Shown in pieces: positions 1 through 64,000 of a stretch of DNA of 64,000 nucleotides. The notes beneath the pieces were generated by a model that saw only the letters and a list, made by a program, of their open reading frames with translations, made no database searches and had not been told where the DNA came from. This DNA is from Clostridia bacterium. GTDB taxonomy: Bacteria; Bacillota; Clostridia; Christensenellales; Borkfalkiaceae. How positions within the stretch are numbered: the stretch's first letter is position 1; every line of letters begins with the position of its first letter. Where the stretch lies: the NCBI GenBank assembly GCA_017463325.1, contig JAFTPK010000002.1:124001-188000 (forward strand), written 5' to 3'. The position numbers and the translations under genes are program-made.

Positions 1-1
1 G

Positions 2-166
2 TCGTGGGGTACCATGATCGAGATCATTTCCAAGCGAAGCGATATTCTCCAAAACAATTTCAACGTTTGGGGCCCTTCGGGGATTTGTATCATTATCGCC
101 GTGCTCGGTTTTAACTTTATCGGCGACGGTCTGCGCGACGCGCTTGACCCGAAACAGAGGAGATGA
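2..166 (+). CDS. Oligopeptide ABC transporter permease, C-terminal end (partial)
   Basis: The reading frame is open from the window edge to TGA at 164-166. The last ~54 residues contain a hydrophobic segment and the ending FIGDGLRDALDPKQRR, which is the usual C-terminus of the DppC/OppC inner-membrane permeases (GDxLRDxLDP). It forms half of the channel for imported peptides. It overlaps or abuts the OppD start, so it belongs to the same operon. Only the last transmembrane helix is visible, so the exact subfamily (Opp or Dpp) cannot be set. Confidence 0.85.
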   Translation, partial: SWGTMIEIISKRSDILQNNFNVWGPSGICIIIAVLGFNFIGDGLRDALDPKQRR

Positions 167-168
167 TC

Positions 169-1521
169 ATGGGCGTACTTGATTTTTTGAAAAAAGAGAA
201 AAACGGCGAAAAGAAAAATAGCCATTATTTGAGCGGTAAAGAAGTTAAGGCGATCGCGAAAGCGAACGCCGCGGAGATGCGCCGTTTGGAAAAAGCAAAG
301 GCGCGTAAGGTGCCCGAAAGCGAATACCTGACGGAGATGAAAGAGGAAAACAATATCCTCGAAATCGAAAATTTGCACTCCTATTTCTTCACCGATCAAG
401 GGGTCGTGAAGGCGGTCAACGGCGTAACGTTCAATATTCCTTTGAATTCGACGGTAGGCGTCGTAGGGGAATCGGGGTGCGGAAAATCCGTTACCTCTAT
501 GTCCGTTATGCGTTTGCTGCAAGGTCCCTCGGGGCAGATCGTCGAAGGCTCGATCCGTTTTAAAGCATACGATTTTAAACGGGACGAGCAAGGAAACTGT
601 ATTCCCGTTTACGAAAAGGACGAAAACGGCGAGATCGTTCAAGAGCCTGTTTTGGACAAGAAAGGGGAGCAGGTACGCGACAAAGAAGGAAATCCTGTCT
701 TTCAGCCCAAGCAAAAGCGCGATTCGCACGGGTTGGGTATCTTTGAAAAGGAAGAGAAGGTATTTGACGTAGCGAAAATGCCCATTCGAGAGATGTACCG
801 TTTGCGCGGCAGACAGATGTCGATGGTATTCCAAGAACCCATGACCTCGCTCAACCCCGTCTTTACGATCGGCGATCAGCTTGACGAGGTGACGTTATTA
901 CACGTACCCGGTGCAACGAAAGAGCTTGCGAAAAAGCGTTCGATCGAAATGCTCAATATGGTTGGGATCGCTATGCCGGAGCGTGTTTACGCTTCCTACC
1001 CGCACGAGCTTTCGGGCGGTATGCGTCAGCGTGTTATGATCGCTATGGCGCTTGCGGGCGAGCCTCGCTTGATTATTGCCGACGAGCCTACGACGGCACT
1101 CGACGTGACCATTCAGGCGCAAATCCTCGATCTGTTCAACGACTTGAAGAACCGAATTAACGGTTCGATCCTTTTGATCACGCACGACCTTGGGGTCATT
1201 GCGGAAATGGCGGACTACGTTGTCGTCATGTACGCAGGGCGCATTATCGAGCAAGGTACGGCTTCGGAAATTTTCCACAATCCTCTGCACCCGTACACGC
1301 AGGGCTTACAAAAATCCAAGCCGACAATGAATTCGTCCTCCGACCAGTTGTTTAATATCCCTGGGAACGTGCCTAACCCCATCAATATGCCGAACCATTG
1401 CTATTTCAAGGAAAGATGCTCGAAATGCAAGGAAAAATGTTCGGGAGAATACCCTTGCATGGTGCAGGTAAGCCCGACGCATTACGTGGCTTGTCACTTA
1501 TACGGCGAAAAGGAAGAATGA
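169..1521 (+). CDS. oppD: Oligopeptide ABC transporter ATP-binding protein OppD-like
   Basis: Cytoplasmic ATPase that powers peptide import. Visible motifs are Walker A GESGCGKS, Q-loop VFQEP, signature LSGGMRQRV, Walker B LIIADEP and the C-terminal Cys-rich oligopeptide-transporter tail (CYFKERCSKCKEKC). The start at 169 is preferred over the in-frame ATG at 163 because AGAGGAG sits 6 nt ahead of it; the 163 ATG would overlap the permease stop. Two oddities stand out. There is a Lys-rich extension of about 60 residues before the ATPase domain. An insertion of roughly 55-60 residues between Walker A and the Q-loop is rich in DxxGxxV-like repeats. The family assignment is secure; Opp versus Dpp substrate range is inferred. 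Confidence 0.93.
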   Translation: MGVLDFLKKEKNGEKKNSHYLSGKEVKAIAKANAAEMRRLEKAKARKVPESEYLTEMKEENNILEIENLHSYFFTDQGVVKAVNGVTFNIPLNSTVGVVGESGCGKSVTSMSVMRLLQGPSGQIVEGSIRFKAYDFKRDEQGNCIPVYEKDENGEIVQEPVLDKKGEQVRDKEGNPVFQPKQKRDSHGLGIFEKEEKVFDVAKMPIREMYRLRGRQMSMVFQEPMTSLNPVFTIGDQLDEVTLLHVPGATKELAKKRSIEMLNMVGIAMPERVYASYPHELSGGMRQRVMIAMALAGEPRLIIADEPTTALDVTIQAQILDLFNDLKNRINGSILLITHDLGVIAEMADYVVVMYAGRIIEQGTASEIFHNPLHPYTQGLQKSKPTMNSSSDQLFNIPGNVPNPINMPNHCYFKERCSKCKEKCSGEYPCMVQVSPTHYVACHLYGEKEE

Positions 1522-1522
1522 T

Positions 1523-2626
1523 ATGGAAATGGAAGAAATGAAAAACACCGCTTCGGAAAGCGTAACGGAGGTTTACGACGACGCCAAGGAGCGAGCAAAA
1601 GAAGAAAGCGCAAAAGCGGAAAAGATCGAGCAGGATAAGCTTCTGCCGCCTGATCCCGAAGCGCTTCTTGAAATCAGACATTTAAAGAAACATTTCGTCC
1701 TGAAAAAGACGATCATGGGCAAACCCCTGTCCACGCTGAAAGCGGTGGACGACGTTTCGTTTACGGTAAAACCGGGGGAAACGCTCGGGATCGTAGGCGA
1801 ATCGGGTTGTGGCAAAACGACGATGGGTAGAACCATTTTGAAATTGCATCAGCCGACGGCGGGGCAGGTGTTCTTTAAAGGGGAGGATATCGCGGGATAT
1901 TCCTCCAAGCAAATGCGTTCGCTCAGAACGAAAATGCAGATTGTCTTTCAGGATCCTTATTCCTCCCTGCCTCCGAGAAGTACGGTAGGGGATATTCTTG
2001 CCGAACCCGTTCGGGTGCACGGCGTCGTGCCGCCCTCGCAGGTGAAAGAATACGTTTTGGAATTGATGGAGCAATGCGGGCTGAGAGATTATTATTACGA
2101 ACGGTATCCGCACGAATTTTCGGGCGGTCAGCGTCAGCGTATTTGTATCGCGCGTGCGCTTGCTGTAAAACCTGAGCTTGTCGTTTGCGACGAGCCTGTT
2201 TCGGCACTTGACGTATCTATTCAGGCGCAGATCATCAACCTGTTGAAAAAGCTGCAAAAGGAAAGAAATCTTACCTATTTGTTCATTTCGCACGATCTTT
2301 CCGTCGTAAAATACATTTCCGACAAAATCGGCGTTATGTATCTTGGTTCGCTTGTGGAATTCGGGGAAAAGGAGGAGATCTTCAACAACCCCATGCACCC
2401 GTACACGCACGCGTTGTTCTCGGCTGTTCCTAACCCGAACCCTGACGAAAAGGTAAGCCGAGTGATTTTGACGGGGGATATTCCCTCGCCCGCAAATCCT
2501 CCTATGGGCTGTAAATTCCATACCCGTTGTCCTAAGGCAATGGAGATTTGCAAGCACGTAGAGCCTAACTATAAAGAATACGGCAAGGGCCATTTCGTGG
2601 CTTGCCATTGCTATCCACAGGACTAA
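1523..2626 (+). CDS. oppF: Oligopeptide ABC transporter ATP-binding protein OppF-like
   Basis: Second ATPase of the peptide importer. It has Walker A GESGCGKTT, Q-loop VFQDPYSSL, signature FSGGQRQRI, Walker B LVVCDEP followed by SALDVSIQAQ, and the Cys-containing C-terminal oligopeptide domain (GCKFHTRCPKAMEIC). An acidic, helical extension of about 45 residues precedes the domain. It starts 1 nt after the OppD stop with AAGGAAG upstream, so it is co-translated. At 367 residues it is somewhat longer than typical OppF (~310-330) because of the N-terminal extension. Confidence 0.93.
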   Translation: MEMEEMKNTASESVTEVYDDAKERAKEESAKAEKIEQDKLLPPDPEALLEIRHLKKHFVLKKTIMGKPLSTLKAVDDVSFTVKPGETLGIVGESGCGKTTMGRTILKLHQPTAGQVFFKGEDIAGYSSKQMRSLRTKMQIVFQDPYSSLPPRSTVGDILAEPVRVHGVVPPSQVKEYVLELMEQCGLRDYYYERYPHEFSGGQRQRICIARALAVKPELVVCDEPVSALDVSIQAQIINLLKKLQKERNLTYLFISHDLSVVKYISDKIGVMYLGSLVEFGEKEEIFNNPMHPYTHALFSAVPNPNPDEKVSRVILTGDIPSPANPPMGCKFHTRCPKAMEICKHVEPNYKEYGKGHFVACHCYPQD

Positions 2627-2629
2627 ATC

Positions 2630-2890
2630 ATGTCGAAGAAGAAAAAGGAAAAGATCACCTATTACGACGACGGTTCCAGCTTGTACGATATGTCGGACGT
2701 GGGTGGGATCGGTCACCGCTCGCCAAACCAAAAAAAGGCGAAAAACGGCGATCAGCCCCGTAAACGTTCTACGGCGAAAGAGAAATGGAAAACGTACGTT
2801 TCCGCCGTGCGCATGATGCTGGTGCCTACTCTCGTTGCTCTTGGCGTGATTTTAGCGCTCTATATCTTGCTGTTATTGATAGGTCAATAA
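2630..2890 (+). CDS. Small tail-anchored membrane protein of the Opp operon
   Basis: An 86-residue protein with a strongly basic N-terminal two thirds (several KKK/RKR patches) and one hydrophobic segment at about residues 62-84, ending four residues later. It looks like a C-terminally anchored membrane protein with its charged part in the cytoplasm. It begins 3 nt after oppF and is followed at once by a terminator, so it is the last gene of the transporter operon. I do not recognise a family, and a role in transporter assembly is only a guess from position. Confidence 0.7.
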   Translation: MSKKKKEKITYYDDGSSLYDMSDVGGIGHRSPNQKKAKNGDQPRKRSTAKEKWKTYVSAVRMMLVPTLVALGVILALYILLLLIGQ

Positions 2891-2916
2891 AAAAAGCCCC
2901 TCGAAGGGCTTTTTTT
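2889..2916. terminator. Bidirectional intrinsic terminator
   Basis: The sequence has an A-run, an AAGCCC/GGGCTT stem and a run of seven T. It ends the Opp operon on the plus strand, and its A-rich left arm gives a U-run on the minus strand, so it can also stop the leftward small gene at 2951-3184. Confidence 0.85.
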
Positions 2917-2950
2917 GTTGGGTTTTTTAGGCACGATAGGTGTATTTTAA

Positions 2951-3184
2951 TTAAATTTTTCTTTCGTAAAGCTCTTTTGCAATTTTGAAAAAATCATTTC
3001 TTCTTTCACAATACTCTCTGTATACTTCGTATTGCGTTTCGTTTAACGAATCAACCAAATCGTTCTCGGCGCGCCACATTTGACTTTCCGCAACTCTAAA
3101 TTCATAGTCCATATCACCACGAATTTTTTCTGCTAATTTGCCGATAATTTCGCCTACTTCTTCATTTGTAACTTTCTTTTTCAT
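2951..3184 (-). CDS. Small charged protein of unknown function behind a structured leader
   Basis: A 77-residue, highly charged, helical-looking protein without membrane segments; no family recognised. The start is well set, because AGGAGG lies 5 nt before the ATG. The gene is transcribed from a consensus-like promoter at 3423-3451 through a leader of about 230 nt that folds extensively and ends in an intrinsic terminator (3196-3232) just before the ribosome site. Expression is therefore expected to depend on read-through or antitermination. It is the only gene of this transcript. Confidence 0.65.
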   Translation of the reverse strand: MKKKVTNEEVGEIIGKLAEKIRGDMDYEFRVAESQMWRAENDLVDSLNETQYEVYREYCERRNDFFKIAKELYERKI

Positions 3185-3195
3185 AAAAACCTCCT

Positions 3196-3232
3196 AAAAT
3201 AATAAAAAGTGCGTCAACCGAAGTCAACGCAC
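3196..3232 (-). terminator. Intrinsic terminator inside the leader of the 2951-3184 gene
   Basis: On the minus strand a 10-bp stem (GTGCGTTGAC with GTTGACGCAC, two G-U pairs) is capped by a UUCG tetraloop and followed by TTTTTATTATTTT. The T-rich tail ends just before the AGGAGG site at 3190-3195, the position of a riboswitch or attenuator terminator. Confidence 0.85.
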
Positions 3233-3416
3233 CGAAAAACGCAAACTCCGATTGTCGCCAAAACAAATCGAAATAGAAGAGGGATAAAATCCTTTGCATT
3301 CTAATCCGCGGAATTTGCGCTTTTACCAAATTCATATTGGATTAGTTTGCACGAAAAAAGATAGAATATCCCTTTAAAGAAAATATCCTCTCTTAAAATA
3401 TTCGATTTGTTTTGGC
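3196..3416 (-). ncRNA. Candidate structured regulatory RNA (riboswitch-like or stand-alone)
   Basis: The predicted transcript begins at about 3416. Its first 16 nt (3416-3401) pair perfectly with 3272-3257 to close a large domain. Inside are a 7-bp stem (CTAATCC with GGATTAG), a 6-bp hairpin (AATTTG with CAAATT) and two copies of a GGATATT-type motif. The domain is followed by the UUCG-capped terminator at 3196-3232. This layout (promoter, closed domain, terminator, ribosome site) fits a riboswitch/attenuator or a terminated small RNA. I could not match it to a known class; 6S RNA and raiA RNA were considered but not demonstrated. Confidence 0.6.
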
Positions 3417-3422
3417 AAAATT

Positions 3423-3451
3423 ATTATAGCACATATTAAAATTTTTATCAA
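3423..3451 (-). promoter_or_regulatory. Sigma-A-type promoter for the structured leader RNA
   Basis: On the minus strand TTGATA (3451-3446), a 17-bp spacer and TATAAT (3428-3423). The expected start at about 3416 coincides with the first base of the closing stem of the leader RNA. Confidence 0.85.
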
Positions 3452-3470
3452 GCAGTTTTCTATAATAAAT

Positions 3471-3505
3471 AAAAAAGCTTGGCTTATGAAAAGTCAAGCT
3501 TTTTT
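3471..3505. terminator. Bidirectional intrinsic terminator after the MATE gene
   Basis: An 11-bp arm pair AAAAAAGCTTG / CAAGCTTTTTT encloses a 13-nt loop. It lies just past the stop codon of the leftward MATE gene. Confidence 0.8.
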
Positions 3506-3522
3506 ATCTCCTCTCTACGGTT

Positions 3523-4887
3523 TTAGCCGTTTTTGGCTTTTTTGAGCGTCTTTTTATATACGACAATAAAATACAGCACCGCGAGGCTGAGGTTGAGCGT
3601 CCAGCTAATGGGATAGGACAGGTATAACATAAACGGCTCGGCAATGATTTTACAGGCGGTGAACACCCAAAGAATACGGAAAATGCAGGTACAAAATAGA
3701 GAAATAAACATAGGGCCGACCGTTCGGTTCATACTTCTAAGCCCGCTGACAAATACGTCGTTGAACGCGCAAAGGGCGTAAAAGGGAACGATCGTCAGCA
3801 TACGTGCGGCGGCGTATTGAATGATTTCGGGGTTGGCGTTGTAAAGCCCTGCAATTTGCGCTCTGAGTAAGAGCACAAGCCCACCGATCACCGTCCAAAC
3901 AAGGAGAACGAGCAGGCAGGATACCCCCATGATCTTGGGGATACGCTCGTATTTTTTTGCGCCGAAGTTTTGTCCGGAAAAGGTAAGCGCTGCCATGGCT
4001 ACGGCATTCATAGAGGTATACACGAAACCCTCGATATTTCCCGCAACGGAGTTCGCGGAGGTCAGGACGTCGCCGAAGCCGTTGATCGCCGTTTGAATAA
4101 TGACGTTAGAGAGGGAGAAACAGCAGCTTAAAATCCCGCTCGGCAAGCCGATTTTTATAATGTCGATCAATTCTTCGCGGTGGAGGCGCAGCTTTTTTCC
4201 TTCCAAACGGCAAACGTCCGTTTCTTTGCACAGGGCGAGTATAAGCAGGAATGCGGAAATATAATGAGAAACGGCTGTGGCGATTGCAACGCCTGCGACG
4301 TCAAAGCCGAGCAAGACGAGCAAAATATTCAAGCCGACGTTGACAACACCTGCTACGGTAAGAAAGATCATAGGCCGCGTCGTATCCCCTTTTGCACGAA
4401 GAATGGCTGCACCGAAATTGTAAAGGATATTCGCGGGGATCCCAAGCGCGTAAATGCGTAAATATAGCGTGGACTTTCCGATAACGCTTGTAGGGGAATC
4501 CATCCAAGTAAGAAAGGTGGGGGCACCTACCAGCAAAACCCCGCCCATCAATACGCCGCAAAAAAGGGCGAGTAAAATAGCGGTGTGCATAGTTCTTACG
4601 GCTTTTTCTCCGTTTTTCCCGCCGAGGGCTTGCGCCATAACGACGTTGGCACCGACGCTTAGACCGAGGGCAAGATTGATGATTAGCCCCACGAGCGAGC
4701 CGGTAGAACCGACGGCGGCGATGCTTTCGTCGGGGGTTTGGGAAAACCGTCCGACAACAATTAAGTCGGCGGCGTTAAAAATGAGCTGTAAAATGCCCGA
4801 AAATGCCAAAGGGAGAGCGACCTTTAAAAGGTTTTTAAATAAAGGACCGCTCGTCATGTCGATTTGTTTTTTCATTGCGTTTTTCAT
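3523..4887 (-). CDS. MATE family multidrug/cation exporter
   Basis: A polytopic membrane protein of 454 residues with about twelve hydrophobic segments and MATE features: PLAFSGILQL near the start, the GDTTRPM motif (residues about 165-171) and the second-half loop SGLRSMNRTVGPM. It exports drugs or other organic cations using an ion gradient. An upstream in-frame ATG at 4923 lies inside the -35 box, so it is rejected. The ATG at 4887 falls about where transcription should begin, leaving little or no leader; ATG 4875 is a further possibility. A terminator follows the stop codon. Confidence 0.88.
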   Translation of the reverse strand: MKNAMKKQIDMTSGPLFKNLLKVALPLAFSGILQLIFNAADLIVVGRFSQTPDESIAAVGSTGSLVGLIINLALGLSVGANVVMAQALGGKNGEKAVRTMHTAILLALFCGVLMGGVLLVGAPTFLTWMDSPTSVIGKSTLYLRIYALGIPANILYNFGAAILRAKGDTTRPMIFLTVAGVVNVGLNILLVLLGFDVAGVAIATAVSHYISAFLLILALCKETDVCRLEGKKLRLHREELIDIIKIGLPSGILSCCFSLSNVIIQTAINGFGDVLTSANSVAGNIEGFVYTSMNAVAMAALTFSGQNFGAKKYERIPKIMGVSCLLVLLVWTVIGGLVLLLRAQIAGLYNANPEIIQYAAARMLTIVPFYALCAFNDVFVSGLRSMNRTVGPMFISLFCTCIFRILWVFTACKIIAEPFMLYLSYPISWTLNLSLAVLYFIVVYKKTLKKAKNG

Positions 4888-4894
4888 AGGTATT

Positions 4895-4923
4895 ATTATA
4901 TCGCTTGAAATGGAAAAAAGCAA
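4895..4923 (-). promoter_or_regulatory. Promoter of the MATE gene
   Basis: Minus strand TTGCTT (4923-4918), 17-bp spacer, TATAAT (4900-4895). The predicted start (~4888) abuts the ATG at 4887, so the message may be leaderless. Confidence 0.7.
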
Positions 4924-4964
4924 CTGAAAAACAGGAGAAAAATATTTTTTATAAGAAAAAAACG

Positions 4965-4993
4965 TTTACTTTTAATAATGATTGTGTTATAAT
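4965..4993 (+). promoter_or_regulatory. Promoter of the SGNH-TrkA-TrkH operon
   Basis: TTTACT (4965-4970), 17-bp spacer, TATAAT (4988-4993), about 40 nt ahead of the SGNH hydrolase start. Confidence 0.7.
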
Positions 4994-5032
4994 TTCGTAA
5001 AGGGAAAAATTTCAAGCTTGGAGGAAAATCAA

Positions 5033-5686
5033 ATGAAAATTGTATTTTTTGGCGACAGCATTACGGACGCGGGGAGATCGCGTGAGCGGGATTATGTGTT
5101 GAGCTCTTACGGATACGGGTACGTAAATCAATGTGCGGCGGCGCTTTTGTCGGAGAATGCGAACGGGTATCAAATTGTCAATCGCGGGATCAGCGGAAAT
5201 CGCGTCGTCGATTTATACGCGCGAATCAAAGCGGACGTTTGGCAGGAAACGCCCGACGTTTTGAGTATTCTGATCGGCGTCAACGACGTCTGGCACGAGC
5301 TTAGCGCAAAGCCTAACGGCGTTGAGGTGGAACGTTTTGAAAAGGTCTACCGTATGTTGCTTGACGATACGAAAAAGGTTTTACCCAACACGAAAATAAT
5401 CATTTGCGAGCCATTTTTCCTGCGCGGTACGGCAACGGAAGATCCTGAAAATCCCGCGCGTTACGCGCATTTTTGCACGGTGCCTAAGTACGCGGAGGCG
5501 GCGAGGCGCATTGCAAACGATTACGGTCTGCCTTTCGTTGCGTTACAGGCGAAAATGACGGAGGCAGCAGAGAAATACGGCGTCGCTCCCATTTTGTCCG
5601 ACGGGGTGCACCCTGCCGTGGCGGGTGCGGCGATCATTGCCAAGGAATGGTTGAAAGTATTTAAAAAGGAAATCGTAAAAGAATGA
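5033..5686 (+). CDS. SGNH/GDSL-family lipase or esterase
   Basis: Cytoplasmic hydrolase of 217 residues. All four blocks are visible: GDSIT with the Ser nucleophile (block I), GISGNR (block II Gly), IGVNDVW with the Asn of block III, and SDGVHPA with the Asp-His of block V. The substrate is probably an ester or acetylated sugar. The start at 5033 has TGGAGGAAAATCAA immediately ahead; the longer frame from 4982 begins inside the -10 box and is rejected. No signal peptide is seen. It overlaps the TrkA start by 4 nt (ATGA). Confidence 0.88.
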   Translation: MKIVFFGDSITDAGRSRERDYVLSSYGYGYVNQCAAALLSENANGYQIVNRGISGNRVVDLYARIKADVWQETPDVLSILIGVNDVWHELSAKPNGVEVERFEKVYRMLLDDTKKVLPNTKIIICEPFFLRGTATEDPENPARYAHFCTVPKYAEAARRIANDYGLPFVALQAKMTEAAEKYGVAPILSDGVHPAVAGAAIIAKEWLKVFKKEIVKE

Positions 5687-7041
5687 AAATTATCATCGTG
5701 GGTTGTAGCGAGGTAGGGCAAACGCTTGCCGCAAAGCTGAACGACGATGGCAATGAAGTGACCGTTATAGACGTGCAAGCGGAAAAAGTTCGCGCGGTTA
5801 GTAGCCGTTACGACGTTATGGGCGTTGTGGGCAACGGTGCAACGCAGGCTACCTTACAGGAGGCGGGCATTGAAAACGCCGACCTGTTTATCGCTGTTAC
5901 CGACTCGGACGAACTCAATTTGCTCTGTTGTATGATCGCGAAAAAAGAGAGCGACTGTCATGTGATTGCCCGCGTCGTCAACCCCGCGTACAGCGAAGAA
6001 ACGGCGTATTTAAAAGAGCGGCTGGGGCTTGCCATGGTCATTAACCCTGACTTCGCGACGGCAGAGGAGATCGCGCGGGTATTACTTTTCCCGAGCGCGC
6101 TAAAAATCGAACCGTTTGCCAAGGGCAGGGTGGAGCTTGTCAGCTTCCGCTTGCAAAAAGATAACCTTCTCGTAGGGCTTTCCGTGAAGGAGGCTATGAG
6201 TAAGCTGAAAAGCAAGGTGCTGATTTGCACGGTAGAGCGAGGAGAGGAGGCGTATATCCCGAGCGGCGATTTCGTATTTGCGGAAAAGGACGTCGTTTCC
6301 ATTGTCGCGCCCAAGCGCGAGGCGAAAGAATTTTTTACTAAAATTCGCTATAAGGGCCATTCGATCAAGGACGCGATCGTGGCGGGCGGCGGCGCGATTA
6401 CGCACTATTTGTTCGAGATTATGGAGCGTTCGGGAATAGCCTTTAAGGTGATTGAAAAGGACGAGGCACTTTGCGAGGAGCTTGCCACCCGTTTTGATAA
6501 GGTGACGGTGATCAACGGCCACGCAGGGGATAAAAACCTGCTTGTGGAAGAGGGGGTAAGCGAAACGGGCGCGTTTGTTGCGCTTGTCAAAGGGGACGAG
6601 GAAAACATTCTCTTTTCTATGTTCGCCAAGGAGGCGGGCGCGGAAAAGACGGTGACGAAAATCAGCCGTATCGACTACGACAGCGTGCTTTCCAAACTGG
6701 ATTTGGATACCGTCGTTTGCCCGAAAAATATTACGTCCGACATCATTTTGCGCTATGTCCGTGCAACGGGTAACGCTATGGGCAGCAACGTCGAAACCTT
6801 GTACAACATTATTCCCGATAAAGTGGAAGCGGTGGAATTTATCGTCCGCGAGGGTTCGCCTATCGTCGGGAAACCGCTTGCAGAGCTTGCCTTTCAGCGC
6901 AACGTGCTCGTGGCGTCGATCTTACGCGGGAAAACGGTGATCGTGCCCCGCGGTCAGGATACGATCGAGGTGGGCGATTCGGTGGTGCTCGTCAGTATGG
7001 GGCGCAGTTTAAGCGATATTACCGACGCGTTAAAGGAGTAA
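5683..7041 (+). CDS. trkA: Trk potassium uptake regulatory subunit TrkA
   Basis: A 452-residue peripheral protein that gates the TrkH channel in response to nucleotides. It has the duplicated architecture of full-length TrkA: a Rossmann RCK_N at about 1-120 (IIIVGCSEVGQTLA, IDVQAEK), an RCK_C at about 135-215, a second RCK_N from about 226 (IVAGGGAITHYLFE) and a second RCK_C at about 370-450. It overlaps the SGNH gene by ATGA and is followed after 7 nt by trkH. Confidence 0.93.
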   Translation: MKIIIVGCSEVGQTLAAKLNDDGNEVTVIDVQAEKVRAVSSRYDVMGVVGNGATQATLQEAGIENADLFIAVTDSDELNLLCCMIAKKESDCHVIARVVNPAYSEETAYLKERLGLAMVINPDFATAEEIARVLLFPSALKIEPFAKGRVELVSFRLQKDNLLVGLSVKEAMSKLKSKVLICTVERGEEAYIPSGDFVFAEKDVVSIVAPKREAKEFFTKIRYKGHSIKDAIVAGGGAITHYLFEIMERSGIAFKVIEKDEALCEELATRFDKVTVINGHAGDKNLLVEEGVSETGAFVALVKGDEENILFSMFAKEAGAEKTVTKISRIDYDSVLSKLDLDTVVCPKNITSDIILRYVRATGNAMGSNVETLYNIIPDKVEAVEFIVREGSPIVGKPLAELAFQRNVLVASILRGKTVIVPRGQDTIEVGDSVVLVSMGRSLSDITDALKE

Positions 7042-7048
7042 GAGCGTT

Positions 7049-8500
7049 ATGAATTTTGCAATGATCAGAAGAACGCTCGGCTTTATGCTCCTGTTCTTGG
7101 CGATTTTTTTGCTTGTGCCGCTCGTTACCTCGCTGATTTACTGGGAAAAGGCGGGGCTTTCGGTGCTTATCGCCGCGTTGCTTGCAGGGGGCGTTGGCTG
7201 GCTTTGTATTCTTAAAAAACCTAAAAAACGGGAGATTTACGCCCGTGAGGGCTTTGTGATCGTCGCGCTGTGTTGGATTGTTCTCAGTCTGTTTGGAGCG
7301 CTTCCGTTCTGGCTTTCGGGAGAGATCCCCTCGTACGTGGACGCGCTGTTTGAAACGGTGTCGGGCTTTACGACAACGGGGGCGACCATTCTTCCCACGG
7401 GGGAGGCGCTGGAAGCTTTGCCTAAATGCCTATTGATGTGGCGTAGCTTTACCCATTGGGTAGGCGGTATGGGGGTACTCGTATTCGTTATGGCGTTTTT
7501 GCCCCTTTCAGGCGCGGGAAATTTGCATATGATGCGCGCGGAAAGCACGGGCGCGGACGTGGGAAAGATCGTTCCGAAAATGCGACAAACGGCGAAAATT
7601 CTGTATTTGATCTACGCCGCAATGACGACGGCACAATTTTTATTGTTGCTTTGCGGCGGCATGTCCGTGTTTGAGGCGCTCAACACGGCGTTTTCGACGG
7701 CGGGTACGGGCGGTTTTGGCTTTAAGGGCGATAGCATGGCAAGCTACAATTCCTATTTGCAGATCGTTACCACCGTGTTTATGCTCCTCTTTTCCATCAA
7801 TTTTAATTCCTATTTCCTCCTGCTTCGCGGGAAATGCAAGGACGCGTTCAACGCTGAGGTAAGAACCTTTCTTTTGATCGTTCTCGGCGCGATTTTGCTG
7901 ATTAGTTTGAATATCTTTTTGACGGAGGGGTATGGCTACGGCTTTGCGGAAGCGTTAAAGGACGCGGCGTTTTCGGTGGCGTCCGTCATTTCCACGACGG
8001 GCTTTGTCACGGAGGATTTCAATCTTTGGCCCACCCTTTCTAAAACGGTGCTTGTCGTGCTGATGTTTATCGGCGCGTGCGCGGGCAGTACGGGCGGCGG
8101 TATAAAAGTATCGCGAATTATGGTCCTTTGTAAAGGGGGCATATACGAGGTGGGGAGAATGATTCACCCCAAGCAAGTGAAAAAGATCGCGATTGACGGG
8201 AGAAAGCTTGAACACGAGGTCGTTCGCTCGATCAACGCGTACCTGGTAGCCTTTATTCTTGTTTACGTGATTTCCTTGTTGCTTATATCCTTGGAAGGCT
8301 ACGACTTGGTGACGAGCTTTACCGCCGTCGCCGCGACGGTCAACAATGTCGGTCCGGGGCTTGGCGCGGTGGGACCGAGCGGCAATTTTGCGTTCTTTAA
8401 CGATTTTTCCAAGCTCGTCTTGGTTTTCGATATGCTTGCGGGAAGGTTGGAAATTTTCCCTATATTGATCCTTTTTTCGCCGCGAACTTGGAAAAAATAA
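7049..8500 (+). CDS. trkH: Trk potassium uptake transmembrane subunit TrkH
   Basis: A 483-residue polytopic protein. The four pore-loop repeats of the TrkH/KtrB superfamily can be read in order: TTTGATIL, STAGTGGFG, STTGFVTED and NNVGPGLGAVG, each with the filter Gly. AAGGAG lies 9 nt before the ATG, and pairing with TrkA makes the K+ uptake role secure. The C-terminus ends SPRTWKK, a normal ending for the family. Confidence 0.94.
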   Translation: MNFAMIRRTLGFMLLFLAIFLLVPLVTSLIYWEKAGLSVLIAALLAGGVGWLCILKKPKKREIYAREGFVIVALCWIVLSLFGALPFWLSGEIPSYVDALFETVSGFTTTGATILPTGEALEALPKCLLMWRSFTHWVGGMGVLVFVMAFLPLSGAGNLHMMRAESTGADVGKIVPKMRQTAKILYLIYAAMTTAQFLLLLCGGMSVFEALNTAFSTAGTGGFGFKGDSMASYNSYLQIVTTVFMLLFSINFNSYFLLLRGKCKDAFNAEVRTFLLIVLGAILLISLNIFLTEGYGYGFAEALKDAAFSVASVISTTGFVTEDFNLWPTLSKTVLVVLMFIGACAGSTGGGIKVSRIMVLCKGGIYEVGRMIHPKQVKKIAIDGRKLEHEVVRSINAYLVAFILVYVISLLLISLEGYDLVTSFTAVAATVNNVGPGLGAVGPSGNFAFFNDFSKLVLVFDMLAGRLEIFPILILFSPRTWKK

Positions 8501-8518
8501 AAAAAATTTTTCAAAGCA

Positions 8519-8547
8519 TTGACAAATCGCGAAAAAAAGCGTATGAT
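8519..8547 (+). promoter_or_regulatory. Consensus promoter of the NfeD/SPFH pair
   Basis: TTGACA (8519-8524), 17-bp spacer, TATGAT (8542-8547); it begins 18 nt after the trkH stop, so the pair is a separate transcript. Confidence 0.88.
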
Positions 8548-8578
8548 AGTAAAGGGAATAAAAAAAGGAGAAAGAAGC

Positions 8579-9022
8579 ATGATGTTTTGGATATGGCTTG
8601 CAATTGCCGTTGCTTTTCTGTTTATTGAAATCATGACGAGCGACCTCGTTTCCATTTGGTTTGCGGCGTCGGCGCTAGTCATGGTACTTATTTCCGCTGT
8701 CTTTCCCGACCTCCACGTCGGTTGGCAAGTGGGGATTTTTGTGGTGCTTTCGGCGGTGCTGTTCGTCGCGACGAGAAAGCTCGTGAAGAAATTTTTTAAA
8801 CGCAATAAAGACCAAGAAACAAATTTGGAACTGATCGTCGGTCACGAAGCGGTGGTCACGAAAGCGATCGACAACCTCAAAGAGGAGGGGGAGATCAAGC
8901 TCGGCGGGTTGTACTGGACGGCGCGCTCGGCTGACGAAACCCCGATCGAAGAGGGCGCGGTGGTGCTTGTGGAAAAGCTTCGCGGCAATAAAGCGATCGT
9001 AAAAAAAATCAATAAGGAGTAA
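8579..9022 (+). CDS. NfeD-like membrane protein
   Basis: A 147-residue protein. Two to three hydrophobic segments fill residues 1-65. After a basic KKFFKR stretch there is a small beta-rich OB-fold domain (residues about 80-147) with VGHEAVVTKAI and GLYWTARS, as in NfeD C-terminal domains. The start is one of two adjacent ATGs (8579/8582) placed 8 nt after AAAGGAG; the longer frame from 8519 starts in the promoter. It is paired with an SPFH protein, the usual partner of NfeD, and together they probably organise membrane microdomains. Confidence 0.85.
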   Translation: MMFWIWLAIAVAFLFIEIMTSDLVSIWFAASALVMVLISAVFPDLHVGWQVGIFVVLSAVLFVATRKLVKKFFKRNKDQETNLELIVGHEAVVTKAIDNLKEEGEIKLGGLYWTARSADETPIEEGAVVLVEKLRGNKAIVKKINKE

Positions 9023-9027
9023 AAAAT

Positions 9028-9948
9028 ATGCCTCCCGTAGTTATTGCAATTATCGTTGTTTTAATCGTAATCCTGATCGTCGTTGCGGCGAGCGTCAAAA
9101 TCGTTTCGCAGTCCAAAGCGTACGTTATAGAGCGTCTTGGCGCCTATCACGCGACTTGGGATACAGGTATGCATTTCTTGACCCCCATTTTTAAGCGTAT
9201 TGCTAAAATCGTATCTTTAAAAGAGCAGGTGGCGGATTTTGCGCCGCAGCCTGTGATTACAAAAGATAACGTCACTATGCAAATCGACACGGTCGTATTC
9301 TATCAAATCACCGACCCGAAGCTGTACGCGTACGGCGTGGAAAACCCCATCAAGGCGATTGAGAATTTGACGGCGACGACGCTGAGAAACATTATCGGGG
9401 AAATGGAGCTTGACCATACGCTCACCTCGCGCGATACGATCAACGCAAAAATCAGAAATATCCTCGACGAGGCGACCGACCCTTGGGGGATCAAGATCAA
9501 CCGTGTGGAGCTAAAAAACATCAAGCCGCCCGCAGAAATTCAAGACGCCATGGAAAAGCAGATGAAAGCGGAGCGTCAGCGCCGTGAGGCGATTTTGCGC
9601 GCCGAGGGGGAAAAGGCGAGTAACATTCTCGTTGCCGAGGGGAAAAAGGCAAGCCAAATTTTGGACGCCGAGGCGCAAAAGCAAGCGGATATTTTAAAGG
9701 CAGAGGCGGAAAAGGAAGCGCGTATCCGTCGTGCTGAGGGGGAGGCGGAGGCTATTCTTCGCATCAACGAAGCGCAAGCAAAATCAATCGCTATGATCAA
9801 CGAGGCGGCGCCCAAGGATGAATATATGACCTTGAAAAAGTTGGAAACTATGGCAAAGGTTGCGGACGGGCAGGCAACGAAAGTGATTATCCCTAGCGAG
9901 CTTTCTTCCGTCGTAGGACTTGTGAACACTATTCACGAGGGAAAATAA
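9028..9948 (+). CDS. SPFH/stomatin-like membrane protein
   Basis: A 306-residue protein with an N-terminal membrane anchor (residues 3-22), an SPFH/Band-7 domain (about 23-190, including ERLGAYHATWDTGMHFL and VVFYQITDPKLYAYG), and a long Ala/Glu/Lys-rich coiled coil (about 180-265) with repeating EGEKA/AEAEKEA units. A short hydrophobic C-terminal part follows. Stomatin/QmcA-type proteins form membrane scaffolds. It begins 5 nt after nfeD with AAGGAG ahead. Confidence 0.92.
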   Translation: MPPVVIAIIVVLIVILIVVAASVKIVSQSKAYVIERLGAYHATWDTGMHFLTPIFKRIAKIVSLKEQVADFAPQPVITKDNVTMQIDTVVFYQITDPKLYAYGVENPIKAIENLTATTLRNIIGEMELDHTLTSRDTINAKIRNILDEATDPWGIKINRVELKNIKPPAEIQDAMEKQMKAERQRREAILRAEGEKASNILVAEGKKASQILDAEAQKQADILKAEAEKEARIRRAEGEAEAILRINEAQAKSIAMINEAAPKDEYMTLKKLETMAKVADGQATKVIIPSELSSVVGLVNTIHEGK

Positions 9949-9963
9949 AAGACAAATAAAAAC

Positions 9964-9993
9964 AAAAATCGTTCCAGAGCGGAACGATTTTTT
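9964..9993 (+). terminator. Intrinsic terminator after the SPFH gene
   Basis: AAAAATCGTTCC / GGAACGATTTTTT stem with a 5-nt loop and T-run. Confidence 0.9.
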
Positions 9994-10020
9994 CTTTTTG
10001 AAAACTTGGCGTGATTTGAG

Positions 10021-10049
10021 TTGACAAAATTTTCTCGTAGGGCTATAAT
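10021..10049 (+). promoter_or_regulatory. Perfect-consensus promoter of the permease gene
   Basis: TTGACA (10021-10026), exactly 17 bp, TATAAT (10044-10049). The hexamers are identical to the sigma-A consensus, implying strong constitutive transcription. Confidence 0.92.
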
Positions 10050-10080
10050 AGCAAAGGTTTTTACAAAGGAAGAAAAACGT

Positions 10081-11217
10081 ATGCAAAAAGTAATCCATCA
10101 TCACGCCCTTTCTTTACACGGCGTAGAGCATTTTCTCAAAAAGAACGCGGTGGCGGTAATCGCCTTTTTTGCCGCGCTCATCACCTGTTTTTTTGTGCCG
10201 CCCGACGGGGAATATCTTTCCTATTTCGATTTCAAAACGCTGTCGTGCTTGTTTTGTGTGCTTGCCGTCGTTTGCGCGCTGAAAAACGTCAATTTCTTTT
10301 TCGTGCTTGCAAGGAAGATCGTCAGCGTGTTCAAGACGGCTCGTATGAGCGTGCTTGCCCTCGTTTACGTTACCTTTATCGGCTCTATGCTGATCGCCAA
10401 CGACATGGCGCTACTCACCTTTTTGCCACTTGGATATTTGGTCTTGGAGAGCACGGGCAAGAAAAAATACATGGCGTTTACTTTCGTAATGCAAAATATT
10501 GCCGCTAACCTTGGGGGTATGCTGACCCCGTTCGGCAATCCTCAAAATTTGTATCTGTACACGAAATTCGCCATTCCCACTTTGGAATTTATGCAGATCA
10601 TGGCGCTGCCGTTTTTGATTTCGGTAGTGCTTATCACCCTTTGCTGTTTGGTATTCGTCCGCGCGGAGCCGCTCTCCGTATCAGCTGAAAAGGTGACGCT
10701 TAGCCCTTGGCGAACGGCGGTGTATCTTGCCTTGTTCGCGCTTTCCATTGCAATCGTTTTTCGTGGAATTCCGTACGTGATAGGGCTGGTCGTGATCCCG
10801 CTCGCCTTACTGTTTTTGGACGTGAAAGCGTTAAAGCAGGTGGACTATTCCTTGCTTTTGACTTTCGTCTTTTTCTTTATTTTTTCGGGCAACACCTCGC
10901 GGATTTCTGCGGTGAGAGAGGGGCTTTCGTGGCTTTTGGAAAAGAACACGTTGCTCGTTGCCGTGCTCTCCTGTCAATGTATCAGCAACGTGCCGTCGGC
11001 TATTTTACTTTCGCAATTTACGGGCAACTACGCCGATCTTCTTGTCGGTGTGAATATCGGCGGCGTGGGTACGCTCATTTCCTCTCTTGCCAGCCTGATT
11101 ACTTTCCGTGAATACGTAGGGAAAAACCCCGGGAAAGCGGGGCGGTATTTGGCTGTTTTTTCGGCGTTCAACTTTGCGTTTCTTCTCATTTTGACGGGAA
11201 TTATGTTGCTCGTTTGA
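10081..11217 (+). CDS. SLC13/ArsB/NhaD-superfamily membrane permease
   Basis: A 378-residue polytopic protein with about ten hydrophobic segments. The motif AANLGGMLTPFGNPQN (residues about 141-156) resembles the discontinuous-helix signature of the ion-transporter superfamily (CitMHS, ArsB, NhaD, DASS), and a second half ends near SNVPSAILL. The substrate could be a carboxylate, sodium or arsenite; the sequence does not decide. The start at 10081 follows AAAGGAAG; the TTG-initiated longer frame would start on the -35 box. It is a single-gene transcript. Confidence 0.8.
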   Translation: MQKVIHHHALSLHGVEHFLKKNAVAVIAFFAALITCFFVPPDGEYLSYFDFKTLSCLFCVLAVVCALKNVNFFFVLARKIVSVFKTARMSVLALVYVTFIGSMLIANDMALLTFLPLGYLVLESTGKKKYMAFTFVMQNIAANLGGMLTPFGNPQNLYLYTKFAIPTLEFMQIMALPFLISVVLITLCCLVFVRAEPLSVSAEKVTLSPWRTAVYLALFALSIAIVFRGIPYVIGLVVIPLALLFLDVKALKQVDYSLLLTFVFFFIFSGNTSRISAVREGLSWLLEKNTLLVAVLSCQCISNVPSAILLSQFTGNYADLLVGVNIGGVGTLISSLASLITFREYVGKNPGKAGRYLAVFSAFNFAFLLILTGIMLLV

Positions 11218-11254
11218 AATTTGGCGCGTTATTGAAAAATTTGTCGAAAAAGGA

Positions 11255-11283
11255 TTGTCAAGCAATAAAATATATGCTATAAT
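11255..11283 (+). promoter_or_regulatory. Promoter of the YwaF-like gene pair
   Basis: TTGTCA (11255-11260), 17-bp spacer, TATAAT (11278-11283). Confidence 0.82.
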
Positions 11284-11344
11284 GTGTTTGTTGTAAAGAA
11301 TGTACACAATATTTTTTACGAAAGAAAAGGTTTGAGGACGGAGT

Positions 11345-12121
11345 ATGTTGTTTGATTTGACGCATATTTTATATATGTTGATTTCCGCCGTGCTTTCGGC
11401 GCTGTTATTATCGGCTGCGTACGTGTGGATTAAGAAAGACGTTCAAAAGACATTGTTTTTAAAAGTCGTGGCAACGGTCACCGTAATTTTGCATTATAGC
11501 GGAATTTGGGTGGAATTTTTTGGAAACGGCGGTAGCACCGCAGGGTTGGAGGGGAGTCATCTTCTCCCTATTTATCCTTGCCATATTATGATGTGGCTGC
11601 TATTCGTTACGGCGTTTATTAAGAATAAACAAAGCTTTGCTTTTCGGACGCTTGCGGAGTTTTGCTTTTGGGGCGGGATCGTTTGTGGAACGATCGGGAT
11701 CTTGCTCAACGAGAATTATTCCTCTACGCCCGATCTTCGCGACTGGTCGATTTTAAAAGGCTTATTAAGTCATTCCACCCTTTTAATCGGCTGTATCTAT
11801 ATGCGTGTCGGTTCTTTTATGAAAATACGCGTTTATAATACGCTGAGCGTTGTAATCGGCTTAATGCTGTTTATTGTGGACGGCTTATTTGCCAACTGGC
11901 TTTATGCGGTGTGTGGCTTGCCTGAGGTAAACGCCATGTATTTGCTGTATAGCCCGTTCCCGAGTATGCCTTGGCTTTCGCCTATGCTCATGGGCGCGGT
12001 GGGCGTGTCCGTTTTGCTTGCGGGGCTTGCTTTGTACGAGCTGCATTTTCCCAAAGAAGAACGTTGGTATTTCAAATTAAAAGAAAAAATAGAGTGTAAA
12101 AAATACGCAAGGAAGAAATAA
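11345..12121 (+). CDS. YwaF/TMEM164-like integral membrane protein (first copy)
   Basis: A 258-residue protein with about seven hydrophobic helices. The segment GSHLLPIYPCHIMMW matches the His-Leu-Pro-x3-Cys pattern of YwaF/TIGR02206 proteins. Function is not known in bacteria; the eukaryotic TMEM164 relatives are acyltransferases, so a lipid-related role is possible but unproven. GGACGGAG precedes the ATG. The next gene is a paralogue. Confidence 0.72.
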   Translation: MLFDLTHILYMLISAVLSALLLSAAYVWIKKDVQKTLFLKVVATVTVILHYSGIWVEFFGNGGSTAGLEGSHLLPIYPCHIMMWLLFVTAFIKNKQSFAFRTLAEFCFWGGIVCGTIGILLNENYSSTPDLRDWSILKGLLSHSTLLIGCIYMRVGSFMKIRVYNTLSVVIGLMLFIVDGLFANWLYAVCGLPEVNAMYLLYSPFPSMPWLSPMLMGAVGVSVLLAGLALYELHFPKEERWYFKLKEKIECKKYARKK

Positions 12122-12123
12122 AG

Positions 12124-12891
12124 ATGAGAGATTTATTTTTTAAATTGTTTTCCACTTCACATTTTAATACGGGGATCAGTATTACGGCGTTTTCGATTTC
12201 GCATTTCGTATACCTGATTTTAATTTTCGGCGGCATTGCCTTGGGGGCTTTTTTCCTCAATAAAAAAGGCGAGCAGACGCGGGAAAAGGCGTTGCGTTTT
12301 TTAGCCTACGCTTTGGTAGTTTCTTATCTTTCGGACTTCTTCGTGCATGATTTCGTGTACGGGGAAATGAACATAGATAAATTACCCTTTCATTTATGTA
12401 CGGTGATGTGTCCCGTGGTTGCGTTTACGCAATTTAATAAACGGTTTGAGAAGTTTTTAGAGCCTGTAACGGCGCTTGCGATCGTCGGACCTATGATGTA
12501 TATCGTGTATCCCGCCAGTATCGGCGACGGAGAGCCTTGGTGTTATCAAGCGGTGCAAACCATGTTTTTCCACGGCGTGGAACTAGCATGGGGGATTTTG
12601 AATTTGGCAACGGGAAAGGTGCGTTTGGGGCTTAAAAACGTTTGGAAATCGGCGGTTTTGCTTGCGCTGATTACCCTTTGGGCAAAATTAGGCAATTTGA
12701 TTTTAGAGCATAACTGGTTCTTCTTGGAGGAGGACGCCTTTTATATCGGGCTGGTAGAGAGCGGCGTGCTTCCAAAATGGTCGCTGATGATCCTTACGCC
12801 GACGGGAGTATTTTTGATTGTTTTGGCTGTTTACGGCTTGTATTACGGCGTAAAAGCTTTTTGTGAAAAGAGAAAAGCGAGAACGGAATAA
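12124..12891 (+). CDS. YwaF/TMEM164-like integral membrane protein (second copy)
   Basis: A 255-residue, seven-helix protein with LPFHLCTVMCP as the counterpart of the His/Pro/Cys motif in the upstream copy and the same helix layout. It starts 2 nt after the first copy. Two adjacent, diverged paralogues suggest a heteromer, though this is inference. A strong terminator follows. Confidence 0.72.
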   Translation: MRDLFFKLFSTSHFNTGISITAFSISHFVYLILIFGGIALGAFFLNKKGEQTREKALRFLAYALVVSYLSDFFVHDFVYGEMNIDKLPFHLCTVMCPVVAFTQFNKRFEKFLEPVTALAIVGPMMYIVYPASIGDGEPWCYQAVQTMFFHGVELAWGILNLATGKVRLGLKNVWKSAVLLALITLWAKLGNLILEHNWFFLEEDAFYIGLVESGVLPKWSLMILTPTGVFLIVLAVYGLYYGVKAFCEKRKARTE

Positions 12892-12906
12892 GCGATTATT
12901 TTAATC

Positions 12907-12950
12907 AAAAGACCCTGCTTGCGTCGTAACGGCGTAGCAGGGTCTTTTTT
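12907..12950. terminator. Bidirectional intrinsic terminator
   Basis: AAAAGACCCTGCT / AGCAGGGTCTTTTTT arms around an 18-nt loop; it separates the rightward YwaF-like pair from the leftward AraC gene, whose stop lies 7 nt away. Confidence 0.85.
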
Positions 12951-12956
12951 GCTGAC

Positions 12957-13844
12957 TTATTTCAAAATGGAATTTTTATATTCAAGCGGGGACATATGTG
13001 CAAATTTGCGAAAGCGGAGGGAAAAGTATTGAGGCGTATCGTAGCCGAGCGTTTCTGAGATTTGAGTAAAATTCATTTCTCCCTCTCGAATTAGCCGCTT
13101 TGCCTCTTTGATTTTTAGCTCGTTAAAGTAATGCATCAAGCCGCCCGAGCGGTAAAGAGAAAAAAGATTTTTTACCGTGCTCTCGCATTTATTCACGGCT
13201 TGCGCCACCTCCTTGACGGTGATCTTTTCGTAGAGGTGCGTTTCCAAATAGTCAAGAATTTCCTTGACGTCGCGAGGGACCTCAATGCCGTTGACCTTAT
13301 ATTGAAAGCGGCTGTTTTTCGGGGTGACATCCTTGTTTCGGTGCAGCTTGACAAGAAAGACTTCGAGGAGGTTTTTCGTCATCTGACTGCTACCGAAAGG
13401 CGCGCCCTCGATTTTTTGCAACGTTTGTAGCAGCGGATTGCTCCTGTCCACTAAACGGTATGCCGAAAGCCCCTCTTCAAAGAACATGGAGAGCAGGGCT
13501 TTTTCTTCGGGACTTAAACGGAAAATCTTCCCGCCGAAATAGTCCATGGCTTTACTTTTACATTCAAAGGTGACGATAGAAACGTTGGGCGCGGTACTGC
13601 GATTCCCTGACAGGTTGTGGAATTCGTTGGGTTTGTGGAAGGTCAGCTCGCCTCCCTTTAAAGTAAAGGTACGCGTGTCGGCTGTGCAGATCATTTCCCC
13701 CTTGTCAACGTAGACCATTTCCCAAAAATCGTGCTTTTCGCCGTCGTAACGGAAGTCCTTAGAAAATTCCATATAAAAGACGGTGATCAGCTTTTCCACG
13801 TTGAATACTTTTTCAAAACCGTGCCTTATAAAATTATCTTTCAT
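12957..13844 (-). CDS. AraC-family transcriptional regulator
   Basis: A 295-residue protein. The N-terminal ~150 residues form a cupin-like sensor region (WEMVYVDKGEMI, GGELTFHKPNEFH). The C-terminal ~100 residues carry the two helix-turn-helix motifs (TVKEVAQAVNKCESTVKNLF and FTQISETLGYDTPQYFSLRF), ending in the typical MSPLEYKN. The start at 13844 follows AAGGTGAAAAAA; the longer frame runs back through the promoter region. It is divergent from the deacetylase/isomerase/kinase operon and is the natural candidate regulator, probably sensing a sugar. Confidence 0.9.
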   Translation of the reverse strand: MKDNFIRHGFEKVFNVEKLITVFYMEFSKDFRYDGEKHDFWEMVYVDKGEMICTADTRTFTLKGGELTFHKPNEFHNLSGNRSTAPNVSIVTFECKSKAMDYFGGKIFRLSPEEKALLSMFFEEGLSAYRLVDRSNPLLQTLQKIEGAPFGSSQMTKNLLEVFLVKLHRNKDVTPKNSRFQYKVNGIEVPRDVKEILDYLETHLYEKITVKEVAQAVNKCESTVKNLFSLYRSGGLMHYFNELKIKEAKRLIREGEMNFTQISETLGYDTPQYFSLRFRKFAHMSPLEYKNSILK

Positions 13845-13883
13845 TTTTTTCACCTTACAAAAAAATTGTCTAATCTTATAAGT

Positions 13884-13930
13884 ATTATACCCGATTTCGT
13901 ATTTCAATGCAAGCAAAAAAGCGGTATAAT
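13884..13930. promoter_or_regulatory. Overlapping divergent promoters: AraC gene (-) and PIG-L operon (+)
   Basis: Minus strand: TTGCAT (13912-13907), 17-bp spacer, TATAAT (13889-13884). Plus strand: TTTCAA (13902-13907), 17 bp, TATAAT (13925-13930); its -35 is weak. The two -35 boxes touch, so one bound regulator could affect both. Confidence 0.7.
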
Positions 13931-13959
13931 AAAGAGGAAATAATAAGGAGGTAATCAAT

Positions 13960-14667
13960 ATGTACACAGTTTTGGTAATTTCTTGTCATCCAGACGACAT
14001 GGAGATCGCTTGCGCGGGTACCTTGCTCAAATGTAAGGAGCGGGGAGATCGCGTCGTAGTTTGTCATCTTTCGAGCGGTAACCTCGGTCACGAGATCATT
14101 CCCCCCGAAGAATTAAAGGTGATGCGTGCGAAAGAGGCGCAAAGGAGCGGTGCGCTCGGCGGTTTTGAAGTAATGTGGGGCGGCTTTGACGACTTGGAAA
14201 TTTACGACAATAATAAAGAGGCGCGCGACAAGGTGGTGGACGTCATTAAAAAGGTAGACCCCGATTTCATCATCACGCACGATCCCGACGATTATATGCC
14301 CGACCATACGGCGACGGCGCGACTGGTCTTCGACGCGTGCTTTACGGCGACCTTGCCCAACTATCATACGCCGACGGAGGGTAGAGCGCGCATGGTACCC
14401 GTGTATTACATGGACACGCTTGCGGGCGTTCGTTTCAACCCCACCGAATACGTGGACGTTTCCAAGTATATCGACAAAAAGCTGGAAATGCTTAACTGCC
14501 ACGAATCGCAAATCGTTTGGATGCGCGATCACGATCATATTGATTTCCCCGACATGGTCAAGACCTGTTGCAGATACCGCGGTTTTCAATGCGGCGCGGA
14601 CTATGCGGAGGGTTTCCGTCAATGTCAGGTATATTTAAAAGGCACTACGAAGAGATATCTTCCATAA
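13960..14667 (+). CDS. PIG-L/LmbE-family zinc deacetylase
   Basis: A 235-residue cytoplasmic enzyme. The metal motif HPDDME near residue 11 and the second motif [10 protein letters not shown] (residues about 107-116) are those of the LmbE-like N-acetylglucosaminyl deacetylases. It removes the acetyl group from a GlcNAc-type substrate. AAGGAGG precedes the ATG. It is first in an operon with a NagB-like isomerase and a PfkB kinase, which suggests amino-sugar breakdown. Confidence 0.88.
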
Positions 14668-14695
14668 AATAAAAAAAGAAAAAGGAGAATGTATT

Positions 14696-15643
14696 ATGAA
14701 TTTCAACTCTACCGTTAAAGGCTCGGCACTCGAAGGCTTCTATCCCGCAGGTTGGGATTTTGAAAAAATTGACGCATGTATCGACGCGCCCGAGAAGATC
14801 ACCGAAAGACAGCCCCATTGGAATAAGGGCTTTACCCCCGTACCTTGCGAAACGCTGGGCGAATTTGAAACGTACATGGGTCACGAGATCGCTATGCAAA
14901 TCAAGCTTGCTAAGGAACGCAAGGAAAAAATCGCGTTCATTTTGCCCGTAGGTCCTATGGGTATGTATAAGTGGGTGGTATACTTCCTCAAAGAATGGAA
15001 AGTTTCTTGTGAGCACGTATATACGTTCAATATGGACGAATGGGCGGACTCCGAGGGCAACACGCTTGCCTCCGACAACCCCGGCGCATTCCAGTACGCA
15101 ATGGAACAGGCTCTGTTCAACCCGCTTGGCGAGTTGACGGTGCCCAAGACGCAGCGTAACTTTGCTACCAAGGAAAATCTTCCTACCTATCCCGAAAAGA
15201 TCGCGGCGTTGAAAAAAGAGGGCGCGAAGCTCGTTCTCGTATACGGGATCGGCCGTATGTGCCATATCGCGTTCTGGGAACCCACCTTTGCGGCGGACTA
15301 TCAGACGGCGGCGGAATGGGAAAAGCAGCCGTACAGAATTGCGGCGAAGATCCATCCCCTTACCGTGGAACAGAACGCGCTTACCAGCTTTAAATCGCGT
15401 ACGACGCTCGTACCTTGCCGTGCGAACACGATCGGTCCCGGCCTCTTCTTGCAGGCGGACTATGCGATCGGCGGTGCGGACGGTACGCTTGGGCGCGGTA
15501 TGCAATGGCAGGGTATGTCGCTGTGGATGACCCTTCGTTACGGCGCAACGCCTTGGATCACCTCCTCCTATATTCCTACGCTTGCAGGTAGACTTTTCTT
15601 CTTGAACGAGCTTGCGGGACCTCTCGTTGCGGAGTGCAACTAA
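14696..15643 (+). CDS. NagB-like glucosamine-6-phosphate isomerase/deaminase family protein
   Basis: A 315-residue NagB/RpiA-fold protein. [11 protein letters not shown] corresponds to the phosphate loop, NMDEWAD to the catalytic Asp region of NagB, and [14 protein letters not shown] to the GIGxxGHIAFNEP motif with the catalytic His kept but the second Gly replaced by Cys and Asn by Trp. These changes and its length (NagB is ~240-270) mean the substrate may be an amino-sugar derivative other than GlcN6P. AAGGAG precedes the start. Confidence 0.75.
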
Positions 15644-15647
15644 GGTT

Positions 15648-16607
15648 ATGAGAGAAGGGATTGCGGTTGCGGGTACCATACTCGTCGATAAAATTTACGA
15701 GATTGCGGCGTATCCTAATGCAGGGCAGCTTACGCAAATCAAGTCGATCGGGTTTTCCGTTGGCGGGCTTGTGCCTAACGACGGGATTGACTTAAAGCGG
15801 CTCTGCCCCGAACTCCCCGTGTATGCGATCGGTAAAATCGGCGCGGACGAGGAGGGCAGGTACGTGTTGAATGCCTTAAAAGCCAACGGCTTAAACGTGG
15901 ACGGCGTGCGCATTTCCGACGCAGAAAAGACAAGCTTTACCGACGTGATGAGCGTTGTTGGCGGTCAACGTACTTTCTTTACTTACCCGGGCGCAAGCGC
16001 AGCGTTTGGCGTAGACGACGTCGATTTTTCCGCGCTGAACGCGAGAATGTTCCACCTCGGCTACTTTCTTCTTTTGGAAAAGGTGGACAACGGCGACGGT
16101 TTGAAACTTTTGAAAAAAGCGAAAGAGGCGGGTATGCTCACCTCGATCGACCTTGTCAGCGAGAATTCGGACAGATACGGCGCGGTGGTGCCCTGTCTGC
16201 CGTACGTGGATAACCTGATTGTCAACGAAACGGAAGCGGGCGCGCTTTCGGGGATCGAGCCGACGAAAGAAAATCTTCCCTTAATCGCACAAAAGCTTGT
16301 AGAGCTTGGCGTGAAAGAGCGAGTGATTATTCATATGCCCGAAACGGCGTATTGCTATCACGCGGGGAAAGGCACTTCGCTTGCGTCGTATGTGTTGCCG
16401 AAAGGCTTTATTCGCGGTACGACGGGTGCGGGTGACGCGTTCTGTGCGGGCGCGTTGTCGGCGATCTATGAGGGCTTGTCCGATTTAGAGGTCTTGGAAC
16501 GCGCGCAAATGGCGGCGGTCGGTTCTCTTTGTGAGGCCGACGCGACGAGCGGTGTAAAGAGCGTTTCGGAGCTGAAAGAGCTTGTGAAAGAGTTTTCCCG
16601 TCAATAA
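15648..16607 (+). CDS. PfkB-family carbohydrate kinase
   Basis: A 319-residue ribokinase-fold sugar kinase. The anion-hole/catalytic motif GTTGAGDAFCAGAL (near residue 255) replaces the usual DTxGAGD with a leading Gly, while the catalytic Asp is intact. The N-terminal Gly pair (SVGGLVPN) is present. It starts 4 nt after the NagB-like gene, with TAAGG just before the ATG. It likely phosphorylates the sugar handled by this operon. A terminator follows. Confidence 0.87.
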   Translation: MREGIAVAGTILVDKIYEIAAYPNAGQLTQIKSIGFSVGGLVPNDGIDLKRLCPELPVYAIGKIGADEEGRYVLNALKANGLNVDGVRISDAEKTSFTDVMSVVGGQRTFFTYPGASAAFGVDDVDFSALNARMFHLGYFLLLEKVDNGDGLKLLKKAKEAGMLTSIDLVSENSDRYGAVVPCLPYVDNLIVNETEAGALSGIEPTKENLPLIAQKLVELGVKERVIIHMPETAYCYHAGKGTSLASYVLPKGFIRGTTGAGDAFCAGALSAIYEGLSDLEVLERAQMAAVGSLCEADATSGVKSVSELKELVKEFSRQ

Positions 16608-16623
16608 TATCAAAAACTAAAAT

Positions 16624-16662
16624 ACTCCGTTTGTGTTGTAAAAAATGCAAACGGGGTTTTTT
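16624..16662 (+). terminator. Intrinsic terminator after the PfkB gene
   Basis: ACTCCGTTTG / CAAACGGGGT arms (one G-U pair), followed by TTTTTTA. Confidence 0.82.
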
Positions 16663-16704
16663 AGTGAAAAAAGGAAGAAATTTTTGCTTTTCTTTGTCAA
16701 ACGC

Positions 16705-16733
16705 TTGACTAAAATTTTAATATATGGTAAAGT
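16705..16733 (+). promoter_or_regulatory. Promoter of the PlsC-like gene
   Basis: TTGACT (16705-16710), 17-bp spacer, TAAAGT (16728-16733); about 34 nt ahead of the start codon. Confidence 0.7.
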
Positions 16734-16766
16734 GTCATAAAAGAATATGACAATCAGGAGTTTATT

Positions 16767-17510
16767 ATGACAAGAAAAGAGCCTATACAAAAAAGGAAGT
16801 GGTGGTTTCGATTGATGAAAAAGCTCATGAAAGGTCGGTATAAGGAGCCTGAGTTTATTTACTTGGGAAAAAAATTTACGACTGGCGGGATCATTTTAAG
16901 CAATCACGAGGGCACGGACGCGCCCATGTCACTTGAACTGTATTGCGATCAGCCTTTGCGTATGTGGGGCACCGCCGAAATGAATTCGGGTCTTATAAAA
17001 ATGTATAAGTATCAAACGCGGGTGTACTATCACGAGAAAAAGGGCTGGAATTTGCATTTGGCGCGGTTGTTCTGTTTGCTTGCAAGCCCGCTCACCAACC
17101 TATTTTATAAGGGGCTTAATTTGATTTCGACGTACAAAGACGGTCGATTTTTAAAGACCTTGCGAGAAAGCGTAGATGCCTTGCAAAAGGGGGAAAATAT
17201 CGTAATTTTCCCCGAGATATCCGACAAGGGGTATCTTGCGGAGTTGGAGGGATTTCACGCGGGCTTTATTGCTCTTTGTGAAACGTGTAAAAAGAAAGGG
17301 ATTGACGTGCCTGTTTACGTGACCTATTTCCGTAAAAGCGATTTGAAATACGTGGTGGACGCACCCGTTCTCTATTCTGAATTAACGGGTAGCGGAGCGT
17401 CGAGGGAAGAGGTGATCGAGCGGCTTTTAAAGCGTTGTAACGAATTAGGAAAAATGCAATTTAACGAGGGCATGTCCGCGTTGAACGAAGAAGTCGCCGT
17501 CGCAAAATAA
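16767..17510 (+). CDS. PlsC-like 1-acylglycerol-3-phosphate acyltransferase family protein
   Basis: A 247-residue protein. ILSNHEGTDAP is at the position of motif I and VIFPEISDKG at the position of the FPEG motif III of glycerolipid acyltransferases. Motif I spaces His and Asp by three residues rather than the canonical four, so the active site is unusual. A basic N-terminus and several amphipathic stretches suggest membrane association. CAGGAG lies before the ATG. It is a single gene, and its acyl-acceptor is not known. Confidence 0.72.
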   Translation: MTRKEPIQKRKWWFRLMKKLMKGRYKEPEFIYLGKKFTTGGIILSNHEGTDAPMSLELYCDQPLRMWGTAEMNSGLIKMYKYQTRVYYHEKKGWNLHLARLFCLLASPLTNLFYKGLNLISTYKDGRFLKTLRESVDALQKGENIVIFPEISDKGYLAELEGFHAGFIALCETCKKKGIDVPVYVTYFRKSDLKYVVDAPVLYSELTGSGASREEVIERLLKRCNELGKMQFNEGMSALNEEVAVAK

Positions 17511-17514
17511 AAAG

Positions 17515-17696
17515 CCGCTCGGCAATTATCAATTGCCGACTTTGCCGTTGAGTATGGGATATTTGAGGTTTTGTAAGGCAAAGCGTTTTGCTCTCGCAAA
17601 ACGGCTCCACCCTCAAATCCTCTTCTAAATTAAAGTATAAACAAAAAACACACCCACGAAAGGTGTGTTTTTTGTTGGCGCAGAGAAGAGGATTTG
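17515..17696. repeat. Tandem 200-bp repeat, copy A (with tRNA-Ser 3' fragment)
   Basis: Nearly identical to copy B exactly 200 bp to the right. In order it holds a palindrome (GGCAATTATCAATTGCC), a large hairpin bounded by ATTTGAGG / CCTCAAAT with an inner GTTTTGC / GCAAAAC stem, the 14-mer TCAAATCCTCTTCT (17613-17626) matching the tRNA-Ser T-arm/acceptor in sense orientation, a terminator-like hairpin (17643-17673), and the inverted tRNA 3' end (17684-17696). No protein is encoded. Confidence 0.85.
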
Positions 17697-17714
17697 CGCC
17701 TTTGGCGGCGCGCC

Positions 17715-17895
17715 CCGCTCGGCAATTATCAATTGCCGACTTTGCCGTTGAGTATGGGATATTTGAGGTTTCGTAAGGCAAAGCGTTTTGCTCTCGCAAA
17801 ACGGCTCCACCCTCAAATCCTCTTCTGAATTAAAGAATAAACAAAAAACACACCCTGAAAGGTGTGTTTTTTGATGGCGCAGAGAAGAGGATTTG
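17715..17895. repeat. Tandem 200-bp repeat, copy B (runs into tRNA-Ser)
   Basis: Same order of elements as copy A with a few substitutions. It differs in that its right end is the real 3' end of the tRNA-Ser gene. The 12-mer AAATCCTCTTCT at 17815-17826 and its inverse inside the tRNA form a perfect inverted pair around the tRNA terminator. Confidence 0.85.
17843..17872 (-). terminator. Intrinsic terminator of tRNA-Ser
   Basis: A 12-bp stem AAAAAACACACC / GGTGTGTTTTTT starts 2 nt after the encoded CCA end on the minus strand. Confidence 0.85.
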
Positions 17896-17964
17896 AACCT
17901 CCGGACGAGTTCCCCCGTCACACGATTTCCAATCGTGCTCCTTAAGCCACTCAGACATCTCTGC
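17875..17964 (-). tRNA. tRNA-Ser(GGA)
   Basis: Reading the minus strand from 17964, a 7-bp acceptor GCAGAGA / TCTCTGC, discriminator G and encoded CCA (17877-17875) are seen. The anticodon loop TTGGAAA between CACGA and TCGTG gives anticodon GGA. A long class-II variable arm (GACGGGGGAACTCGTC) and T-arm GGTTCAAATCC complete the cloverleaf. A TATAAT at 18000-17995 and a small hairpin lie upstream. Confidence 0.95.
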
Positions 17965-18065
17965 ATTTTATAAAGCTCTTTTCCCAAGAGCCTTATTATA
18001 TTACTGTATTTTTATGAAAAAGGCAAGCATTTTTACGCCGTTTCCCGAAAAAACTCGAAAAAATT

Positions 18066-19784
18066 TTATTTTTCGTAACACCCGCACGCCGCACCGCTTT
18101 TTAAAAATCCTGTGTCCTCGCATTTCTTGCAGGCGTATTGCGGCGTTAATTGCCATTCCTCGATCCCCATGCCTTGCAAAATCGTTTTGCGCTCTGTTTG
18201 CATACTCTTTTGTTCATTTATAAGCTTGGGTAAGGTGCTCGGATCGTAAATTTCCGCTTTGGCGAGCGACAGCTCCATTTTGGAAAGCGCTTTCGACAGC
18301 TCTTTAAACCGCGCGTTTTGGTTGGCTTTTGCAAGGAACGCGTCGGCGACGCTTTGCGCTTTTGTACGTCTTTCGGCGTAGAACTTTTCCCTGTCCGTTT
18401 TTGCGTCGGCTGCCGCGACGGCTGCGCTTTGATAAGAGGGTGCCTGTTTTACTCCCGTTTTTACCTCCTTTTGCAGGTCGGAAACGCTACGGTAACCCGC
18501 CTCTTTCCAGTCGGATAGTATCCTATTCATGTACGACGCGGGGGAAGCGGAGGAGGCGGAACGTTTCGCTGCTTCAAGAAGCATCTCTTCGGTAAAGCCC
18601 CAGCTTTTCCACGTGCAGGCAAGTTCTAAATTCGCCTCCGTATTTTTCATGCCGCCGATATGCGCCCGAAACTTTGAAAGAAGCTTTAACGCGCCGTTCT
18701 TTTCTTTGAGGTAGTTTTTCACGTTGACCTCTTCTACAATCCCACTTGTAAGTAGCTTAGAAAGCAGGTCGTCCATAGCTCCGAAATCGCCGCGGTCGGT
18801 CTTTAAGCAATAGAGCGCAACGTCGAGGAGAGCGGCTTCGTTAAAGCCCTGCCCCGTCCATTTTTCCACGTACTCGTCGATATAGGCACCCGAAGAAGCG
18901 ATCTTGACGCCGAGCTTTCTAGCGATACGGAAGGTAAGATTGCTCATTTCGTCGCGTTTGATAAGATAGGCGGCGGCATCTTTCGCCTTAAATTTTTCTT
19001 TCTCCGCGAGCGTTTCAAGGACAGCGGAAAGGGTGTTCAAATTCCCCTTTTTCAAGTGCTTGGCAGCGGCAATGATCGTCGCTTTTTCAAAGCCTGTTTC
19101 CAGCCATTTTGCGTAAAGGACGTAGTCGTCCTCGTCAATTTTTCGCGTAATGGAAAGGGCGAGGAATACGGCGGAAAGCTCTTTTTCGTGTTCATTGTAA
19201 TTGCCGAGTGCGCGCTCTACCTGTTCGTAGGTGGAGTGACCGCTTGCGAGGAATTTTTTTGCCTTGTTAAAGATATAGCTTGCGGAAACCTCCTCTCCTC
19301 TTTTCATAATGCAGTATTCGACGACGAGTAAAAGCGCCATGGGCTGCATATCGTTTTCTTCGAGGAAATTCATATACTTGACGGCGTCGTTGTAGGTGAT
19401 AAATTTTCTCACCTTTTGCATTTTCTTTTGCAATTCCTTGTTGAAATCGGTGTACTTTTCATAGCGTATCTTTTTCGGCTTTCCGCTCACCGAAGCGATA
19501 GGCAAATACTGTACGGAAAGGGGGGATTTGGAAACGATCTCGACAAGATCGTAATCCTGCCAGTACTCAAACGCCGCTACGATCCGCTCCGTATTGACGC
19601 CAAGCACCTCGGCAAAGGAGTCCGCGGTAAAATCCTCGGGGTTTTTCTGACAAAGATAAAGCCCGTAAAGATAGACCTTTACGGCAAAGTCGTTTGCCTC
19701 GGGCAGGTATTTGGTGATAAATTTATTTTCGACGAAGGTGTAGCCTCCGTCCTTAAAATCCTTGGAAAAACTGCAAAACGCCAT
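18066..19784 (-). CDS. DnaD-domain primosome protein with DnaI-like zinc tail
   Basis: A 572-residue cytoplasmic protein. The N-terminal ~130 residues look like a winged-helix domain. A helical repeat region follows, and YMNRILSDWKEAGYRS (about residues 408-423) is the DnaD/DnaB2 domain signature. The last ~110 residues form a coiled segment ending in CKKCEDTGFLKSGAACGC, as in the N-terminal domain of DnaI/DnaC helicase loaders, but there is no AAA+ ATPase behind it. It probably acts with the DnaB helicase (encoded at 27450) in replication start or restart. The same tail occurs in the prophage protein at 36740-37825. Confidence 0.82.
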   Translation of the reverse strand: MAFCSFSKDFKDGGYTFVENKFITKYLPEANDFAVKVYLYGLYLCQKNPEDFTADSFAEVLGVNTERIVAAFEYWQDYDLVEIVSKSPLSVQYLPIASVSGKPKKIRYEKYTDFNKELQKKMQKVRKFITYNDAVKYMNFLEENDMQPMALLLVVEYCIMKRGEEVSASYIFNKAKKFLASGHSTYEQVERALGNYNEHEKELSAVFLALSITRKIDEDDYVLYAKWLETGFEKATIIAAAKHLKKGNLNTLSAVLETLAEKEKFKAKDAAAYLIKRDEMSNLTFRIARKLGVKIASSGAYIDEYVEKWTGQGFNEAALLDVALYCLKTDRGDFGAMDDLLSKLLTSGIVEEVNVKNYLKEKNGALKLLSKFRAHIGGMKNTEANLELACTWKSWGFTEEMLLEAAKRSASSASPASYMNRILSDWKEAGYRSVSDLQKEVKTGVKQAPSYQSAAVAAADAKTDREKFYAERRTKAQSVADAFLAKANQNARFKELSKALSKMELSLAKAEIYDPSTLPKLINEQKSMQTERKTILQGMGIEEWQLTPQYACKKCEDTGFLKSGAACGCYEK

Positions 19785-19875
19785 AAAACCCCTCGCTCCG
19801 CTCTTTTTCCTTTTGTGAAAAAGGAAAGAATTTTGTGTATAAAGCGGAAAAATTTTTTTCTATCTCGTCAAATTC

Positions 19876-19904
19876 TTGCTTTCTTTCGAGAAATAGTGTA
19901 TAAT
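19876..19904 (+). promoter_or_regulatory. Promoter of the hydrolase-LepB-DegV-PFL operon
   Basis: TTGCTT (19876-19881), 17-bp spacer, TATAAT (19899-19904), about 100 nt before the first gene. Confidence 0.7.
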
Positions 19905-20011
19905 AAAATCGTATCGTTAAAATCATTATATCCGTTTTTGAAAGGAATTGCAAGGCATTTCGACGGAGTTTTTCAAAAAAAGGAAAAGAAACTTTTAAAA
20001 GACGAGGGAAC

Positions 20012-21745
20012 ATGGCAAAAAAGACCGAACCGCAAAAAGAGAAAATTTTAAGCGCCGTATCGCTTTGGAAGAAATTTGATACGACGCTGCCTCTTAACGT
20101 CTTACAAGTGGATGAAATTTCGGAAAGCGGCGCAAAAGCAGCCTACGCTGCGGTGGAATTCGACGCAAGGGAAACGGAGGACGGCAGAGTCCGCGTCCGC
20201 GCTCTTTTCGCGCGCCCTGCGGGAGAGGGAAAAGTGCCTGCCGTGCTTCTTCTTTGCGACGCGGAAAAAACGCCCGATCGGGAGCTGGTGGACTATTTCG
20301 TAGCCAAAGGCTACGCCGTGCTCGCACCCGACTATTCGGGAAAAAAAGAGAATTGCGACGATTCTTTCGTCACCGTGTATCCGCCCTCCCTTTCTTACGC
20401 CGATTATAAGAGTGCAAGAGGGCTTTACCGTTTTGAAAAAGAGGACACGGCGGAGAAATCGTGTTGGTTTGAATGGACGTATACGGCGCTGTATTCCTTG
20501 GAATACCTCTCCTCTCGCGCGGATATCTCGGGCGTGGGGGTCGTCGGCGTGCGCCTTGGCGGCGAAGTGGCTTGGAAGACTATGCTCTCCCCTAAGGTGA
20601 AATGCGGCGTGACCGTCAATGCGGCGGGTTGGCTGTTCGACGGGGGCGAGGAGGAAAATAAGGGGGCTGACCCTGCGTTCAAGGACGGGCGGCACCGTTA
20701 TATTGCGGGAATCGAATCGCAATCGTACGCGCCGTTTATCAAGTGTCCCGTGCTTATGCTTTGCGCCTGTAACGATTACCGTTTCGACTACGACAAAGCG
20801 TACGACACGTACGCTCGGATCGGCGGGGAGGACGAGATCCTTTCGGCAATCACTTATTCTTCGGATAGCGGCTCGTGTATCGGCCCCGACGGCCTTCGCG
20901 ATTTGGAGCTTTTCTTAGAGCGTTGCTTAAAAGGCAGGGCGATCTATATTCCGTCTGCGCTCTCCGTTGCGGTCAAGGAGGAGGGGGATTCCCTTTTGGT
21001 GACGGCGACGGGCGACGAAGAGGGGCTAATCGAAGAGATGGGGGTGTTTTACGCGGAAGCGGGAGAAAATACCCGTTCGGCGTTCCGCGAATGGCTGTGC
21101 GTGCATAAGGACAGGGCGGTGAAAAACTTCACGACGAGCTGTACAATTACTCCTTTTTCGGGGGCGCAATACGCGCACGTTTACGCTTATGCCAAGTATA
21201 TCAACGGTTTTTACACCGTTTCCAAAATCGCCTCCAAGGGGTTGGCTATCAAAGGTCGCGGCGAGGAAAAGACCCGCGTTATTTTCTCGGGGGAAGCACT
21301 TGATACGTTCAGCGTAGCCGACCACGAGGAGTATTCGGTGGGCGGGGTATTTTTGGATAAAGAGGCGGTGCCTGCGTTAAAAGCGGGGTACGGCGGGATC
21401 CTCGGCGCGTACTCGCTCGGCGGGATTAAAACGTATAAGATCAGCTCGCCCCGTTACGTAGCGGACGCGGAGGCAAAGCTCAAATTCGACGCGTACTCGG
21501 TACGGTCGGATAAGCTTCGAGTTTCCGTAGACATCACGGGGGAAGAGGGATATGCCGAACGGTATAGCTGTATTCTCAACGTGAAGGGCGGTGGAAAATG
21601 GAAACGCACCGTTTTGAATGCGAGCGACTTTAAAAACGAACGCCTTGGGAAGCCGCTCAAAAGCTTTGCACTCGGTAGCGCGCTGGTATTCGACGGCGTA
21701 GACGAAGAGAACGAGCTGCTTGTCACCAACGTGCTCTGGCTATAA
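20012..21745 (+). CDS. Alpha/beta-hydrolase-like protein lacking the Ser nucleophile
   Basis: A 577-residue cytoplasmic protein. Residues about 45-315 look like a dienelactone-hydrolase/acyl-peptidase fold (VPAVLLLCDAEKTPDREL, FVAKGYAVLAPDYSGK, CPVLMLCACNDYRFDYDKA). At the nucleophile elbow the sequence is GVVGVRLGGEVAW, with Arg where Ser or Cys is expected. The second half (320-577) is beta-rich and unrecognised. It may be a pseudo-enzyme or binding protein. It is the first gene of an operon whose next gene, lepB, begins 9 nt later. Confidence 0.65.
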   Translation: MAKKTEPQKEKILSAVSLWKKFDTTLPLNVLQVDEISESGAKAAYAAVEFDARETEDGRVRVRALFARPAGEGKVPAVLLLCDAEKTPDRELVDYFVAKGYAVLAPDYSGKKENCDDSFVTVYPPSLSYADYKSARGLYRFEKEDTAEKSCWFEWTYTALYSLEYLSSRADISGVGVVGVRLGGEVAWKTMLSPKVKCGVTVNAAGWLFDGGEEENKGADPAFKDGRHRYIAGIESQSYAPFIKCPVLMLCACNDYRFDYDKAYDTYARIGGEDEILSAITYSSDSGSCIGPDGLRDLELFLERCLKGRAIYIPSALSVAVKEEGDSLLVTATGDEEGLIEEMGVFYAEAGENTRSAFREWLCVHKDRAVKNFTTSCTITPFSGAQYAHVYAYAKYINGFYTVSKIASKGLAIKGRGEEKTRVIFSGEALDTFSVADHEEYSVGGVFLDKEAVPALKAGYGGILGAYSLGGIKTYKISSPRYVADAEAKLKFDAYSVRSDKLRVSVDITGEEGYAERYSCILNVKGGGKWKRTVLNASDFKNERLGKPLKSFALGSALVFDGVDEENELLVTNVLWL

Positions 21746-21754
21746 GGAGCGGAT

Positions 21755-22435
21755 ATGAAAGAGAGAAAATTACAAGACGGCGAGCTGTATGAAAGCCGTT
21801 TTCAATGGAAAGAGAAACGCAGCAATAACCGTTTTATGCTCTTTCTCGTGTTGCTGCTTTCGGCGATAGTCGCGTTTACAAGCTGGTTTCACGTAAATTT
21901 CAGCGGGGTGCAGGTCAGCGGTCCGTCTATGATGAAAACGCTAAAAGACGGGGAATATTTGCTGATGCGTTCGGTTTACGGCGGCGAGGGCTTTACCTAC
22001 GGCGACGTCGTAGTAGTGAGCGTAGAGCATTACCCCGAGGTGCAGGAGGAGAATAAGCATAAGCCCGAGGGCGAGGAAACGAAATTTCTCATCAAGCGAG
22101 TGATCGCTATGGCGGGAGATAAGGTCAAATTCGAGAACGGGGAAATGTATCTTTGGAAAGACTATCAAAGCGGCGGCGGGTATGAAAAGCTGAACGAGCC
22201 GTACGCGTATTATGCGAGCAGGAACAAGTATAAATGCTCGGAATATACGGTGGGCGAGGGGGAGGTATTCTTTCTCGGCGACAATCGGAATTACAGTAAG
22301 GACAGCCGTTATCTTGACGGGAATTCTCATCTGGCTAAGCTGTATCAAGCAACGGATATTTGCGGGGTCGTGCCTGAATGGGCGATCCGCTATCAAACCC
22401 CTCTCGAATGGATTTTTTTCTTCGGGAGAAATTAA
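21755..22435 (+). CDS. lepB: Signal peptidase I
   Basis: A 226-residue membrane-anchored serine protease that removes signal peptides. One N-terminal membrane helix (about residues 26-45) is followed by GPSMMKTL with the nucleophile Ser, FLIKRVIAMAGD with the general-base Lys, and the box E sequence GDNRNYSKDSR. AAGGAG precedes the ATG. Confidence 0.93.
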   Translation: MKERKLQDGELYESRFQWKEKRSNNRFMLFLVLLLSAIVAFTSWFHVNFSGVQVSGPSMMKTLKDGEYLLMRSVYGGEGFTYGDVVVVSVEHYPEVQEENKHKPEGEETKFLIKRVIAMAGDKVKFENGEMYLWKDYQSGGGYEKLNEPYAYYASRNKYKCSEYTVGEGEVFFLGDNRNYSKDSRYLDGNSHLAKLYQATDICGVVPEWAIRYQTPLEWIFFFGRN

Positions 22436-22468
22436 CGAAAAATCAATGCATAAGGAGAACTTACTATT

Positions 22469-23311
22469 ATGGCGATTAGAATTACTTCGGACAGCACCTG
22501 TGATCTTGGTGAATTGACGGCGAAAAGAAATATCGGCGTGATGCCGCTCAAAGTCAATTTGGACACGGATACCTATCTTGACGGCGTGGACATCACGCCC
22601 GCGGACATTTTTACGTTCGTGGAAAAGACGAAAATGCTTCCGAAAACGAGTGCGCCGAGCATCACCGACTACGAAGAATTTTTTGCAAAAGAGCTGGTTG
22701 GCTACGACGAGCTTATTCATTTTAATATTTCCTCTAAAAGCTCCGTTTCGCATACGGTGGCTTGTCAAGCGGCGGAGAGCTTTGGCGGGAGGGTGCGTGT
22801 AATCGACAGCATGAACCTTTCGTCGGGGCAGGGGCTGGTCGTCCTCAAAGCGGCCGATCTTCGCGACGCGGGCAAAACGGCAGACGAAATTGAGGAGGCG
22901 GTGAAAGTGATCCGTACGAAAGTAAATACCTCGTTTATTCCCGATCGGCTCGACTATTTGTATAAAGGCGGCAGATGCTCGCGTATGGAAATGTACGGGG
23001 CAAACCTTTTGAAGATCCACCCTATGATCGACATGGTGGACGGCGCGCTCACGGTCAAGAAAAAATACCGTGGGAAGATGGGCTTGATCATCAAGCAATA
23101 CATTGAGGAATTGCAGGCCTCCTATCCCTCTTACGATAAGACCCGTTGCTTTGTTACGCACTCGACGGCAGACAGAGAGCTTGTAGACGCGGCGATTGCA
23201 AAGGTAAAGGAGCTGTTTGATTTCGAGGTGGTGGAAGAAACGGTAGCAGGCTCGGTAATCACGGGGCATTGCGGACGTAATACGCTCGGCGTGCTTTTTA
23301 TTCACGACTGA
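22469..23311 (+). CDS. DegV-family fatty-acid-binding protein
   Basis: A 280-residue cytoplasmic protein with the DegV features ITSDSTCDL at the start, PKTSAPSITDYEEFF, ISSKSSVSHTVACQAAE and LYKGGRCSRMEMYG. DegV (FakB-like) proteins carry a fatty acid to the FakA kinase for phospholipid synthesis. AAGGAGAA is upstream. No fakA is in the window. Confidence 0.92.
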   Translation: MAIRITSDSTCDLGELTAKRNIGVMPLKVNLDTDTYLDGVDITPADIFTFVEKTKMLPKTSAPSITDYEEFFAKELVGYDELIHFNISSKSSVSHTVACQAAESFGGRVRVIDSMNLSSGQGLVVLKAADLRDAGKTADEIEEAVKVIRTKVNTSFIPDRLDYLYKGGRCSRMEMYGANLLKIHPMIDMVDGALTVKKKYRGKMGLIIKQYIEELQASYPSYDKTRCFVTHSTADRELVDAAIAKVKELFDFEVVEETVAGSVITGHCGRNTLGVLFIHD

Positions 23312-23332
23312 GCGGCGGGGAGAAAATAAGTA

Positions 23333-23929
23333 ATGGAAACGATTTATCGCGACGAAGACTTGCTCTCGGTGAATAAGCAGCGCGGGCGAATTTTGACGGT
23401 ATTTTTTTCCGTCACGGCGGCGTATTTGATTTTTTGCGTGGCGTGGGTGATCTATTTTTCCACGTTGCCTTACGAGGATCCGCGCCAGACCCTGCCCCGC
23501 GTGCTTGTATACGCGGTGACGGCGTTGTATATAGCCTTTTCGTTTTTGTTTATGGGGATTAAATTTCACCGTGTGAATAAATACCATAAATTTCTTTATT
23601 ACGTTTCGGAAGGGCTGAAATACGAGGAAACCAACTATTTCGTATGCTTTGCGAAAAAGGATTTGCAAAAGGATTTCGTGGACGTTATTTCCTGCGTATT
23701 CAAGACGTGGAATAAAAAGAAATGCGAATGGATGGAGAGAGAGGTCTATTTTGACGTAGAAAAAGAATGGCCCGATTTAGAGCATGGCGATCGGGTGCGT
23801 TATATTGTTCAAAGTAATTTTTTAATTCAATACGAAGTGCTTGAAAGAGGGGCGTTAAAGGATGAGGACGCGTTTCCGCCGGAAATTTCTTCGACGGGAG
23901 CAAGCAAAGACACGAAGGAGAACGATTAA
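23333..23929 (+). CDS. Two-helix membrane protein of unknown function
   Basis: A 198-residue protein with two membrane segments (about residues 20-42 and 58-78) and a C-terminal cytoplasmic part of about 115 residues with several aromatic and Cys residues (YFVCFAKKDL, DVISCVF). I recognise no family. It sits between degV and the ACT gene; its stop overlaps the ACT start. Confidence 0.75.
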   Translation: METIYRDEDLLSVNKQRGRILTVFFSVTAAYLIFCVAWVIYFSTLPYEDPRQTLPRVLVYAVTALYIAFSFLFMGIKFHRVNKYHKFLYYVSEGLKYEETNYFVCFAKKDLQKDFVDVISCVFKTWNKKKCEWMEREVYFDVEKEWPDLEHGDRVRYIVQSNFLIQYEVLERGALKDEDAFPPEISSTGASKDTKEND

Positions 23930-24198
23930 TGAAAGCAGTAGTAACGGTAACGGGCAAGGACAGACAGGGAATTATCGCGAAGGTAAGCTCTTTCCTTTGG
24001 GAGAGAGGGGCGAATATCGAGGACATTTCCCAAACGGTGTTGGGCGAATATTTCGCAATGATTATGATCGCCAACGTTTCTCAGATCAAAATGGAGCTTG
24101 CGGCACTCGCCAAAGAATGTGCGGAGCTTGGCAAGCAGATCGGCATGAGCATTTATCTTCAACACGAAGATATTTTCAACGCAATGCACAATATTTAA
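23929..24198 (+). CDS. ACT-domain protein (UPF0237 type)
   Basis: An 89-residue single ACT domain (AVVTVTGKDRQGIIAKVSSF, with the ligand-binding D-R-x-G turn). Such proteins bind small ligands, often amino acids. Its start overlaps the previous stop (TAATG), and the PFL-family gene follows 9 nt later; the ACT + PFL (DUF711/UPF0210) pair is widely conserved, suggesting a sensor-enzyme couple. Confidence 0.92.
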   Translation: MKAVVTVTGKDRQGIIAKVSSFLWERGANIEDISQTVLGEYFAMIMIANVSQIKMELAALAKECAELGKQIGMSIYLQHEDIFNAMHNI

Positions 24199-24207
24199 GG
24201 TGACGCC

Positions 24208-25563
24208 ATGTTTACGAATTCCGACGTTTTAGAAACTATTCGTATGGTGGAAAAGGAGCACCTCGACATTCGTACGATTACTATGGGGCTTTCCCTGCTC
24301 ACCTGTATTCGCGACAGCGCGGAGGAAACGGCGCGAAAGGTGTACGACCTCGTTTGCAGTAAAGCGGAAAATATCGTTAAAACGGCTGAAAGCTTATCGG
24401 GCGAATACGGGATCCCGATTGTCAATAAACGGGTATCTGTTACCCCCGTTAGCTTGATCACGGCGGCGTTCCCTGAAAAAGCCCCCCTCGTTGCCAAAGC
24501 GCTTGACGATGCGGCGGAAACGCTGGGAATTGACTTCCTCGGCGGCTATTCCGCGCTCGTGCACAAAGCGACGGCGGGGTATGAAAAGACCTTTATTGAA
24601 ACTATTCCCGAGGTACTTGCCTCCACCAAGCGTCTTTGCGCCTCCGTCAACGTGGGGTCGAGCAAGACGGGTATCAATATGGAGGCGGTGCGTTTACTGG
24701 GCGAGATCTTTAAACGCGCGGCATATCTTACTAAGGACGCGGACGGGATCGGCGCGGCTAAGCTGGTTGCGTTCTGTAACGCGGTGGAGGACAACCCGTT
24801 CATGGCGGGCGCGTTTCACGGCGTAGGGGAAGCGGACGTCGTCGTCAACGTCGGTGTTTCCGGCCCCGGGGTCGTCAAAAAAGCGCTTGAAAAAATCCCT
24901 GACGCCGACCTTACGGAAGCGGCGGAAATGATCAAACGCACGGCGTTTAAAATTACGCGTGCAGGGCAGCTTGTGGCGAGAGAGGCGGCAAAACGCTTGA
25001 ACGCTCAGTTCGGGATCGTCGATCTTTCGCTTGCGCCCACGCCCGCGGTGGGCGATTCGGTGGCGCAGATTCTTGAAGAGCTTGGCGTTGGTAGAGTGGG
25101 CGGCCACGGTACGACGGCGGCGCTTGCTATGCTCAACGACGCGGTGAAGAAAGGGGGCGTCATGGCATCTTCGCGAGTGGGCGGCCTTTCGGGCGCGTTC
25201 ATTCCCGTTTCCGAGGATATCGGCATGATCGAAGCGGCGCAAAAAGGGGAGATTACTTTGGATAAGCTGGAAGCCATGACCTGCGTTTGCAGCGTCGGGC
25301 TGGACATGATCGCGATTCCCGGCGATACGCCGGCTACGACGATCGCGGCTATGATCGCAGACGAAGCGGCGATCGGCATGATCAACAATAAAACGACGGC
25401 GGTGCGTATTATTCCCGCACCTAACAAAACGGTGGGGGACGAGGTAAACTTTGGCGGGCTGTTGGGACGCGCGCCTATCCTGCCCGTGCACGGTGCGGAC
25501 TGTTCCCGTTTGATCGGACGGGGAGGCAATATTCCCGCGCCTATTCATAGCTTTAAGAATTAG
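24208..25563 (+). CDS. PFL-family protein (DUF711/UPF0210)
   Basis: A 451-residue cytoplasmic protein of the DUF711 family, related in fold to pyruvate formate-lyase but without a demonstrated reaction. Recognisable parts are [44 protein letters not shown] and the C-terminal [20 protein letters not shown] lies before the ATG. It is the last gene of the operon; the next ~100 nt hold no clear hairpin terminator. Confidence 0.92.
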
Positions 25564-25661
25564 GCTCTGTTATAACCTTCGTCAAATCGCAAAAATAGAG
25601 AGTATTTGCTAATCAGTCATTTGTTATGACGCAGCCAAAAACTAAAAAAAGGAAAGGAATT

Positions 25662-27446
25662 ATGGAAAGAGAACAGATTGCAAACAAAGATAAATGGAAG
25701 ACCTCCGATATTTATTCCTCCGACGAGGCATGGGAGGAGGCTTATCAGGCTTTGGAAAAGGAGCTTGACGGCTTTAACGCCGAAAAATATCAAGGCAAGC
25801 TTGGGCAAAAGGAAGTGCTGCTTGCCTATTTTGAGGAGCTTCGGGAGATTTCCCGCCGTGCGGAACGGCTGTATTTGTACGCGCATATGTGTCACGATCA
25901 GGACGTGCGCGTAGCCCGCTACACCTCGTCCGTGTCCAAAATGATGGACTTTTTCTCCAAGCTGTCCGCAAAGGTCGCTTTCGTGGATCCCGAGTTGACC
26001 GCTCTTGACGCAAGCGTTTTGGAGGGGTATATTGCCGATCCCGATTTTGCGGCGAACGAATACGCGCTTAGACGGATTGCGTCGGGAAAGGAGCACGTGC
26101 TTTCGGCGGGCGAGGAAAAGCTGCTTGCCATGGCGTCGAGCGCGCTCGGCGGCTATCGCGACGTATTTATGATGCTTGACAACGCCAACCTCAACCTGCC
26201 CAAGGGCAAGCTTGGCGGCGAAGAGGTGCAGATGAGCCACGGCCTGTACGGGGTGGTTTTACACTCGGATAACCGCGAGGAACGCGAGAGCTGGTTCAAG
26301 GCTTATTATCAGGCGTATATCAATTTGATCGACGCGATCACGCAAACCTATTACGGCAACGTAAAAAAGGATATTTTTTATTCGCAGGCACGGAAATTCG
26401 AGGGCTGTCTTGCGCGCGCGCTTGACGGCGAGGACGTTTCCCCCGTCGTGTACGATAATTTGATCGAGGCAGTTCACGAGGCGTTGCCTGCTCTGCACCG
26501 TTATATTAGCCTTAGGAAAGAATTGCTGGGCTATGAAGAACAGCATATGTACGATATCTACGCCCCCCTCGTGGAAAACGCGGAGATCAAGCTTCCGTTC
26601 GAGGAGGCGTACGAGCTTGTCATTCAAGGTCTTGCGCCGCTTGGGAAAGAGTATGAGGCTCTTCTTCGCAAGGGCAAGGAAACGGGCTGGATTGACGTTT
26701 ACGAAAACGAAGGCAAGCGTAGCGGCGCGTATTCGACGAGCACCTACGACGTACACCCGTACGTTCTTCTCAACTATCAGGAAACGACCAACGATATTTT
26801 CACCGTTGCGCACGAAATGGGGCACGCGATCCATAGCTATCAGTCGGATTCGCACCAGCCGTATGAAAAGGCGGATTACACTATTTTCCTTGCGGAGATT
26901 GCAAGTACGGTCAACGAAGTGTTGCTCCTCAAACATTTGTATAAGACGAGCGAGGACAAGAACTTAAAACGCTACCTGCTTTCCCATTATTTGGATATGA
27001 TTCGCGCCACCCTTTTCCGTCAGACGCAGTTTGCGGAATTTGAGCAAAAAGCGCACGCGCGCGCCGAGGCGGGCGAGCCGCTCACCAAAGAAAATCTTTG
27101 CGCGCTGTATTACGATTTAAATAAGGAATATTACGGCGAGGGGATTACGCATGACGAGCAGATCGCCTACGAATGGGCGCGTATCCCGCATTTCTACACC
27201 TCTTTCTACGTGTATAAATACGCGACGGGAATCATTTCTGCGATTTCGATCGTCGGACGTATTTTAAGCGAGGGCGAGCCTGCGGTAAAGGACTATTTCG
27301 CTTTCCTGCAAAGCGGCGGCTCTACCGATCCCGTTTCCATTTTGAAGCGGGCAGGTGTGGATTTAACGACGAAAAAGCCGTTTGAAGCGGCTATGAAAGA
27401 ATTCGCGGATACGTTGCAAGAATTTGAAAAACTCTCTGGGAGATAA
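25662..27446 (+). CDS. pepF: Oligoendopeptidase F (M3 metallopeptidase)
   Basis: A 594-residue cytoplasmic zinc peptidase with the HEMGH active-site motif (FTVAHEMGHAIHS), the downstream zinc-ligand region FLAEIASTVNE and the C-terminal IPHFYTSFYVYKYATG, all typical of PepF. It degrades short peptides, fitting with the peptide importer at the start of the window. The start at 25662 follows AAAGGAAAGGAAT; the upstream in-frame ATG at 25626 has no ribosome site. Confidence 0.95.
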   Translation: MEREQIANKDKWKTSDIYSSDEAWEEAYQALEKELDGFNAEKYQGKLGQKEVLLAYFEELREISRRAERLYLYAHMCHDQDVRVARYTSSVSKMMDFFSKLSAKVAFVDPELTALDASVLEGYIADPDFAANEYALRRIASGKEHVLSAGEEKLLAMASSALGGYRDVFMMLDNANLNLPKGKLGGEEVQMSHGLYGVVLHSDNREERESWFKAYYQAYINLIDAITQTYYGNVKKDIFYSQARKFEGCLARALDGEDVSPVVYDNLIEAVHEALPALHRYISLRKELLGYEEQHMYDIYAPLVENAEIKLPFEEAYELVIQGLAPLGKEYEALLRKGKETGWIDVYENEGKRSGAYSTSTYDVHPYVLLNYQETTNDIFTVAHEMGHAIHSYQSDSHQPYEKADYTIFLAEIASTVNEVLLLKHLYKTSEDKNLKRYLLSHYLDMIRATLFRQTQFAEFEQKAHARAEAGEPLTKENLCALYYDLNKEYYGEGITHDEQIAYEWARIPHFYTSFYVYKYATGIISAISIVGRILSEGEPAVKDYFAFLQSGGSTDPVSILKRAGVDLTTKKPFEAAMKEFADTLQEFEKLSGR

Positions 27447-27449
27447 CAC

Positions 27450-28952
27450 ATGGCAAACGAAACGCATACCATGCCCTATAACGCCGACGCCGAGATGGCA
27501 TTGATCGGGTGTCTGTTGATGGACAACGAGATTGCCGCCGACGTCGTTGAAAAACTGAAAGACGAGGACTTTTATAAGGAATCGCATCAAACGATTATTC
27601 GCGCTATGCGCGAGGTCTTTAATGCGCGAAATCCGATTGATATCGTCACCGTTTCCGATCAGCTTGACAGCAAGGGTGAGTTGGGAAAGGCGGGCGGGAT
27701 CGCTTATCTTACCGAGCTGGCGCAAATGACGCCGTCCACGGCAAACTACAAGTCCTATTATGAGATCGTTACCCGCGACAGCACGAACAGAAAGCTCATT
27801 CGCGCGGCGCGCAAAATCATTGATTCGTCTATGAAAAACACCGAGCGCAAGGACTCGCTTGCGTTCGCTGAAAAGGCGGTGTACGATATATCCACCGAAT
27901 CCGACCGTTCCACGCTTGCGGGTATGGCAGAGGGAGATATCGTCGGGCAGGTCATTGAGAAATTTGAGAAATTACAGTCCGACCCCGATTCGTTTAAGGG
28001 AATTCCGACGGGCTTTAAACAGCTCGACCGTATGACGAACGGCTTGCAGCCGTCCGATTTGATCGTACTTGCCGCCCGCCCCGGTATGGGAAAAACGTCG
28101 CTCGCTATGAACCTCGTGGAAAACGCAGCTCTTCGTCACGGCAAGGTATGCGCCGTGTTCTCGCTTGAAATGCCGCGAGTGCAAATCGTGCAAAGACTTC
28201 TTTGCGCGTACGCAAACGTGAGTATGGCAAAGGCGCTCAAAGGGCAGCTTACGGGCGCGGAATGGAAGAAAATTATTTTGGCGAGCGATCAGCTCAAAGC
28301 GAGTAAAATTTACGTGGACGATTCCTCGTCGGTGACGCCTGCGGAAATACAGTCCAAATGTCGGCGGCTCCGTTCGATCGCGGGCGGGCTGGATCTTATT
28401 ATGATCGACTATATTCAGCTTATGCGCGGCGGCGACTCCACGATGGCGGGCAGCGAAAATCGTCAGCAGGAGATCGCCTCCATCACCCGTGACTTGAAGA
28501 TTATGGCAAAGGAGCTGAACGTTCCCGTGATCGCGCTTTCACAGCTGCGCCGTATTCAGTCCAAAGAGCCGCAGCTCTCCGACCTTCGTGAATCGGGCGC
28601 AATCGAGCAGGACGCGGATATTGTTATGTTCATCAATCGTCCTGAGGCGATTGCAACCAAGGAAGAGATTGAGAGCGGCAAGATCGTCAAAGGCGCGGCA
28701 GATCTGATCATTGCCAAGCATAGAAACGGCGAGCAGGGCAGGGTCGCCCTGAAATTTATCGGCGAGAGCACCAAATTCGTGGACGTGGACGAACAAAATC
28801 GTGAGGAAGAGCCTCCGCAGTACGGCCGTCCAAGAATGCCTCGTGACTTCGCGGAGGAGGACCCCATGTCCGCGTTCACCGAGGATACGCCCCCGCCGCC
28901 TCCCCCTACGTACGGCGGTGGAGAGGGTGACGACGAGGTGCCGTTCGATTAA
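27450..28952 (+). CDS. dnaB: Replicative DNA helicase DnaB
   Basis: A 500-residue hexameric helicase. It has an N-terminal helical DnaB domain (MPYNADAEMALIGCLL), a RecA-type core with Walker A ARPGMGKTS, VFSLEMPRVQ, Walker B IMIDYIQLM and SQLRRIQSKEP, and a flexible C-terminal tail with poly-Pro and the acidic end DDEVPFD. It starts 3 nt after pepF. The DnaD-like protein at 18066-19784 and the prophage initiator at 36740-37825 are plausible partners. Confidence 0.97.
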   Translation: MANETHTMPYNADAEMALIGCLLMDNEIAADVVEKLKDEDFYKESHQTIIRAMREVFNARNPIDIVTVSDQLDSKGELGKAGGIAYLTELAQMTPSTANYKSYYEIVTRDSTNRKLIRAARKIIDSSMKNTERKDSLAFAEKAVYDISTESDRSTLAGMAEGDIVGQVIEKFEKLQSDPDSFKGIPTGFKQLDRMTNGLQPSDLIVLAARPGMGKTSLAMNLVENAALRHGKVCAVFSLEMPRVQIVQRLLCAYANVSMAKALKGQLTGAEWKKIILASDQLKASKIYVDDSSSVTPAEIQSKCRRLRSIAGGLDLIMIDYIQLMRGGDSTMAGSENRQQEIASITRDLKIMAKELNVPVIALSQLRRIQSKEPQLSDLRESGAIEQDADIVMFINRPEAIATKEEIESGKIVKGAADLIIAKHRNGEQGRVALKFIGESTKFVDVDEQNREEEPPQYGRPRMPRDFAEEDPMSAFTEDTPPPPPPTYGGGEGDDEVPFD

Positions 28953-28955
28953 GCC

Positions 28956-29975
28956 ATGGTCACCTCTGTTTTACCTATCACCAAAGAAAATATTGAAAGG
29001 GCGAAAGAGCTTGTAACCGCGGGCGAAGTTGTAGCGATCCCCACCGAAACGGTATATGGACTGGGCGGGAGCGCCTTTGATGATAACGCAGTAAAGCGTA
29101 TTTTTGAAGTCAAAGGTCGCCCGAACGACAATCCGCTCATTGCCCACGTGCACGCGGACTACGATTTGTCGAAGATTATCGACTACGACCCGCCTTGTGC
29201 CAAACTGCTTCGGAAGAAATTTTTGCCCGGACCGCTTACGCTCGTGTATCCGTCTACGGGAAAAGTCAGTCCGTACGTGTCGTGCGGTTTAAATACGTTG
29301 GCTGTGCGAGTGCCCGCGCACGTAGGCGCGCAAGCCTTTTTGAAAGCGGTGGATATACCCGTCGTTGCGCCTAGCGCGAATTTGTCAAGACACGTTAGTC
29401 CTACTTCGGCGGCGCACGTTTACGACGATTTTGCAGGAAAGATCCCCTTAATCTTGGACGGCGGCGAGGCCGTAGGCGGGATTGAAAGCACCGTGCTCGA
29501 CGTCAGCGGGGAAATCCCTATGCTGCTTCGCCCGGGACTTGTCACCAAAGAGGAGATCGAACGTGCGCTTGGCTACGAGATCGCTACCATGTCCGAGCCT
29601 AAGCAAGGGGAAAGGGTAAAAAGCCCGGGGGTGCTCTACAAGCATTATTCTCCGCGCTGCCCCACCAAACTGTTTAAGGCAGAGGAAAAAGCGACCGCTT
29701 TGCAGGCTTGCTTAACGGAAAAGGAAAAGGGCGTAACGGTGGCGGTGCTTGCAGAAGAGGGCGCGCGTAAATATTTTGAAGAAAGGGGCTTTGCCGTGCT
29801 TTCGCTGGGAAGTACTCCCCAAGAGATGGCGGCGAGCCTGTATGCAAGGTTGCGAGAGGCAGAGCAGAGTTTTCAATTGCTCGTAGCCATTGAACCGAAC
29901 GAACAAGGCGGGGTAATGACGGGGGTCATGAACCGTTTGAGAAAAGCGTGTACGTCCTCGGACGTTGCGCATTAA
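28956..29975 (+). CDS. tsaC: Threonylcarbamoyl-AMP synthase (Sua5/YwlC type)
   Basis: A 339-residue enzyme for the first step of t6A tRNA modification. The YrdC/TsaC domain (residues about 10-200) shows AIPTETVYGLGGSA, KGRPNDNPLIAH, KFLPGPLTLV and STVLDVSG. After KSPGVLYKHYSPRCP comes the C-terminal Sua5 domain (to 339), so it is the long two-domain form. The TsaC/phosphatase/RpiB order matches ywlC-ywlE-ywlF of Bacillus. Confidence 0.94.
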   Translation: MVTSVLPITKENIERAKELVTAGEVVAIPTETVYGLGGSAFDDNAVKRIFEVKGRPNDNPLIAHVHADYDLSKIIDYDPPCAKLLRKKFLPGPLTLVYPSTGKVSPYVSCGLNTLAVRVPAHVGAQAFLKAVDIPVVAPSANLSRHVSPTSAAHVYDDFAGKIPLILDGGEAVGGIESTVLDVSGEIPMLLRPGLVTKEEIERALGYEIATMSEPKQGERVKSPGVLYKHYSPRCPTKLFKAEEKATALQACLTEKEKGVTVAVLAEEGARKYFEERGFAVLSLGSTPQEMAASLYARLREAEQSFQLLVAIEPNEQGGVMTGVMNRLRKACTSSDVAH

Positions 29976-30004
29976 AAGATACGAAAGGAAGGGGCAGGTA
30001 CGAG

Positions 30005-30619
30005 GTGAACGCAACGGAAGAGAAAAAAATCATATTCGTATGTACGGGCAACACCTGTCGTTCGCCGATGGCAGAGGCGATTTTTCGCTATGAATTAAAA
30101 CGGCTTGGCGTGACGGGGGTGACGGTTTCCTCGGCTGGCACGCTTGTAGGCAAGAGCGCGGGTATGAACCCACATTCCTTGCAGGTGTTGTCGGAGAACG
30201 GGTTTTACGTGTGGAATTTTTCCTCGACGCAGCTTGATTCGGAAATGATTTTAAACGCCCACGCGATCGTCTGTATGACGGACGAGCACCGCGACGTCGT
30301 TTCGTATATGCGTTATAAATTACTTTCGGAGCGGGAGGACGCGGAAAATAACGTGTATTCCTTTTCCGATTTTGTGGGCTACGAGATCCCCGATCCGTAC
30401 GGGCAGGGGATAGAGAGCTATCGGGAGGTGTTTGCAAAGCTTCTGTCGGGAATGCCGAAGATCGTCGAGGGCGTGTTTCCAAAAGAAGAGAAGAAAGAGA
30501 AAATGCCGCCCAAAGAGAAAAAACCGAGAAAGCCTCGCGCCAAACCCAGAAAACGCACGACGGGCGGAAAGACGGGGACGAAAAAAACAACGACCAAAAA
30601 AGGAGAAGGAAAGAAATGA
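30005..30619 (+). CDS. Low-molecular-weight phosphatase, likely protein-arginine phosphatase (YwlE-like)
   Basis: About 204 residues from a GTG start. The P-loop is VCTGNTCRSPMAEA (Cys-x5-Arg) with Thr after Asn, the residue reported to give YwlE its phosphoarginine selectivity; tyrosine phosphatases usually have Ile there. The general-acid Asp is in IPDPYGQG. After about residue 150 there is an unusual 45-residue Lys/Arg/Pro-rich tail. The start is uncertain: GTG 30005 follows AGGAAGGGG at a long spacing, while an in-frame ATG at 29948 lies inside tsaC. It overlaps rpiB by ATGA. Confidence 0.85.
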   Translation: MNATEEKKIIFVCTGNTCRSPMAEAIFRYELKRLGVTGVTVSSAGTLVGKSAGMNPHSLQVLSENGFYVWNFSSTQLDSEMILNAHAIVCMTDEHRDVVSYMRYKLLSEREDAENNVYSFSDFVGYEIPDPYGQGIESYREVFAKLLSGMPKIVEGVFPKEEKKEKMPPKEKKPRKPRAKPRKRTTGGKTGTKKTTTKKGEGKK

Positions 30620-31068
30620 AAATTGCAGTTGCATGCGACCATGGTGGTCTTACTTTGAAAAATGCGGTGATCGAGTTCGTGAAAAAGCTCGGTCACGAAG
30701 TAGAGGATTTCGGAACGTATACAAAGGATTCTTGCGATTATCCTGATTTTGCGGTTGCGGCCGCGGAGGCGGTAGCGAGCGGGAAATGCGAAAGAGGAAT
30801 CGTCGTCTGCTCTTCGGGGATCGGGGTATCGATCGTCGCGAATAAAGTGCCGGGGGTGCGCTGTGCGCATTGCCACGATACCTATTGCGCGAAGTATACG
30901 CGTTTGCATAACGACGCAAACATGATCGCGTTTGGCGAAAAGGTAGTGGGCGTAGGGCTTATGGAAGAAATGGTCACGCTGTTTTTAACTACACAATTTG
31001 AGGGCGGGGAGCGCCACGAACGCCGCGTGGGGAAGATCGCCGAGATTGAGAAAAAGTATAGCAAATGA
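30616..31068 (+). CDS. rpiB: Ribose-5-phosphate isomerase B
   Basis: A 150-residue enzyme interconverting ribose-5-P and ribulose-5-P. It has VACDHGG near the N-terminus, the catalytic Cys in VVCSSGIGVSI (usual CGTGIG), and HNDANMIAFGEKVVG. The length is standard. It overlaps both neighbours by ATGA junctions. Confidence 0.94.
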   Translation: MKIAVACDHGGLTLKNAVIEFVKKLGHEVEDFGTYTKDSCDYPDFAVAAAEAVASGKCERGIVVCSSGIGVSIVANKVPGVRCAHCHDTYCAKYTRLHNDANMIAFGEKVVGVGLMEEMVTLFLTTQFEGGERHERRVGKIAEIEKKYSK

Positions 31069-31754
31069 AACGGATCGTGGCGATAGGCGGTGGCGAGCTT
31101 CGAGAGCGAACCACTTTAAAAATTGACGAATATCTTGCAGGGCTTGCCAAAGCGCACGCAGGGGAGAAACGGGCAAACGCGCTGTTTATTCCCACGGCAA
31201 GCCACGATTTTATGCCCTATTATAATACCTTTCATAAGGTATATACGGGGCTGTTCGATATCAAGACGGACGTTGCGCTCACCGTATATAAAGAGCCTGA
31301 TTTAGAGAGGCTGCGCGCCAAATTCGAGAAAGCGGATTTGATTTACGTAGGCGGCGGTGATACGGTGTTCATGATCGAGCAATGGAAGAAGACGGGGCTT
31401 TTGGAACTGATTTTAGAGGCTTACGAGCGTGGAGTAACGATAGCGGGACTGTCAGCGGGCGCGATTTGTTGGTTTACGGAGATTTACACAGATTCGTTAA
31501 AGACGGAGGACGGAGCGCAGTACGCCATGTTCCGTGGAATAAATTTAATAAAGGGAATAATTTCTCCGCATTATAACGCAAGAATGCTTGACTTTGACAA
31601 AATTGTGTGTTATAATTACGAATGTGCTTATGGGATCGAGGACGATGCCGCGATGTTAATCGAGGAGGGCGAAATCGTAGGAAGTCTTACAAGCGGAGGA
31701 AACGTTTACCGTTTAAAAGTGGTAGACGGAGAGCTTACAAAAGAGAAAATATAA
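31065..31754 (+). CDS. Peptidase E-like (S51) protein
   Basis: A 229-residue class-I glutamine-amidotransferase-fold protein. YVGGGDTVFMIEQW and the nucleophile elbow AGLSAGAICWF, with Ser in place of Cys, mark the S51 dipeptidase family (Asp-X dipeptidases or cyanophycinase-like). It is the last gene of the pepF operon. It starts at ATGA overlapping the rpiB stop. Confidence 0.88.
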   Translation: MKRIVAIGGGELRERTTLKIDEYLAGLAKAHAGEKRANALFIPTASHDFMPYYNTFHKVYTGLFDIKTDVALTVYKEPDLERLRAKFEKADLIYVGGGDTVFMIEQWKKTGLLELILEAYERGVTIAGLSAGAICWFTEIYTDSLKTEDGAQYAMFRGINLIKGIISPHYNARMLDFDKIVCYNYECAYGIEDDAAMLIEEGEIVGSLTSGGNVYRLKVVDGELTKEKI

Positions 31755-31783
31755 TAAGCGAAATTCGTTTATTATAGAAAAAT

Positions 31784-31866
31784 GCGGATGTGGCGAAACT
31801 GGCAGACGCGCAGGTTTCAGGTTCCTGTGGGAGACCATATGGGTTCGAGTCCCTTCGTCCGCACCA
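31784..31866 (+). tRNA. tRNA-Leu(CAG), probable phage attachment site
   Basis: Acceptor GCGGATG / CGTCCGC, D-arm TGGCGAAACTGGCAGACGC, anticodon loop TTCAGGT (anticodon CAG at 31818-31820), T-arm GGGTTCGAGTCCC and encoded CCA. The last anticodon-stem pair is a T-T mismatch. The tRNA is complete, as expected when integration at the 3' end restores it. The integrase gene begins its 3' end 100 nt away. Confidence 0.93.
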
Positions 31867-31871
31867 ATGCT

Positions 31872-31900
31872 AAAAACGCCCCAAAAACGGGGTGTTTTTA
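31872..31900 (+). terminator. Intrinsic terminator after tRNA-Leu
   Basis: AAAAACGCCCC / GGGGTGTTTTT arms with a 6-nt loop. Confidence 0.85.
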
Positions 31901-31962
31901 TGCTATATTACGCTGTATTATGCTGTACTTTGTTGTGTTTTGTTGCCAAAATTTGTTGCCAA
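31901..31962. repeat. Phased decamer repeats and 11-bp direct repeats beside the attachment site
   Basis: The stretch reads as consecutive decamers: TGCTATATTA, CGCTGTATTA, TGCTGTACTT, TGTTGTGTTT, TGTTGCCAAA. It is followed by a perfect 11-bp direct repeat TTTGTTGCCAA (31939-31949 and 31952-31962). Position between the tRNA 3' end and the integrase stop codon suggests recombinase arm or core sites. Confidence 0.6.
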
Positions 31963-31965
31963 TTT

Positions 31966-33102
31966 TTAGACGATTTTTGCGAGGATGTTATCCATATCTT
32001 CTTGGTATAAATGTCCGTAGGTTTTTATTACTTGCTCTACGGTATCGCTTATTAAATCTGCCACCACGATAAAGTTCGCGCCAAGGTGTATAAGCATTGA
32101 AACGAAAGAGTGGCGCAAATCGTGAATGCGGATGCGTTTCACGCCTGCTCGCTCTATATATTTATCAAAGACACGCGCGACGGTAGTTGCCGCGAGCGGT
32201 TGGTCGCCCCCAAAATAAAATTTTCCGTCTTTCGGCGCATAGTTCTTTATTTCGTCTTGTACAACCTTGCAAATGGGGATAATGCATTCCTTATCTTCTT
32301 TTGTTGTTGTGATTTCCCAAGTTCCTTTACCGAAAGTGCGCCGATTTACGGATTTTGAGAAAGAAATAGTTTTCTCGCGTACATCTTCGGGGAATAGAGC
32401 AAACAGTTCCCCTTTTCTCCTCCCGGTGAAAAACATAAAAGTAAAAAGGGCGTGCCAAGTGGGGTCATCAACGACGGCTATAAACTGCTCAAACTCTTCT
32501 CTCGTCCAAAACAGCATTTCTTTTTTTGGAGAACGGCGTTTTGGTTTGTCCATAATAAGAAAGTAGTTTTTATAGCCGTACCTTTTTTCCACCCAAGTCA
32601 AAAACGTGCTGAACAGACCGCGAATTTTCGTCAAATATTTGTGCGAAAAATACTTCCCGTTCTTCTCGTTTTTCATCGCCCACATTCTATCTTGCCAATT
32701 ATACAGACTTTCTTCCGTGATATTTTTTGCTTTTATATTTTCGTAATCAGGCAGGATGTAGTTCCGAAAAATATTATGCTTATCGTAGATTACGCTTTCC
32801 TTGTTTACGTTCCCAAGTGTAGCCAAATAAGCTCGCACCAATTCGCCCACAGTAGGTTCTTCCTTCTGTGGGTTTTTCTTTTTCAACGGATTGCGCTTTA
32901 CAAGCTCGCATTTTTCGGTTACGAACTCCATATAGCCCTGCTTTGCCAAACCTTTCGTTGCAAAGCCGCGAATTTGCATCTGCTTTTCTTCGCCGTCCAT
33001 TGTAATTACGCGGAATAGCAGGTCATATACCTTTCCGCGTTTTTTTGTATTTCTCTCACGAAGAGAATATTTATTTGAAGAAATATAATAATGCTCACTC
33101 AT
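31966..33102 (-). CDS. int: Phage tyrosine integrase
   Basis: A 378-residue tyrosine recombinase. The N-terminal ~70 residues resemble an arm-binding domain (KRGKVYDLLFRVI); a SAM-like core-binding domain spans about 80-180. The catalytic domain has the first Arg in FTGRRKGEL, HDLRHSFVSML (His-x-x-Arg) and TYGHLY with the nucleophile Tyr. It is transcribed toward the tRNA. Its ATG overlaps the stop of the lipoprotein gene, so it is expressed with the repressor. Confidence 0.95.
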   Translation of the reverse strand: MSEHYYISSNKYSLRERNTKKRGKVYDLLFRVITMDGEEKQMQIRGFATKGLAKQGYMEFVTEKCELVKRNPLKKKNPQKEEPTVGELVRAYLATLGNVNKESVIYDKHNIFRNYILPDYENIKAKNITEESLYNWQDRMWAMKNEKNGKYFSHKYLTKIRGLFSTFLTWVEKRYGYKNYFLIMDKPKRRSPKKEMLFWTREEFEQFIAVVDDPTWHALFTFMFFTGRRKGELFALFPEDVREKTISFSKSVNRRTFGKGTWEITTTKEDKECIIPICKVVQDEIKNYAPKDGKFYFGGDQPLAATTVARVFDKYIERAGVKRIRIHDLRHSFVSMLIHLGANFIVVADLISDTVEQVIKTYGHLYQEDMDNILAKIV

Positions 33103-33896
33103 TGCGTTGTAATATCAATTCCTATAATAGTTTTTATTGAAAGAACTATATCGTCGTACCAATCGGGCATTTTTGTTGATTCGCTATCCATAGACAAGAG
33201 CTGTACCGCACCGAATGTTGCAAGTTTTTCCTTCAGAGAGGCGTTGCTTGCCTTTTTTGATTTAATATGGTTCAATGTAAGCTCCCACGCAAAACCTTTG
33301 CAATTAAACAAATAACTATCTTCGCAGAGCGCAAAAAATGATTCAGCTTCGTCCAAATCGCCCTGCGCATCATCTATCAGTTTTTGGTTTATTTGATATT
33401 CCCATTGACCTGTCGCCGAATTATACACGCGAACGGGTCTTTGGTTTTTTGCTGCATCGAGAGCATTCGTGCAATCTTCCACTTGTTCCCTTGCGGAAGT
33501 ATATAAGGTTCTACTTGCCGATAAAGTATCGGAATCGACGGTATATGGGCATATATAAAACAAAGCATCATACAGCTCGTCGATTTGCTCATAATTCAAC
33601 TGTGAAATGTCGGTGATAGTATTCCCGCAAGCGGAACACACGTTTTTATTATAAGAATGCCCCGCAGCTTGCACATTTTTTATGTTTTGTTGATAACAAT
33701 ATCGGCATTCAAATATTTCTTCGCCGTCTTGTGTGCAAGTTGCGGTTGAAGAGATAAGCCTATAATCGTGGCTACATTTCGCTTGTTGAGAAGAATTGGT
33801 CGTCGAGTTGCCGTCGCTGCTATTTGCATTCGTTGGAGAGCAACCAACAAGAAGAACCGCGCCAAACGATAAAATAATTGATAAAATCTTTTTCAT
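33099..33896 (-). CDS. Prophage-encoded Cys-rich lipoprotein
   Basis: A 265-residue protein with a signal peptide ending in the lipobox LVGC (Cys19), then a Ser/Asn/Thr-rich linker. A domain of about 60 residues has paired Cys (ATCTQDGEEIFECRYC, NVCSACGNTI), as seen in many gut Firmicute surface proteins, and an alpha-helical remainder follows. It would be anchored outside the membrane. It overlaps both the repressor stop and the integrase start, so it should be made in the lysogen. Lysogenic conversion or superinfection exclusion is inferred from position only. Confidence 0.8.
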   Translation of the reverse strand: MKKILSIILSFGAVLLVGCSPTNANSSDGNSTTNSSQQAKCSHDYRLISSTATCTQDGEEIFECRYCYQQNIKNVQAAGHSYNKNVCSACGNTITDISQLNYEQIDELYDALFYICPYTVDSDTLSASRTLYTSAREQVEDCTNALDAAKNQRPVRVYNSATGQWEYQINQKLIDDAQGDLDEAESFFALCEDSYLFNCKGFAWELTLNHIKSKKASNASLKEKLATFGAVQLLSMDSESTKMPDWYDDIVLSIKTIIGIDITTQ

Positions 33897-34495
33897 ACCA
33901 AACTCTTAAATATAATGTCTTGATTTACTTCAATATTATTATCCTTGCAGTAGGCGAGAATGAGATTGAATATGTCGGTTTTCTTTTCGTGGTTCAATGT
34001 TTTTACTATGCGGGCAATATACAAAAACAAATTATCGCTCAATATCTCTTCTATAAATTCCGTTACGAAATTTTCCCTTTTTTGCGTGATTAACTTAAAC
34101 ATAACATCATCCGTTGTCAGCGACTTGAAATATAACAGCATTCTTTCTTGCAAGACATCGGGCATTTTTTTATAAAGAGAAAGAATTTCCATTTCTTTAT
34201 CTGAATATTCCGCAACACCGTTTCCATTCTTGGAGCTTACGGTGTTGTTTTTATTATTATCACCAAAAATACCTTGTTGTATAATGGTTGGCTCTTCGGA
34301 GCGACCTGTTATCAAATATTCCACGGAACAACCAAGAAAATCTGCGATTTCTTCAATATCGTCAATCGAAGGTTTTGATTTTCCTTGTTTCCACGCGCTA
34401 ATAGTGTTTGGGCTTATCCCAAGTTTTACCGCGAGTTCGTGTTGGGTTTTCCCAGATTTTTGCAACCTTTCCAAAATTCTTTCCGTGATGGACAT
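33893..34495 (-). CDS. Prophage repressor (XRE-family, CI-like)
   Basis: A 200-residue protein. The N-terminal HTH_3 domain (residues about 5-62) shows TQHELAVKLGISPNTISAWK. The rest is helical and has no LexA-type Ser/Lys protease motif, so induction probably does not use RecA-stimulated self-cleavage. The start at 34495 is set by GGAGG 6 nt ahead; the in-frame extension to 34606 lies in the control region. First gene of the leftward lysogeny operon. Confidence 0.9.
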   Translation of the reverse strand: MSITERILERLQKSGKTQHELAVKLGISPNTISAWKQGKSKPSIDDIEEIADFLGCSVEYLITGRSEEPTIIQQGIFGDNNKNNTVSSKNGNGVAEYSDKEMEILSLYKKMPDVLQERMLLYFKSLTTDDVMFKLITQKRENFVTEFIEEILSDNLFLYIARIVKTLNHEKKTDIFNLILAYCKDNNIEVNQDIIFKSLV

Positions 34496-34547
34496 AATTA
34501 CCTCCAAAAAAATATTAAAAAATTTTAGAAAAATCCCAAAAATTCCA

Positions 34548-34576
34548 TTGACAATATGGAAAACTTGTGATATAAT
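34548..34576 (+). promoter_or_regulatory. Rightward early (lytic) promoter
   Basis: TTGACA (34548-34553), 17 bp, TATAAT (34571-34576): perfect consensus. It reads toward the Cro-like gene with a leader of about 200 nt. Confidence 0.9.
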
Positions 34577-34603
34577 ACAAATACGGTTGTGGAAAATTTG
34601 CGA
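34557..34603 (+). promoter_or_regulatory. Candidate repressor/Cro operators (14-bp direct repeat)
   Basis: TGGAAAACTTGTGA (34557-34570) and TGGAAAATTTGCGA (34590-34603) match at 12 of 14 positions and lie 33 bp apart, about three helical turns. The first is inside the spacer of the rightward promoter and the second is just downstream of its start point. Confidence 0.5.
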
Positions 34604-34714
34604 CAAAAAACCACACCCCCTTGAAAGAGTAAGGCGAAAAAATGAGCTAAATTTAATCGCTTTTCTCGGTTGACAAGTGGATTTTTTAAGATTTTTCTGT
34701 TTTGTAGCAAAGGC

Positions 34715-34743
34715 ATTATATCACAAAAAATCTATCTTGTCAA
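34715..34743 (-). promoter_or_regulatory. Leftward promoter of the repressor-lipoprotein-integrase operon
   Basis: Minus strand TTGACA (34743-34738), 17 bp, TATAAT (34720-34715): perfect consensus. It faces the rightward promoter and shares its 12-mer TTGTGATATAAT. The two transcripts would overlap antisense for about 120 nt. Confidence 0.88.
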
Positions 34744-34789
34744 CAATCAAGGTTGTATTTTAACAAAAAAAATTGATTGGAGGATAGGA

Positions 34790-34978
34790 ATGTTAGCAGA
34801 GAACCTTAAAGAAGCTCGAAAGAAAAAGGGATTATCGCAAGAAGATGTTGCTAAAAAAGCGGGCATTTCGCAACAGGCATATTCTTACTACGAGAACGGC
34901 TTAAAAGTGCCTACGTTGCCTACTATTAAAGTGATTGCGGAAACGCTTGAAACGAGCATTGACGACCTTGTGAAATAA
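34790..34978 (+). CDS. Cro-like XRE-family regulator
   Basis: A 62-residue protein that is almost only an HTH_3 domain (LSQEDVAKKAGISQQAYSYYENGLKVP). The start at 34790 follows GGAGG by 6 nt; the longer frame from 34670 has no ribosome site. First gene of the rightward early operon opposite the repressor, the position of Cro. Confidence 0.87.
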   Translation: MLAENLKEARKKKGLSQEDVAKKAGISQQAYSYYENGLKVPTLPTIKVIAETLETSIDDLVK

Positions 34979-34990
34979 GGTGAGCAAAAA

Positions 34991-35242
34991 ATGACGATAG
35001 AAAGAAGGCGAGAAATTTTCGCCAAGGACTTTTTGACGGTATGTGAAATTGCGGAACTGCTCGGAGTTGATTATCAGACCGCAGCGAGAATTGTACGCAA
35101 CATTCGGCGAAGTTCGGACAGGCTTGGGATTAGGGGTAAGATTCACGTTCAAGACTACCTTGATTATTATAAAATCCCGCCCGATAGGTATTACGCCGTG
35201 GAAACTTTTGAAAAAGGAGAAATAAATAATGAAAACACCTGA
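34991..35242 (+). CDS. Small helix-turn-helix DNA-binding protein (excisionase-like position)
   Basis: An 83-residue protein with a helix-turn-helix FLTVCEIAELLGVDYQTAARIV (residues about 14-35) and a short basic wing (RGKIHVQDYLDYYK). The MerR/Xis-like layout and its place right after the Cro-like gene suggest an excisionase or early regulator. Confidence 0.65.
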   Translation: MTIERRREIFAKDFLTVCEIAELLGVDYQTAARIVRNIRRSSDRLGIRGKIHVQDYLDYYKIPPDRYYAVETFEKGEINNENT

Positions 35243-35405
35243 ACAAATCAAAACGGCAACGGAAACGATTGCGTTGCTTCAAGACTACACAGAGCTTGCG
35301 AAAATCGAAAAGAAGCTGAAAAGCGATGTCGCCAAGGAAAAGACGGACGAGCTTATCGTTACTATTCTCAACAAGGCAAATTACAACGTTGGCGAGGTAT
35401 TGTAA
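35229..35405 (+). CDS. Small early phage protein, unknown function
   Basis: A 58-residue, Lys/Glu-rich, helical protein beginning MKTPEQIKTATETIALL. Its start overlaps the previous gene by 14 nt and has AAAGGAGAAATAA upstream; the SSB start follows 4 nt after the stop. No family recognised. Confidence 0.7.
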   Translation: MKTPEQIKTATETIALLQDYTELAKIEKKLKSDVAKEKTDELIVTILNKANYNVGEVL

Positions 35406-35408
35406 TCA

Positions 35409-35825
35409 ATGAACAAGATTTTCCTTATCGGGAATATAACCCACGACCCGGAATTGTCTGAAACAGACGGCGGGACGGCACGGTGCAAGTTCTCGCTCGC
35501 GGTAAATAGGGCTTACGCGGGGAATAACGGAGAACGGCAAACAGATTTCTTTTCGTGTGTCGCTTGGAGAAATCAAGCGGAAGCTATTGCTCGATACTGC
35601 AAAAAGGGTAGTAAGATTTCGATTGTCGGCACGGTGCAAGTTCGCCAATATGAAGATAGTCAGGGCGTAAAACGAACCGCATTCGATGTGGTTATACAAG
35701 AACAAGAGTTCTTATCCAAAGCAAGTGAAACGGCAGAAGAAGAGAACAACGCCCCGAAAGCAACAAACCAAAGGAAGAAACCTACGCTCAAACCTGTTGA
35801 TGACGACGAAGAACCGCCGTTTTAA
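35409..35825 (+). CDS. ssb: Single-stranded DNA-binding protein
   Basis: A 138-residue SSB with an N-terminal OB fold (MNKIFLIGNITHDPELSET, FSCVAWRNQAEAIARYCKKG, VGTVQVRQYEDSQG) and the acidic tip DDDEEPPF that recruits partner proteins. It serves phage replication and recombination with RecT and YqaJ. Confidence 0.96.
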   Translation: MNKIFLIGNITHDPELSETDGGTARCKFSLAVNRAYAGNNGERQTDFFSCVAWRNQAEAIARYCKKGSKISIVGTVQVRQYEDSQGVKRTAFDVVIQEQEFLSKASETAEEENNAPKATNQRKKPTLKPVDDDEEPPF

Positions 35826-35845
35826 TAAGAATAAGAGGTGAATAT

Positions 35846-36079
35846 ATGGAAAACAACAAAAGACCCGCTCAATGCGACAGAGCGTTAGAATATATGCGAA
35901 CTCACAACGGGTTGACTTCCCTTGAAGCTCTCCTTAACCTTGGCATTTTAAGTTTCCCGAAGCGCATTTGCGAATTGCGCCAACGCGGGTATTACATAAC
36001 AACAAAGTGGGAGCAGGGAACAGATAGGGATGGAAAGAAGTTTCGCGTGAAACGTTATTTCCTTATTGAAGAGAAATGA
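35846..36079 (+). CDS. Helix-turn-helix domain phage protein
   Basis: A 77-residue protein resembling the small phage winged-helix family (HTH_36/PF14090-like): RALEYMRTHNGLTSLEALLNLGI, FPKRICELRQRGYYI, then a beta wing with GKKFRVKRYFL. Probably DNA-binding. It overlaps the exonuclease start by ATGA. Confidence 0.75.
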   Translation: MENNKRPAQCDRALEYMRTHNGLTSLEALLNLGILSFPKRICELRQRGYYITTKWEQGTDRDGKKFRVKRYFLIEEK

Positions 36080-36720
36080 GTTTGACTTATATTGATTACC
36101 CGAATAGGGAAGAGTGGCTCAAAGGGCGCATCAATACGCTTGGCGCAAGCGAGATTGCATCCGCAATGGGTATGGGGTTTATGCCGCAAATCGACCTTTG
36201 GAAGATAAAGACGGGCAGAATGCCCGCAAAGGACATCTCTCAAAGTCCCCGCGTGAAATATGGCACGGATGCGGAAGAGCATTTAAGAGCTTTGTTTGCT
36301 TTGAAACATAAAAACGAATATCGGGTAGAGTATCACCCTTACCGAACGTATATCAATACAGAAATTCCTTTTATGAGTTGTACTCTCGACGGGGAGATTG
36401 TAAGGCTTTCCGATGGCGCAAGGGGGATATGGGAAGGAAAGACGGTTTGGATAATACAGTCAAGCGAGCTTGAAGAGTGGAACGGGAAAATAAAACAAGC
36501 GTATTACATTCAAGTATTGGGTCAGTTGGACATCACCAAGTGGGATTTTGCGATTGTTACGGTAGAGATTATTTTTCCCGATAAAAATTCCGAGATAAGG
36601 CATTATCTGATAGAGCGTAGCGGAGCGGTTAAGGCGATTGCCACCGTCGAAAAAAGCGCAAGAAGATTTTGGGGATATGTTGAAAGCAATAAGCAACCAC
36701 CGCTAACGGTGCGATTATAA
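36076..36720 (+). CDS. YqaJ-family viral recombinase (5'-3' exonuclease)
   Basis: A 214-residue PD-(D/E)xK nuclease of the lambda-Exo/YqaJ type: NTLGASEIASAMGMG at the start, MSCTLDGEIV with the active-site Asp, and the E-x-K motif in IWEGKTV. With RecT (40547) it makes an exonuclease/annealase recombination pair. DUF1351 between them is the usual companion. Confidence 0.9.
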   Translation: MSLTYIDYPNREEWLKGRINTLGASEIASAMGMGFMPQIDLWKIKTGRMPAKDISQSPRVKYGTDAEEHLRALFALKHKNEYRVEYHPYRTYINTEIPFMSCTLDGEIVRLSDGARGIWEGKTVWIIQSSELEEWNGKIKQAYYIQVLGQLDITKWDFAIVTVEIIFPDKNSEIRHYLIERSGAVKAIATVEKSARRFWGYVESNKQPPLTVRL

Positions 36721-36739
36721 ACTTGGAGGTGATTTTAAT

Positions 36740-37825
36740 TTGAAATGCGGGTTAAAAACTTTCCCGCTTTCCGTAGATTTGGACGATAGTGTAAAACTCG
36801 TTGAGGCTGAATTTGGAGTTCAAGGCTTTGCCATTGTTATAAAACTCTATCAAGCCATATACAGCCGTGGCTATTATATGAAATGGGATATAGATGCTAA
36901 ACTCTTGTTTATCCGAGATTATTGCTTGTCGATGGTAGGTCAGGGTTTGGTGTCCGAAGTAGTAGATTGTTGCATAAGGCGTGGAGTATTTGAACCTTCC
37001 TTATTTAAGGAATACAATATTTTAACAAGCAAACGGATTCAAGAAACGTTCCTAACTGCAACAAAGCGAAGTACAAAGGTCGTGTTTGATAAACAGTACG
37101 CCCTTCCTATCGTTTACGAATTTATGCAAAATGCAAGCAAAAACGGAAAAAGTGTAAACATTTTCTTCAAAAATGATGACATTTTGCAACAAAGGAAAGA
37201 AAAGGAAAAGAAAGAAGAGGAAAAACCCCCTAACCCCCAAGAGGGGGGACGGGAAACACAATCAGAATGGAGAGATAAGTTTTTCGATAAATTCAAGCAA
37301 TTCGCAAAGAAAAACTACCACGACGAGGGCATTGATTACAAAGTCCTTTATTTGGAATTTTGTCAATCGGCGCATTTGCAGAATATGTATTCTTTTCCGC
37401 AGGTAGTTAGGATTTATTCAAAAATCAAGAACGGCGACTACCGCGATAAAAAAAGCGAGCAAGAGCAACGGATAGATGCCATAAATGCGAGAGCAGATAG
37501 GGAACGCTACTATGCTAACCTTCAAGCAAAGGCGCGGGCGCGTGTTGATAGGATTACTGAAATTGCAATGGGCGACGGTCGTTTCAAGGAGTTGTCGAAA
37601 GAATTGTCTAAATTGGAAATTGAACTTGCAAGAGCTGAAGTGTACAACCTTGGTACGCTCGACGGTTTGAAACAAAAGCAAGAACAATTATTGAGCGAAC
37701 GTGCATCTGTCCTTCGGAAACTTGGCATAAAGGAAGCGGATTTTACGCCGACCTTTAAGTGCGAAAAATGCTCTGATACGGGTTATCTTCCGAGTGGCGC
37801 GGCGTGTGATTGCTACAATCCATAA
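36740..37825 (+). CDS. Phage replication initiator: DUF4373-like N-terminus with DnaI-like zinc tail
   Basis: A 361-residue protein. The N-terminal ~100 residues match Lin1244/Lin1753-type (DUF4373) replisome organisers (FPLSVDLDDSVKLVEAEFG, GFAIVIKLYQAIY). A charged linker and a DnaD-like stretch (about 190-240) follow. The last ~110 residues end in CEKCSDTGYLPSGAACDC, a loader-type zinc motif about half identical by eye to the tail of the host DnaD-like protein at 18066-19784. The start is TTG at 36740, fixed by GGAGGTGA 7 nt ahead. It probably recruits the host DnaB helicase, since no phage helicase is seen. Confidence 0.83.
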   Translation: MKCGLKTFPLSVDLDDSVKLVEAEFGVQGFAIVIKLYQAIYSRGYYMKWDIDAKLLFIRDYCLSMVGQGLVSEVVDCCIRRGVFEPSLFKEYNILTSKRIQETFLTATKRSTKVVFDKQYALPIVYEFMQNASKNGKSVNIFFKNDDILQQRKEKEKKEEEKPPNPQEGGRETQSEWRDKFFDKFKQFAKKNYHDEGIDYKVLYLEFCQSAHLQNMYSFPQVVRIYSKIKNGDYRDKKSEQEQRIDAINARADRERYYANLQAKARARVDRITEIAMGDGRFKELSKELSKLEIELARAEVYNLGTLDGLKQKQEQLLSERASVLRKLGIKEADFTPTFKCEKCSDTGYLPSGAACDCYNP

Positions 37826-37836
37826 GGAGAATGCCA

Positions 37837-38016
37837 ATGATAGTAGTGGAAGGATATAAGGCTTTCAAGGGAGTTATGCTGATAACACCCAAAAACAAAG
37901 AAATACAACCATTTGAAATCGAATGCGATTGGCTCTATAAACCCGAATACGATTGTTGGTATGGGAACGGCAGTAGCTATCCTGCGGGAATTTGCGAAAT
38001 CGTAAGGGAGTATTGA
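37837..38016 (+). CDS. Small phage protein, unknown function
   Basis: A 59-residue protein beginning MIVVEGYKAFKGVML, with a Trp/Tyr-rich C-terminus (DWLYKPEYDCWYGNG). AAGGAG is 7 nt before this ATG; the ATG at 37831 is too close to it. Small beta-rich fold expected; no family recognised. Confidence 0.7.
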   Translation: MIVVEGYKAFKGVMLITPKNKEIQPFEIECDWLYKPEYDCWYGNGSSYPAGICEIVREY

Positions 38017-38017
38017 A

Positions 38018-38503
38018 ATGAAAAATATTCAAATTGACCGTCGAAGAATGATTGCGATAATCAAAAAGAAACAGCAAGAAAATAGTTTGCTTGGTTTTTG
38101 CGGTGCTTGCAATTATTGTGTAGGCAAGAATGTTGGATATGTCAGCACGAGTTTTTGGTGTGGATTAACCGAGGGAAGCGGCAATACTCTTGGTCTTGAA
38201 CCTTGGAGAAAGCAACAACACAAAAAATGCCCATTAAAAACCCCGTACCCAAATATAGAGTGGAAAGGCGAGGGGCGAATGGTGTTGTACCGAATAATGA
38301 CAAACCCGCATTCAAACGATTTCAATAGTGAACCGAGTGAAATAAAGGTGAAATACTACGTCTTGGGTGAGAGTAAAAACGGAAAGACTTGGCTTGTTGA
38401 AAGGGCGGGTTGGTTCGGCAAGAAGTATCAGCATTATGTAAAAAAGTCCGAGTTTCTACCGGGCGTAGAATACGAAATAATCAAGCGGGGACGACATAAA
38501 TGA
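38018..38503 (+). CDS. Cys-containing phage protein, unknown function
   Basis: A 161-residue protein. The N-terminal half contains CGACNYC, a later WCG and KKC, which could bind a metal; the C-terminal half is beta-rich (KVKYYVLGESKNGKTWLV). It is flanked by equally small genes in the early operon; the 3' end overlaps the next start by ATGA. Confidence 0.65.
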   Translation: MKNIQIDRRRMIAIIKKKQQENSLLGFCGACNYCVGKNVGYVSTSFWCGLTEGSGNTLGLEPWRKQQHKKCPLKTPYPNIEWKGEGRMVLYRIMTNPHSNDFNSEPSEIKVKYYVLGESKNGKTWLVERAGWFGKKYQHYVKKSEFLPGVEYEIIKRGRHK

Positions 38504-38706
38504 AATGGCAACATTGCAAAGGTGGAGTTTGGAAAGCCACGGGCAAAATAGGAGAGTTTGTCCTTTATAAAGATAAAGGTGGTTGGAAAGGGCATTATCA
38601 CACGCCCGACGACAGTTATTTCTTTTTCTTGCCTTGGCATCGAAAAATTGAACCATTGAAAAAGGTGTGCGAAAGAAACACTTATTGGGAAACAGAACAA
38701 AAATAA
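38500..38706 (+). CDS. Small Trp-rich phage protein, unknown function
   Basis: A 68-residue, basic and aromatic-rich protein (MKWQHCKGGVWKATGK, GGWKGHYHTPDDSYFFFLPW). Translationally coupled to the preceding gene by ATGA. No recognised family. Confidence 0.6.
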   Translation: MKWQHCKGGVWKATGKIGEFVLYKDKGGWKGHYHTPDDSYFFFLPWHRKIEPLKKVCERNTYWETEQK

Positions 38707-38726
38707 AAAACAGGAGATTTGAAGAA

Positions 38727-39611
38727 ATGAATGCAAAGAATATACAGAAGTCGCTGAAAAGAAAGATTGACGATTGGCTTAAATGCGTAAAAGACGAAAA
38801 TATTGTTAAGTTAATCAAAGAAAACGCTCTTATTACCGGCGGCGCAATCGTGTCGTTGTTAAACGGGGAAAAGCCGAATGACTACGACATTTATTTTAAG
38901 TCGTTGGAAAGCTGTAAGGAAGTGGCAACATATTACGCTGAAATATGGAATGCGGCGCATCCCGATGGAGCGCAGGTAAATATTGAAAGCGACGACGAGA
39001 GGGTTCGGTGCTTTATAAAGTCGGTTGGCGTGGCTATGGAAGATGCGGAGAATGGTATCGACGACGAAACAGAGCCTTATGCAACTGAAAATCAAGAAAA
39101 CCCCACCGAACAAAACCCCGAAGTAGAGAAACCTAAATACAGACCGCGTTATTTCTCAACGAATGCCATTAGTCTTTCCGACGGAATCCAAATCGTCATT
39201 CGGTTTTGCGGCGACGTTAAAGAAATTCACAAAAATTACGATTTTGTGCATTGCACTTGTAGCTACGATTATAAGACGGATGCTGTTGACCTGCCCGCAA
39301 GAGCATTAGAGGCGATTATCAACAAAGAGCTGTATTATGTGGGCAGTAAATATCCGCTTTGCTCAATCATTAGAGCAAGAAAGTTTATTGGGCGCGGTTG
39401 GAATATCAACGCGGGACAGTATCTCAAAATGTGCCTTCAGTTGAATGAGCTTAACTTGAAAGATTTGGCTGTATTCCAAGACCAACTCTGTGGCGTGGAC
39501 AGTTTGTATTTCTCGCAAGCTATCGAGGCTATCAAAGAAAGAAAAGAGAAAGAACCCGATTTCCAAATCGACAACGAGTATCTTTTTGAAATCATAAACC
39601 GAATTTTTTAA
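38727..39611 (+). CDS. Nucleotidyltransferase-like phage protein
   Basis: A 294-residue protein. The segment ITGGAIVSLLNGEKPNDYDI has the Gly-Gly...Asp-x-Asp pattern of the polymerase-beta/tRNA-nucleotidyltransferase fold. An acidic low-complexity insert (DDETEPYATENQENPTEQ) lies near residue 115. The start at 38727 follows CAGGAGATTTGAAGA. The reaction is not known; a role in modifying host RNA or nucleotides is speculation. Confidence 0.6.
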   Translation: MNAKNIQKSLKRKIDDWLKCVKDENIVKLIKENALITGGAIVSLLNGEKPNDYDIYFKSLESCKEVATYYAEIWNAAHPDGAQVNIESDDERVRCFIKSVGVAMEDAENGIDDETEPYATENQENPTEQNPEVEKPKYRPRYFSTNAISLSDGIQIVIRFCGDVKEIHKNYDFVHCTCSYDYKTDAVDLPARALEAIINKELYYVGSKYPLCSIIRARKFIGRGWNINAGQYLKMCLQLNELNLKDLAVFQDQLCGVDSLYFSQAIEAIKERKEKEPDFQIDNEYLFEIINRIF

Positions 39612-39626
39612 TAAGGAGATATAAAG

Positions 39627-40508
39627 ATGGAACAAAACAATATTAACACGGCGATTGCCGCGTTGAACGGACAGGAACAGCTCCCGCAGAGCATTGATGT
39701 CATTGTACGGGAAGATTTCGTGGAAAAGTTGCCACAGATTTTATCCAACTTGGAATCGGTGAAAGCGTGGGCGATTGCTTGCACGGAACAGGACAGGCAT
39801 TTGATGCTTGTTTCGGATGAAGATTTTGAGCAAGCCAAGAAAAGGTGCGCTACAATCAACAACGTAATCAAAACCATTAACGGCAAAAAGATTGACGTAA
39901 AGAAAGCCTACATAAAGCCCTATGAGCTTTTTGAGCAAAAGGCAAAAGAAGTCATCGAAATTCTTTCTACGGCAAAAGACCACCTTTGGTTGCAAGTATG
40001 CGATGCGGAAGAAAAGGCGAAAAACGCAAAGTTAGAGGAGCTTCGTGTGCATTGGGAATCTCTTGGAGAAAAATGTGAATACCGTTCGTTCGGGCAGGTT
40101 TTTGATAAAAAATGGCTCAACAAAGGCTGTAAAGTCGAAACGGCATTCGCGGAGATGGACAAGATTTATCAATCTATCGAAACGGACATCGGGGCAATCA
40201 AGGGGTTGAACAGCGAATTTACCGTGAGTTTGTATGAGTATTACAAAGACGGGCATAGCGTAAGCGAAGTAATTGCTTACAACAACCGTCTTGCGGCTCA
40301 AAAACAAGCCGTAGAGCAACAAAAACAGGCAAGCAAGGAAATCCTGCAAACGAAAGAAGAAAAGGTTGAAATCGCCAAAGAGAGCGCGGATAAAGACGAA
40401 ACGGAAGAAGTGCAAGAAATCACTTTTAAGGTTTGGGGAACGCGCGAGCAGTTTGCGAAGTTAAAGAAATTCCTTAACGAAAACGGTATGCGTTATGGGA
40501 AAGCATAA
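39627..40508 (+). CDS. DUF1351-family phage protein
   Basis: A 293-residue, helical, coiled-coil-rich protein. The central part (INNVIKTINGKKIDVKKAYIKP to about residue 150) matches DUF1351. This family normally sits with RecT and YqaJ in the recombination module, as here. The C-terminal part carries a Gln/Lys-rich coil and a final FKVWGTREQFAKLKKFL segment. Confidence 0.82.
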   Translation: MEQNNINTAIAALNGQEQLPQSIDVIVREDFVEKLPQILSNLESVKAWAIACTEQDRHLMLVSDEDFEQAKKRCATINNVIKTINGKKIDVKKAYIKPYELFEQKAKEVIEILSTAKDHLWLQVCDAEEKAKNAKLEELRVHWESLGEKCEYRSFGQVFDKKWLNKGCKVETAFAEMDKIYQSIETDIGAIKGLNSEFTVSLYEYYKDGHSVSEVIAYNNRLAAQKQAVEQQKQASKEILQTKEEKVEIAKESADKDETEEVQEITFKVWGTREQFAKLKKFLNENGMRYGKA

Positions 40509-40546
40509 AAAGTAAAACAAAAATAAAAAATAGGAGAAAAAATATT

Positions 40547-41557
40547 ATGGCAACAACAGTATCAAATCAGTTGGCAACAGACGACGAAAGCGGGAAGGTA
40601 GTACCGTTTAGTCAGGCAATCCAATCCAAGGGTTATCAAGCTCTTATCAACAGCACCTTGAAAGACCCGAAGAGAGTAAATCGCTTTGTAACAGCGGTCG
40701 TATCGGCGGTATCTGCAAACCCGCAACTGCAAAAATGTGAAGCAAGGACGATTATCTCCGCAGCGTTGCAGGGCGAGGCTTTGGAACTTTCACCTTCTCC
40801 CGCGCTCGGCGAATATGCACTCGTTCCTTACGGCTCTAATTGGAATGCACAGACCAAGGACTACGACACATACAAAGCTCAATTCCAAATTATGACGAAT
40901 GGGCGCGTACAGTTGGCTATGCGCACGGCGCAATATGAAGATTTGGATGCGCTTGAAATCCGTGAGGGCGAATATAAGGGGAAAGATAAGAGAACGGGCA
41001 AACCTATCATTGAGTTTATCGAAGATGACGAAGAAAGAGAAAAGCAACCAATTATTGGCTACTACGCATTCTTCAAGCTCTTAAACGGTTTCTTCAAGTC
41101 TGTTTATTTCTCCAAGACCAAGGTAATCGAACACGCAAAGAGATACAGCAAGGCTTTTGACTACAAGGTATTCTTAAAGGTTCAGAAAGGCGAAAGGCTC
41201 TCCGATTGGAAAGAAGAGAAGAAAGCGGAAACGCCTTGGATTGCACAATTTGACGAAATGGCAAAGAACCTCGTGTTGCGCCAAGTCTTGAAGAAAGCAC
41301 CGAAGTCTATTGAAATGAGAACGGCAGACGAAGTGGAAGATAAAAATGCACAGGATGCAAATCTTGCGGCGGTTATTGCAGGGCAACAGCAAACAAGCGA
41401 AGAGTTCTTCGACGGAACAGACGAAACGGTAGAACCCGTTGAATATACGGAAGAAGATTTCGACAAAGAAACAGGCGAAGTGAAACCCAAACGTGGGCGC
41501 AAGAAAAAGGAAGTGAGCGTTGCTGCAACTTTCTTTGACGGTAACGATGGCGAATAA
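40547..41557 (+). CDS. recT: RecT-family single-strand annealing protein
   Basis: A 336-residue annealase. KCEARTIISAALQGEALELSPS and GEYALVPYG are the RecT hallmark; KTKVIEHAKRYSKAF and FDEMAKNLVLRQVLKKAPKS follow in order. The C-terminus is acidic and then basic (KPKRGRKKKEV). AGGAGAAAAAATATT precedes the ATG. It works with YqaJ and SSB. Confidence 0.95.
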   Translation: MATTVSNQLATDDESGKVVPFSQAIQSKGYQALINSTLKDPKRVNRFVTAVVSAVSANPQLQKCEARTIISAALQGEALELSPSPALGEYALVPYGSNWNAQTKDYDTYKAQFQIMTNGRVQLAMRTAQYEDLDALEIREGEYKGKDKRTGKPIIEFIEDDEEREKQPIIGYYAFFKLLNGFFKSVYFSKTKVIEHAKRYSKAFDYKVFLKVQKGERLSDWKEEKKAETPWIAQFDEMAKNLVLRQVLKKAPKSIEMRTADEVEDKNAQDANLAAVIAGQQQTSEEFFDGTDETVEPVEYTEEDFDKETGEVKPKRGRKKKEVSVAATFFDGNDGE

Positions 41558-42015
41558 TGGTAATTCAACAGTATGACGAAAAACTGAAAAGGTGGGTCAT
41601 ATCCGGCGTTGGTCGTGTTGTGGCAAGGGACGGTCAAAGTCCCTTGCTGCAAACGGTCGCCAAAGGATTCAAAAGAATAGGTTTTTCGGTAAATACAGGC
41701 ACGACAATCAATGGGCAAGGGGAACATATCTACGAAACGGTTGTGTGTGCGGTGTATAGCAATATGTGGAATAAGAAGCTTTACGATATTGCTACAACTT
41801 TGAAAAAGAACGACGTGGTGCAATTCGCAGGGTGGGTTAAAGAAGGTGAGTTTGAAGATAGAGAAACAGGAGAGATGAAACCGAGCAAAGAATGCCGCAT
41901 TGAGTGGCTTTTACCGCTCAATCTTGTTGCTCCGCTTGTAAAACCTGAAACCGACAAAAACATACCAACGAAATATGCTACGGGCGAAGAGAAAGACGAC
42001 GACTATCTTTTTTAA
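41557..42015 (+). CDS. SSB-like second OB-fold protein
   Basis: A 152-residue protein starting in the RecT stop (TAATG). The middle is beta-rich (DVVQFAGWVKEGEFED). The C-terminus EEKDDDYLF resembles the acidic, hydrophobic-ended interaction tip of SSB. It is unlike the canonical SSB at 35409 in sequence. I infer a diverged ssDNA-binding protein acting with RecT; an OB fold is not proven. Confidence 0.5.
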   Translation: MVIQQYDEKLKRWVISGVGRVVARDGQSPLLQTVAKGFKRIGFSVNTGTTINGQGEHIYETVVCAVYSNMWNKKLYDIATTLKKNDVVQFAGWVKEGEFEDRETGEMKPSKECRIEWLLPLNLVAPLVKPETDKNIPTKYATGEEKDDDYLF

Positions 42016-42033
42016 TAAATAGGGAGAGGTGAA

Positions 42034-42297
42034 ATGGAAACAGACGATAGAAGAAAAAAAACGGGAATCCCGAATTTTGGTGGAAATCTCGTATTATCGG
42101 GATATGACACGGAGAGAGATTTGAATAAAGCCAAGAAAGACATTGAGCGTATGCTTATGATTTTGAGTGCTGAAAGTGTGTACAACATTATCAAATTTCT
42201 TGCTCCATATAGAGCTGAAATGGCAAAGAGGGAACAGTTGGAATACAACGACCTTACCGAAAGGGCAAAAAATGGAAAAACAAATCAAAAGCCGTAA
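42034..42297 (+). CDS. Small phage protein, unknown function
   Basis: An 87-residue charged protein with a helical C-terminal two thirds. GGGAGAGGTG lies upstream. It overlaps the following methylase-like gene by 26 nt. No family recognised. Confidence 0.65.
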   Translation: METDDRRKKTGIPNFGGNLVLSGYDTERDLNKAKKDIERMLMILSAESVYNIIKFLAPYRAEMAKREQLEYNDLTERAKNGKTNQKP

Positions 42298-42715
42298 GAG
42301 AGTAAAAGAATTTGCCGAGGTATTCACCGCAGAGCGCGAGGTTAAAGCTATGTGCGACCTTATTCCCGACGAAATTTGGAATAATATCGAAAGCACCTTT
42401 CTTGAACCCGCTTGCGGAAACGGAAACTTTCTCGTTGAGATTTTTTCAAGAAAGTTGGAGCGTTGCAATAGTGAAAAAGACGGGCTTAAAGCATTGGCGA
42501 GCATAGTCGGCGTGGATATTCAAAATGACAACGTAGAAGAGAGCAGAAAACGACTGCGCGAGTTGTACCTGAAACGGTTTCCGTCGGCAAACGCATTTTG
42601 TCTTGTTTTATTGGCACAGATACTGCACAACAATATATTCTGCGACGACAGCCTAAAAAGGATGCAGTCGTGGATAGATGAAACAAAGCCAACACAATTA
42701 AAATTGGAGATTTGA
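42272..42715 (+). CDS. Short N6-adenine methylase-like protein
   Basis: A 147-residue protein. VFTAEREVKAMCDLIP and FLEPACGNGNFLVEI are the N-terminal part and SAM motif I of N-6 DNA methylases, and GVDIQNDNVEESRKRL fits motif II. The catalytic NPPY/F motif is absent because the protein ends early. It may be a cut-down remnant or a subunit needing a partner. It has no long G tract, unlike the other methylase genes downstream. Confidence 0.65.
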   Translation: MEKQIKSRKRVKEFAEVFTAEREVKAMCDLIPDEIWNNIESTFLEPACGNGNFLVEIFSRKLERCNSEKDGLKALASIVGVDIQNDNVEESRKRLRELYLKRFPSANAFCLVLLAQILHNNIFCDDSLKRMQSWIDETKPTQLKLEI

Positions 42716-42719
42716 AACA

Positions 42720-43325
42720 ATGAAGATTATACCTTCTTTTGACAACATAGAAAAAGGCTACTGCGTATTTGATAAACGCGGGAAGTATAAAGGGTTGGAC
42801 GAGAACGACATTCCGCAGTTTTCAAAACCGCTTTCATTGGAAGTAATGATTGCTCACGGTGTATTCAAAAAGCATCTCACAATAGAGATATTATTGGATA
42901 GGAAACGGGAAAGAAGAGCGTTTTGCTTTGGTTATGAAAACAAAAGATATTCCTACACTTTTGAATATTCGCAAGCAGGGTACGACGAAATGCTCAAAAA
43001 GATTGAAAGAGTGTTGCGCGACGACTTGCGACACATAACAGAATTGTTGGATGATATTTCCGCGCCACAACTATACGCTAAATATTGCCACGAAAACAAC
43101 GGGCGAGAAAGCGATAAAGAACGGAATAAACGGTATCTTATTCTTGGAAATATGTACAAGGTTGAGAATGTTGAAATGGGGCAGAGTAGTACGAGTATTT
43201 CATTGCGCGGAATAAAAGGCTCTTTTAATAGCGTGAGTTTTAATTTCTTTGTAATGATTGACGGGGAATACAAAGAACACGATATTTACAAGGATAAAAA
43301 ATACAATCCGTATTTGCGGGGGTAA
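42720..43325 (+). CDS. Phage protein, unknown function
   Basis: A 201-residue, beta- and helix-mixed protein with YSYTFEYSQAGYDEMLKKIE near the middle and a beta-rich end. No membrane segment or Cys cluster. Start 4 nt after the previous stop, GGAGATTTGAAACA ahead. No family recognised. Confidence 0.65.
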   Translation: MKIIPSFDNIEKGYCVFDKRGKYKGLDENDIPQFSKPLSLEVMIAHGVFKKHLTIEILLDRKRERRAFCFGYENKRYSYTFEYSQAGYDEMLKKIERVLRDDLRHITELLDDISAPQLYAKYCHENNGRESDKERNKRYLILGNMYKVENVEMGQSSTSISLRGIKGSFNSVSFNFFVMIDGEYKEHDIYKDKKYNPYLRG

Positions 43326-43326
43326 T

Positions 43327-43998
43327 ATGAAAAAGACGAAAATTGATTGGTGCGACTGCACAGTAAATCCCGTTGTTGGGTGTAAAAACGGTTGTGAATA
43401 CTGCTACGCAAAGAAGATTAACGACAGGTTCAAATTCATCCCTGATTTTAAGAAACCGCAATTCTTCCCGGAACGACTGAAACAGTTTGAAAGTGAAGCT
43501 ACCAAAAGCGTATTTATCGACAGTATGAGCGATATAGCGAATTGGAAACAGGCTTGGTTTGACGAAACTATGGAGGCAATCCATAATAATCCGCAACACA
43601 AATACATTGCCCTTACGAAAAATGTCGCCGAGTTAAGAGAAAGACAATGGTTGTATTTCTGTAAGTACACAAAAGTTCAACCGCACAATCTCTTTGTTGG
43701 AATGACGATTACTCAAAACGGGCATCCTTCGCTGAAACCACTCAACGTTGACTTTTTGAGTATCGAACCGTTGTTAGAACCGATTGATATAATTCCGTAT
43801 ATAGACCCGGTGCTGAAAACAGTAATTATTGGGGCTGAAACAGGCAATAGAAAGCAAAAAGTAATACCCAAAAAACAATGGGTGGAAGATATTGTGGATG
43901 CGGCTACCATTTATGGCGTGGGTATTTTTATGAAGGAAAGCCTGCGTGGGATAATGGGAGAAGATTTCAGACAAGATAAATTGCCTTGGCAACATTAG
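43327..43998 (+). CDS. DUF5131 (phage Gp37/Gp68) family protein
   Basis: A 223-residue protein. KIDWCDCTVNPVVGCKNGCEYCYAKK contains the Cys-x3-Cys-x2-Cys motif of the radical-SAM-like Gp37/Gp68 family; later FVGMTITQNGHP, FLSIEPLLEPI and VIIGAETGNR are typical. The family is widespread in phages and its reaction is unknown. Start at 43327 with GGGGGTAAT ahead; the longer frame from 43258 overlaps the previous gene. Confidence 0.85.
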   Translation: MKKTKIDWCDCTVNPVVGCKNGCEYCYAKKINDRFKFIPDFKKPQFFPERLKQFESEATKSVFIDSMSDIANWKQAWFDETMEAIHNNPQHKYIALTKNVAELRERQWLYFCKYTKVQPHNLFVGMTITQNGHPSLKPLNVDFLSIEPLLEPIDIIPYIDPVLKTVIIGAETGNRKQKVIPKKQWVEDIVDAATIYGVGIFMKESLRGIMGEDFRQDKLPWQH

Positions 43999-44008
43999 GA
44001 GTAAGGAT

Positions 44009-44416
44009 ATGGGATTTACAAGAAATCGGTACAACGGAAAATATAACGCAAAAAAAATAGTAATAGACGGACACGAGTTTGCGAGTAATAAGGAAGCAAA
44101 GAGATACGGGGAACTTTCGTATCTTTTGGAGCAAGGCAAAATCAAAGACCTTGAAATCCAAAAAGAGTTTCTACTTATTCCTACGCAAAGAGAGCCTGAT
44201 ATTATTGGCAAGCGCGGTGGAGTAAAAAAAGGAAAGGTAATAGAGCAATCCGTGAAATACATAGCGGACTTTGTTTACACCGACGTGGAAACAGGGGAAA
44301 TGGTTGTTGAAGATGTCAAAGGCTACCGCGACCCTGCGAGCGCGGGGATTGTCAAGTATATCTTAAAACGAAAAATGATGCTGTATTTCCACGGAATCCG
44401 AATAAAGGAGATTTGA
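44009..44416 (+). CDS. DUF1064-family phage nuclease-like protein
   Basis: A 135-residue protein. YNAKKIVIDGHEFASNKEAKRY, SVKYIADFVYTD and VVEDVKGYRD give the E...D...ExK-like core of DUF1064, a predicted PD-(D/E)xK endonuclease family common in phage replication modules. AGGAGTAAGGAT precedes the ATG. Confidence 0.82.
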   Translation: MGFTRNRYNGKYNAKKIVIDGHEFASNKEAKRYGELSYLLEQGKIKDLEIQKEFLLIPTQREPDIIGKRGGVKKGKVIEQSVKYIADFVYTDVETGEMVVEDVKGYRDPASAGIVKYILKRKMMLYFHGIRIKEI

Positions 44417-44421
44417 GAATA

Positions 44422-44637
44422 ATGGGAACGACTGATATTTGCGAACTTGTGATAAAAGAAATAACGGAAAGTGAGCTGTCCGTTAATAGCATAGCGAAAA
44501 AGTCCGGGATAAGCGAGGCGGCAATTCGCGGTTGGTTGCGCGGGAAAGGAACACCGTCCATTGCAAACGCACAGTTTGTATTGTCAGTCTTGGGCAAAGA
44601 ACTTTGTATTAAGGAGAAAGCGACCAATGGGCAATAG
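44422..44637 (+). CDS. XRE-type helix-turn-helix phage protein
   Basis: A 71-residue HTH protein (SVNSIAKKSGISEAAIRGWL, then TPSIANAQFVLSVLGKEL). The frame extends to a TTG at 44413, which is too close to AAGGAG, so ATG 44422 is preferred. A small DNA-binding regulator inside the early operon. Confidence 0.75.
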   Translation: MGTTDICELVIKEITESELSVNSIAKKSGISEAAIRGWLRGKGTPSIANAQFVLSVLGKELCIKEKATNGQ

Positions 44638-44827
44638 AAAGATTTTTCGCTGTAAATGCAAAAAGGAAAACGGGCAGATTTGCGGCAATCCTTTATATGC
44701 AGTAAAAGACGGGGAAGTGGTTATGAAACGCCACGGCAGGGAAATACGATTCCCGGAAGAACAACGCGCCGAAATCAAATGCGAGCGATGCGGCGGTATA
44801 ACGATAGTAGGAGAGAAGAATGGATAA
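44627..44827 (+). CDS. Zinc-ribbon (Com-like) phage protein
   Basis: A 66-residue protein with FRCKCKKENGQICGNPLY and IKCERCGGIT, giving two Cys pairs about 30 residues apart. This resembles Com-type translational regulators of phage Mu (which control mom, a DNA-modification gene). The likeness is in pattern only; notably it lies just upstream of the DNA-methylase block. Overlaps both neighbours. Confidence 0.55.
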   Translation: MGNRKIFRCKCKKENGQICGNPLYAVKDGEVVMKRHGREIRFPEEQRAEIKCERCGGITIVGEKNG

Positions 44828-45164
44828 GAAAGAACGAGTTGGCGAAATGGCAAAAATCATCAAACCTTTAATGCCGAATCAATGTGGATTTGTGGAAGAA
44901 ATGGGTTGCGTTTTTGGCGACGACATAGATTGTCCCGAATGCGTAATAGCGCAACGGCTCGTGGAAGTCGGATATAAAAAAGAGAGTGAAGTAGCAGGGG
45001 AGATTTTGGGAGAGATACGAAAAGCGGTCTTTGATTATCTGAATGTAAAAAATGAACAACAAGCAGATAACCTTTCTTTAATTGATAGCACATTGACATA
45101 CGATGTTGTAACGAAAAAGATTACGGAGATTGCAAAACGATTGAAATGCGAGGTGAAAGAGTGA
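44820..45164 (+). CDS. Phage protein with a VxxGYxK module, unknown function
   Basis: A 114-residue protein. CPECVIAQRLVEVGYKKESE is a short module that recurs in other small proteins of this prophage (50697, 54393). N-terminal part has three Cys. Overlaps the Dam-like start by GTGA. Confidence 0.65.
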   Translation: MDKKERVGEMAKIIKPLMPNQCGFVEEMGCVFGDDIDCPECVIAQRLVEVGYKKESEVAGEILGEIRKAVFDYLNVKNEQQADNLSLIDSTLTYDVVTKKITEIAKRLKCEVKE

Positions 45165-45913
45165 AATACATTGGGAGCAAGTCGAAAATTGCATCGGAGA
45201 TTGTGCCGATTTTGCAGAACATCATAGACGAAAATAAAATTGAGTTTTACATAGAGCCTTTTGTGGGCGGTTTTAATATCATTGATAAAATCAAATGTGT
45301 TGTGCGCATAGGCGCGGATATTGATAAGCTCGTGTGCAATCTCGTAGTTGAGTGCAGAAGAAATCCTTATTTACTCGATACGCTTAAAACGCCAACGCGT
45401 GAAGAATATTACGACGTTCGGGATAATCCGCATAAATACCAAAGTTGGTACAGGGCGGCAATACTTCTCTTTGCATCGTATAACTCGCGCGTGTACGGCG
45501 GTTGCTATGGAGCGACGGCTAAAACGAAAGACGGAAAAACTCGTGATTATTTTGAAGAAGCGAAGAGAAATTTTCAAAACCAACTTCCCAAATTAACAAA
45601 TATATTCATTCAAAACTGCGATTATAGAAAAATGGTATTGCCAAAGCCTGCAAAAATGTTATTTTATTGCGACCCGCCTTACGCTGAAGGAATTGGCTAC
45701 GGGGGGGGATTCGATACCGAAGAGTTTTGGAATTGGTGCAGAGAGCAAACCAAAGAAGGAAATATAGTTATTGTTAGCGAAAACTCCGCGCCGAAAGATT
45801 TTGCTTGTATTTGGGAAAAGGGCGTTGAAAGTCATTTGAATAATCGAAATAAGACGAGAAAAACGGAAAGACTTTTTATGTGTATGGATTGCACGTATGG
45901 GGTGCAGTCGTGA
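45161..45913 (+). CDS. Dam-type DNA adenine methylase with a G8 tract
   Basis: A 250-residue SAM-dependent methylase. KYIGSKSKIASEIV (motif X), EPFVGGFNII (motif I) and FYCDPPYAEG (catalytic DPPY, motif IV) are in the alpha-group/Dam order. Directly after DPPY, the triplet GYGGGF is coded TAC-GGG-GGG-GGA, giving the G8 tract at 45701-45708; a one-base slip there would remove the C-terminal third. It is in frame here (ON). The GTG start at 45161 has GAGG 6-7 nt ahead and overlaps the previous stop; ATG 45146 has no ribosome site. Confidence 0.87.
   Translation: MKYIGSKSKIASEIVPILQNIIDENKIEFYIEPFVGGFNIIDKIKCVVRIGADIDKLVCNLVVECRRNPYLLDTLKTPTREEYYDVRDNPHKYQSWYRAAILLFASYNSRVYGGCYGATAKTKDGKTRDYFEEAKRNFQNQLPKLTNIFIQNCDYRKMVLPKPAKMLFYCDPPYAEGIGYGGGFDTEEFWNWCREQTKEGNIVIVSENSAPKDFACIWEKGVESHLNNRNKTRKTERLFMCMDCTYGVQS
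45701..45708 (+). repeat. G8 tract in the Dam-type methylase
   Basis: Eight G in TAC-GGG-GGG-GGA, coding YGGG just after DPPY. In frame in this copy. Confidence 0.95.
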
Positions 45914-46116
45914 AATACAAAAAGATTGACGAGTATATAACTTACACCCCGCCCGAAGAACTTGCAATCTGTGAAGATTGCCCGTACCCAACGGCGCAAT
46001 GCGGGGATAGAGGGTGCAGACACTTTCTATCAGCAAAGAAAGCATTGGAAGAGAATCGAAGAAAGGAAAAACAGAACGGTGGAAAAGTACATAAACAAAA
46101 TCATTCGCGCGGATAG
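45910..46116 (+). CDS. Small Cys-rich phage protein
   Basis: A 68-residue protein starting at GTG 45910, which overlaps the methylase stop. It has ICEDCPYPTAQCGDRGCRHF with five Cys and one His, likely metal-binding, and a basic tail. It overlaps the next methylase by 38 nt. Confidence 0.6.
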   Translation: MKYKKIDEYITYTPPEELAICEDCPYPTAQCGDRGCRHFLSAKKALEENRRKEKQNGGKVHKQNHSRG

Positions 46117-46792
46117 CTACGACTTCATAAAAAGCATACCCGATAAGAGTATTGATTGTATCTATACGGATATTCCCTATTTATATGTAAACGGTGGTGT
46201 TGGACATAGTGAGCTGTGTGTGAGAACGGCGAGAAAGAAAAAGGAACTTGAAGATATTTCAAAAGGGATTGATTACTCCATTCTCGAAGAGTTCAAAAGG
46301 GTTCTCAAAAAAGTCAACATTTTCATTTGGTGTAGCAAGATGCAACTGCTCGATATTATGAAATGGGGGGGGGGTTACAATACTGACTTGTTAGTATGGT
46401 GTAAGACGAATCCCACTCCGCAAACGAATAATATTTGGTTGCCCGATTTAGAGTATTGCGTATATATGCGGGAGTTCGGCGTACCCTTAAACGACGGCTA
46501 CGAGCTGAAAAGTAAATGGTATTGCTCCCCGGCGAATAAAAGCGACAAGGATTTATTTGAGCATCCAACAATCAAACCCCTTCAACTTGTGGAACGGCAT
46601 TTGCTACACGCAACGCAACCAAACGATATTGTAGCAGATTTCTTTGTTGGGAGCGGCACGACGGCTGTCGCCTGCAAGGAGATAGGGCGACGGTATATCG
46701 GGGTGGAAATTGAAGAAAAGTGGGTAAAGGTCGCGAACGATAGACTAAACGGAATAGACCAAAACGGACAAATAAGCCTCTTTTTAAGATAA
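46079..46792 (+). CDS. DNA methylase (DPPY-type, beta-group order) with a G10 tract
   Basis: A 237-residue protein. IIRADSYDFIKSIPDKSIDCIYTDIPYLY carries the catalytic motif as DIPY; HPTIKPLQLVERH and ADFFVGSGTTAVACKEIGR with IGVEIEE are the C-terminal SAM motifs, so the order is that of beta-group adenine/N4-cytosine methylases. MKWGGGYN is coded with ten consecutive G (46365-46374), in frame here. The protein ends QISLFLR, with QISLF a beta-clamp-like motif. GTG start with AAAGGAAAAA upstream. Confidence 0.82.
   Translation: MEKYINKIIRADSYDFIKSIPDKSIDCIYTDIPYLYVNGGVGHSELCVRTARKKKELEDISKGIDYSILEEFKRVLKKVNIFIWCSKMQLLDIMKWGGGYNTDLLVWCKTNPTPQTNNIWLPDLEYCVYMREFGVPLNDGYELKSKWYCSPANKSDKDLFEHPTIKPLQLVERHLLHATQPNDIVADFFVGSGTTAVACKEIGRRYIGVEIEEKWVKVANDRLNGIDQNGQISLFLR
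46365..46374 (+). repeat. G10 tract in the beta-group methylase
   Basis: Ten G in TGG-GGG-GGG-GGT, coding WGGG. In frame in this copy. Confidence 0.95.
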
Positions 46793-46812
46793 CATTTCAG
46801 GAGAAAATAGAA

Positions 46813-47187
46813 ATGGATAAAGCAAAGATAAAAGCACAGTTTCTCAAATACAGCAAGGAGCAAATTATAGATGCAATGCTTTCGGAAACAATCTTCAATG
46901 AAGCAAGCCATATTCTGCACCGTTGTTGGCATACGAAGCACGACGAGCTTTACAAGGCTATGTGCAAAGCGGGAGAAGAAGAGAAGGCTGCATTAACTGC
47001 TTTCGTTGAATACCAAAAAGAACTCGCCGAAAAGTATGGCGACGGAGAAAGGTTTAAGTTTTCAAGGCTGTCGTCGCAAGAATCTATAAAGTATGATAAA
47101 CTGTCGGCGGCGTGGGATGAAACGCGTAAACGATACGAAAAGGCAAACAAACAAATCGACACATTTTATAGGGAGTGCAAGTTATGA
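46813..47187 (+). CDS. Helical phage protein, unknown function
   Basis: A 124-residue charged protein, mostly helical, with a C-terminal coil (WDETRKRYEKANKQIDTFYRE). CAGGAGAAAATAGAA precedes the ATG; its stop overlaps the next start by ATGA. No family recognised; it has no G tract although it lies in the modification block. Confidence 0.65.
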   Translation: MDKAKIKAQFLKYSKEQIIDAMLSETIFNEASHILHRCWHTKHDELYKAMCKAGEEEKAALTAFVEYQKELAEKYGDGERFKFSRLSSQESIKYDKLSAAWDETRKRYEKANKQIDTFYRECKL

Positions 47188-47468
47188 AACCTTCGTTAAA
47201 CAGAACGGTTTATTGCATATACGAAGATTGCATACTCACGGAAGAAGTTTACGCGCTCGGTGCGGACAGCTTTATTGTTGCGAGCTTCGGGAGTATGACA
47301 AATTCCGATAGTTGGGAATATTTCTTTGAAGAGTACAATGAAACTTGGTTCACAAGCCTTGCAAGAGCAAAGAAAAAATTGAAGGCGAAATACCATAGAG
47401 AACACGAAAAATCTTGTACTTTTGTTGAGATTGAGAGTGGATATTACGAGGCTATACCTGAAAAATGA
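47184..47468 (+). CDS. Small phage protein, unknown function
   Basis: A 94-residue protein, beta-rich at first (NRTVYCIYEDCILTEEVYAL) then basic (ARAKKKLKAKYHREHEK). Start at ATG 47184 with GGGAG 8 nt ahead; a GTG at 47175 in frame is rejected. It overlaps the PAPS-reductase-family gene by ATGA. Confidence 0.65.
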   Translation: MKPSLNRTVYCIYEDCILTEEVYALGADSFIVASFGSMTNSDSWEYFFEEYNETWFTSLARAKKKLKAKYHREHEKSCTFVEIESGYYEAIPEK

Positions 47469-47803
47469 CAAATTATCGCCTTCTTAACAAATACATAACC
47501 GAAGAAATAGACCCAAACGCGGTTTACGTTCTCTCGCTTTCATACGGAAAAGATAGTCTTGCTTGCCTTGGGGCGATTGAAAAACTTGGACTTCCGCTCC
47601 ACAGAATCGTACACGCAGAGGTGTGGGCTACGGACACAATCCCCGCCGACTTGCCGCCTATGGTGGATTTTAAGGCAAAGGCAGATGAAATTATAGAACG
47701 GCGTTGGGGAATAAAAGTCGAGCATATTTGCGCAACGAAGAAGATTTGCGGGGGGGGGTCAACAAAAACTCTCTTACGAACAGATGTTCTACAATGTGCT
47801 TGA
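47465..47803 (+). CDS. PAPS-reductase/ATP-PPase-family protein, N-terminal part cut off by a G9 tract
   Basis: YVLSLSYGKDSLACLGAIE contains the SxGKDS PP-loop of the adenine-nucleotide alpha-hydrolase superfamily, and HAEVWATDTIPADLPPMV is typical of phage PAPS-reductase-like proteins. At 47750-47758 a tract of nine G follows the TGC codon. With nine G the frame runs into TGA at 47801. With eight G it would read CGGGQQKLSYEQMFYNV and continue to 48605 (379 residues). So the gene is out of frame in this copy. The native reaction is unknown. Confidence 0.85.
   Translation: MTNYRLLNKYITEEIDPNAVYVLSLSYGKDSLACLGAIEKLGLPLHRIVHAEVWATDTIPADLPPMVDFKAKADEIIERRWGIKVEHICATKKICGGGSTKTLLRTDVLQCA
47750..47758 (+). 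repeat. G9 tract that interrupts the PAPS-reductase-family gene
   Basis: Nine G after TGC. Eight would keep the long frame; nine leads to a stop at 47801-47803. Confidence 0.95.
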
Positions 47804-48605
47804 AAGTGGACAGTTTGCAGGAACAATCAAAGGATTCCCACTTACAATCGGAAGTTGGTGCAAAAAGCTCAAATACGAAAACGGAGCGGTTGACATACGA
47901 AGATATATTCTATCGAGTTGTGCAATCGCGGGGGGGGGCAAGGATTTACGGCTTCCCGATGCTCGGCGGGCAATGGTGCAACTCGGCTCTCAAAATGCAA
48001 GCCTTCCGACAGACTCAATCACGGGCTTTGCGACGAAATGGAGTCAATACTGCACGGGGGAACTCAAACGAACCGTATTACGGGCTTTCCCATTTCAGTC
48101 AACCGGGGGAATTGGTGTACCCAACTCAAACAAAGGGTTTTCCAAAAGCCCGAACACGACGGGCGGTATAAATGTCGTGCAGTATCTTGGGATTGCGGCA
48201 GACGAGCCTTTAAGAATAGAAAGACACTCCAAACGAAAGGATATTATACTTCCGCTTGCGGAAATCGGGTGGGATGAAGATTACTGTGGACTGTGGGCAA
48301 AATACAATGATTTGCTGTCGCCGACATATACGACAGCAACAAGGGGCGGCTGTTGGTTCTGCCACAACCAAGGGGTTGAGCAATTAAGGTTATTGCGAAA
48401 GAATTACCCTGACCTTTGGGAACTCTTGTTAAAGTGGGACAAGGACAGTCCGACAACGTTTAAGCCCGACGGTCATACGGTGCGGGATTTCGACAAGAGA
48501 TTCGAGATGGAAGATAAAGGAATTATCAGCCCAAAAGACACGTTTCGGTGGAAATACCTTACAGAACCACCGCAAATGCGGCAAATGTCCATTTTCGACA
48601 TTTAG
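47784..48605 (+). CDS. PAPS-reductase-family protein, C-terminal part with tandem modules in shifted frames
   Basis: The C-terminal ~150 residues (VVQYLGIAADEPLRIERH, TTATRGGCWFCHNQGVEQLR, LLLKWDKDSPTTFKPDGH, ending QMSIFDI) are the normal end of the protein begun at 47465. Between about 47770 and 48130 the DNA encodes four variants of a module GFP...WC...LK: in this frame (GFPLTIGSWCKKLK; GFATKWSQYCTGELK), in frame +1 (47704-48171, YGFPMLGGQWCNSALK) and in frame +2 (47918-48277, GFPISVNRGNWCTQLK). A second G9 tract (47930-47938) lies in the module region. The ATG at 47784 is only the first in this frame, not a convincing start. Confidence 0.75.
   Translation: MFYNVLESGQFAGTIKGFPLTIGSWCKKLKYENGAVDIRRYILSSCAIAGGGKDLRLPDARRAMVQLGSQNASLPTDSITGFATKWSQYCTGELKRTVLRAFPFQSTGGIGVPNSNKGFSKSPNTTGGINVVQYLGIAADEPLRIERHSKRKDIILPLAEIGWDEDYCGLWAKYNDLLSPTYTTATRGGCWFCHNQGVEQLRLLRKNYPDLWELLLKWDKDSPTTFKPDGHTVRDFDKRFEMEDKGIISPKDTFRWKYLTEPPQMRQMSIFDI
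47930..47938 (+). repeat. G9 tract in the module region of the PAPS-reductase-family gene
   Basis: Nine G. In frame for the second module (QSRGGARIYGFP) if read in the 47704 frame; in the 47784 frame it codes AGGGKD. Confidence 0.95.
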
Positions 48606-48617
48606 GAGAAGAATAAA

Positions 48618-49724
48618 ATGTTTCAAATGAGCTTATTTGACGGCAGTCAGCCGTTCAAAATAGATAAACCTATACGCCTAATAGAGCTTTTTGCGGGGTA
48701 CGGGAGTCAAGCACTTTCCCTTAAATATCTCGGCGTACCCTTTGAACACCACGTTATAAGCGAATGGGCGGTAAAATCCATTCAAGCGTATAAGGATATG
48801 CACTTTGTAGGCGACTCAACGGATTACTCTATGGGTATGACCGACGGGGAGCTTGTGGATTTTCTCGACGGGAGAATATCAGCAGACTACAACAAGCCTA
48901 TGACCCGCAAGCAAATAGAGAAACATAACGGCGGCGAAAAATGGCGTAGAGCGGTTTACAACAATATGAAAGCAACGAGAAATCTTGGCTCTATAACAAT
49001 GGCAAGGGGGGGGGATTTACGGGTTGAAGAAACCGACAAATACTGCTACATACTCACCTACTCATTCCCCTGTCAAGACCTTTCTTCGGCGGGAAAGGGC
49101 GCGGGGATGGAGAAAGGGAGTGGAACGCGTAGTGGATTGCTGTGGGAAGTGGAGCGATTGCTGAAGGAATGCAACGAACTTCCGCAGGTTCTTCTAATGG
49201 AGAATGTTCCTGATGTTACGAGCAAGAAAAATATGCCGCATTTCGCACAATGGATAGCTTTTCTCGACGAGCTTGGGTACAAAACGAAATGGGCGAATTT
49301 GAATGCAAAGGAATTTGGCATTCCGCAAAACCGAGAGAGATGCTTTGCGGTTTCTATCCTTGGGGATTACTACTACAATCACCCCACGGGGTTTCCCCTT
49401 AAAAAAAGACTGCGCGACGTCCTTCAAAAAAATGTGGACGAAAGCTATTATCTAAAAGAAGAAACAATACAAGCGTTAAACCTTCATAAAGAACGCCACG
49501 ATGCCAAGGGTAATGGATTCGGTTGGCAACCTACGACGGGGGGGGGTACGCAAAGACTATCAAGACTGAAAGCGGATACAGACCAAGTTCAAACTTTGTT
49601 ATTGAGCAACCAAGGAAAAACGGTAAAGAAATTCGTGGATGTCGCGGGAACGGTGATGGCGCGAGATTGGAAGGGATTTGGCAATCAAGCGATGACGGCG
49701 GTGATGGAAACAAAAAAACAATAG
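48618..49724 (+). CDS. DNA cytosine-5 methyltransferase, catalytic part, phase-variable
   Basis: A 368-residue product. ELFAGYGSQALSL (motif I), SFPCQDLSSAGK with the catalytic Cys (motif IV), LLMENVPDV (motif VI) and IPQNRERCF (motif VIII) are all present. Motifs IX-X are not; they are found downstream in another frame (49831-50439). Two G9 tracts lie in it: 49006-49014 (MARGGD, in frame) and 49538-49546, where ten G would lead into the natural continuation YAKTIKTESGYRPSSNF. With nine G the protein ends at 49724 after GTVMARDWKGFGNQAM. It starts MFQMSLFDG, with QMSLF a beta-clamp-like motif. AGGAGAAGAATAAA precedes the ATG. Confidence 0.85.
   Translation: MFQMSLFDGSQPFKIDKPIRLIELFAGYGSQALSLKYLGVPFEHHVISEWAVKSIQAYKDMHFVGDSTDYSMGMTDGELVDFLDGRISADYNKPMTRKQIEKHNGGEKWRRAVYNNMKATRNLGSITMARGGDLRVEETDKYCYILTYSFPCQDLSSAGKGAGMEKGSGTRSGLLWEVERLLKECNELPQVLLMENVPDVTSKKNMPHFAQWIAFLDELGYKTKWANLNAKEFGIPQNRERCFAVSILGDYYYNHPTGFPLKKRLRDVLQKNVDESYYLKEETIQALNLHKERHDAKGNGFGWQPTTGGGTQRLSRLKADTDQVQTLLLSNQGKTVKKFVDVAGTVMARDWKGFGNQAMTAVMETKKQ
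49006..49014 (+). repeat. G9 tract in the catalytic part of the C5 methyltransferase
   Basis: Nine G in AGG-GGG-GGG-GAT, coding RGGD ahead of the PCQ motif. In frame. Confidence 0.95.
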
Positions 49725-49843
49725 TTATGAGCCGTCCGCACGGCTATAATCGCGGCGGGATAGAAGAAACGGATATTTATCCGACGGTGCGAAAATCGTC
49801 AACTATGGGCGGAAATAATGGAGTGGTGGAATGGAAGAAATAA
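49523..49843 (+). other. Frame-displaced middle segment of the cytosine methyltransferase
   Basis: In the +2 frame relative to the catalytic part, this stretch encodes YAKTIKTESGYRPSSNF and TIVMSRPHGYNRGGIEETD, both of the type found in target-recognition regions of phage C5 methylases. It lacks its own ribosome site (it opens at TTG). It would be joined to the catalytic part by one extra G in the tract at 49538-49546, or entered near an A7 run at 49712-49718 by one extra A. Confidence 0.7.
49538..49546 (+). repeat. G9 tract at the start of the recognition region of the C5 methyltransferase
   Basis: Nine G; ten would direct translation into the 49523-49843 frame. Confidence 0.95.
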
Positions 49844-50439
49844 CAAGGTGTAAGCAGGTGGCAACGCTCACCGGTGGAAAATGGGATAGGACGATAGAAG
49901 CAAGTAGGCGTGTTTATTCTATCGAACATTTAGCCCCTACCGTAACTTGCGCGGGGGGGGGGAATCAAGAAGTGAAGATTTTAGAGCCTATGATAGTTGA
50001 TGATATCTATAAGGGCAGAGAGCCGAGGGTAACGGATAACAGCCCAACGATTAGAAGTAAGCGCGACGGGTTGAAAGTTTTAGAGCCTATCATCTACGAC
50101 GGATTTAATCAACAGGTACGCGCCGACCAAAGTTGTGTTGGTGCGCTCACAAGGAATTGCGGGGCTGACCTTAAACGGAACGGTCAAGGTGTGGTCGAAC
50201 CGCAAGAAACGGGCGTTCGAGTGCGCAAACTCACGGAAAAGGAGTGCTTTCGACTTCAAGCGGTAAAAGATGAAGATTACGAAAGAGTGCGCAAAAATCA
50301 ATCGAAATCGAGTAGCTATCATTTGGCAGGCGACAGTATTTGCACGGTTTGTCTTATGGCTATTTTCGGCGGGATGACGGGCGTAGATTGGAGAAAAAAG
50401 ATTGACGAGTTGGTAGAGGGGCTGAAAGACAATGAGTAG
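49831..50439 (+). CDS. C-terminal part of the cytosine methyltransferase (modules plus motifs IX-X)
   Basis: A 202-residue frame. Module-like repeats come first: APTVTCAGGGNQEVKILEP, then DIYKGREPRVTDNSPTIRS ... KVLEP, then YDGFNQQVRADQSCVGALT ... VVEP. The end VRKLTEKECFRLQAV and HLAGDSICTVCLMAIF are motifs IX and X. A G10 tract at 49953-49962 encodes the AGGG. The ATG at 49831 has only GGAG-like GGAGTGG ahead, so it may be a separate subunit (as in two-chain C5 methylases) or simply the displaced 3' end of the gene at 48618. Confidence 0.8.
   Translation: MEEITRCKQVATLTGGKWDRTIEASRRVYSIEHLAPTVTCAGGGNQEVKILEPMIVDDIYKGREPRVTDNSPTIRSKRDGLKVLEPIIYDGFNQQVRADQSCVGALTRNCGADLKRNGQGVVEPQETGVRVRKLTEKECFRLQAVKDEDYERVRKNQSKSSSYHLAGDSICTVCLMAIFGGMTGVDWRKKIDELVEGLKDNE
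49953..49962 (+). repeat. G10 tract in the C-terminal part of the C5 methyltransferase
   Basis: Ten G in GCG-GGG-GGG-GGG-AAT, coding AGGGN. In frame within the 49831 frame. Confidence 0.95.
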
Positions 50440-50695
50440 AGAAAACGTAATAAAATTCGTGCCGCCCGTACCACTCACAAGAAGATGTACCTTCTGTGGC
50501 GATTTAAGAAAAGAAGCACAATTTCTATGCGATATGCCGATAGGAACGAGCGTGAATACGATTGATTTCAAAAATCGGTTGATTACTTGCAATAAAATCC
50601 TTTGCCGAGATTGCACAACGCAGGTAAACGGGTTTGACTTTTGCCCCGACTGCATCAAAAAAATAAAATCTGCTAAAAGGGGAGCGCGAGATTGA
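50432..50695 (+). CDS. Zinc-finger phage protein, unknown function
   Basis: An 87-residue protein with RRCTFCGDL, ILCRDC and FCPDCIKKI, plus single Cys between, giving two probable zinc sites. Starts inside the end of the methyltransferase fragment. Probably nucleic-acid or protein binding. Confidence 0.65.
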   Translation: MSRENVIKFVPPVPLTRRCTFCGDLRKEAQFLCDMPIGTSVNTIDFKNRLITCNKILCRDCTTQVNGFDFCPDCIKKIKSAKRGARD

Positions 50696-50696
50696 T

Positions 50697-50987
50697 ATGA
50701 AGAATGAAGAAATAAAAGAGCTTTCAAACGATTTACAGGAAGTAGGGAAGTATGCTACGGATTGGCTTGTTGCGGAAACAAAGGAAATGCTTGCCAAGAA
50801 CGGCAGGTTCAAGTCAAGCGAACACACAAAATCGCTCAACGAAATTGTAGCGGAGCAGCTAATTGAAAGGGGCTACCAAAAGAAAAGCAGAACGGTAGTA
50901 GAAATCTTGCAAGCAGTTGATTTAGAGAGTAGCGGTCAGACGGTTGCAATAACAAATGTTTTAAGACAGAAATACGGAGCGAAGTAG
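50697..50987 (+). CDS. Small helical phage protein with a GYxK module
   Basis: A 96-residue acidic/basic helical protein; SLNEIVAEQLIERGYQKKSR is the module also seen at 44820 and 54393. Begins 1 nt after the previous stop. Confidence 0.65.
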   Translation: MKNEEIKELSNDLQEVGKYATDWLVAETKEMLAKNGRFKSSEHTKSLNEIVAEQLIERGYQKKSRTVVEILQAVDLESSGQTVAITNVLRQKYGAK

Positions 50988-50991
50988 AAAT

Positions 50992-51219
50992 ATGGAACAC
51001 GAGAAACTAATAAAAGATTGCGGCGCGTTTATTAGTAAATGCCCCAACGAATCAAGTCATACCATTGATTGTGAAATTTGCCGTATGCAGTATGCGGAAA
51101 AGGAAATAGCGAAAGAGATTTTGACCGAGATAAAAAATCTGTGCATAAAAAAGGGAACACTCTATTTACTCGATTGGGTTGACCTTTGGAAAAAATATGT
51201 GGGAGAGGATAAACAATGA
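50992..51219 (+). CDS. Small Cys-containing phage protein
   Basis: A 75-residue protein with CGAFISKCPNESSHTIDCEIC (four Cys) and a helical C-terminus. Coupled to the next gene by ATGA. Unknown function. Confidence 0.6.
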   Translation: MEHEKLIKDCGAFISKCPNESSHTIDCEICRMQYAEKEIAKEILTEIKNLCIKKGTLYLLDWVDLWKKYVGEDKQ

Positions 51220-51545
51220 AAGCGTGGTTGGCAAGAGAAAGAGATGGATTTAGCTGCGCGGTTGTATTCGCCGAAACAAGAGGGAAGGCAAGAGCGTTGG
51301 CAAGGCTTACGGATGCTTGCGAAGATTGCGATTGGTGCGACATAGAAGTTTGCAGGTTGCCGAAAATTGATAAGTATTACAAAGACGGCAAAAAAGAAAT
51401 GGATTGGAATAATCCAAAAGACCGACTTATCCTTGTCAAAGAGTGCAGTTTTCAATGCGAAGTTATTACAGACGAATGCGATAAGTGCGCCGCGAGGGAG
51501 TTTTGCGACCTTTACAATGATAACAAGGAGAGCGACAATGGATAA
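51216..51545 (+). CDS. Cys-rich phage protein, unknown function
   Basis: A 109-residue protein. It begins MKAWLARERDGFSCAVVFAE and has CEDCDWCDIEVC and ITDECDKCAAREFC clusters, suggesting metal binding. Overlaps both neighbours. Confidence 0.65.
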   Translation: MKAWLARERDGFSCAVVFAETRGKARALARLTDACEDCDWCDIEVCRLPKIDKYYKDGKKEMDWNNPKDRLILVKECSFQCEVITDECDKCAAREFCDLYNDNKESDNG

Positions 51546-52161
51546 ATCAGTTTTAATGAGTTTGCAACCGGGATGGGGTGTAAAAGTATGTAATCAAATT
51601 GGAGAGAGAAACGGGCAACCGCTCTACGAGAAACGAATCGAAGTTCGCAAAAGCGTTCCAAAACTCAAAAGACCATTTAAGGTGTACATATATATCACGA
51701 TGCCAAAACGACACTTCACGATTAGCGGTTTCGGTCGCGCAAGCAATGAATATTTGTGGCTTGCTGACGGCAAGGTAAAAATGTCCGACGGGTTTGAGTT
51801 TTGGGGGAATGGCGAAAAATATGAGTGCTTAAACGGAAAGGTAATCGGGGAGTTTATGTGTCGCGGGATTATGGATGGCGGCAGCTCGCTATTGCCAAAA
51901 GAAAGCTGTCTTACGATAGAAGAAATCTTGGATTACGCAAAAGGCAAGCGGGTTTACGGGTGGCGTATTGCGGATTTGAAAATCTACGATAAACCGAAAG
52001 AATTAAGCGAGTTTAAGCGTTGGAATAGGACGGAAGAAAACAGTCCTTGCGCTCATACGAAATGGCTTTTCCCGGATTGCAAAGATTGCAAGGAGTGTAA
52101 TTTAACAAGACCGCCCCAAAGTTGGTGCTACGTTGAAGAATTAAAAGGAGAAACGATATGA
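51538..52161 (+). CDS. ASCH/PUA-like phage protein
   Basis: A 207-residue protein. MSLQPGWGVKV near the start, EKRIEVRKSVPK, GKVIGEFMCRGI and the end YGWRIADLKIYDKPKELSEF follow the pattern of ASCH-type RNA- or modified-base-binding proteins. A final Cys cluster (FPDCKDCKECN) is present. The start at 51538 has AAGGAGAGCGACA ahead; the longer frame from 51367 is overlap noise. A reader of modified bases would suit its context, but this is inference. Confidence 0.7.
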   Translation: MDKSVLMSLQPGWGVKVCNQIGERNGQPLYEKRIEVRKSVPKLKRPFKVYIYITMPKRHFTISGFGRASNEYLWLADGKVKMSDGFEFWGNGEKYECLNGKVIGEFMCRGIMDGGSSLLPKESCLTIEEILDYAKGKRVYGWRIADLKIYDKPKELSEFKRWNRTEENSPCAHTKWLFPDCKDCKECNLTRPPQSWCYVEELKGETI

Positions 52162-52703
52162 GATTTCACAAAGACGTTGTTGAAAAATATCATTTTCGCT
52201 TTGAAAGTGAAGATATTATCAAAATAGATAGAATGACAATCAATTTAAGCGGTGCTTCGGCGGTATTCCTGCTTGATACCGAGAACTACATACTTTCCGT
52301 GGAAAGCGATTGGGGAAGCTATTGCTATCGGTGGGGCGCAAGTAAACACGAAACTTTCAAGGATTTGATTTGTCGTATCGGTTCTTACGATGATTATCTG
52401 CTGAACAAGCTCGCAAACAGAAACGTAATAAATTGGAAGAAAACAAAACAGAATGCAGTACACGCGTTCTTCCGAGCGGGTGGCGGGGCGAATAGGGAAG
52501 AAAATAAAAACTTTCTTCGCGGGGTTAAGAATGCCGACGAGAACGAAATTCGTTTCTACGACTTTGTATGCTCGTTCAATCCCAATCTTTGGGAAGGCGG
52601 TTTCTTCGTAAAGGAATATCCAACTTCGGCGAAAATCGTAGTCAAAATCCTTGCGGAGTATTTGGTTAAAGCATTGCAAGCGGAGCGTGGGAACAATGGA
52701 TAG
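52158..52703 (+). CDS. Phage protein, unknown function
   Basis: A 181-residue protein, beta-rich at first (INLSGASAVFLLDTENYILSV), helical later. It contains AGGGAN coded with mixed glycine codons, unlike the modification block. Coupled by ATGA to the gene before. Confidence 0.65.
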   Translation: MRFHKDVVEKYHFRFESEDIIKIDRMTINLSGASAVFLLDTENYILSVESDWGSYCYRWGASKHETFKDLICRIGSYDDYLLNKLANRNVINWKKTKQNAVHAFFRAGGGANREENKNFLRGVKNADENEIRFYDFVCSFNPNLWEGGFFVKEYPTSAKIVVKILAEYLVKALQAERGNNG

Positions 52704-53097
52704 ACTAACAAAAAAAGACGAACGCGGCTTTTACCTTTATAACTGTATATCTCCAAATATAGAAGATTGTGCGAGTACCGCAAGTTGCCCGGACTGTTAC
52801 AGCGCAAAGGTATTGCAGAAGTTGGGGGAATATGAAGATAAAGCCGAGCGCGGTACACTTTTTGACCTGCCTTGTAAAGTTGGAGATACGGTGTATTGTG
52901 TCTATGCAGTAGAAGTTGACGAGTGGGAAGTGGTAAGTATTCAAATATTTGAAAAGGATATTCTTCTTCGACTTGGGCATAGCGGAACGGACGATTATAA
53001 CGCGGCGTGGTTAAAAGAAAAGGGAAAATATCTTTTCTTTGACCGCGAAAAAGCGGATGCAAGATTGAAACAAGTACAAGAAGGGGCTACGGTATGA
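52696..53097 (+). CDS. Phage protein with small Cys motif, unknown function
   Basis: A 133-residue protein: LTKKDERGFYLYNC, CPDCYSAKVLQKLGEYEDKAE, DLPCKVGDTVYCVY, a layout common among small proteins of gut Firmicute phages. Start overlaps the previous stop. Function unknown. Confidence 0.7.
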   Translation: MDRLTKKDERGFYLYNCISPNIEDCASTASCPDCYSAKVLQKLGEYEDKAERGTLFDLPCKVGDTVYCVYAVEVDEWEVVSIQIFEKDILLRLGHSGTDDYNAAWLKEKGKYLFFDREKADARLKQVQEGATV

Positions 53098-53264
53098 AAC
53101 AAAAACCAAAAAAGAAACGAAAATATTTTAGGAAATGCGGTTGCTGTGGAGATAGGCACGAACAATCTGAAATGGTAAGGACTGATAAATCGCCAAACGG
53201 TTGGCTTTGTGAGTGGTGTTATAGCGCAAGCATTGACCCTTTGTATGATATGGAAGAGTGGTAA
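53094..53264 (+). CDS. Small zinc-ribbon phage protein
   Basis: A 56-residue protein with a very basic start (KQKPKKKRKYF), then KCGCCGDRH and LCEWCYS as two Cys pairs. Coupled to the gene before by ATGA. Confidence 0.65.
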   Translation: MKQKPKKKRKYFRKCGCCGDRHEQSEMVRTDKSPNGWLCEWCYSASIDPLYDMEEW

Positions 53265-53290
53265 ATATTAGCGAAAGGAGAAATTGAAAT

Positions 53291-53431
53291 ATGAGAACTT
53301 GGCTGAAAGCATTATTTGGCGGGTACGATTTTGTTAGCGAAGATGGGAAACTTGAAGTGTTCAATACGACCTTGAATGTTATAAGAACGGTTGCTGCAAT
53401 CGCTTTGCTTATAATCGTTATATTAAAATAA
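53291..53431 (+). CDS. Small single-helix membrane protein
   Basis: A 46-residue protein, MRTWLKALFGGYDF at the start and one C-terminal membrane helix (TVAAIALLIIVILK). GAAAGGAGAAATTGAAAT precedes the ATG. Unknown role. Confidence 0.55.
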   Translation: MRTWLKALFGGYDFVSEDGKLEVFNTTLNVIRTVAAIALLIIVILK

Positions 53432-53452
53432 TAGAGCGTAGGAGTAGAAAAA

Positions 53453-54271
53453 ATGGGAAAAATCATATACACAACAGCAGAAACGAAGAGCAAAAAAATA
53501 AAGCCCTGCCCGTTTTGCGGTGGAGAGGCTACGTTAAGAAGGGACGTGCGTTATCCGCGCCCCAAGTGCAATCCAAGACAGGCTTGGGAAGTGATTTGCA
53601 AAAACCATAAGTGTTGCGTTTACGATGCGGACACGCGGTATTTCTTCTCAAAGAAAGCGGCTATATCGGCGTGGAACGACAGAAAACTTGGGTGTGAACA
53701 CGAACAAATGCTTGCAGACGGGGAACTCGTAAGCAAAGAATGGCACGACGAACAGGTAGGACACGCTGAACTTGTTATAGAAGAGCAAAAGGCTGAACTT
53801 GAAGAATGGGAAAAACTTTTTGATATATCCAACGAGCGGGAATATAGAAAGAAATTCAACGAAGAGTGGAAAAAAGAGTACCAAAAGAAAATGGACGAAC
53901 GCGGCGACGGTGCTATTGCGGGATTCCCCGACTTTGACTTGGTTTACAAACTGTATTTTGAGCAAAAGGCAGAAATCGAACGGCTGACGAAAGAAAAGAA
54001 CGATTGGAAACAACGCTATGACAGCGAAAGCAATCGCTATACCGACCTTTGTAGTGCAAGTAGCGAATGTGTCCAAAAGAAAAATGACCGCATAGCCGAA
54101 CTCCAAAAGCAAGTGGATAAAGCGTGTCTTGAAGTAGGTAAAATGTGTATGGAAGAACGCAAAGACACGGCGAAAGAGATTTGTTTGGAAATCATCAAGG
54201 GGCAACCGCAACCTATAAAAGAAAAATGGGTAGAGTGGTTCAAAGAACGCTACGGCGCGGAGGTGGAGTGA
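53453..54271 (+). CDS. Lar-like restriction-alleviation zinc domain with coiled coil
   Basis: A 272-residue protein. Residues about 15-75 have KPCPFCGGEATLRRD, EVICKNHKCC and KKAAISAWNDR, the pattern of Lar-family restriction-alleviation proteins. The rest is a long charged coiled coil. Lar of the Rac prophage relieves type I restriction by promoting methylation; the same role here is plausible but untested. Confidence 0.75.
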   Translation: MGKIIYTTAETKSKKIKPCPFCGGEATLRRDVRYPRPKCNPRQAWEVICKNHKCCVYDADTRYFFSKKAAISAWNDRKLGCEHEQMLADGELVSKEWHDEQVGHAELVIEEQKAELEEWEKLFDISNEREYRKKFNEEWKKEYQKKMDERGDGAIAGFPDFDLVYKLYFEQKAEIERLTKEKNDWKQRYDSESNRYTDLCSASSECVQKKNDRIAELQKQVDKACLEVGKMCMEERKDTAKEICLEIIKGQPQPIKEKWVEWFKERYGAEVE

Positions 54272-54381
54272 TGATAGTAAGAATTTTGGCGGGACTTGCG
54301 CTTATTATACTTTGTACGCTTGCAATTATTATACCTACAATAGCAATATCAAATTTTATGGATGATTTACACAAAAAATAA
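54271..54381 (+). CDS. Very small membrane protein
   Basis: A 36-residue protein, one membrane helix (ILAGLALIILCTLAIIIP) and a charged end. Its ATG overlaps the previous stop. No ribosome site of its own beyond the GGAGGTGGAG within the gene before. Confidence 0.55.
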   Translation: MIVRILAGLALIILCTLAIIIPTIAISNFMDDLHKK

Positions 54382-54392
54382 GGAGTTACAAA

Positions 54393-55136
54393 ATGGACAA
54401 ACGAAAACTAATTGAAGAAATGGCGCAAATCATTAACAAAACGGATTGCGCGGGGGAAAGTGGTCAATATTTGACGGAGTGTATAGAAAAGGGCATTCCG
54501 TTTTCGCAGATAAATACGCAGTTATTTATAAACACAAAGCAAGCCGAAGCACTTTACAATGCAGGGTATCGCAAAATCCGAGAAAACGAATTGGTCGTCG
54601 AAAAAAGCGCGTGGGAAAGCCCTGAAATAAAGAATTATCGAGATGTTATTTACGAACAGGCGCGTAAGGAAATTTCGGGGAAAATCGCCGAAGAATTAAA
54701 GGCATTATTTCCAATCAGCGAAGATGTGTTTAGATTCGCAACACCCGAAAATATACAAAAGGCTGTTGACGATGTTTGTAAAAGAGTTGCGGGTGGGCAA
54801 TATGTAAACACGACTACTTTAATGGAGCTTTCCACCGATAAAACCCCGCTTACCGTGGAACAGTTAAAGAGTTTGCCCATCGGCGCGTGGATTTGTGTGG
54901 ATGCTTTGCAGGACACAAAATATGAAACGGCAGGCGTGAGATATTGGAAGAAAACGCCGCAAGTAAAACTCATTCCCGACGAATTTCAATGCGGGAGCAT
55001 TGGGTATGGTACTGCTTATAATCTAAAAGACTACGGCGCGACTTGGCTTGCGTATTTACCTGAAAAACAACCCAAAAACATTGATTTCAGCAGATTCTAT
55101 GAGCTTGTCGGCTTGCCCAAAGGGGAAAATTCGTAA
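54393..55136 (+). CDS. Phage protein with GYxK module, unknown function
   Basis: A 247-residue protein. IEEMAQIINKTDC and AEALYNAGYRKI are the modules shared with 44820 and 50697. The C-terminal half (TVEQLKSLPIGAWICVDAL, GVRYWKKTPQVKLIP) is beta-rich. Last gene of the early operon. Confidence 0.7.
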   Translation: MDKRKLIEEMAQIINKTDCAGESGQYLTECIEKGIPFSQINTQLFINTKQAEALYNAGYRKIRENELVVEKSAWESPEIKNYRDVIYEQARKEISGKIAEELKALFPISEDVFRFATPENIQKAVDDVCKRVAGGQYVNTTTLMELSTDKTPLTVEQLKSLPIGAWICVDALQDTKYETAGVRYWKKTPQVKLIPDEFQCGSIGYGTAYNLKDYGATWLAYLPEKQPKNIDFSRFYELVGLPKGENS

Positions 55137-55166
55137 TATTCTGCGAATTGAAATAATTTGAAAGAC

Positions 55167-55195
55167 TTGTAAAACAAATAATTCTATGCTAAAAT
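55167..55195 (+). promoter_or_regulatory. Candidate late promoter ahead of the terminase genes
   Basis: TTGTAA (55167-55172), 17-bp spacer, TAAAAT (55190-55195). The only gap of note in the phage rightward genes after the control region lies here. A TTGACA at 55244 has only a poor -10 (TTATGT) and is less likely. Confidence 0.55.
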
Positions 55196-55202
55196 ATAAA
55201 AA

Positions 55203-55371
55203 GAAACTGAATATTTTAGCGAAAATTATTATTCGCCAAGTAATTGACACGATAATAGGGAACACCTTATGTGCCTACACCAACTCGCGGAATGTGAGCA
55301 GGGCATAGTGTCTTTTACAAAAAATGCGCTTTAACCGAGTGAGTTGAACAAACTTACTCGGTTTTTCTTTT
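55203..55371 (+). ncRNA. Candidate short terminated leader RNA before the late genes
   Basis: From the promoter start (~55203) to the terminator (55371) is a non-coding transcript of about 170 nt. It can fold with a GACAC/GTGTC closing stem (55246-55250 with 55308-55312), inner short stems, and the terminator hairpin. No ORF of note. The layout recalls the terminated late leader of lambda (pR'-tR'). RNA identity unknown. Confidence 0.45.
55333..55371 (+). terminator. Intrinsic terminator between early and late genes
   Basis: AACCGAGTGAG / CTTACTCGGTT arms (one mismatch) and a T-rich tail TTTTTCTTTT. It lies 40 nt before the first late gene. Confidence 0.85.
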
Positions 55372-55410
55372 CATTGCAGGAACGCAAAAATAGGGCAAAT
55401 GGGAGAAGAA

Positions 55411-56496
55411 ATGGAGAATAGCAGGTCATCCAAAATTAAATACATTTGCCACAAATGCGGGGCAGAGTTAAGCGAAGAGAATTGCCGAGCAGAAGGAGTG
55501 CCGTACTGCATCTTTTGCGAAAGTGAATCGTTTGAAGAGTTTGAAAAGGCAAACGGAACGCATTTGGCATTGTATTTGAACTGTGCGCGATTTAATGTGC
55601 CGCTCCACCCGTTGCTTCTTGGGAAAGATTTTGAGCAAGAAGAGAACAAGTGGTTTGCCTACATTGAACTGCTTGAAGAAAACGGTAAGCACCTTGTGAA
55701 CGAACGACCCGCAAGTTTTGCAGACGGCGAATCAAGGTTGTTGCGGATTTTTGGTAAAGATTTTACCGAAAAAGATTTTGCGAAATATATTCACTACGAA
55801 AAAGATAGGCTTTCAAAGCTCCCCGGGACTGAAAGGCAAAGGGAAACGTGGGGAACGCGTACATTGTGGCAAAATCTGCCTATGACAACGGAAGTTTATG
55901 ACGAGCTTGATAGGATTTACGATGCACGTATATCGAGATACAAAGGGGTTTCGTTGGACGACACCGTGCGTGAAGTTCTCAAAAAGGTTTCAACTCTTTC
56001 TCTCGTGCAAGAGCATTTGCGCTCGCTTGGCGATGCGGCGGGATATGATAGAGTGCAAAAGATTATCGACAGTATGCTCGCATCCGAGCAACTTCGTAGA
56101 AAAGACGAAAAACCCGTAGAACCGTTAAAAATGGATGCAATGGTCGTCGCGTTGGAAGCTATGGGGCTTATGGAGAACGGTCAACTGCTCAATTACGACG
56201 AGCTTGTAGAAGTTCTCCGTGATAAATTCGTTAAGTCAAAAAAATATGCTTATTCTTTGGATGTTGCAGACCAAATGATACTCGATATTCACAATACAAT
56301 GAGAAAAAATGCAGACATAGCGACATTGGTTGATTTGCCTGCTGAAATGGAACTCGTTGACGAATACGGTGAATTTGAACCCGAAGAAACGGAGCAAGAG
56401 AAAGAGAATAAGAGATTTGCGGGATTAACAAAGGTACAGTTTGAAAAACCCGCACCCGCGCCCACCACAAAAAAAAGTAAAGGCGGTAAAAAGTAA
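55411..56496 (+). CDS. Probable terminase small subunit / packaging protein
   Basis: A 361-residue protein right before the large terminase, whose start overlaps its stop. An N-terminal zinc ribbon (YICHKCGAELS, YCIFCE) is followed by a helical region and an Ala/Pro/Lys tail (KPAPAPTTKKSKGGKK). Large-phage small terminases can look like this, but sequence alone does not prove it. Start 55411 has GGGAG 5 nt ahead; ATG 55399 in frame is possible. Confidence 0.6.
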   Translation: MENSRSSKIKYICHKCGAELSEENCRAEGVPYCIFCESESFEEFEKANGTHLALYLNCARFNVPLHPLLLGKDFEQEENKWFAYIELLEENGKHLVNERPASFADGESRLLRIFGKDFTEKDFAKYIHYEKDRLSKLPGTERQRETWGTRTLWQNLPMTTEVYDELDRIYDARISRYKGVSLDDTVREVLKKVSTLSLVQEHLRSLGDAAGYDRVQKIIDSMLASEQLRRKDEKPVEPLKMDAMVVALEAMGLMENGQLLNYDELVEVLRDKFVKSKKYAYSLDVADQMILDIHNTMRKNADIATLVDLPAEMELVDEYGEFEPEETEQEKENKRFAGLTKVQFEKPAPAPTTKKSKGGKK

Positions 56497-58334
56497 TGCC
56501 TACGGGTTATTGCGGAGAAGGGCGCAAATGGAACAAAAAGATAGGTCGCTGGGAAAAGACAAAAAAAGAGCAAGCGTTTGATTACGAGAGCGTAGATAAA
56601 AAGGCGTGGGGCTTGCTTATCAGCTTTTTCCGCTTCTATCCCGATTTTTGGTACGATTTGATTCGTTCGGAAAATGCCCCGTATGGGCTTGAACTTCCAC
56701 AGAGAATTATGCTCCGAGTACAGGCAAGATACCAAACTACGTACATAACGGGCGCGAGAGGCATTACAAAGACCTTTGTGGCGATGCTTTCCAAAGAACA
56801 CGACGGGACTTTTTATCCCGGTGAGCAAGTTCGATATTACGCCCCCGCGCAGAAACAATCCGCAAAACTTGCATCGCAAGCATTCGCCGTTACAGAAAAA
56901 TGCTATCCGATTGCGACGAGCTATTGGAATAAAAATAACGACAGAGCGGATATGTTCCGTATCACAACAGATTACGGGTCGGAATTTACAATGTATGCAC
57001 CGCGCGGCGACAACTTCCACGCCGTAATCGCCGAAGAAATGGCGCAAGAAGGCGGTGAAGATGGCTTTAACTTTGACGACTTTGAAGAAGATGTAAAGAA
57101 AGGGCATCGTCTTGAACGAATGATAAACGGCGTAAAAGACAGAACCCGCGTACAGTTAAAGTTCAACTGTATATCGAACGCATCTTCGCGGCAAAACAAG
57201 GCGTTTACCGTCTATCGCAAGACCGCCTTAAAAGCGATGATATTCGGCGACAAATACGACGGTTTCTGTATGGATATTTCTTGGATTTCAGCCTTGCTCT
57301 GCAATTTAAGGGGTATCGCTTACTACAAGAAAGAAAAATCCACGTCAACGGCAGAAGTTTGGCAGCGCGAAATGGAAGCGCGGTACACGGGAACGGGTGA
57401 AAACCCTATGCTTTCAGACGAAATATTAGCCAAAAGCAAAAAACTTATGGTTATGGAAAATCGTCATTGTGGCGACCCGAACGCCGTATATGTTGTTGCT
57501 CACGACGTTTCATACGAAGAAGGACAAAAGAACGCAAAGTGCGCCGACGTCGTTTGGAAATGTACAAGATATACAACTCCCGCAAAACGTGATAAGTACC
57601 GAAAGCAAGCCGTATTTGTTGATAGCTATCCACCGCCAAAAACGGAAGCATTGCAAGCGCAAAAGTTGAAAGATTTGTGGTTGCGGTTTTGTATGGATGG
57701 CGGTCAAGCGACATATATCGTGGTCGATGCTCGCGCCGTCGGCAAGACGGTGGTGCAAGAGCTTATGAAGCCAACGGGTGATGGAACGCCTACGCTTTGT
57801 TGCTACGACCATTGCGCGTATGCAGATATTGAACAGCCTAACGCATTGCCTATTATTTATCCGTTAAAAGCGACAAGAGCAGGTGGAACGGACGACGAAG
57901 GGCAAATGATAAGATACCTTCAGCGTGAGTGGGAGCAAGGCAATATCGAGATATTGACGACAAACGTTCTTGACGGCGTGGAAGCGTACAAAATATTTCA
58001 CGGAATAAAAGATACATTCGACGACGGCAAGATAGCGCAACCCTATAAGCAAACGGAAGGGTGGTGCGAAGAAATACAAAATCTTCAAGTCAAGCCGAGC
58101 GGAACTTCGATAAAGGAAGTTCGGAAAAGCAAAGGAAAGCAACGCGACCGACATTCGGCGGGAAAATACGGCTTACGCTTTATTAGCCTTCTTGAAGATA
58201 AACTCGTAAAAGAAACCTACAAAAAGAAGTCGTCGTGGTCGGATGCGATTGAGCAACGGCAGATTGACATCCCACGATATGGCGGCGCGCAAAACAATAC
58301 AAGAGCGAACCTACTTGCATTAAGGAGAAGATAA
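56496..58334 (+). CDS. Terminase large subunit
   Basis: A 612-residue packaging ATPase/nuclease. The ATPase half has the Walker A-like GARGITKTF (residues about 89-97) and FHAVIAEEMAQE around the Walker B region; the nuclease half has YVVAHDVSYEEG and YIVVDARAVGKTV with the acidic residues. It loads phage DNA into the prohead. Starts in the stop codon of the gene before. Confidence 0.88.
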   Translation: MPTGYCGEGRKWNKKIGRWEKTKKEQAFDYESVDKKAWGLLISFFRFYPDFWYDLIRSENAPYGLELPQRIMLRVQARYQTTYITGARGITKTFVAMLSKEHDGTFYPGEQVRYYAPAQKQSAKLASQAFAVTEKCYPIATSYWNKNNDRADMFRITTDYGSEFTMYAPRGDNFHAVIAEEMAQEGGEDGFNFDDFEEDVKKGHRLERMINGVKDRTRVQLKFNCISNASSRQNKAFTVYRKTALKAMIFGDKYDGFCMDISWISALLCNLRGIAYYKKEKSTSTAEVWQREMEARYTGTGENPMLSDEILAKSKKLMVMENRHCGDPNAVYVVAHDVSYEEGQKNAKCADVVWKCTRYTTPAKRDKYRKQAVFVDSYPPPKTEALQAQKLKDLWLRFCMDGGQATYIVVDARAVGKTVVQELMKPTGDGTPTLCCYDHCAYADIEQPNALPIIYPLKATRAGGTDDEGQMIRYLQREWEQGNIEILTTNVLDGVEAYKIFHGIKDTFDDGKIAQPYKQTEGWCEEIQNLQVKPSGTSIKEVRKSKGKQRDRHSAGKYGLRFISLLEDKLVKETYKKKSSWSDAIEQRQIDIPRYGGAQNNTRANLLALRRR

Positions 58335-58645
58335 TGGAGAAATATTCGCTTTATATTGGCAGGTACAAAGATTTGCCCGAAGAGGAGTTTAGTTATTTCT
58401 CTCCAATGAGCGGGTATATGCTTGTGTATAGCCAAAAAGAAGTAGAAGGCTTAAAAAAAGTTCTTCCCGAAAAAGAAAGCAAACTTTCTTCTGATGAAAG
58501 AGCGTGGTTGACCCAAACGAAACTCACTATCAGCGCAAGACATTTCGGGCAATCTATGGAAGAGGCGACGAAAAACGCGGAGCAGTTTTTTGAACTTCTC
58601 AAAAAAGAATTAAAAGCAGAGCAAGAAAAAGCAAACAAGGGTTAG
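58334..58645 (+). CDS. Small phage structural-region protein, unknown function
   Basis: A 103-residue acidic, helical protein (ERAWLTQTKLTISARHFGQS, then KKELKAEQEKANKG). Between terminase and portal, coupled to the former; the portal start follows in 1 nt. Confidence 0.65.
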   Translation: MEKYSLYIGRYKDLPEEEFSYFSPMSGYMLVYSQKEVEGLKKVLPEKESKLSSDERAWLTQTKLTISARHFGQSMEEATKNAEQFFELLKKELKAEQEKANKG

Positions 58646-58646
58646 T

Positions 58647-60407
58647 ATGAACAAAACGGAGCAACAAAAACAGAATAAGAACGCGAGTGGGCAATCGGTA
58701 GCCGAAACGAAAAAGACTTCGTATTCTGCCATTCTCGAAACTCTGAATAGCATAATGTCCAATTACGGACAAGGGTTGCCCGTTGCAAATCTCTTTGGCG
58801 CATTTTCTCGCGCGAGCGAAGGTTATGCAAATCAACCGCAGATACAGAATGCAAGAATTAAGGCAATTTCGTCCTTGCCCGTTGATTACACAAAGGAAGA
58901 GATAGGGGAGTTTTTACGTACCCCGTATCAAAATGAACAACCCTTGCGGCAAACGAGCGAAATCTTGCGGTGGACTGCCTATCCCTATTTCAAAATCTCA
59001 AAAACATATCAGGATATTCCCACTTATCATTATTGTGCAACGCCGTTGTATTTGACGAGTGAAGATGCAAAATCGGAAGAGTATAAGAGAGAAGAACGCT
59101 TGATTGATAAAGTCAATAAAACTCTTCGCCCTGATATTCAAGCCCATAGGATTGCCGGGGAAGCTGTCAACCAAGGAAAAGTTTTTTATTCCTTGCGCGT
59201 AAACGCCGACAAGGTTCACAATAAAGTGAACTATGCGTTTCTGCAACAGCTTCCAACGGATTGGTGTTGGATTGTTGGGAAAAACAATTTAAGCGGATGG
59301 ACTATTTCGTTTAATATGTTTTACTTTATGCAACCGGGGACAGACCCTTTACAATACGGCGATTTATTTAAGCCTTACCTTGACGACTTCAATAGTATGT
59401 TTGAAGAACCGAAATCGAGAAAAAGGGGAGAAATAGCGGTGTACGCAAGCGTTCCCTGCAAAGGCAAAGATATTCATTTTTACCCTTGCAATATCAAGTC
59501 GAACGCCACGGGCAATCCAAAAACATTTAAGCAAAACGGCGAGTGGTATTACTATGTAACACTCCCCGTGGATAAGGTGTACGCGTTTGAAATAGACGAC
59601 ACGACACCTGCTGTTGCATCTCCTTTGAGTGGTTTGATGCTTACCTATTCGCAACAGAGCGATTATGAGGCGGCACAGTTGAGCTTATTGCTCAATCCCC
59701 TAATTAAGATTTTCACAGGCGAAATTCCGTACTTCCAAGATAATGGAAGCACGGTGGAAGATGGCTATCGCCTTTCTCGCGGTGGAAGATTGCTCTTTGA
59801 AACCTTATTCCAAGCGCTTATGCTTAAAAATAATACGTCGGGCGCATCGTTCTTCTCTGCCCCCGTACAGAACATTAAGAGCCACGATTTCACGGAAAGT
59901 GCAAACGCAAACGAAATCTCTTCTTCGTTCAATAAGTACGGTATGGCAAAAGCGGGATTAAGCGGTATTATTCCCGTTGACGAAGATGTTAAAGCAGGGC
60001 AAGCAGAGATTTCCGCAAAACTTGAAAGCCGTTACTCAAATTGTATCTACAAACAGTTTGAGAGAATGATGGACAATCTCTACGAGAGCCTGAATCTTAA
60101 ACACGCTTTCAGATTTACAATGTTCGGTTCAATATATACCGACAATGAATTGCGCGAAAATCTTGAAAAGCGGGTATCGAACGGCGACACGAGCGTATAT
60201 CCGTATCTTGCTGCGCTTGACGGTCAGAGTATGTTGGATAAAGTTGCGGTGATGAACGGTGTAGAGGCAAGTGGTTTCTTGGATATGCTTACACCGCCCG
60301 CGACGTCGTACACGCAAAGCGCAGACGGTAAAACGGTGGGTCGCCCCAAAAACAAAAAGATAACGGAAGGAAATGAAAAATCTGCCGATAGCGGCAATGT
60401 AAAATGA
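58647..60407 (+). CDS. Phage portal protein
   Basis: A 586-residue protein. The position after the terminase, the size and segments such as RIAGEAVNQGKVFYSLRV, LQQLPTDWCWIVGKNNLSGW and QAEISAKLESRYSNCIYKQFERM are those of large portal proteins of tailed phages. The N-terminus is Gln/Asn-rich; the C-terminus is hydrophilic. It forms the DNA entry ring. Confidence 0.8.
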   Translation: MNKTEQQKQNKNASGQSVAETKKTSYSAILETLNSIMSNYGQGLPVANLFGAFSRASEGYANQPQIQNARIKAISSLPVDYTKEEIGEFLRTPYQNEQPLRQTSEILRWTAYPYFKISKTYQDIPTYHYCATPLYLTSEDAKSEEYKREERLIDKVNKTLRPDIQAHRIAGEAVNQGKVFYSLRVNADKVHNKVNYAFLQQLPTDWCWIVGKNNLSGWTISFNMFYFMQPGTDPLQYGDLFKPYLDDFNSMFEEPKSRKRGEIAVYASVPCKGKDIHFYPCNIKSNATGNPKTFKQNGEWYYYVTLPVDKVYAFEIDDTTPAVASPLSGLMLTYSQQSDYEAAQLSLLLNPLIKIFTGEIPYFQDNGSTVEDGYRLSRGGRLLFETLFQALMLKNNTSGASFFSAPVQNIKSHDFTESANANEISSSFNKYGMAKAGLSGIIPVDEDVKAGQAEISAKLESRYSNCIYKQFERMMDNLYESLNLKHAFRFTMFGSIYTDNELRENLEKRVSNGDTSVYPYLAALDGQSMLDKVAVMNGVEASGFLDMLTPPATSYTQSADGKTVGRPKNKKITEGNEKSADSGNVK

Positions 60408-60425
60408 TGCAAGGAGAATCAGATT

Positions 60426-60581
60426 ATGAAAATTAAGGCTATATTGCAAAACGAGAAAAAGGAAGTCGTGTATATCATTGCCGTAGATATGAATTTCGTT
60501 TATTACGTAAAAAACACGGGCGAAATTGGGTATTGCAAACATTGCAAAATAAAGGTTTCCGACCCGACTTATCTCGTGTAA
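60426..60581 (+). CDS. Small beta-rich phage protein
   Basis: A 51-residue protein (MKIKAILQNEKKEVVYIIAV, one C-x2-C pair in YCKHCKI). AAGGAGAATCAGATT precedes the ATG. Unknown role. Confidence 0.65.
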   Translation: MKIKAILQNEKKEVVYIIAVDMNFVYYVKNTGEIGYCKHCKIKVSDPTYLV

Positions 60582-60593
60582 GGCGGTGATGAT

Positions 60594-61274
60594 ATGTCTG
60601 AAACGTTAAGACCTATGGAAGAGATACGGGCTATGATAAAAGAGAAAACAGCTCCAACGGAAGAGCCTGTGGTTGAAGAAAAAAACGGGCAGGCGGCAGA
60701 ATCTCACGCCATTGTAGCCCAAGAAGATGGCAAGGCTATTACTGAATTGTCGGCTTCGGATATTCGATTAAAGGTTGATAAGTCGAAGTCGATGGAAGAG
60801 CAAGCGGAAGATATTGTTGGTGCTATGGCTACGGCAAAAGCCGTGCAAAACGAAGAAACAGCCCGTGAGTTGACGGAGAAAAAATCGGAAGAATTGCTTG
60901 CAAAAGCCGAAGCAAAGAAAAAGCAAGCGCAAACAGCCGAAACGAAAGCCGAAGTTGAAAAGCAAGAGGCAAATCGGAGTAAAAACGAAGCGGTTTTGCA
61001 AACCTTTGGCATAAATAAGCATTTGCCCGATTGGTTGCTCGGTATTATGGTGTTTATTTTTTCACCGATATTCATTGTGTTGACAATCGCCATCGGTGTC
61101 CCGTGCGGGATTATCAAGGTATTTATTGACGATATAGACAATATTCTCGTTCGTTATGAAGCGGCAGATGCGAAGAATAAACCAAAAATTAAAGTTACGG
61201 TTTGGATTTTTCTCGTCTTGCTCGTTCTTGCGACAACAACGTTTATCGTCTTAAAATGTCTTGGAAAAATCTAA
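60594..61274 (+). CDS. Phage membrane protein with coiled coil
   Basis: A 226-residue protein. About 120 residues of Ala/Glu/Lys-rich coiled coil (RELTEKKSEELLAKAEAKKK) are followed by two membrane helices (about 143-180 and 203-222). Between portal and scaffold genes. Function unknown; could tether heads or act at infection. Confidence 0.7.
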   Translation: MSETLRPMEEIRAMIKEKTAPTEEPVVEEKNGQAAESHAIVAQEDGKAITELSASDIRLKVDKSKSMEEQAEDIVGAMATAKAVQNEETARELTEKKSEELLAKAEAKKKQAQTAETKAEVEKQEANRSKNEAVLQTFGINKHLPDWLLGIMVFIFSPIFIVLTIAIGVPCGIIKVFIDDIDNILVRYEAADAKNKPKIKVTVWIFLVLLVLATTTFIVLKCLGKI

Positions 61275-61359
61275 TATGAAATAGTATCGCAGGGTTTTAG
61301 GGAAGAAAAATTGGAAAACCGCGCCGACTATAAAAAATAATAAAAGGAGAAAAAGGATT

Positions 61360-61671
61360 ATGAACTTTATTATGAGAGAACTCGAAAATAGAGAGAAACT
61401 TCTGGTTGAATACGCAGCCAAGGAGCAAAGGCGCGACGAACTCCAAGCGGAGTTGAATTGTCTTAATCAATACCTTTCCCAAAATAGCCCCGAAACCTTG
61501 AAAGCGGAAATCGAAGAGCTGAAAGGTTACGCAATCAAGTTGGGCTTTATTCAGCCGCCCGTCGAAGATGTGCAGCCTGAATGCGCAACTCAAACAGAAG
61601 AGCTTGCGGTTGAAGAAATCGCGCCTGTGCAGGAAGAGCCTATTGCGGTTCAACCTGTTACGACAATCTAA
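61360..61671 (+). CDS. Acidic coiled-coil phage protein
   Basis: A 103-residue protein: coil in residues 1-65 (ELENREKLLVEYAAKEQRRDE), then a Pro/Glu/Val-rich tail. AAAAGGAGAAAAAGGATT precedes the ATG. Unknown. Confidence 0.65.
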   Translation: MNFIMRELENREKLLVEYAAKEQRRDELQAELNCLNQYLSQNSPETLKAEIEELKGYAIKLGFIQPPVEDVQPECATQTEELAVEEIAPVQEEPIAVQPVTTI

Positions 61672-61684
61672 TAGGAGGTAAATT

Positions 61685-62008
61685 ATGTTGGATTGCATTA
61701 AAAACGAACTTGTAAAAACAAGAGCGAATATCGTGGCGCAGAAACAAACAGAAATTGCCAACCAAAAGGTAAGAGCAGACCAAGAAGTTATCGCGCCCAA
61801 AGTCGCCGAATATGAAGCGGAAAAAGAAAATGCGCTTGCAGTCGCAAAAGCGAATTACGAAAAAACCGTAAATGAAATCACGGCGAGCTGTGAAGCCAAA
61901 AAGACCGCTTTTATTCAGCAGGTAAACGCGGCTGTGGAAAGCAAGGTTGAAGAGGGGTTCAGAGCAGTTCTTGCGGTTCTCGACGAACAAATCGGCGATA
62001 AGGAGTAA
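61685..62008 (+). CDS. Coiled-coil phage protein
   Basis: A 107-residue, almost wholly alpha-helical, Lys/Glu/Ala-rich protein with a single coil and no other motif. GGAGGTAAATT ahead. Unknown; may be a head or scaffold accessory. Confidence 0.65.
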   Translation: MLDCIKNELVKTRANIVAQKQTEIANQKVRADQEVIAPKVAEYEAEKENALAVAKANYEKTVNEITASCEAKKTAFIQQVNAAVESKVEEGFRAVLAVLDEQIGDKE

Positions 62009-62013
62009 GGACT

Positions 62014-62535
62014 ATGCAATGGCTCAAAGTAATTTTATACAATCAAAACATAATGATATGGATTATGGCATTGTTGGTATTTTTACTTACGCAATTATTG
62101 AAATTCCCGATTAAGTTCTTCACGAACAAAATCAAAAAAGAAAGCACGAGAAAGGCGGTAAATTCGACGATTATGCTCCTTCCGTTCGCGCTTGGTTGCT
62201 TGGTTGAATATCTCTATTGTTATTACATACTTCATTGTGCTTTTGATTTAACCGCAGGATTTATTCTCGGCGGTCAATCTATGGCATTCTACGGCATTAT
62301 CGACCACCTTTTCGGGATTAAAATCGAAAACGAGCTTGAAACCGAAGAGGGGCAGGAAGTCTTGGAAGCAATCAGCGATGCGCAAGCTGACGGGGTTGTT
62401 ACCACAGACGAAGTAAAAGACATTGCGGGAACGGCAGTAAAAGGGAAGAAAAACGCGGAGAAAGCCGCGAAAGCGGAAAAAGTGGAAACTCCCAAAGAGC
62501 TGCAAGAGTTTCTCAATGGCATTGATGTAAAATAA
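62014..62535 (+). CDS. Phage membrane protein, unknown function
   Basis: A 173-residue protein with three to four hydrophobic segments (IMIWIMALLVFLLTQLL; STIMLLPFALGCLVEYLYCY; FILGGQSMAFYGII) and an Ala/Lys/Glu-rich charged tail (KGKKNAEKAAKAEKVE). A holin is possible by shape but its place among head genes argues for caution. Confidence 0.65.
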   Translation: MQWLKVILYNQNIMIWIMALLVFLLTQLLKFPIKFFTNKIKKESTRKAVNSTIMLLPFALGCLVEYLYCYYILHCAFDLTAGFILGGQSMAFYGIIDHLFGIKIENELETEEGQEVLEAISDAQADGVVTTDEVKDIAGTAVKGKKNAEKAAKAEKVETPKELQEFLNGIDVK

Positions 62536-62584
62536 CAAAATAGCCGTGCCGCCGGGCAAAGGCGGCACGACAAAGGAAAGAATT

Positions 62585-63970
62585 ATGAGCGATAACAAAA
62601 CCATACAAGGAAAACTGAACGAAGTGTCTTGCGGTGGCGGTCTGTTAAAAATGCTCTCCGAAAACGACGGGTTAATCCAATATGTGGAGTTGTGGTTGAT
62701 AAACGACAAAAAGCATAGAAACAAATGGACATTCGGGAAACTGAAAGAACATTTGAACTTGCTTGCCGGCATCCCCATTCTCGTTGCGTATGTTGACGGG
62801 GAGCTTGGGAAAAAGAGCGGTCATAATTTTAGGCAAGTCCGTCAACCCGACGGCTCTGTGATTGCCACGTTTCTTGACGACGGCGCGGAGCATATAGTTG
62901 GGTTGCTCGGCAACGAAGAAGATATACGCCTTGAACATAAAGACGGTAAAGAATGGGTAGTCGCAAAAGGCAAGTTGTGGAAATGGTACGCACAGGAGTT
63001 GGTTGCCAAAATCAAGAAACAGGGGCTTGAAGGGCAACAAATCAGTATTGAAACTCTTGTTATGGACTATATTCCTGACGAAGAAAATGACCCCATTTAC
63101 ACAAAGTGGATGCCATTGGGTGTAACCGTTTTGGGCGACGGTGTAGAAGAAGCCGTAGCCGGGGCGAATATCCGAGCATTGTCTGCTATGGGCATTGATA
63201 AGATTAGAGAAGAAACATTACGAGTCGCATCGGTGTACCAAGCACAAACTCAAAATCCGCAAACCAAAAATAACAAGGAGAAACAAACAATTATGAACAA
63301 GAAAAGTCTTAACAATATGTTTAAGAACTGTCAAATTCTTGGAGTTGTTGGCAGTAAGGTAGCCTTGCTTTCTTGCGATAAGCACGAGGCTTACGTTTCT
63401 TCCGTAACGAAAGACGATAGTGGTGCGTTGGTTGAAGGCGGCAAGATTGCCGTCAACGCGACTGTTGTTTTTGGGGAAGGAGAAAACGAAGTCAAGCTCG
63501 CCTTGGATTCCGTCATTGAAACATTCAAAGCGGAAAACGAAGAGCTGAAAGGTAAAATTACCGACAACGAAAAGACGATTAAGGCATTGTCCGAAACAAA
63601 CGAGAAGATGAAGAGTCAAGAAACTACGCGCAGAAAAAACGCAGTAAAGACTGCAATCGATTCTCGTTTCGCGGAAATCAAGGCAAACAGCACGGCTGAT
63701 TTCGCGGACGACGAAGTGGACGACCTTAAAGCAGAAGAAAAGCTCTGTGCGTTTGCCGCTATGGAAGATAAAGACGGTGTGTTTATCGGCGAAAAAGAGG
63801 CGGTAAAAGCGGTGGATGCCCGTTGTATGGATAAGGTTATCGAAGCGGGCAAGGTAATGGCAAATTCCAAACAAAAAGCCTATGTTTGGGACGAGCAAGC
63901 GGGCGGCGGTCAATCGAAAGCCAAAGACGGTTTGGATGAGCTGATTGACGAGTTCACGAACAAAGATTAA
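62585..63970 (+). CDS. Probable prohead protease-scaffold protein
   Basis: A 461-residue protein just before the probable capsid gene. The N-terminal ~230 residues (GKLKEHLNLLAGIPILVAYVDG, GLEGQQISIETLVMDYIPDE) look like a prohead-protease-type domain. The C-terminal part holds a coiled coil (SVIETFKAENEELKGKITDN) and a Lys/Asp-rich end (DGLDELIDEFTNKD) as in scaffolds. AAGGAAAGAATT precedes ATG 62585. An in-frame internal start at 63293 could yield the scaffold alone. Confidence 0.65.
   Translation: MSDNKTIQGKLNEVSCGGGLLKMLSENDGLIQYVELWLINDKKHRNKWTFGKLKEHLNLLAGIPILVAYVDGELGKKSGHNFRQVRQPDGSVIATFLDDGAEHIVGLLGNEEDIRLEHKDGKEWVVAKGKLWKWYAQELVAKIKKQGLEGQQISIETLVMDYIPDEENDPIYTKWMPLGVTVLGDGVEEAVAGANIRALSAMGIDKIREETLRVASVYQAQTQNPQTKNNKEKQTIMNKKSLNNMFKNCQILGVVGSKVALLSCDKHEAYVSSVTKDDSGALVEGGKIAVNATVVFGEGENEVKLALDSVIETFKAENEELKGKITDNEKTIKALSETNEKMKSQETTRRKNAVKTAIDSRFAEIKANSTADFADDEVDDLKAEEKLCAFAAMEDKDGVFIGEKEAVKAVDARCMDKVIEAGKVMANSKQKAYVWDEQAGGGQSKAKDGLDELIDEFTNKD
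63293..63970 (+). CDS. Nested scaffold protein from an internal start (candidate)
   Basis: Inside the protease-scaffold frame, AACAAGGAGAAACAAACAATT precedes an in-frame ATG. The AAGGAG site and its spacing are like those used by true starts of this phage (RecT, 61360, 63992). The product (225 residues) would be the coiled-coil scaffold only, as for lambda Nu3 within C. Confidence 0.5.
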   Translation: MNKKSLNNMFKNCQILGVVGSKVALLSCDKHEAYVSSVTKDDSGALVEGGKIAVNATVVFGEGENEVKLALDSVIETFKAENEELKGKITDNEKTIKALSETNEKMKSQETTRRKNAVKTAIDSRFAEIKANSTADFADDEVDDLKAEEKLCAFAAMEDKDGVFIGEKEAVKAVDARCMDKVIEAGKVMANSKQKAYVWDEQAGGGQSKAKDGLDELIDEFTNKD

Positions 63971-63991
63971 CAGTAAAAGGAGAAACAGATT

Positions 63992-64000
63992 ATGGCTAAA
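63992..64000 (+). CDS. Start of next gene, probable major capsid protein (cut by window)
   Basis: AAAAGGAGAAACAGATT then ATG-GCT-AAA at the window edge. Only the position after the scaffold suggests the capsid protein. Confidence 0.45.

Follow-up and report, generated by a model that had tools for sequence, protein, structure and literature searches.

In phasevarion mod genes and other methyltransferases switched ON and OFF by SSRs, the repeat lies within a DNA methyltransferase gene, and in the classic cases the gene belongs to the bacterial host and the switch is binary. The hsdS switch of NgoAV leaves the S subunit either truncated or full length. As cited in PMC5320596, poly-G length in hsdS alters the sequence specificity of a DNA-modification protein (Adamczyk-Poplawska 2011), in that case the S subunit of a Type I system in host bacteria, without stacked frame-specific modules and a pseudoknot. 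In C-terminal phase variation, known in Helicobacter canadensis (PMC2823697) and Neisseria gonorrhoeae (PMC5320596), the length of a homopolymer in the coding sequence picks the downstream sequence from three frames; the tract lies at the 3' end and the C-terminus alone changes, mostly by a few to some dozens of residues.

The locus described here differs from the classic cases of SSR-switched methyltransferases in that several prophage genes carry such tracts at once. Its N6/N4-type methyltransferase gene, with a tract at 46365, resembles the SSR-switched methyltransferases, whereas its SspD-like and C5 genes have more than one open state. In the SspD-like gene, the choice of downstream sequence by homopolymer length recalls C-terminal phase variation, but the tract sits within the gene, its alternatives form a set of homologous modules, and a proposed frameshift signal would let them share one C-terminal domain. 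Known programmed frameshifts generally give two products from one incoming frame. The slippery run, short spacer and covarying pseudoknot found at the frame junction resemble H-type pseudoknot programmed frameshifting as treated in PMC5009743, although in the SspD-like gene several incoming frames would converge on one; in the accessible part of that review the term phase variation does not appear. The open-access papers searched describe no system in which stacked modules go together with a frame-return signal, an absence that is not proof. The claim of novelty is limited to the SspD-like gene and hinges on a ribosomal step that we infer.

Long G tracts in a prophage modification cassette

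The analysed stretch of Clostridia DNA (64,000 nucleotides, hereafter the window) contains a DNA-modification cassette whose surroundings are those of a prophage, with integrase, RecE, RecT, replication initiation and portal proteins (PHROG). An exact run listing confirmed seven runs of at least eight G, packed into 4.3 kb of the cassette (Table 1). Apart from these, runs of G or C in the window reach at most six, a length previously put at about six by eye. By an order-1 Markov estimate, 0.83 G runs of at least eight and 0.21 of at least nine are expected in 64 kb. Over the whole 1.66-Mb assembly, runs of at least nine G occur at seven places, six of them inside this cassette, and no G run even of eight was found on the reverse strand among the matches listed. 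The tracts are therefore repeats within coding sequence at lengths far above chance, as in SSR phase variation. Since GGG accounts for 28% of Gly codons (open reading frames of at least 180 aa), what is unusual is the length of the runs and not GGG use as such. Random long G runs and codon bias were both rejected as the source of the tracts, on the run counts relative to the Markov expectation and on the codon counts.

The original prediction also placed every tract in a modification-type gene, as a Gly run using only GGG codons. The hosts are indeed of Dam, N6/N4, PAPS-reductase/SspD-like and C5 type, but not all tracts lie in an intact open reading frame, and the all-GGG reading holds in the chosen frame while the same runs are also read in other frames.

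Table 1. Coordinates of the cassette features within the window.
Feature	Coordinates	Strand	Basis
Dam/D12-type adenine methyltransferase, with G8 run 45701-45708	45146..45913	+	Pfam MethyltransfD12 3e-13; L001 alignment
N6/N4 (beta-type) DNA methyltransferase, with G10 46365-46374 (MKWGGGYNTD)	45962..46792	+	Pfam N6_N4_Mtase 8e-30
SspD-like gene, N-terminal PP-loop part (SYGKDS), frame +2 relative to C-terminal domain	47465..47758	+	Translations; PHROG_424
Switch tract 1, G9	47750..47758	+	Run listing, frame reading
Module 1 (QQKLSYEQMFYNV..GFPLTIGSWCKKLK), frame 0	47760..47873	+	Translations, homolog comparison
Module 2 (ERLTYEDIFYRV..YGFPMLGGQWCNSALK), frame +1, split by tract 2	47884..47994	+	Translations, homolog comparison
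Switch tract 2, G9 (G8 in L001), inside module 2	47930..47938	+	Run listing, L001 alignment
Alternative half-module (ITGFATKWSQYCTGELK), frame 0	48018..48068	+	Translations
Half-module 3 (NRITGFPISVNRGNWCTQLKQRVF), frame +2, Phe on U-run at end	48071..48142	+	Translations
UUUUC convergence, proposed slippery site	48138..48142	+	Phe codon in three frames; register in relatives
Proposed H-type pseudoknot; S1 GCCCG 48148-48152 with CGGGC 48160-48164	48148..48186	+	Covariation
Shared C-terminal domain (NVVQYLGIAADEP..GGCWFCHNQ..), frame 0	48171..48605	+	Conservation; PHROG_28782/424
C5-cytosine methyltransferase, N-terminal part and tail A (..VAGTVMARDWKGFGNQAM..), frame 0, G9 tracts 49006-49014 and 49538-49546	48618..49724	+	Pfam DNA_methylase 3e-42
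C5 switch tract, G9	49538..49546	+	Window, L171 and L001 compared
C5 tail B, frame 2 (GYAKTIKTESGYRPSSNFVIE..IYPTVRKSSTMGGNNGVVEWKK, then stop)	49544..49843	+	ORF translations
C5 methyltransferase C-terminal ORF (motif IX/X region), separate frame, G10 at 49953-49962	49831..50439	+	ORF list, Pfam, PHROG

Tract length varies among close relatives

The closest viral contig, L001, is ~96% identical over this gene region. The comparison of related prophages that had been suggested as a check was run, and tract lengths differ: the tract at 46365 is G10 in the window and G12 in L001, that at 47930 is G9 in the window and G8 in L001, and that at 49538 is G9 in the window, G8 in L001 and G10 in L171. 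Among other relatives, L032 and L036 align over 9,232 bp with 0 mismatches and a single 4-nt (2-unit) gap in (AG)n, and L023 and L024 differ over 6,345 bp by one AG unit, again with 0 mismatches. Likewise, L110 and L111, two contigs of the same MAG, are one AG unit apart (6,694 bp, 0 mismatches), L055 and L056 show two poly-G indels and 0 mismatches in 7,531 bp, and in L033/L034 and L015/L017/L019 indels occur at G runs only. Frame-shifting length polymorphism between near-identical sequences, as in SSR phase variation, is thus present among relatives, including the close relatives of this cassette. Because the tract lengths of relatives differ and the indels of near-identical contigs are confined to the repeats, slippage phase variation of a multi-gene prophage modification cassette, as predicted, is strongly supported at the level of sequence. 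Homologs without a tract had been named as evidence against slippage; these do exist in part, as compact single-frame genes, but dozens of others keep the tract or an (AG)n repeat.

The tracts do not all act alike. The run at 45701 is interrupted in L001 (GGGGAGGG in the alignment), and it is therefore probably neither variable nor a working switch. The N6/N4 methyltransferase gene is in frame in the window (G10), out of frame in L001 (G12) and again in frame in L172 and L173 (G9), with the tract retained at 78% identity. This tract reads as an ordinary ON/OFF switch, which is a known type. The view of the cassette as a set of on/off switches holds as regards phase variation but is incomplete, as the PAPS/SspD-like and C5 tracts appear to choose among alternative coding segments.

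Homologous modules stacked in different frames

The gene at 47465-48605 is a PAPS-reductase-like PP-loop gene (PHROG_424). Its compact homolog L047 matched the SspD model of PADLOC (E 2.9e-10), and the predicted structure of L047 (pLDDT 88.9) found its best matches in PAPS/APS reductases (Z 10.9), pointing to homology of this compact form with the SspD/DndC PP-loop ATPases of DNA phosphorothioation and with PAPS reductases. The long form gave only weak PP-loop matches in Foldseek (E 2e-3), and a PDB sequence search with A4 gave no match.

As assembled, the gene is frameshifted at 47750 and the N-terminal frame stops at 47803, corresponding to an OFF state. The 9 G of tract 1 lead into frame 2 and an early stop; by arithmetic, 8 or 11 G would lead into module 1, and 7 or 10 G into the frame of module 2. 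Tract 2 in turn appears to select among three alternative second halves, in three frames. L001 enters module 1 and then the second half of module 2, from which the C-terminal domain is reachable only via a -1 shift.

The C-terminal domain is common to 80 viral loci and 80 genome loci, the latter mostly from Clostridia. Compact homologs consist of the N-terminus, one module (FY...GFP..G.WC..LK) and the C-terminus, all in one frame. Extended homologs carry poly-G or (AG)n between the N-terminus and the first module, often with another repeat inside the second. Their modules number two to four, are homologous and, taken relative to the C-terminal domain, occupy frames 0, +1 and +2. Poly-G and (AG)n stand at equivalent places among relatives. 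A module regex gave 70 matches in frame +1 and 45 in frame +2, with position counts that are biased insofar as the regex favours conserved residues. In a test less subject to this bias, substitutions are in excess at third codon positions in the modules' own frames (p 3e-5, 1e-3 and 9e-5, from overlapping pairs).

Between the first repeat and the U-run described below, the 37 loci contain 8 stops in frame 0, 2 in frame +1 and 72 in frame +2, with 150.5 expected in each; loci with +2 stops are mainly two-module ones. These stop counts and the coding selection led us to reject simple pseudogene decay. In most of the 37 loci two frames, 0 and +1, are open, where a binary ON/OFF gene has one, and the tract is internal while the C-terminal domain is shared and conserved. 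By its sequence organization, the SspD-like gene thus fits neither binary nor C-terminal phase variation. Counted against the C-terminus, the N-terminal frame falls 10, 14 and 14 times into the three frames, the spread to be anticipated if the assemblies sample switch states at random.

A U-run and a covarying pseudoknot at the frame junction

All frames meet at the U-run. Its distance to the C-terminal reference codon downstream is 45, 48 or 51 nt, which in nearly all loci places it in register with that codon, and in 35 of the 37 loci each of the three frames can read Phe there. Where the run is exactly four U long, the next base is nearly always C, which creates UUC in frame +2; longer runs have no such restriction. 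The run is conserved and keeps one register with the C-terminal frame, as do the slippery runs of programmed frameshift elements; UUUUC differs from the canonical X_XXY_YYZ heptamer.

A stem starts about 4-6 nt 3' of the U-run, and its loop pairs just past the stem, forming an H-type pseudoknot; for S2 of the window, the loop CACGA pairs with TCGTG just downstream. In 30 sequences, 82% of the pseudoknot cells are paired, compared to 35-45% when the pairing is slid. Double-changed cells number 42, against 13.9 ± 3.4 after shuffling (0/500), and the covariation score is 0.329 against 0.151, with shuffles that leave relatedness in. The U-run is accordingly followed by a covarying candidate stimulatory structure, as in programmed frameshift elements. 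The pseudoknot claim rests on covariation. The standard non-pseudoknot fold of positions 48125-48190 is not exceptional: this stretch prefers a competing hairpin, and its stability is not unusual (z -1.07). The pseudoknot region had no match in Rfam.

The pseudoknot is present in 37 of 45 repeat-containing or extended homologs, in 1 of 61 compact ones and in 2% of dinucleotide shuffles, and the U-run in 36/45 and 0/61, respectively. A later genome scan, outside the set that defined the pseudoknot, added L092, L093, L094, L108, L114, L128, L129 and L130. S2 is weaker in L055, L069, L110 and L133. Exceptions are L044, L117 and phage nd4 (L182), which need no frame return because their two modules share one frame; L044 has an (AG)/(GA) repeat at the pseudoknot position, as does L091.

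Proposed mechanism and alternatives

Natural length variants suggest replication slippage as the process that lengthens and shortens the intragenic repeats. Tract length would set the frame and thereby which of the homologous modules follows the PP-loop N-terminus. Whatever the module, translation would next arrive at UUUUC, a site that can accommodate tRNA-Phe in any frame, with the pseudoknot just beyond. Ribosomes in frame 0 would read on unshifted, whereas those in frame +1 would slip -1 on UUUUC into the C-terminal frame, promoted by the pseudoknot, and those in frame +2, where this frame is open, would slip -2. To return from frame +2, ribosomes would have to shift by -2 (or +1), which is rarer. 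The product would have constant N- and C-terminal halves around a swapped middle module, and exchange of the module would probably alter which target or partner is recognized. State 0 would yield a product with ~50-100 aa of off-frame linker; structure prediction has low confidence here, residues 154-172 and 194-203 of L032 having pLDDT under 50.

The tracts and their length variants, the multi-frame modules with their coding selection, the U-run register and the covarying pseudoknot are read directly in the sequences, whereas we infer the ribosomal frameshift and its efficiency, the -2 step, the specificity change and the evasion of restriction. We regard it as likely that the cassette is a phase-variable DNA-modification island in a prophage of a gut Clostridia bacterium, in which slippage selects the frame, and hence the module, and a programmed ribosomal frameshift restores the common frame. 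We also lean towards the fuller proposition that a frame selector is coupled to an RNA frame funnel (UUUUC and pseudoknot, with tRNA-Phe slips of 0, -1 and -2), by which the phage would change the specificity of a modification enzyme without DNA rearrangement. Such a change of specificity is plausible, as is the evasion of restriction.

A plain ON/OFF gene, in which one frame gives the working protein, the others are remnants of tandem module duplication and the pseudoknot has another role, is improbable. SSR switching of this type is common, the N6/N4 gene switches so, and L062/L064 have a one-module gene with G8 and no pseudoknot, L062 itself reading as a one-module ON/OFF gene. However, a single working frame fits poorly with two frames, 0 and +1, that are both nearly stop-free across the 37 loci, with coding selection in the +1 and +2 modules, or with a U-run and pseudoknot that are nearly absent from compact homologs.

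Translational coupling, in which translation of the C-terminal domain would start anew near the pseudoknot to give a second polypeptide, so that every module frame could terminate there and the enzyme would consist of two subunits, is quite unlikely. The S1 3' strand (GGNGC) is Shine-Dalgarno-like in some loci, an in-frame GTG is present in most, and the C5 gene of the same cassette looks coupled, its stop overlapping the start of the C-terminal ORF (49831-49843). Yet 8 of 37 loci have no in-frame ATG, GTG or TTG from -39 to +26, and ATG occurs in none; re-initiation at the C-terminal domain was rejected because start codons are not conserved. Moreover, stops past the U-run lie at no fixed place, compact homologs are fused, and the conserved register of the U-run is left unexplained.

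That sequencing or assembly errors in error-prone homopolymers broke normal genes is scarcely credible: other assemblies have (AG)n in place of poly-G at these sites, and the frames are coding; many independent assemblies agree, and errors cannot produce different-frame modules or a covarying RNA.

If frame selection by slippage with ribosomal frame return is correct, DNA-level phase variation and ribosomal recoding, usually separate, would be joined in one device that yields several protein variants instead of on/off, and phages would carry multi-locus contingency genes for DNA modification. It would also account for genes of this type that may be split and annotated as hypothetical, PHROG_28782 covering no more than the C-terminal part. 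The model makes bacterial frameshifting from different incoming frames into one testable.

Alternative tails in the C5 methyltransferase and tracts at other loci

The C5 gene has catalytic domain homology in its N-terminal part (Table 1) and a weak domain match in its C-terminal ORF (7e-4), and as assembled it is split over frames. No frame-return pseudoknot was evident by eye in this gene, and tail B had no tblastn match in phages. With G9 at 49538, as in the window, the gene reads into tail A; G10, the length in L171, would lead into tail B, and G8, as in L001, leads to an early stop. The stop of tail B overlaps the first codons of the C-terminal ORF. As far as these reading frames indicate, the C5 tract offers alternative tails in a related three-way choice, selecting among coding segments less completely than in the PAPS/SspD-like gene.

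Across the wider locus set, tracts lie mostly within DNA-modification genes. A few are found in other or unassigned sequence, for example in an SSB-like gene of L179.

Variation in related loci and in the C-terminal domain

The match of the PAPS-reductase/SspD-like gene to the catalogued but functionally uncharacterised family PHROG_28782 is limited to the C-terminal domain, as would be expected if gene callers split this gene at the frame change. In the corresponding domain of phage nd4 (L182, OR777945.1), a TGA stands at the Trp position of the GCWFCHNQ motif of its relatives, giving RDGC*FCHNQ, and the annotated gene is split by this codon, which represents either a nonsense mutation or TGA recoding.

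In locus L091 an (AG)7 repeat near 5972 occupies the position of the proposed pseudoknot in other loci, an arrangement which suggests an alternative route for rejoining the frames. The contig of L095 starts with roughly 51 consecutive C at the exact repeat site of its relatives, possibly an assembly end effect.

Other small genes and G-runs

The two small genes listed below gave zero matches to Pfam or PHROG.

Small genes of the cassette
Feature	Window position	Location
Small gene	46813-47187	between modification genes
Small gene	47175-47468	between modification genes

The sole further G-run of at least nine in the assembly (L006:10009-10017, equivalent to G000:C24:222409-222417) lies on the same contig, beyond the cassette limits, where the surrounding sequence lacks a long open reading frame. 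Among the relatives, a G9 run (L179:6023 and L180:6021) falls in one putative SSB-type gene, whose product looks like a single-strand DNA-binding protein. This gene adjoins N6/N4 methylases with G9-G13 runs, which vary among L179, L180 and L181.

Follow-up and report, generated by a model that had tools for sequence, protein, structure and literature searches.

A prophage gene of Clostridia that probably switches between alternative segments held in different reading frames

A Clostridia prophage carries a PAPS-reductase-like gene (47465–48605) that is likely to be phase variable and frame multiplexed: a slip-prone repeat would choose which version of an internal segment is read, and frameshifting would afterwards restore the frame of a shared C-terminus. 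Translation of the alternative segments and the frameshifting itself are inferred. The case for this reading rests on related loci in which the same architecture recurs, on the constraint acting on each segment in its own frame, on natural alleles that differ in repeat length and on a conserved slip site and RNA pseudoknot ahead of the C-terminal domain.

Prophage setting

The window, that is the whole 64 kb stretch of DNA analysed, comes from a draft assembly (25 contigs, 84% complete) and includes the prophage, which also harbours SSB, RecT and portal genes. The integrase gene (31966–33102) adjoins a tRNA-Leu gene (31784–31866) that is the probable attachment site. Runs of eight or more G occur seven times in the 64 kb, every one of them between 45.7 and 50.0 kb, where they occupy two DNA methyltransferase genes, the PAPS-reductase-like gene and a C5-methyltransferase gene. 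A related locus is found on a viral contig, L002, with 95.6% identity; the two sequences show four length differences in this island, all at G tracts (46365, 47750/47759, 47930 and 49538). Five other G8–G10 tracts (45701, 46365, 49006, 49538 and 49953) lie in the Dam-like, N-methyltransferase and C5-methyltransferase genes, and two of these differ in length from L002. Judged from sequence alone, the interval may represent a phase-variable DNA-modification island on the prophage.

The C5-methyltransferase neighbour was considered as a second multi-frame gene and rejected, its alternative frames being full of stops; ordinary ON/OFF variation is the likely, though inferred, interpretation. A scan for homologues of this neighbour returned only the contig of L002 and one weak match. 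The C-terminal domain of the PAPS-reductase-like protein is present in 3 of the 201 genomes of the searched family, and the gene is therefore a rare phage cargo gene.

Organization of the gene

Frame f0 is that of the C-terminal domain, with codons starting at window positions divisible by 3; the codons of f1 and f2 start one and two bases after those of f0. The features, all on the plus strand, are as follows.

47465–47749, plus strand: N-terminal PP-loop domain (SLSYGKDS) with ATG at 47465; open reading frame, PHROG 424 PAPS reductase match (1.1e-4) and homology to single-module proteins
47750–47759, plus strand: phase-variable tract 1, G9 (47750–47758) then T
47772–47873, plus strand: module 1 (SYEQMFY...GFPLTIGSWCKKLK), f0; profile 6.8e-14
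47893–47994, plus strand: module 2 (TYEDIFY...GFPMLGGQWCNSALK), f1, spanning tract 2; profile 2.4e-13, f1 third-position share 0.54–0.55
47930–47938, plus strand: phase-variable tract 2, G9 (G8 in L002), predicted to select f0, f1 or f2 downstream
48012–48068, plus strand: module 3 (...ITGFATKWSQYCTGELK), f0; conserved in L018, L024, L028 and L032, f0 third-position share 0.57, profile match weak
48056–48130, plus strand: module 4 (...ITGFPISVNRGNWCTQLK), f2; profile 2.8e-5, f2 third-position share 0.69
48138–48142, plus strand: putative slip site TTTTC (context AGGGTTTTC), read as TTT in f0, TTT in f1 and TTC in f2
48148–48179, plus strand: H-type RNA pseudoknot, 6 nt after the f1 TTT codon, supported by covariation
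48148–48152/48160–48164, plus strand: pseudoknot stem S1, GCCCG/CGGGC
48155–48159/48175–48179, plus strand: pseudoknot stem S2, CACGA/TCGTG
48165–48605, plus strand: common C-terminal domain, f0 (VVQYLGIAADEP...GCWFCHNQ...); PHROG 424 1.7e-21, f0 third-position share up to 0.78–0.90

The first-pass annotation of the window, made without database searches, had described nine G at 47750 with a stop at 47803, a second G9 at 47930 and long open stretches in three frames (47704–48171, 47784–48605 and 47918–48277); all of these are present. Its claim that eight G at the first tract would give a 379-residue protein also held: by arithmetic, removal of one base from tract 1 joins the ATG at 47465 to the frame ending at 48605. 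In its present state, with the stop at 47803, the tract is OFF, and the one-base-off allele is likely, as inferred from sequence alone, to be one OFF state of a switch. The corresponding tract in L002 is G9 without the following T.

The modules are versions of a GFP..WC..LK segment in which one Cys is invariant and a Lys is present. A profile was derived from 31 single-module homologues; searched against the six frames of the 64 kb window, it recovered modules in three different frames and no other match above threshold. The earlier claim of four such modules in three frames thus held with a qualification: the profile finds modules 1, 2 and 4, and module 3 (GFATKWSQYCTGELK) scores a weak 3.9 bits, while recurring in L018, L024, L028 and L032 with its stretch constrained in its own frame. 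Modules 2 and 4 share the DNA of their upstream parts with neighbouring modules, and this shared DNA thus encodes module sequence in more than a single frame. The annotation had called such overlap very unusual. A 248-nt stretch open in all three plus-strand frames, the sole such place on either strand of the window, was reached in only 2 of 3000 dinucleotide shuffles. No direct or inverted repeats longer than 23 nt were detected at 46.5–49.5 kb. A tandem duplication still visible as DNA repeats was rejected, as the modules are related as protein and not as DNA; segment switching by inversion was likewise rejected in the absence of suitable repeats in this interval, and the long repeats expected for hsdS-type recombination are missing from it as well. 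What the annotation had missed is that the C-terminal domain is read in one frame only and is preceded by a conserved slip site and pseudoknot.

Recurrence of the architecture

A scan of viral and genome contigs for related loci yielded 40 distinct loci with two to four modules in different frames (including L009 and L041, where only one module matched the pattern) and 62 with a single in-frame module. A polyG or (GA)n tract lies ahead of the modules in nearly all multi-frame genes and is rare in single-module genes. The use of frames is orderly: two-module genes employ f0 and f1, and f2 is added in three- and four-module genes. Between the tract and the slip site, 82 of 83 module-carrying frames are open, where shuffling predicts 11.6, and the third, unused frame (f2) of two-module genes holds 3–7 stops. 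The loci are spread over dozens of contigs, which come from many samples, and represent a family of phages of gut bacteria. None of the multi-frame loci found derives from an isolate; the isolate loci inspected, Gemmiger L115 and L155 and Pseudoflavonifractor L139, have one module in one frame.

Other arrangements exist. L054 and L073 pair a single-module gene with a tract (ON/OFF type), and L033, L132 and phage nd4 contain two modules in a single frame. In the last of these (L169, OR777945.1, 4001–4678) the two modules stand in tandem and the conserved GCWFC reads GC*FC, an in-frame stop owing to which the gene is annotated as two hypothetical proteins.

Constraint on each module in its own frame

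In five groups the frame in which third codon positions take the largest share of substitutions is that of the local module, and in all five it reverts to f0 just upstream of the C-terminal domain, at the slip site. Along the window group the shares are 0.55 for f1, 0.57 for f0, 0.69 for f2 and 0.78 for f0; in the L007 group they are 0.61 for f1, 0.61 for f2 and 0.90 for f0. Pairwise substitution counts are not independent, and a conservative test was based on variable columns pooled over groups. It supports constraint in f1 (p=4e-4), in f2 (p=0.007) and in f1 and f2 modules together (p=1.3e-5), the f2 signal at column level being weak in one group alone (p=0.12). Each module is constrained in its own frame.

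Natural variation of the tracts

Variation of tract length between natural alleles is directly visible. L018, L024 and L028, from three metagenomes, show no mismatch over 1118 nt except that their tracts are (AG)9, (AG)10 and (AG)8, which set entry into f2, f0 and f1, respectively. Sequences within L007/L008/L010/L011, within L014/L016 and within L129/L130 differ only or nearly only at tracts. The 34 distinct alleles with a readable N-terminus comprise, at present, 13 OFF, 12 f1, 5 f0 and 4 f2 states; f1 is thus not rare. These alleles come from metagenome assemblies, in which repeat lengths can be miscalled. The suggestion in the first-pass annotation that slips of one base pick different modules rather than merely stop translation is supported by these comparative data, as about 40 loci share the architecture, otherwise identical alleles enter different modules through tract length alone, and every module is conserved in the frame that encodes it.

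L129 and L130 sit on two contigs of one metagenome-assembled genome (JAFTXW010000058 and 055) and differ in this region by one AG unit only; they may represent two switch states in one sample. C8 or C9 tracts occur well upstream of the modules in L041 (-725), L045 (-724) and L050 (-467) and are possibly further phase-variable tracts.

A putative slip site and a pseudoknot

Just before the C-terminal domain lies TTTTY, followed, after a 6-nt spacer counted from the f1 TTT codon, by an H-type pseudoknot. The run of four T is found in 36 of 40 multi-frame loci, 35 of these 36 in the same register, and in 1 of 62 single-module loci. Four multi-frame loci are without it: L070, L071 and L145 have other re-pairing options, and none is apparent in L049. 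In L070 and L145 the run is replaced by CCCCCTCTCC, which offers CCC for -1 and CTC (on CTC) for -2 re-pairing.

The pseudoknot has the consensus GCNCC/GGNGC for S1, and in S2 the loop of S1 pairs with an arm further downstream. Across 39 sequences 89% of cells pair, compared with 73% after shuffling and at most 52% when slid. Covariation amounts to 57 double-change cells versus 14.3±3.0 shuffled (0/500), and one S1 pair exhibits all four Watson–Crick types (CG 15, GC 8, UA 8, AU 4). A pseudoknot scanner detects the element in 37 of 40 multi-frame loci, L111 being scored in another register, and in 0 of 62 single-module loci; L114, L129 and L149 form this fold too, but with one mismatched position. 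The element is missing from L033, L132 and nd4, whose two modules share one frame, and therefore tracks multiple frames, not multiple modules. L107 and L108 are exceptions, with modules in two frames and no pseudoknot. A (GA)n or (AG)n tract directly before the C-terminal domain replaces the pseudoknot in L033 (-36) and L108 (-38), conceivably as an alternative way to restore or break the frame. Among known Rfam elements only a sub-threshold chance match was obtained.

The signal elements and their covariation are established; the frameshifting is inferred. TTTTY comprises three overlapping Phe codons, one per frame, and the register would allow tRNA-Phe to re-pair by -1 from f1 and by -2 from f2, in either case onto the f0 codon. 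A ribosome in f0 cannot slip left, because the base before the T run is not T. The f1 entry site has the pattern NNT_TTT (GGGTTTT in the window). In Escherichia coli U_UU.C and U_UU.U are among the best -1 tetramers when a pseudoknot follows, and frameshift structures normally begin 5–8 nt downstream (PMC4066793). The loci meet what is expected of a -1 signal: a slip sequence in the entry frame, a structure 5–8 nt downstream (here the 6-nt spacer), and coding constraint in f1 or f2 before the signal and in f0 after it, in five groups. For -2 shifting, the required re-pairing of the f2 TTY codon on TTT is available in the T4 loci; arteriviruses perform -2/-1 shifting on G_GUU_UUU, and XXXUCUCU variants -2 only (PMC6675879).

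The layout is likely to constitute a programmed ribosomal frameshift signal, although no expression, ribosome-profiling or peptide data exist. By analogy with known rules, the inferred -1 route from f1 is well supported and likely. The f2 route is plausible and less certain, because -1 slippage into f1 would compete with it and +1 is not excluded for CTT T sites: the f2 tetramer U_UUC would also permit -1 into f1, a dead end.

The enzyme

Single-module homologues retain the G, P, C and K of the module together with a CxxC in the C-terminal domain. The structural model of one of them, L057, has a pLDDT of 90.5; its best PAPS/APS reductase match is 7rge (Z 12.1, rmsd 3.4, 156 aligned), and the top Foldseek matches are the [4Fe-4S] tRNA thiolases NcsA and TtuA. 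The sole sequence relative in the PDB is PptA (PDB 21fy, E=0.0014), and Pfam PAPS-reductase families give no match at E<=0.1. In the predicted fold of the L044 f0 isoform the out-of-frame stretch appears as a low-confidence linker. The exchangeable segment contributes one Cys and the C-terminal domain two, which suggests a cluster needing both parts; by inference, truncated forms should be inactive.

One single-module homologue (L080, 5629–7500) is fused in frame to a SAM synthetase (MetK, TIGR01034 1.3e-144), and L047, L048, L059, L066, L077, L079, L131 and L133, at ∼625 aa, are judged by length to carry the same fusion. The methyltransferase neighbourhood and the MetK fusion of L080 are the grounds for inferring a part in phage nucleic-acid modification. 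The PAPS-reductase/thiolase-like enzyme probably acts on DNA or RNA as a modifier, with the module tuning its target or activity; this is the weakest inference made here.

Proposed mechanism

In the favoured model, slipped-strand mispairing at the polyG or (GA)n tract would shift the frame once the constant PP-loop domain at the N-terminus has been read; of this step, tract variation is demonstrated and the replication mechanism is an inference. Two or all three frames hold their own version of the ∼35-aa segment, and slippage would choose the version. Module conservation and constraint are likewise demonstrated, module translation inferred. In four-module genes tract 1 would decide between a stop, module 1 and its bypass, and tract 2 would choose among three overlapping modules. 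At the junction, U UUU Y and the pseudoknot 6 nt downstream would shift ribosomes to f0, by -1 from f1 and by -2 (possibly +1) from f2, and entry in f0 would read straight through, with no leftward re-pairing. The predicted outcome is a set of subpopulations making an OFF form or several isoforms, with constant N- and C-terminal domains and different central segments.

A bolder reading treats the gene as a three-position switch in which all three frames code versions, -1 and -2 slips of tRNA-Phe converge on f0, each version is joined to one and the same C-terminal domain, and slips of a single repeat unit let the phage change the specificity of a nucleic-acid-modifying enzyme without losing the enzyme. 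The evidence tips in favour of this reading, by a modest margin.

Alternative explanations

The nearest rival holds that only f0 and f1 states give full-length enzyme, by -1 shifting, and that f2 modules end in truncated products or serve another role. In its favour, -1 from f1 fits known bacterial rules (PMC4066793), two-module genes are restricted to f0 and f1 with stops closing f2, and f2 entry is seen in just 4 of 34 alleles. It is nevertheless unlikely: f2 modules are conserved in their own frame and retain the invariant Cys and Lys, the f2 frame is open right up to the slip site, and L070 and L145, which have lost the T4 run, carry CTCTC permitting -2 re-pairing. An f2 protein truncated before the C-terminal domain, where the second Cys pair resides, should moreover be without the cluster. 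Much less credible is ordinary ON/OFF variation, with only f0 functional, the other modules relics of tandem duplication or recombination and the pseudoknot serving some other purpose. Single-module genes with a tract (L054, L073) and tandem in-frame modules (L033, nd4) do exist, and the L044 f0 isoform folds with its out-of-frame stretch as a low-confidence linker; yet relics would be neither open in 82 of 83 cases nor constrained in their own frame, pseudoknot and slip site go with multi-frame modules (37/40 versus 0/62 and 36/40 versus 1/62), and f1 entry is commoner than f0 (12 versus 5).

A return to the common frame through slippage of RNA polymerase, or through a second repeat in the DNA, instead of by the ribosome is also very unlikely. 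In L108 and L033 a repeat does immediately precede the C-terminal domain, and transcriptional slippage on long G runs is conceivable, but most loci offer merely 4–6 T at the rejoining point, and the pseudoknot shows compensatory changes at a spacing typical of ribosomal frameshifting. An assembly chimera, sequencing error or pseudogene is all but excluded. The draft state of the assembly and the frameshifted current allele speak for it; against it, the independent viral contig L002, at 95.6% identity, keeps all modules intact and the pseudoknot, and dozens of contigs obtained from many samples share the architecture. The first-pass annotation had stated that homologues with one clean frame and no modules would show this copy to be a decayed gene or an assembly chimera: the 62 one-frame homologues exist alongside the multi-frame ones, and decay or chimerism is contradicted by L002.

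Significance and comparison with known systems

Taken singly, repeat phase variation, frameshift pseudoknots and overlapping genes are known. The open-access full text searched, which did not cover preprints and subscription journals, yielded no case in which they combine to switch between homologous segments in all frames, nor was a precedent for the TTTTY-plus-pseudoknot element of the multi-frame genes found in the open-access literature searched. Repeat-driven phase variation is usually a lottery of frames, with OFF as the commonest draw; here the other frames are filled with alternative versions, and a translational device for returning from every frame has most likely evolved in addition. 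If the proposal is correct, homologous segments are naturally encoded in three frames, a recoding signal makes these frames converge, possibly with -2 shifting in bacteria, and an enzyme is diversified within little space. Multi-frame reading also explains annotations otherwise dismissed as pseudogenes.

One close parallel is simple-sequence-repeat phase variation, as in contingency loci and type III mod phasevarions, which shares a slip-prone tract within the reading frame, varying between otherwise identical alleles, and a DNA-modification neighbourhood. Those systems turn a gene ON or OFF or change its start or level, whereas here two or three frames encode an alternative internal segment ahead of a common C-terminus. 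In the fucosyltransferase gene of Helicobacter pylori a poly-C tract occurs together with -1 frameshifting. Type I hsdS specificity genes (PMC7394358) also switch alternative specificity segments at one locus, but by recombination between repeated gene copies instead of repeat slippage between overlapping frames of one gene. With PAPS/APS reductases, the [4Fe-4S] thiolases NcsA and TtuA, and PptA (PDB 21fy) the phage proteins share the PP-loop fold; they differ in having one Cys in the exchangeable segment and the CxxC in the C-terminal domain.

As regards the recoding signal, bacterial IS -1 signals (IS3 pseudoknot; PMC4066793) have the same components, namely a tetramer or heptamer slip site, a 5–8 nt spacer and a pseudoknot. 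They fuse two ORFs at a set ratio, whereas the phage signal would rescue frames chosen by a variable DNA repeat. The arterivirus G_GUU_UUU site (PMC6675879) resembles it in being a single U-rich site at which A-site tRNA-Phe re-pairs by -1 and -2. There the stimulators are a protein (nsp1beta) and a C-rich motif, in place of the pseudoknot found here, and one entry frame leads to several products; in the phage genes several entry frames would converge on one product frame.
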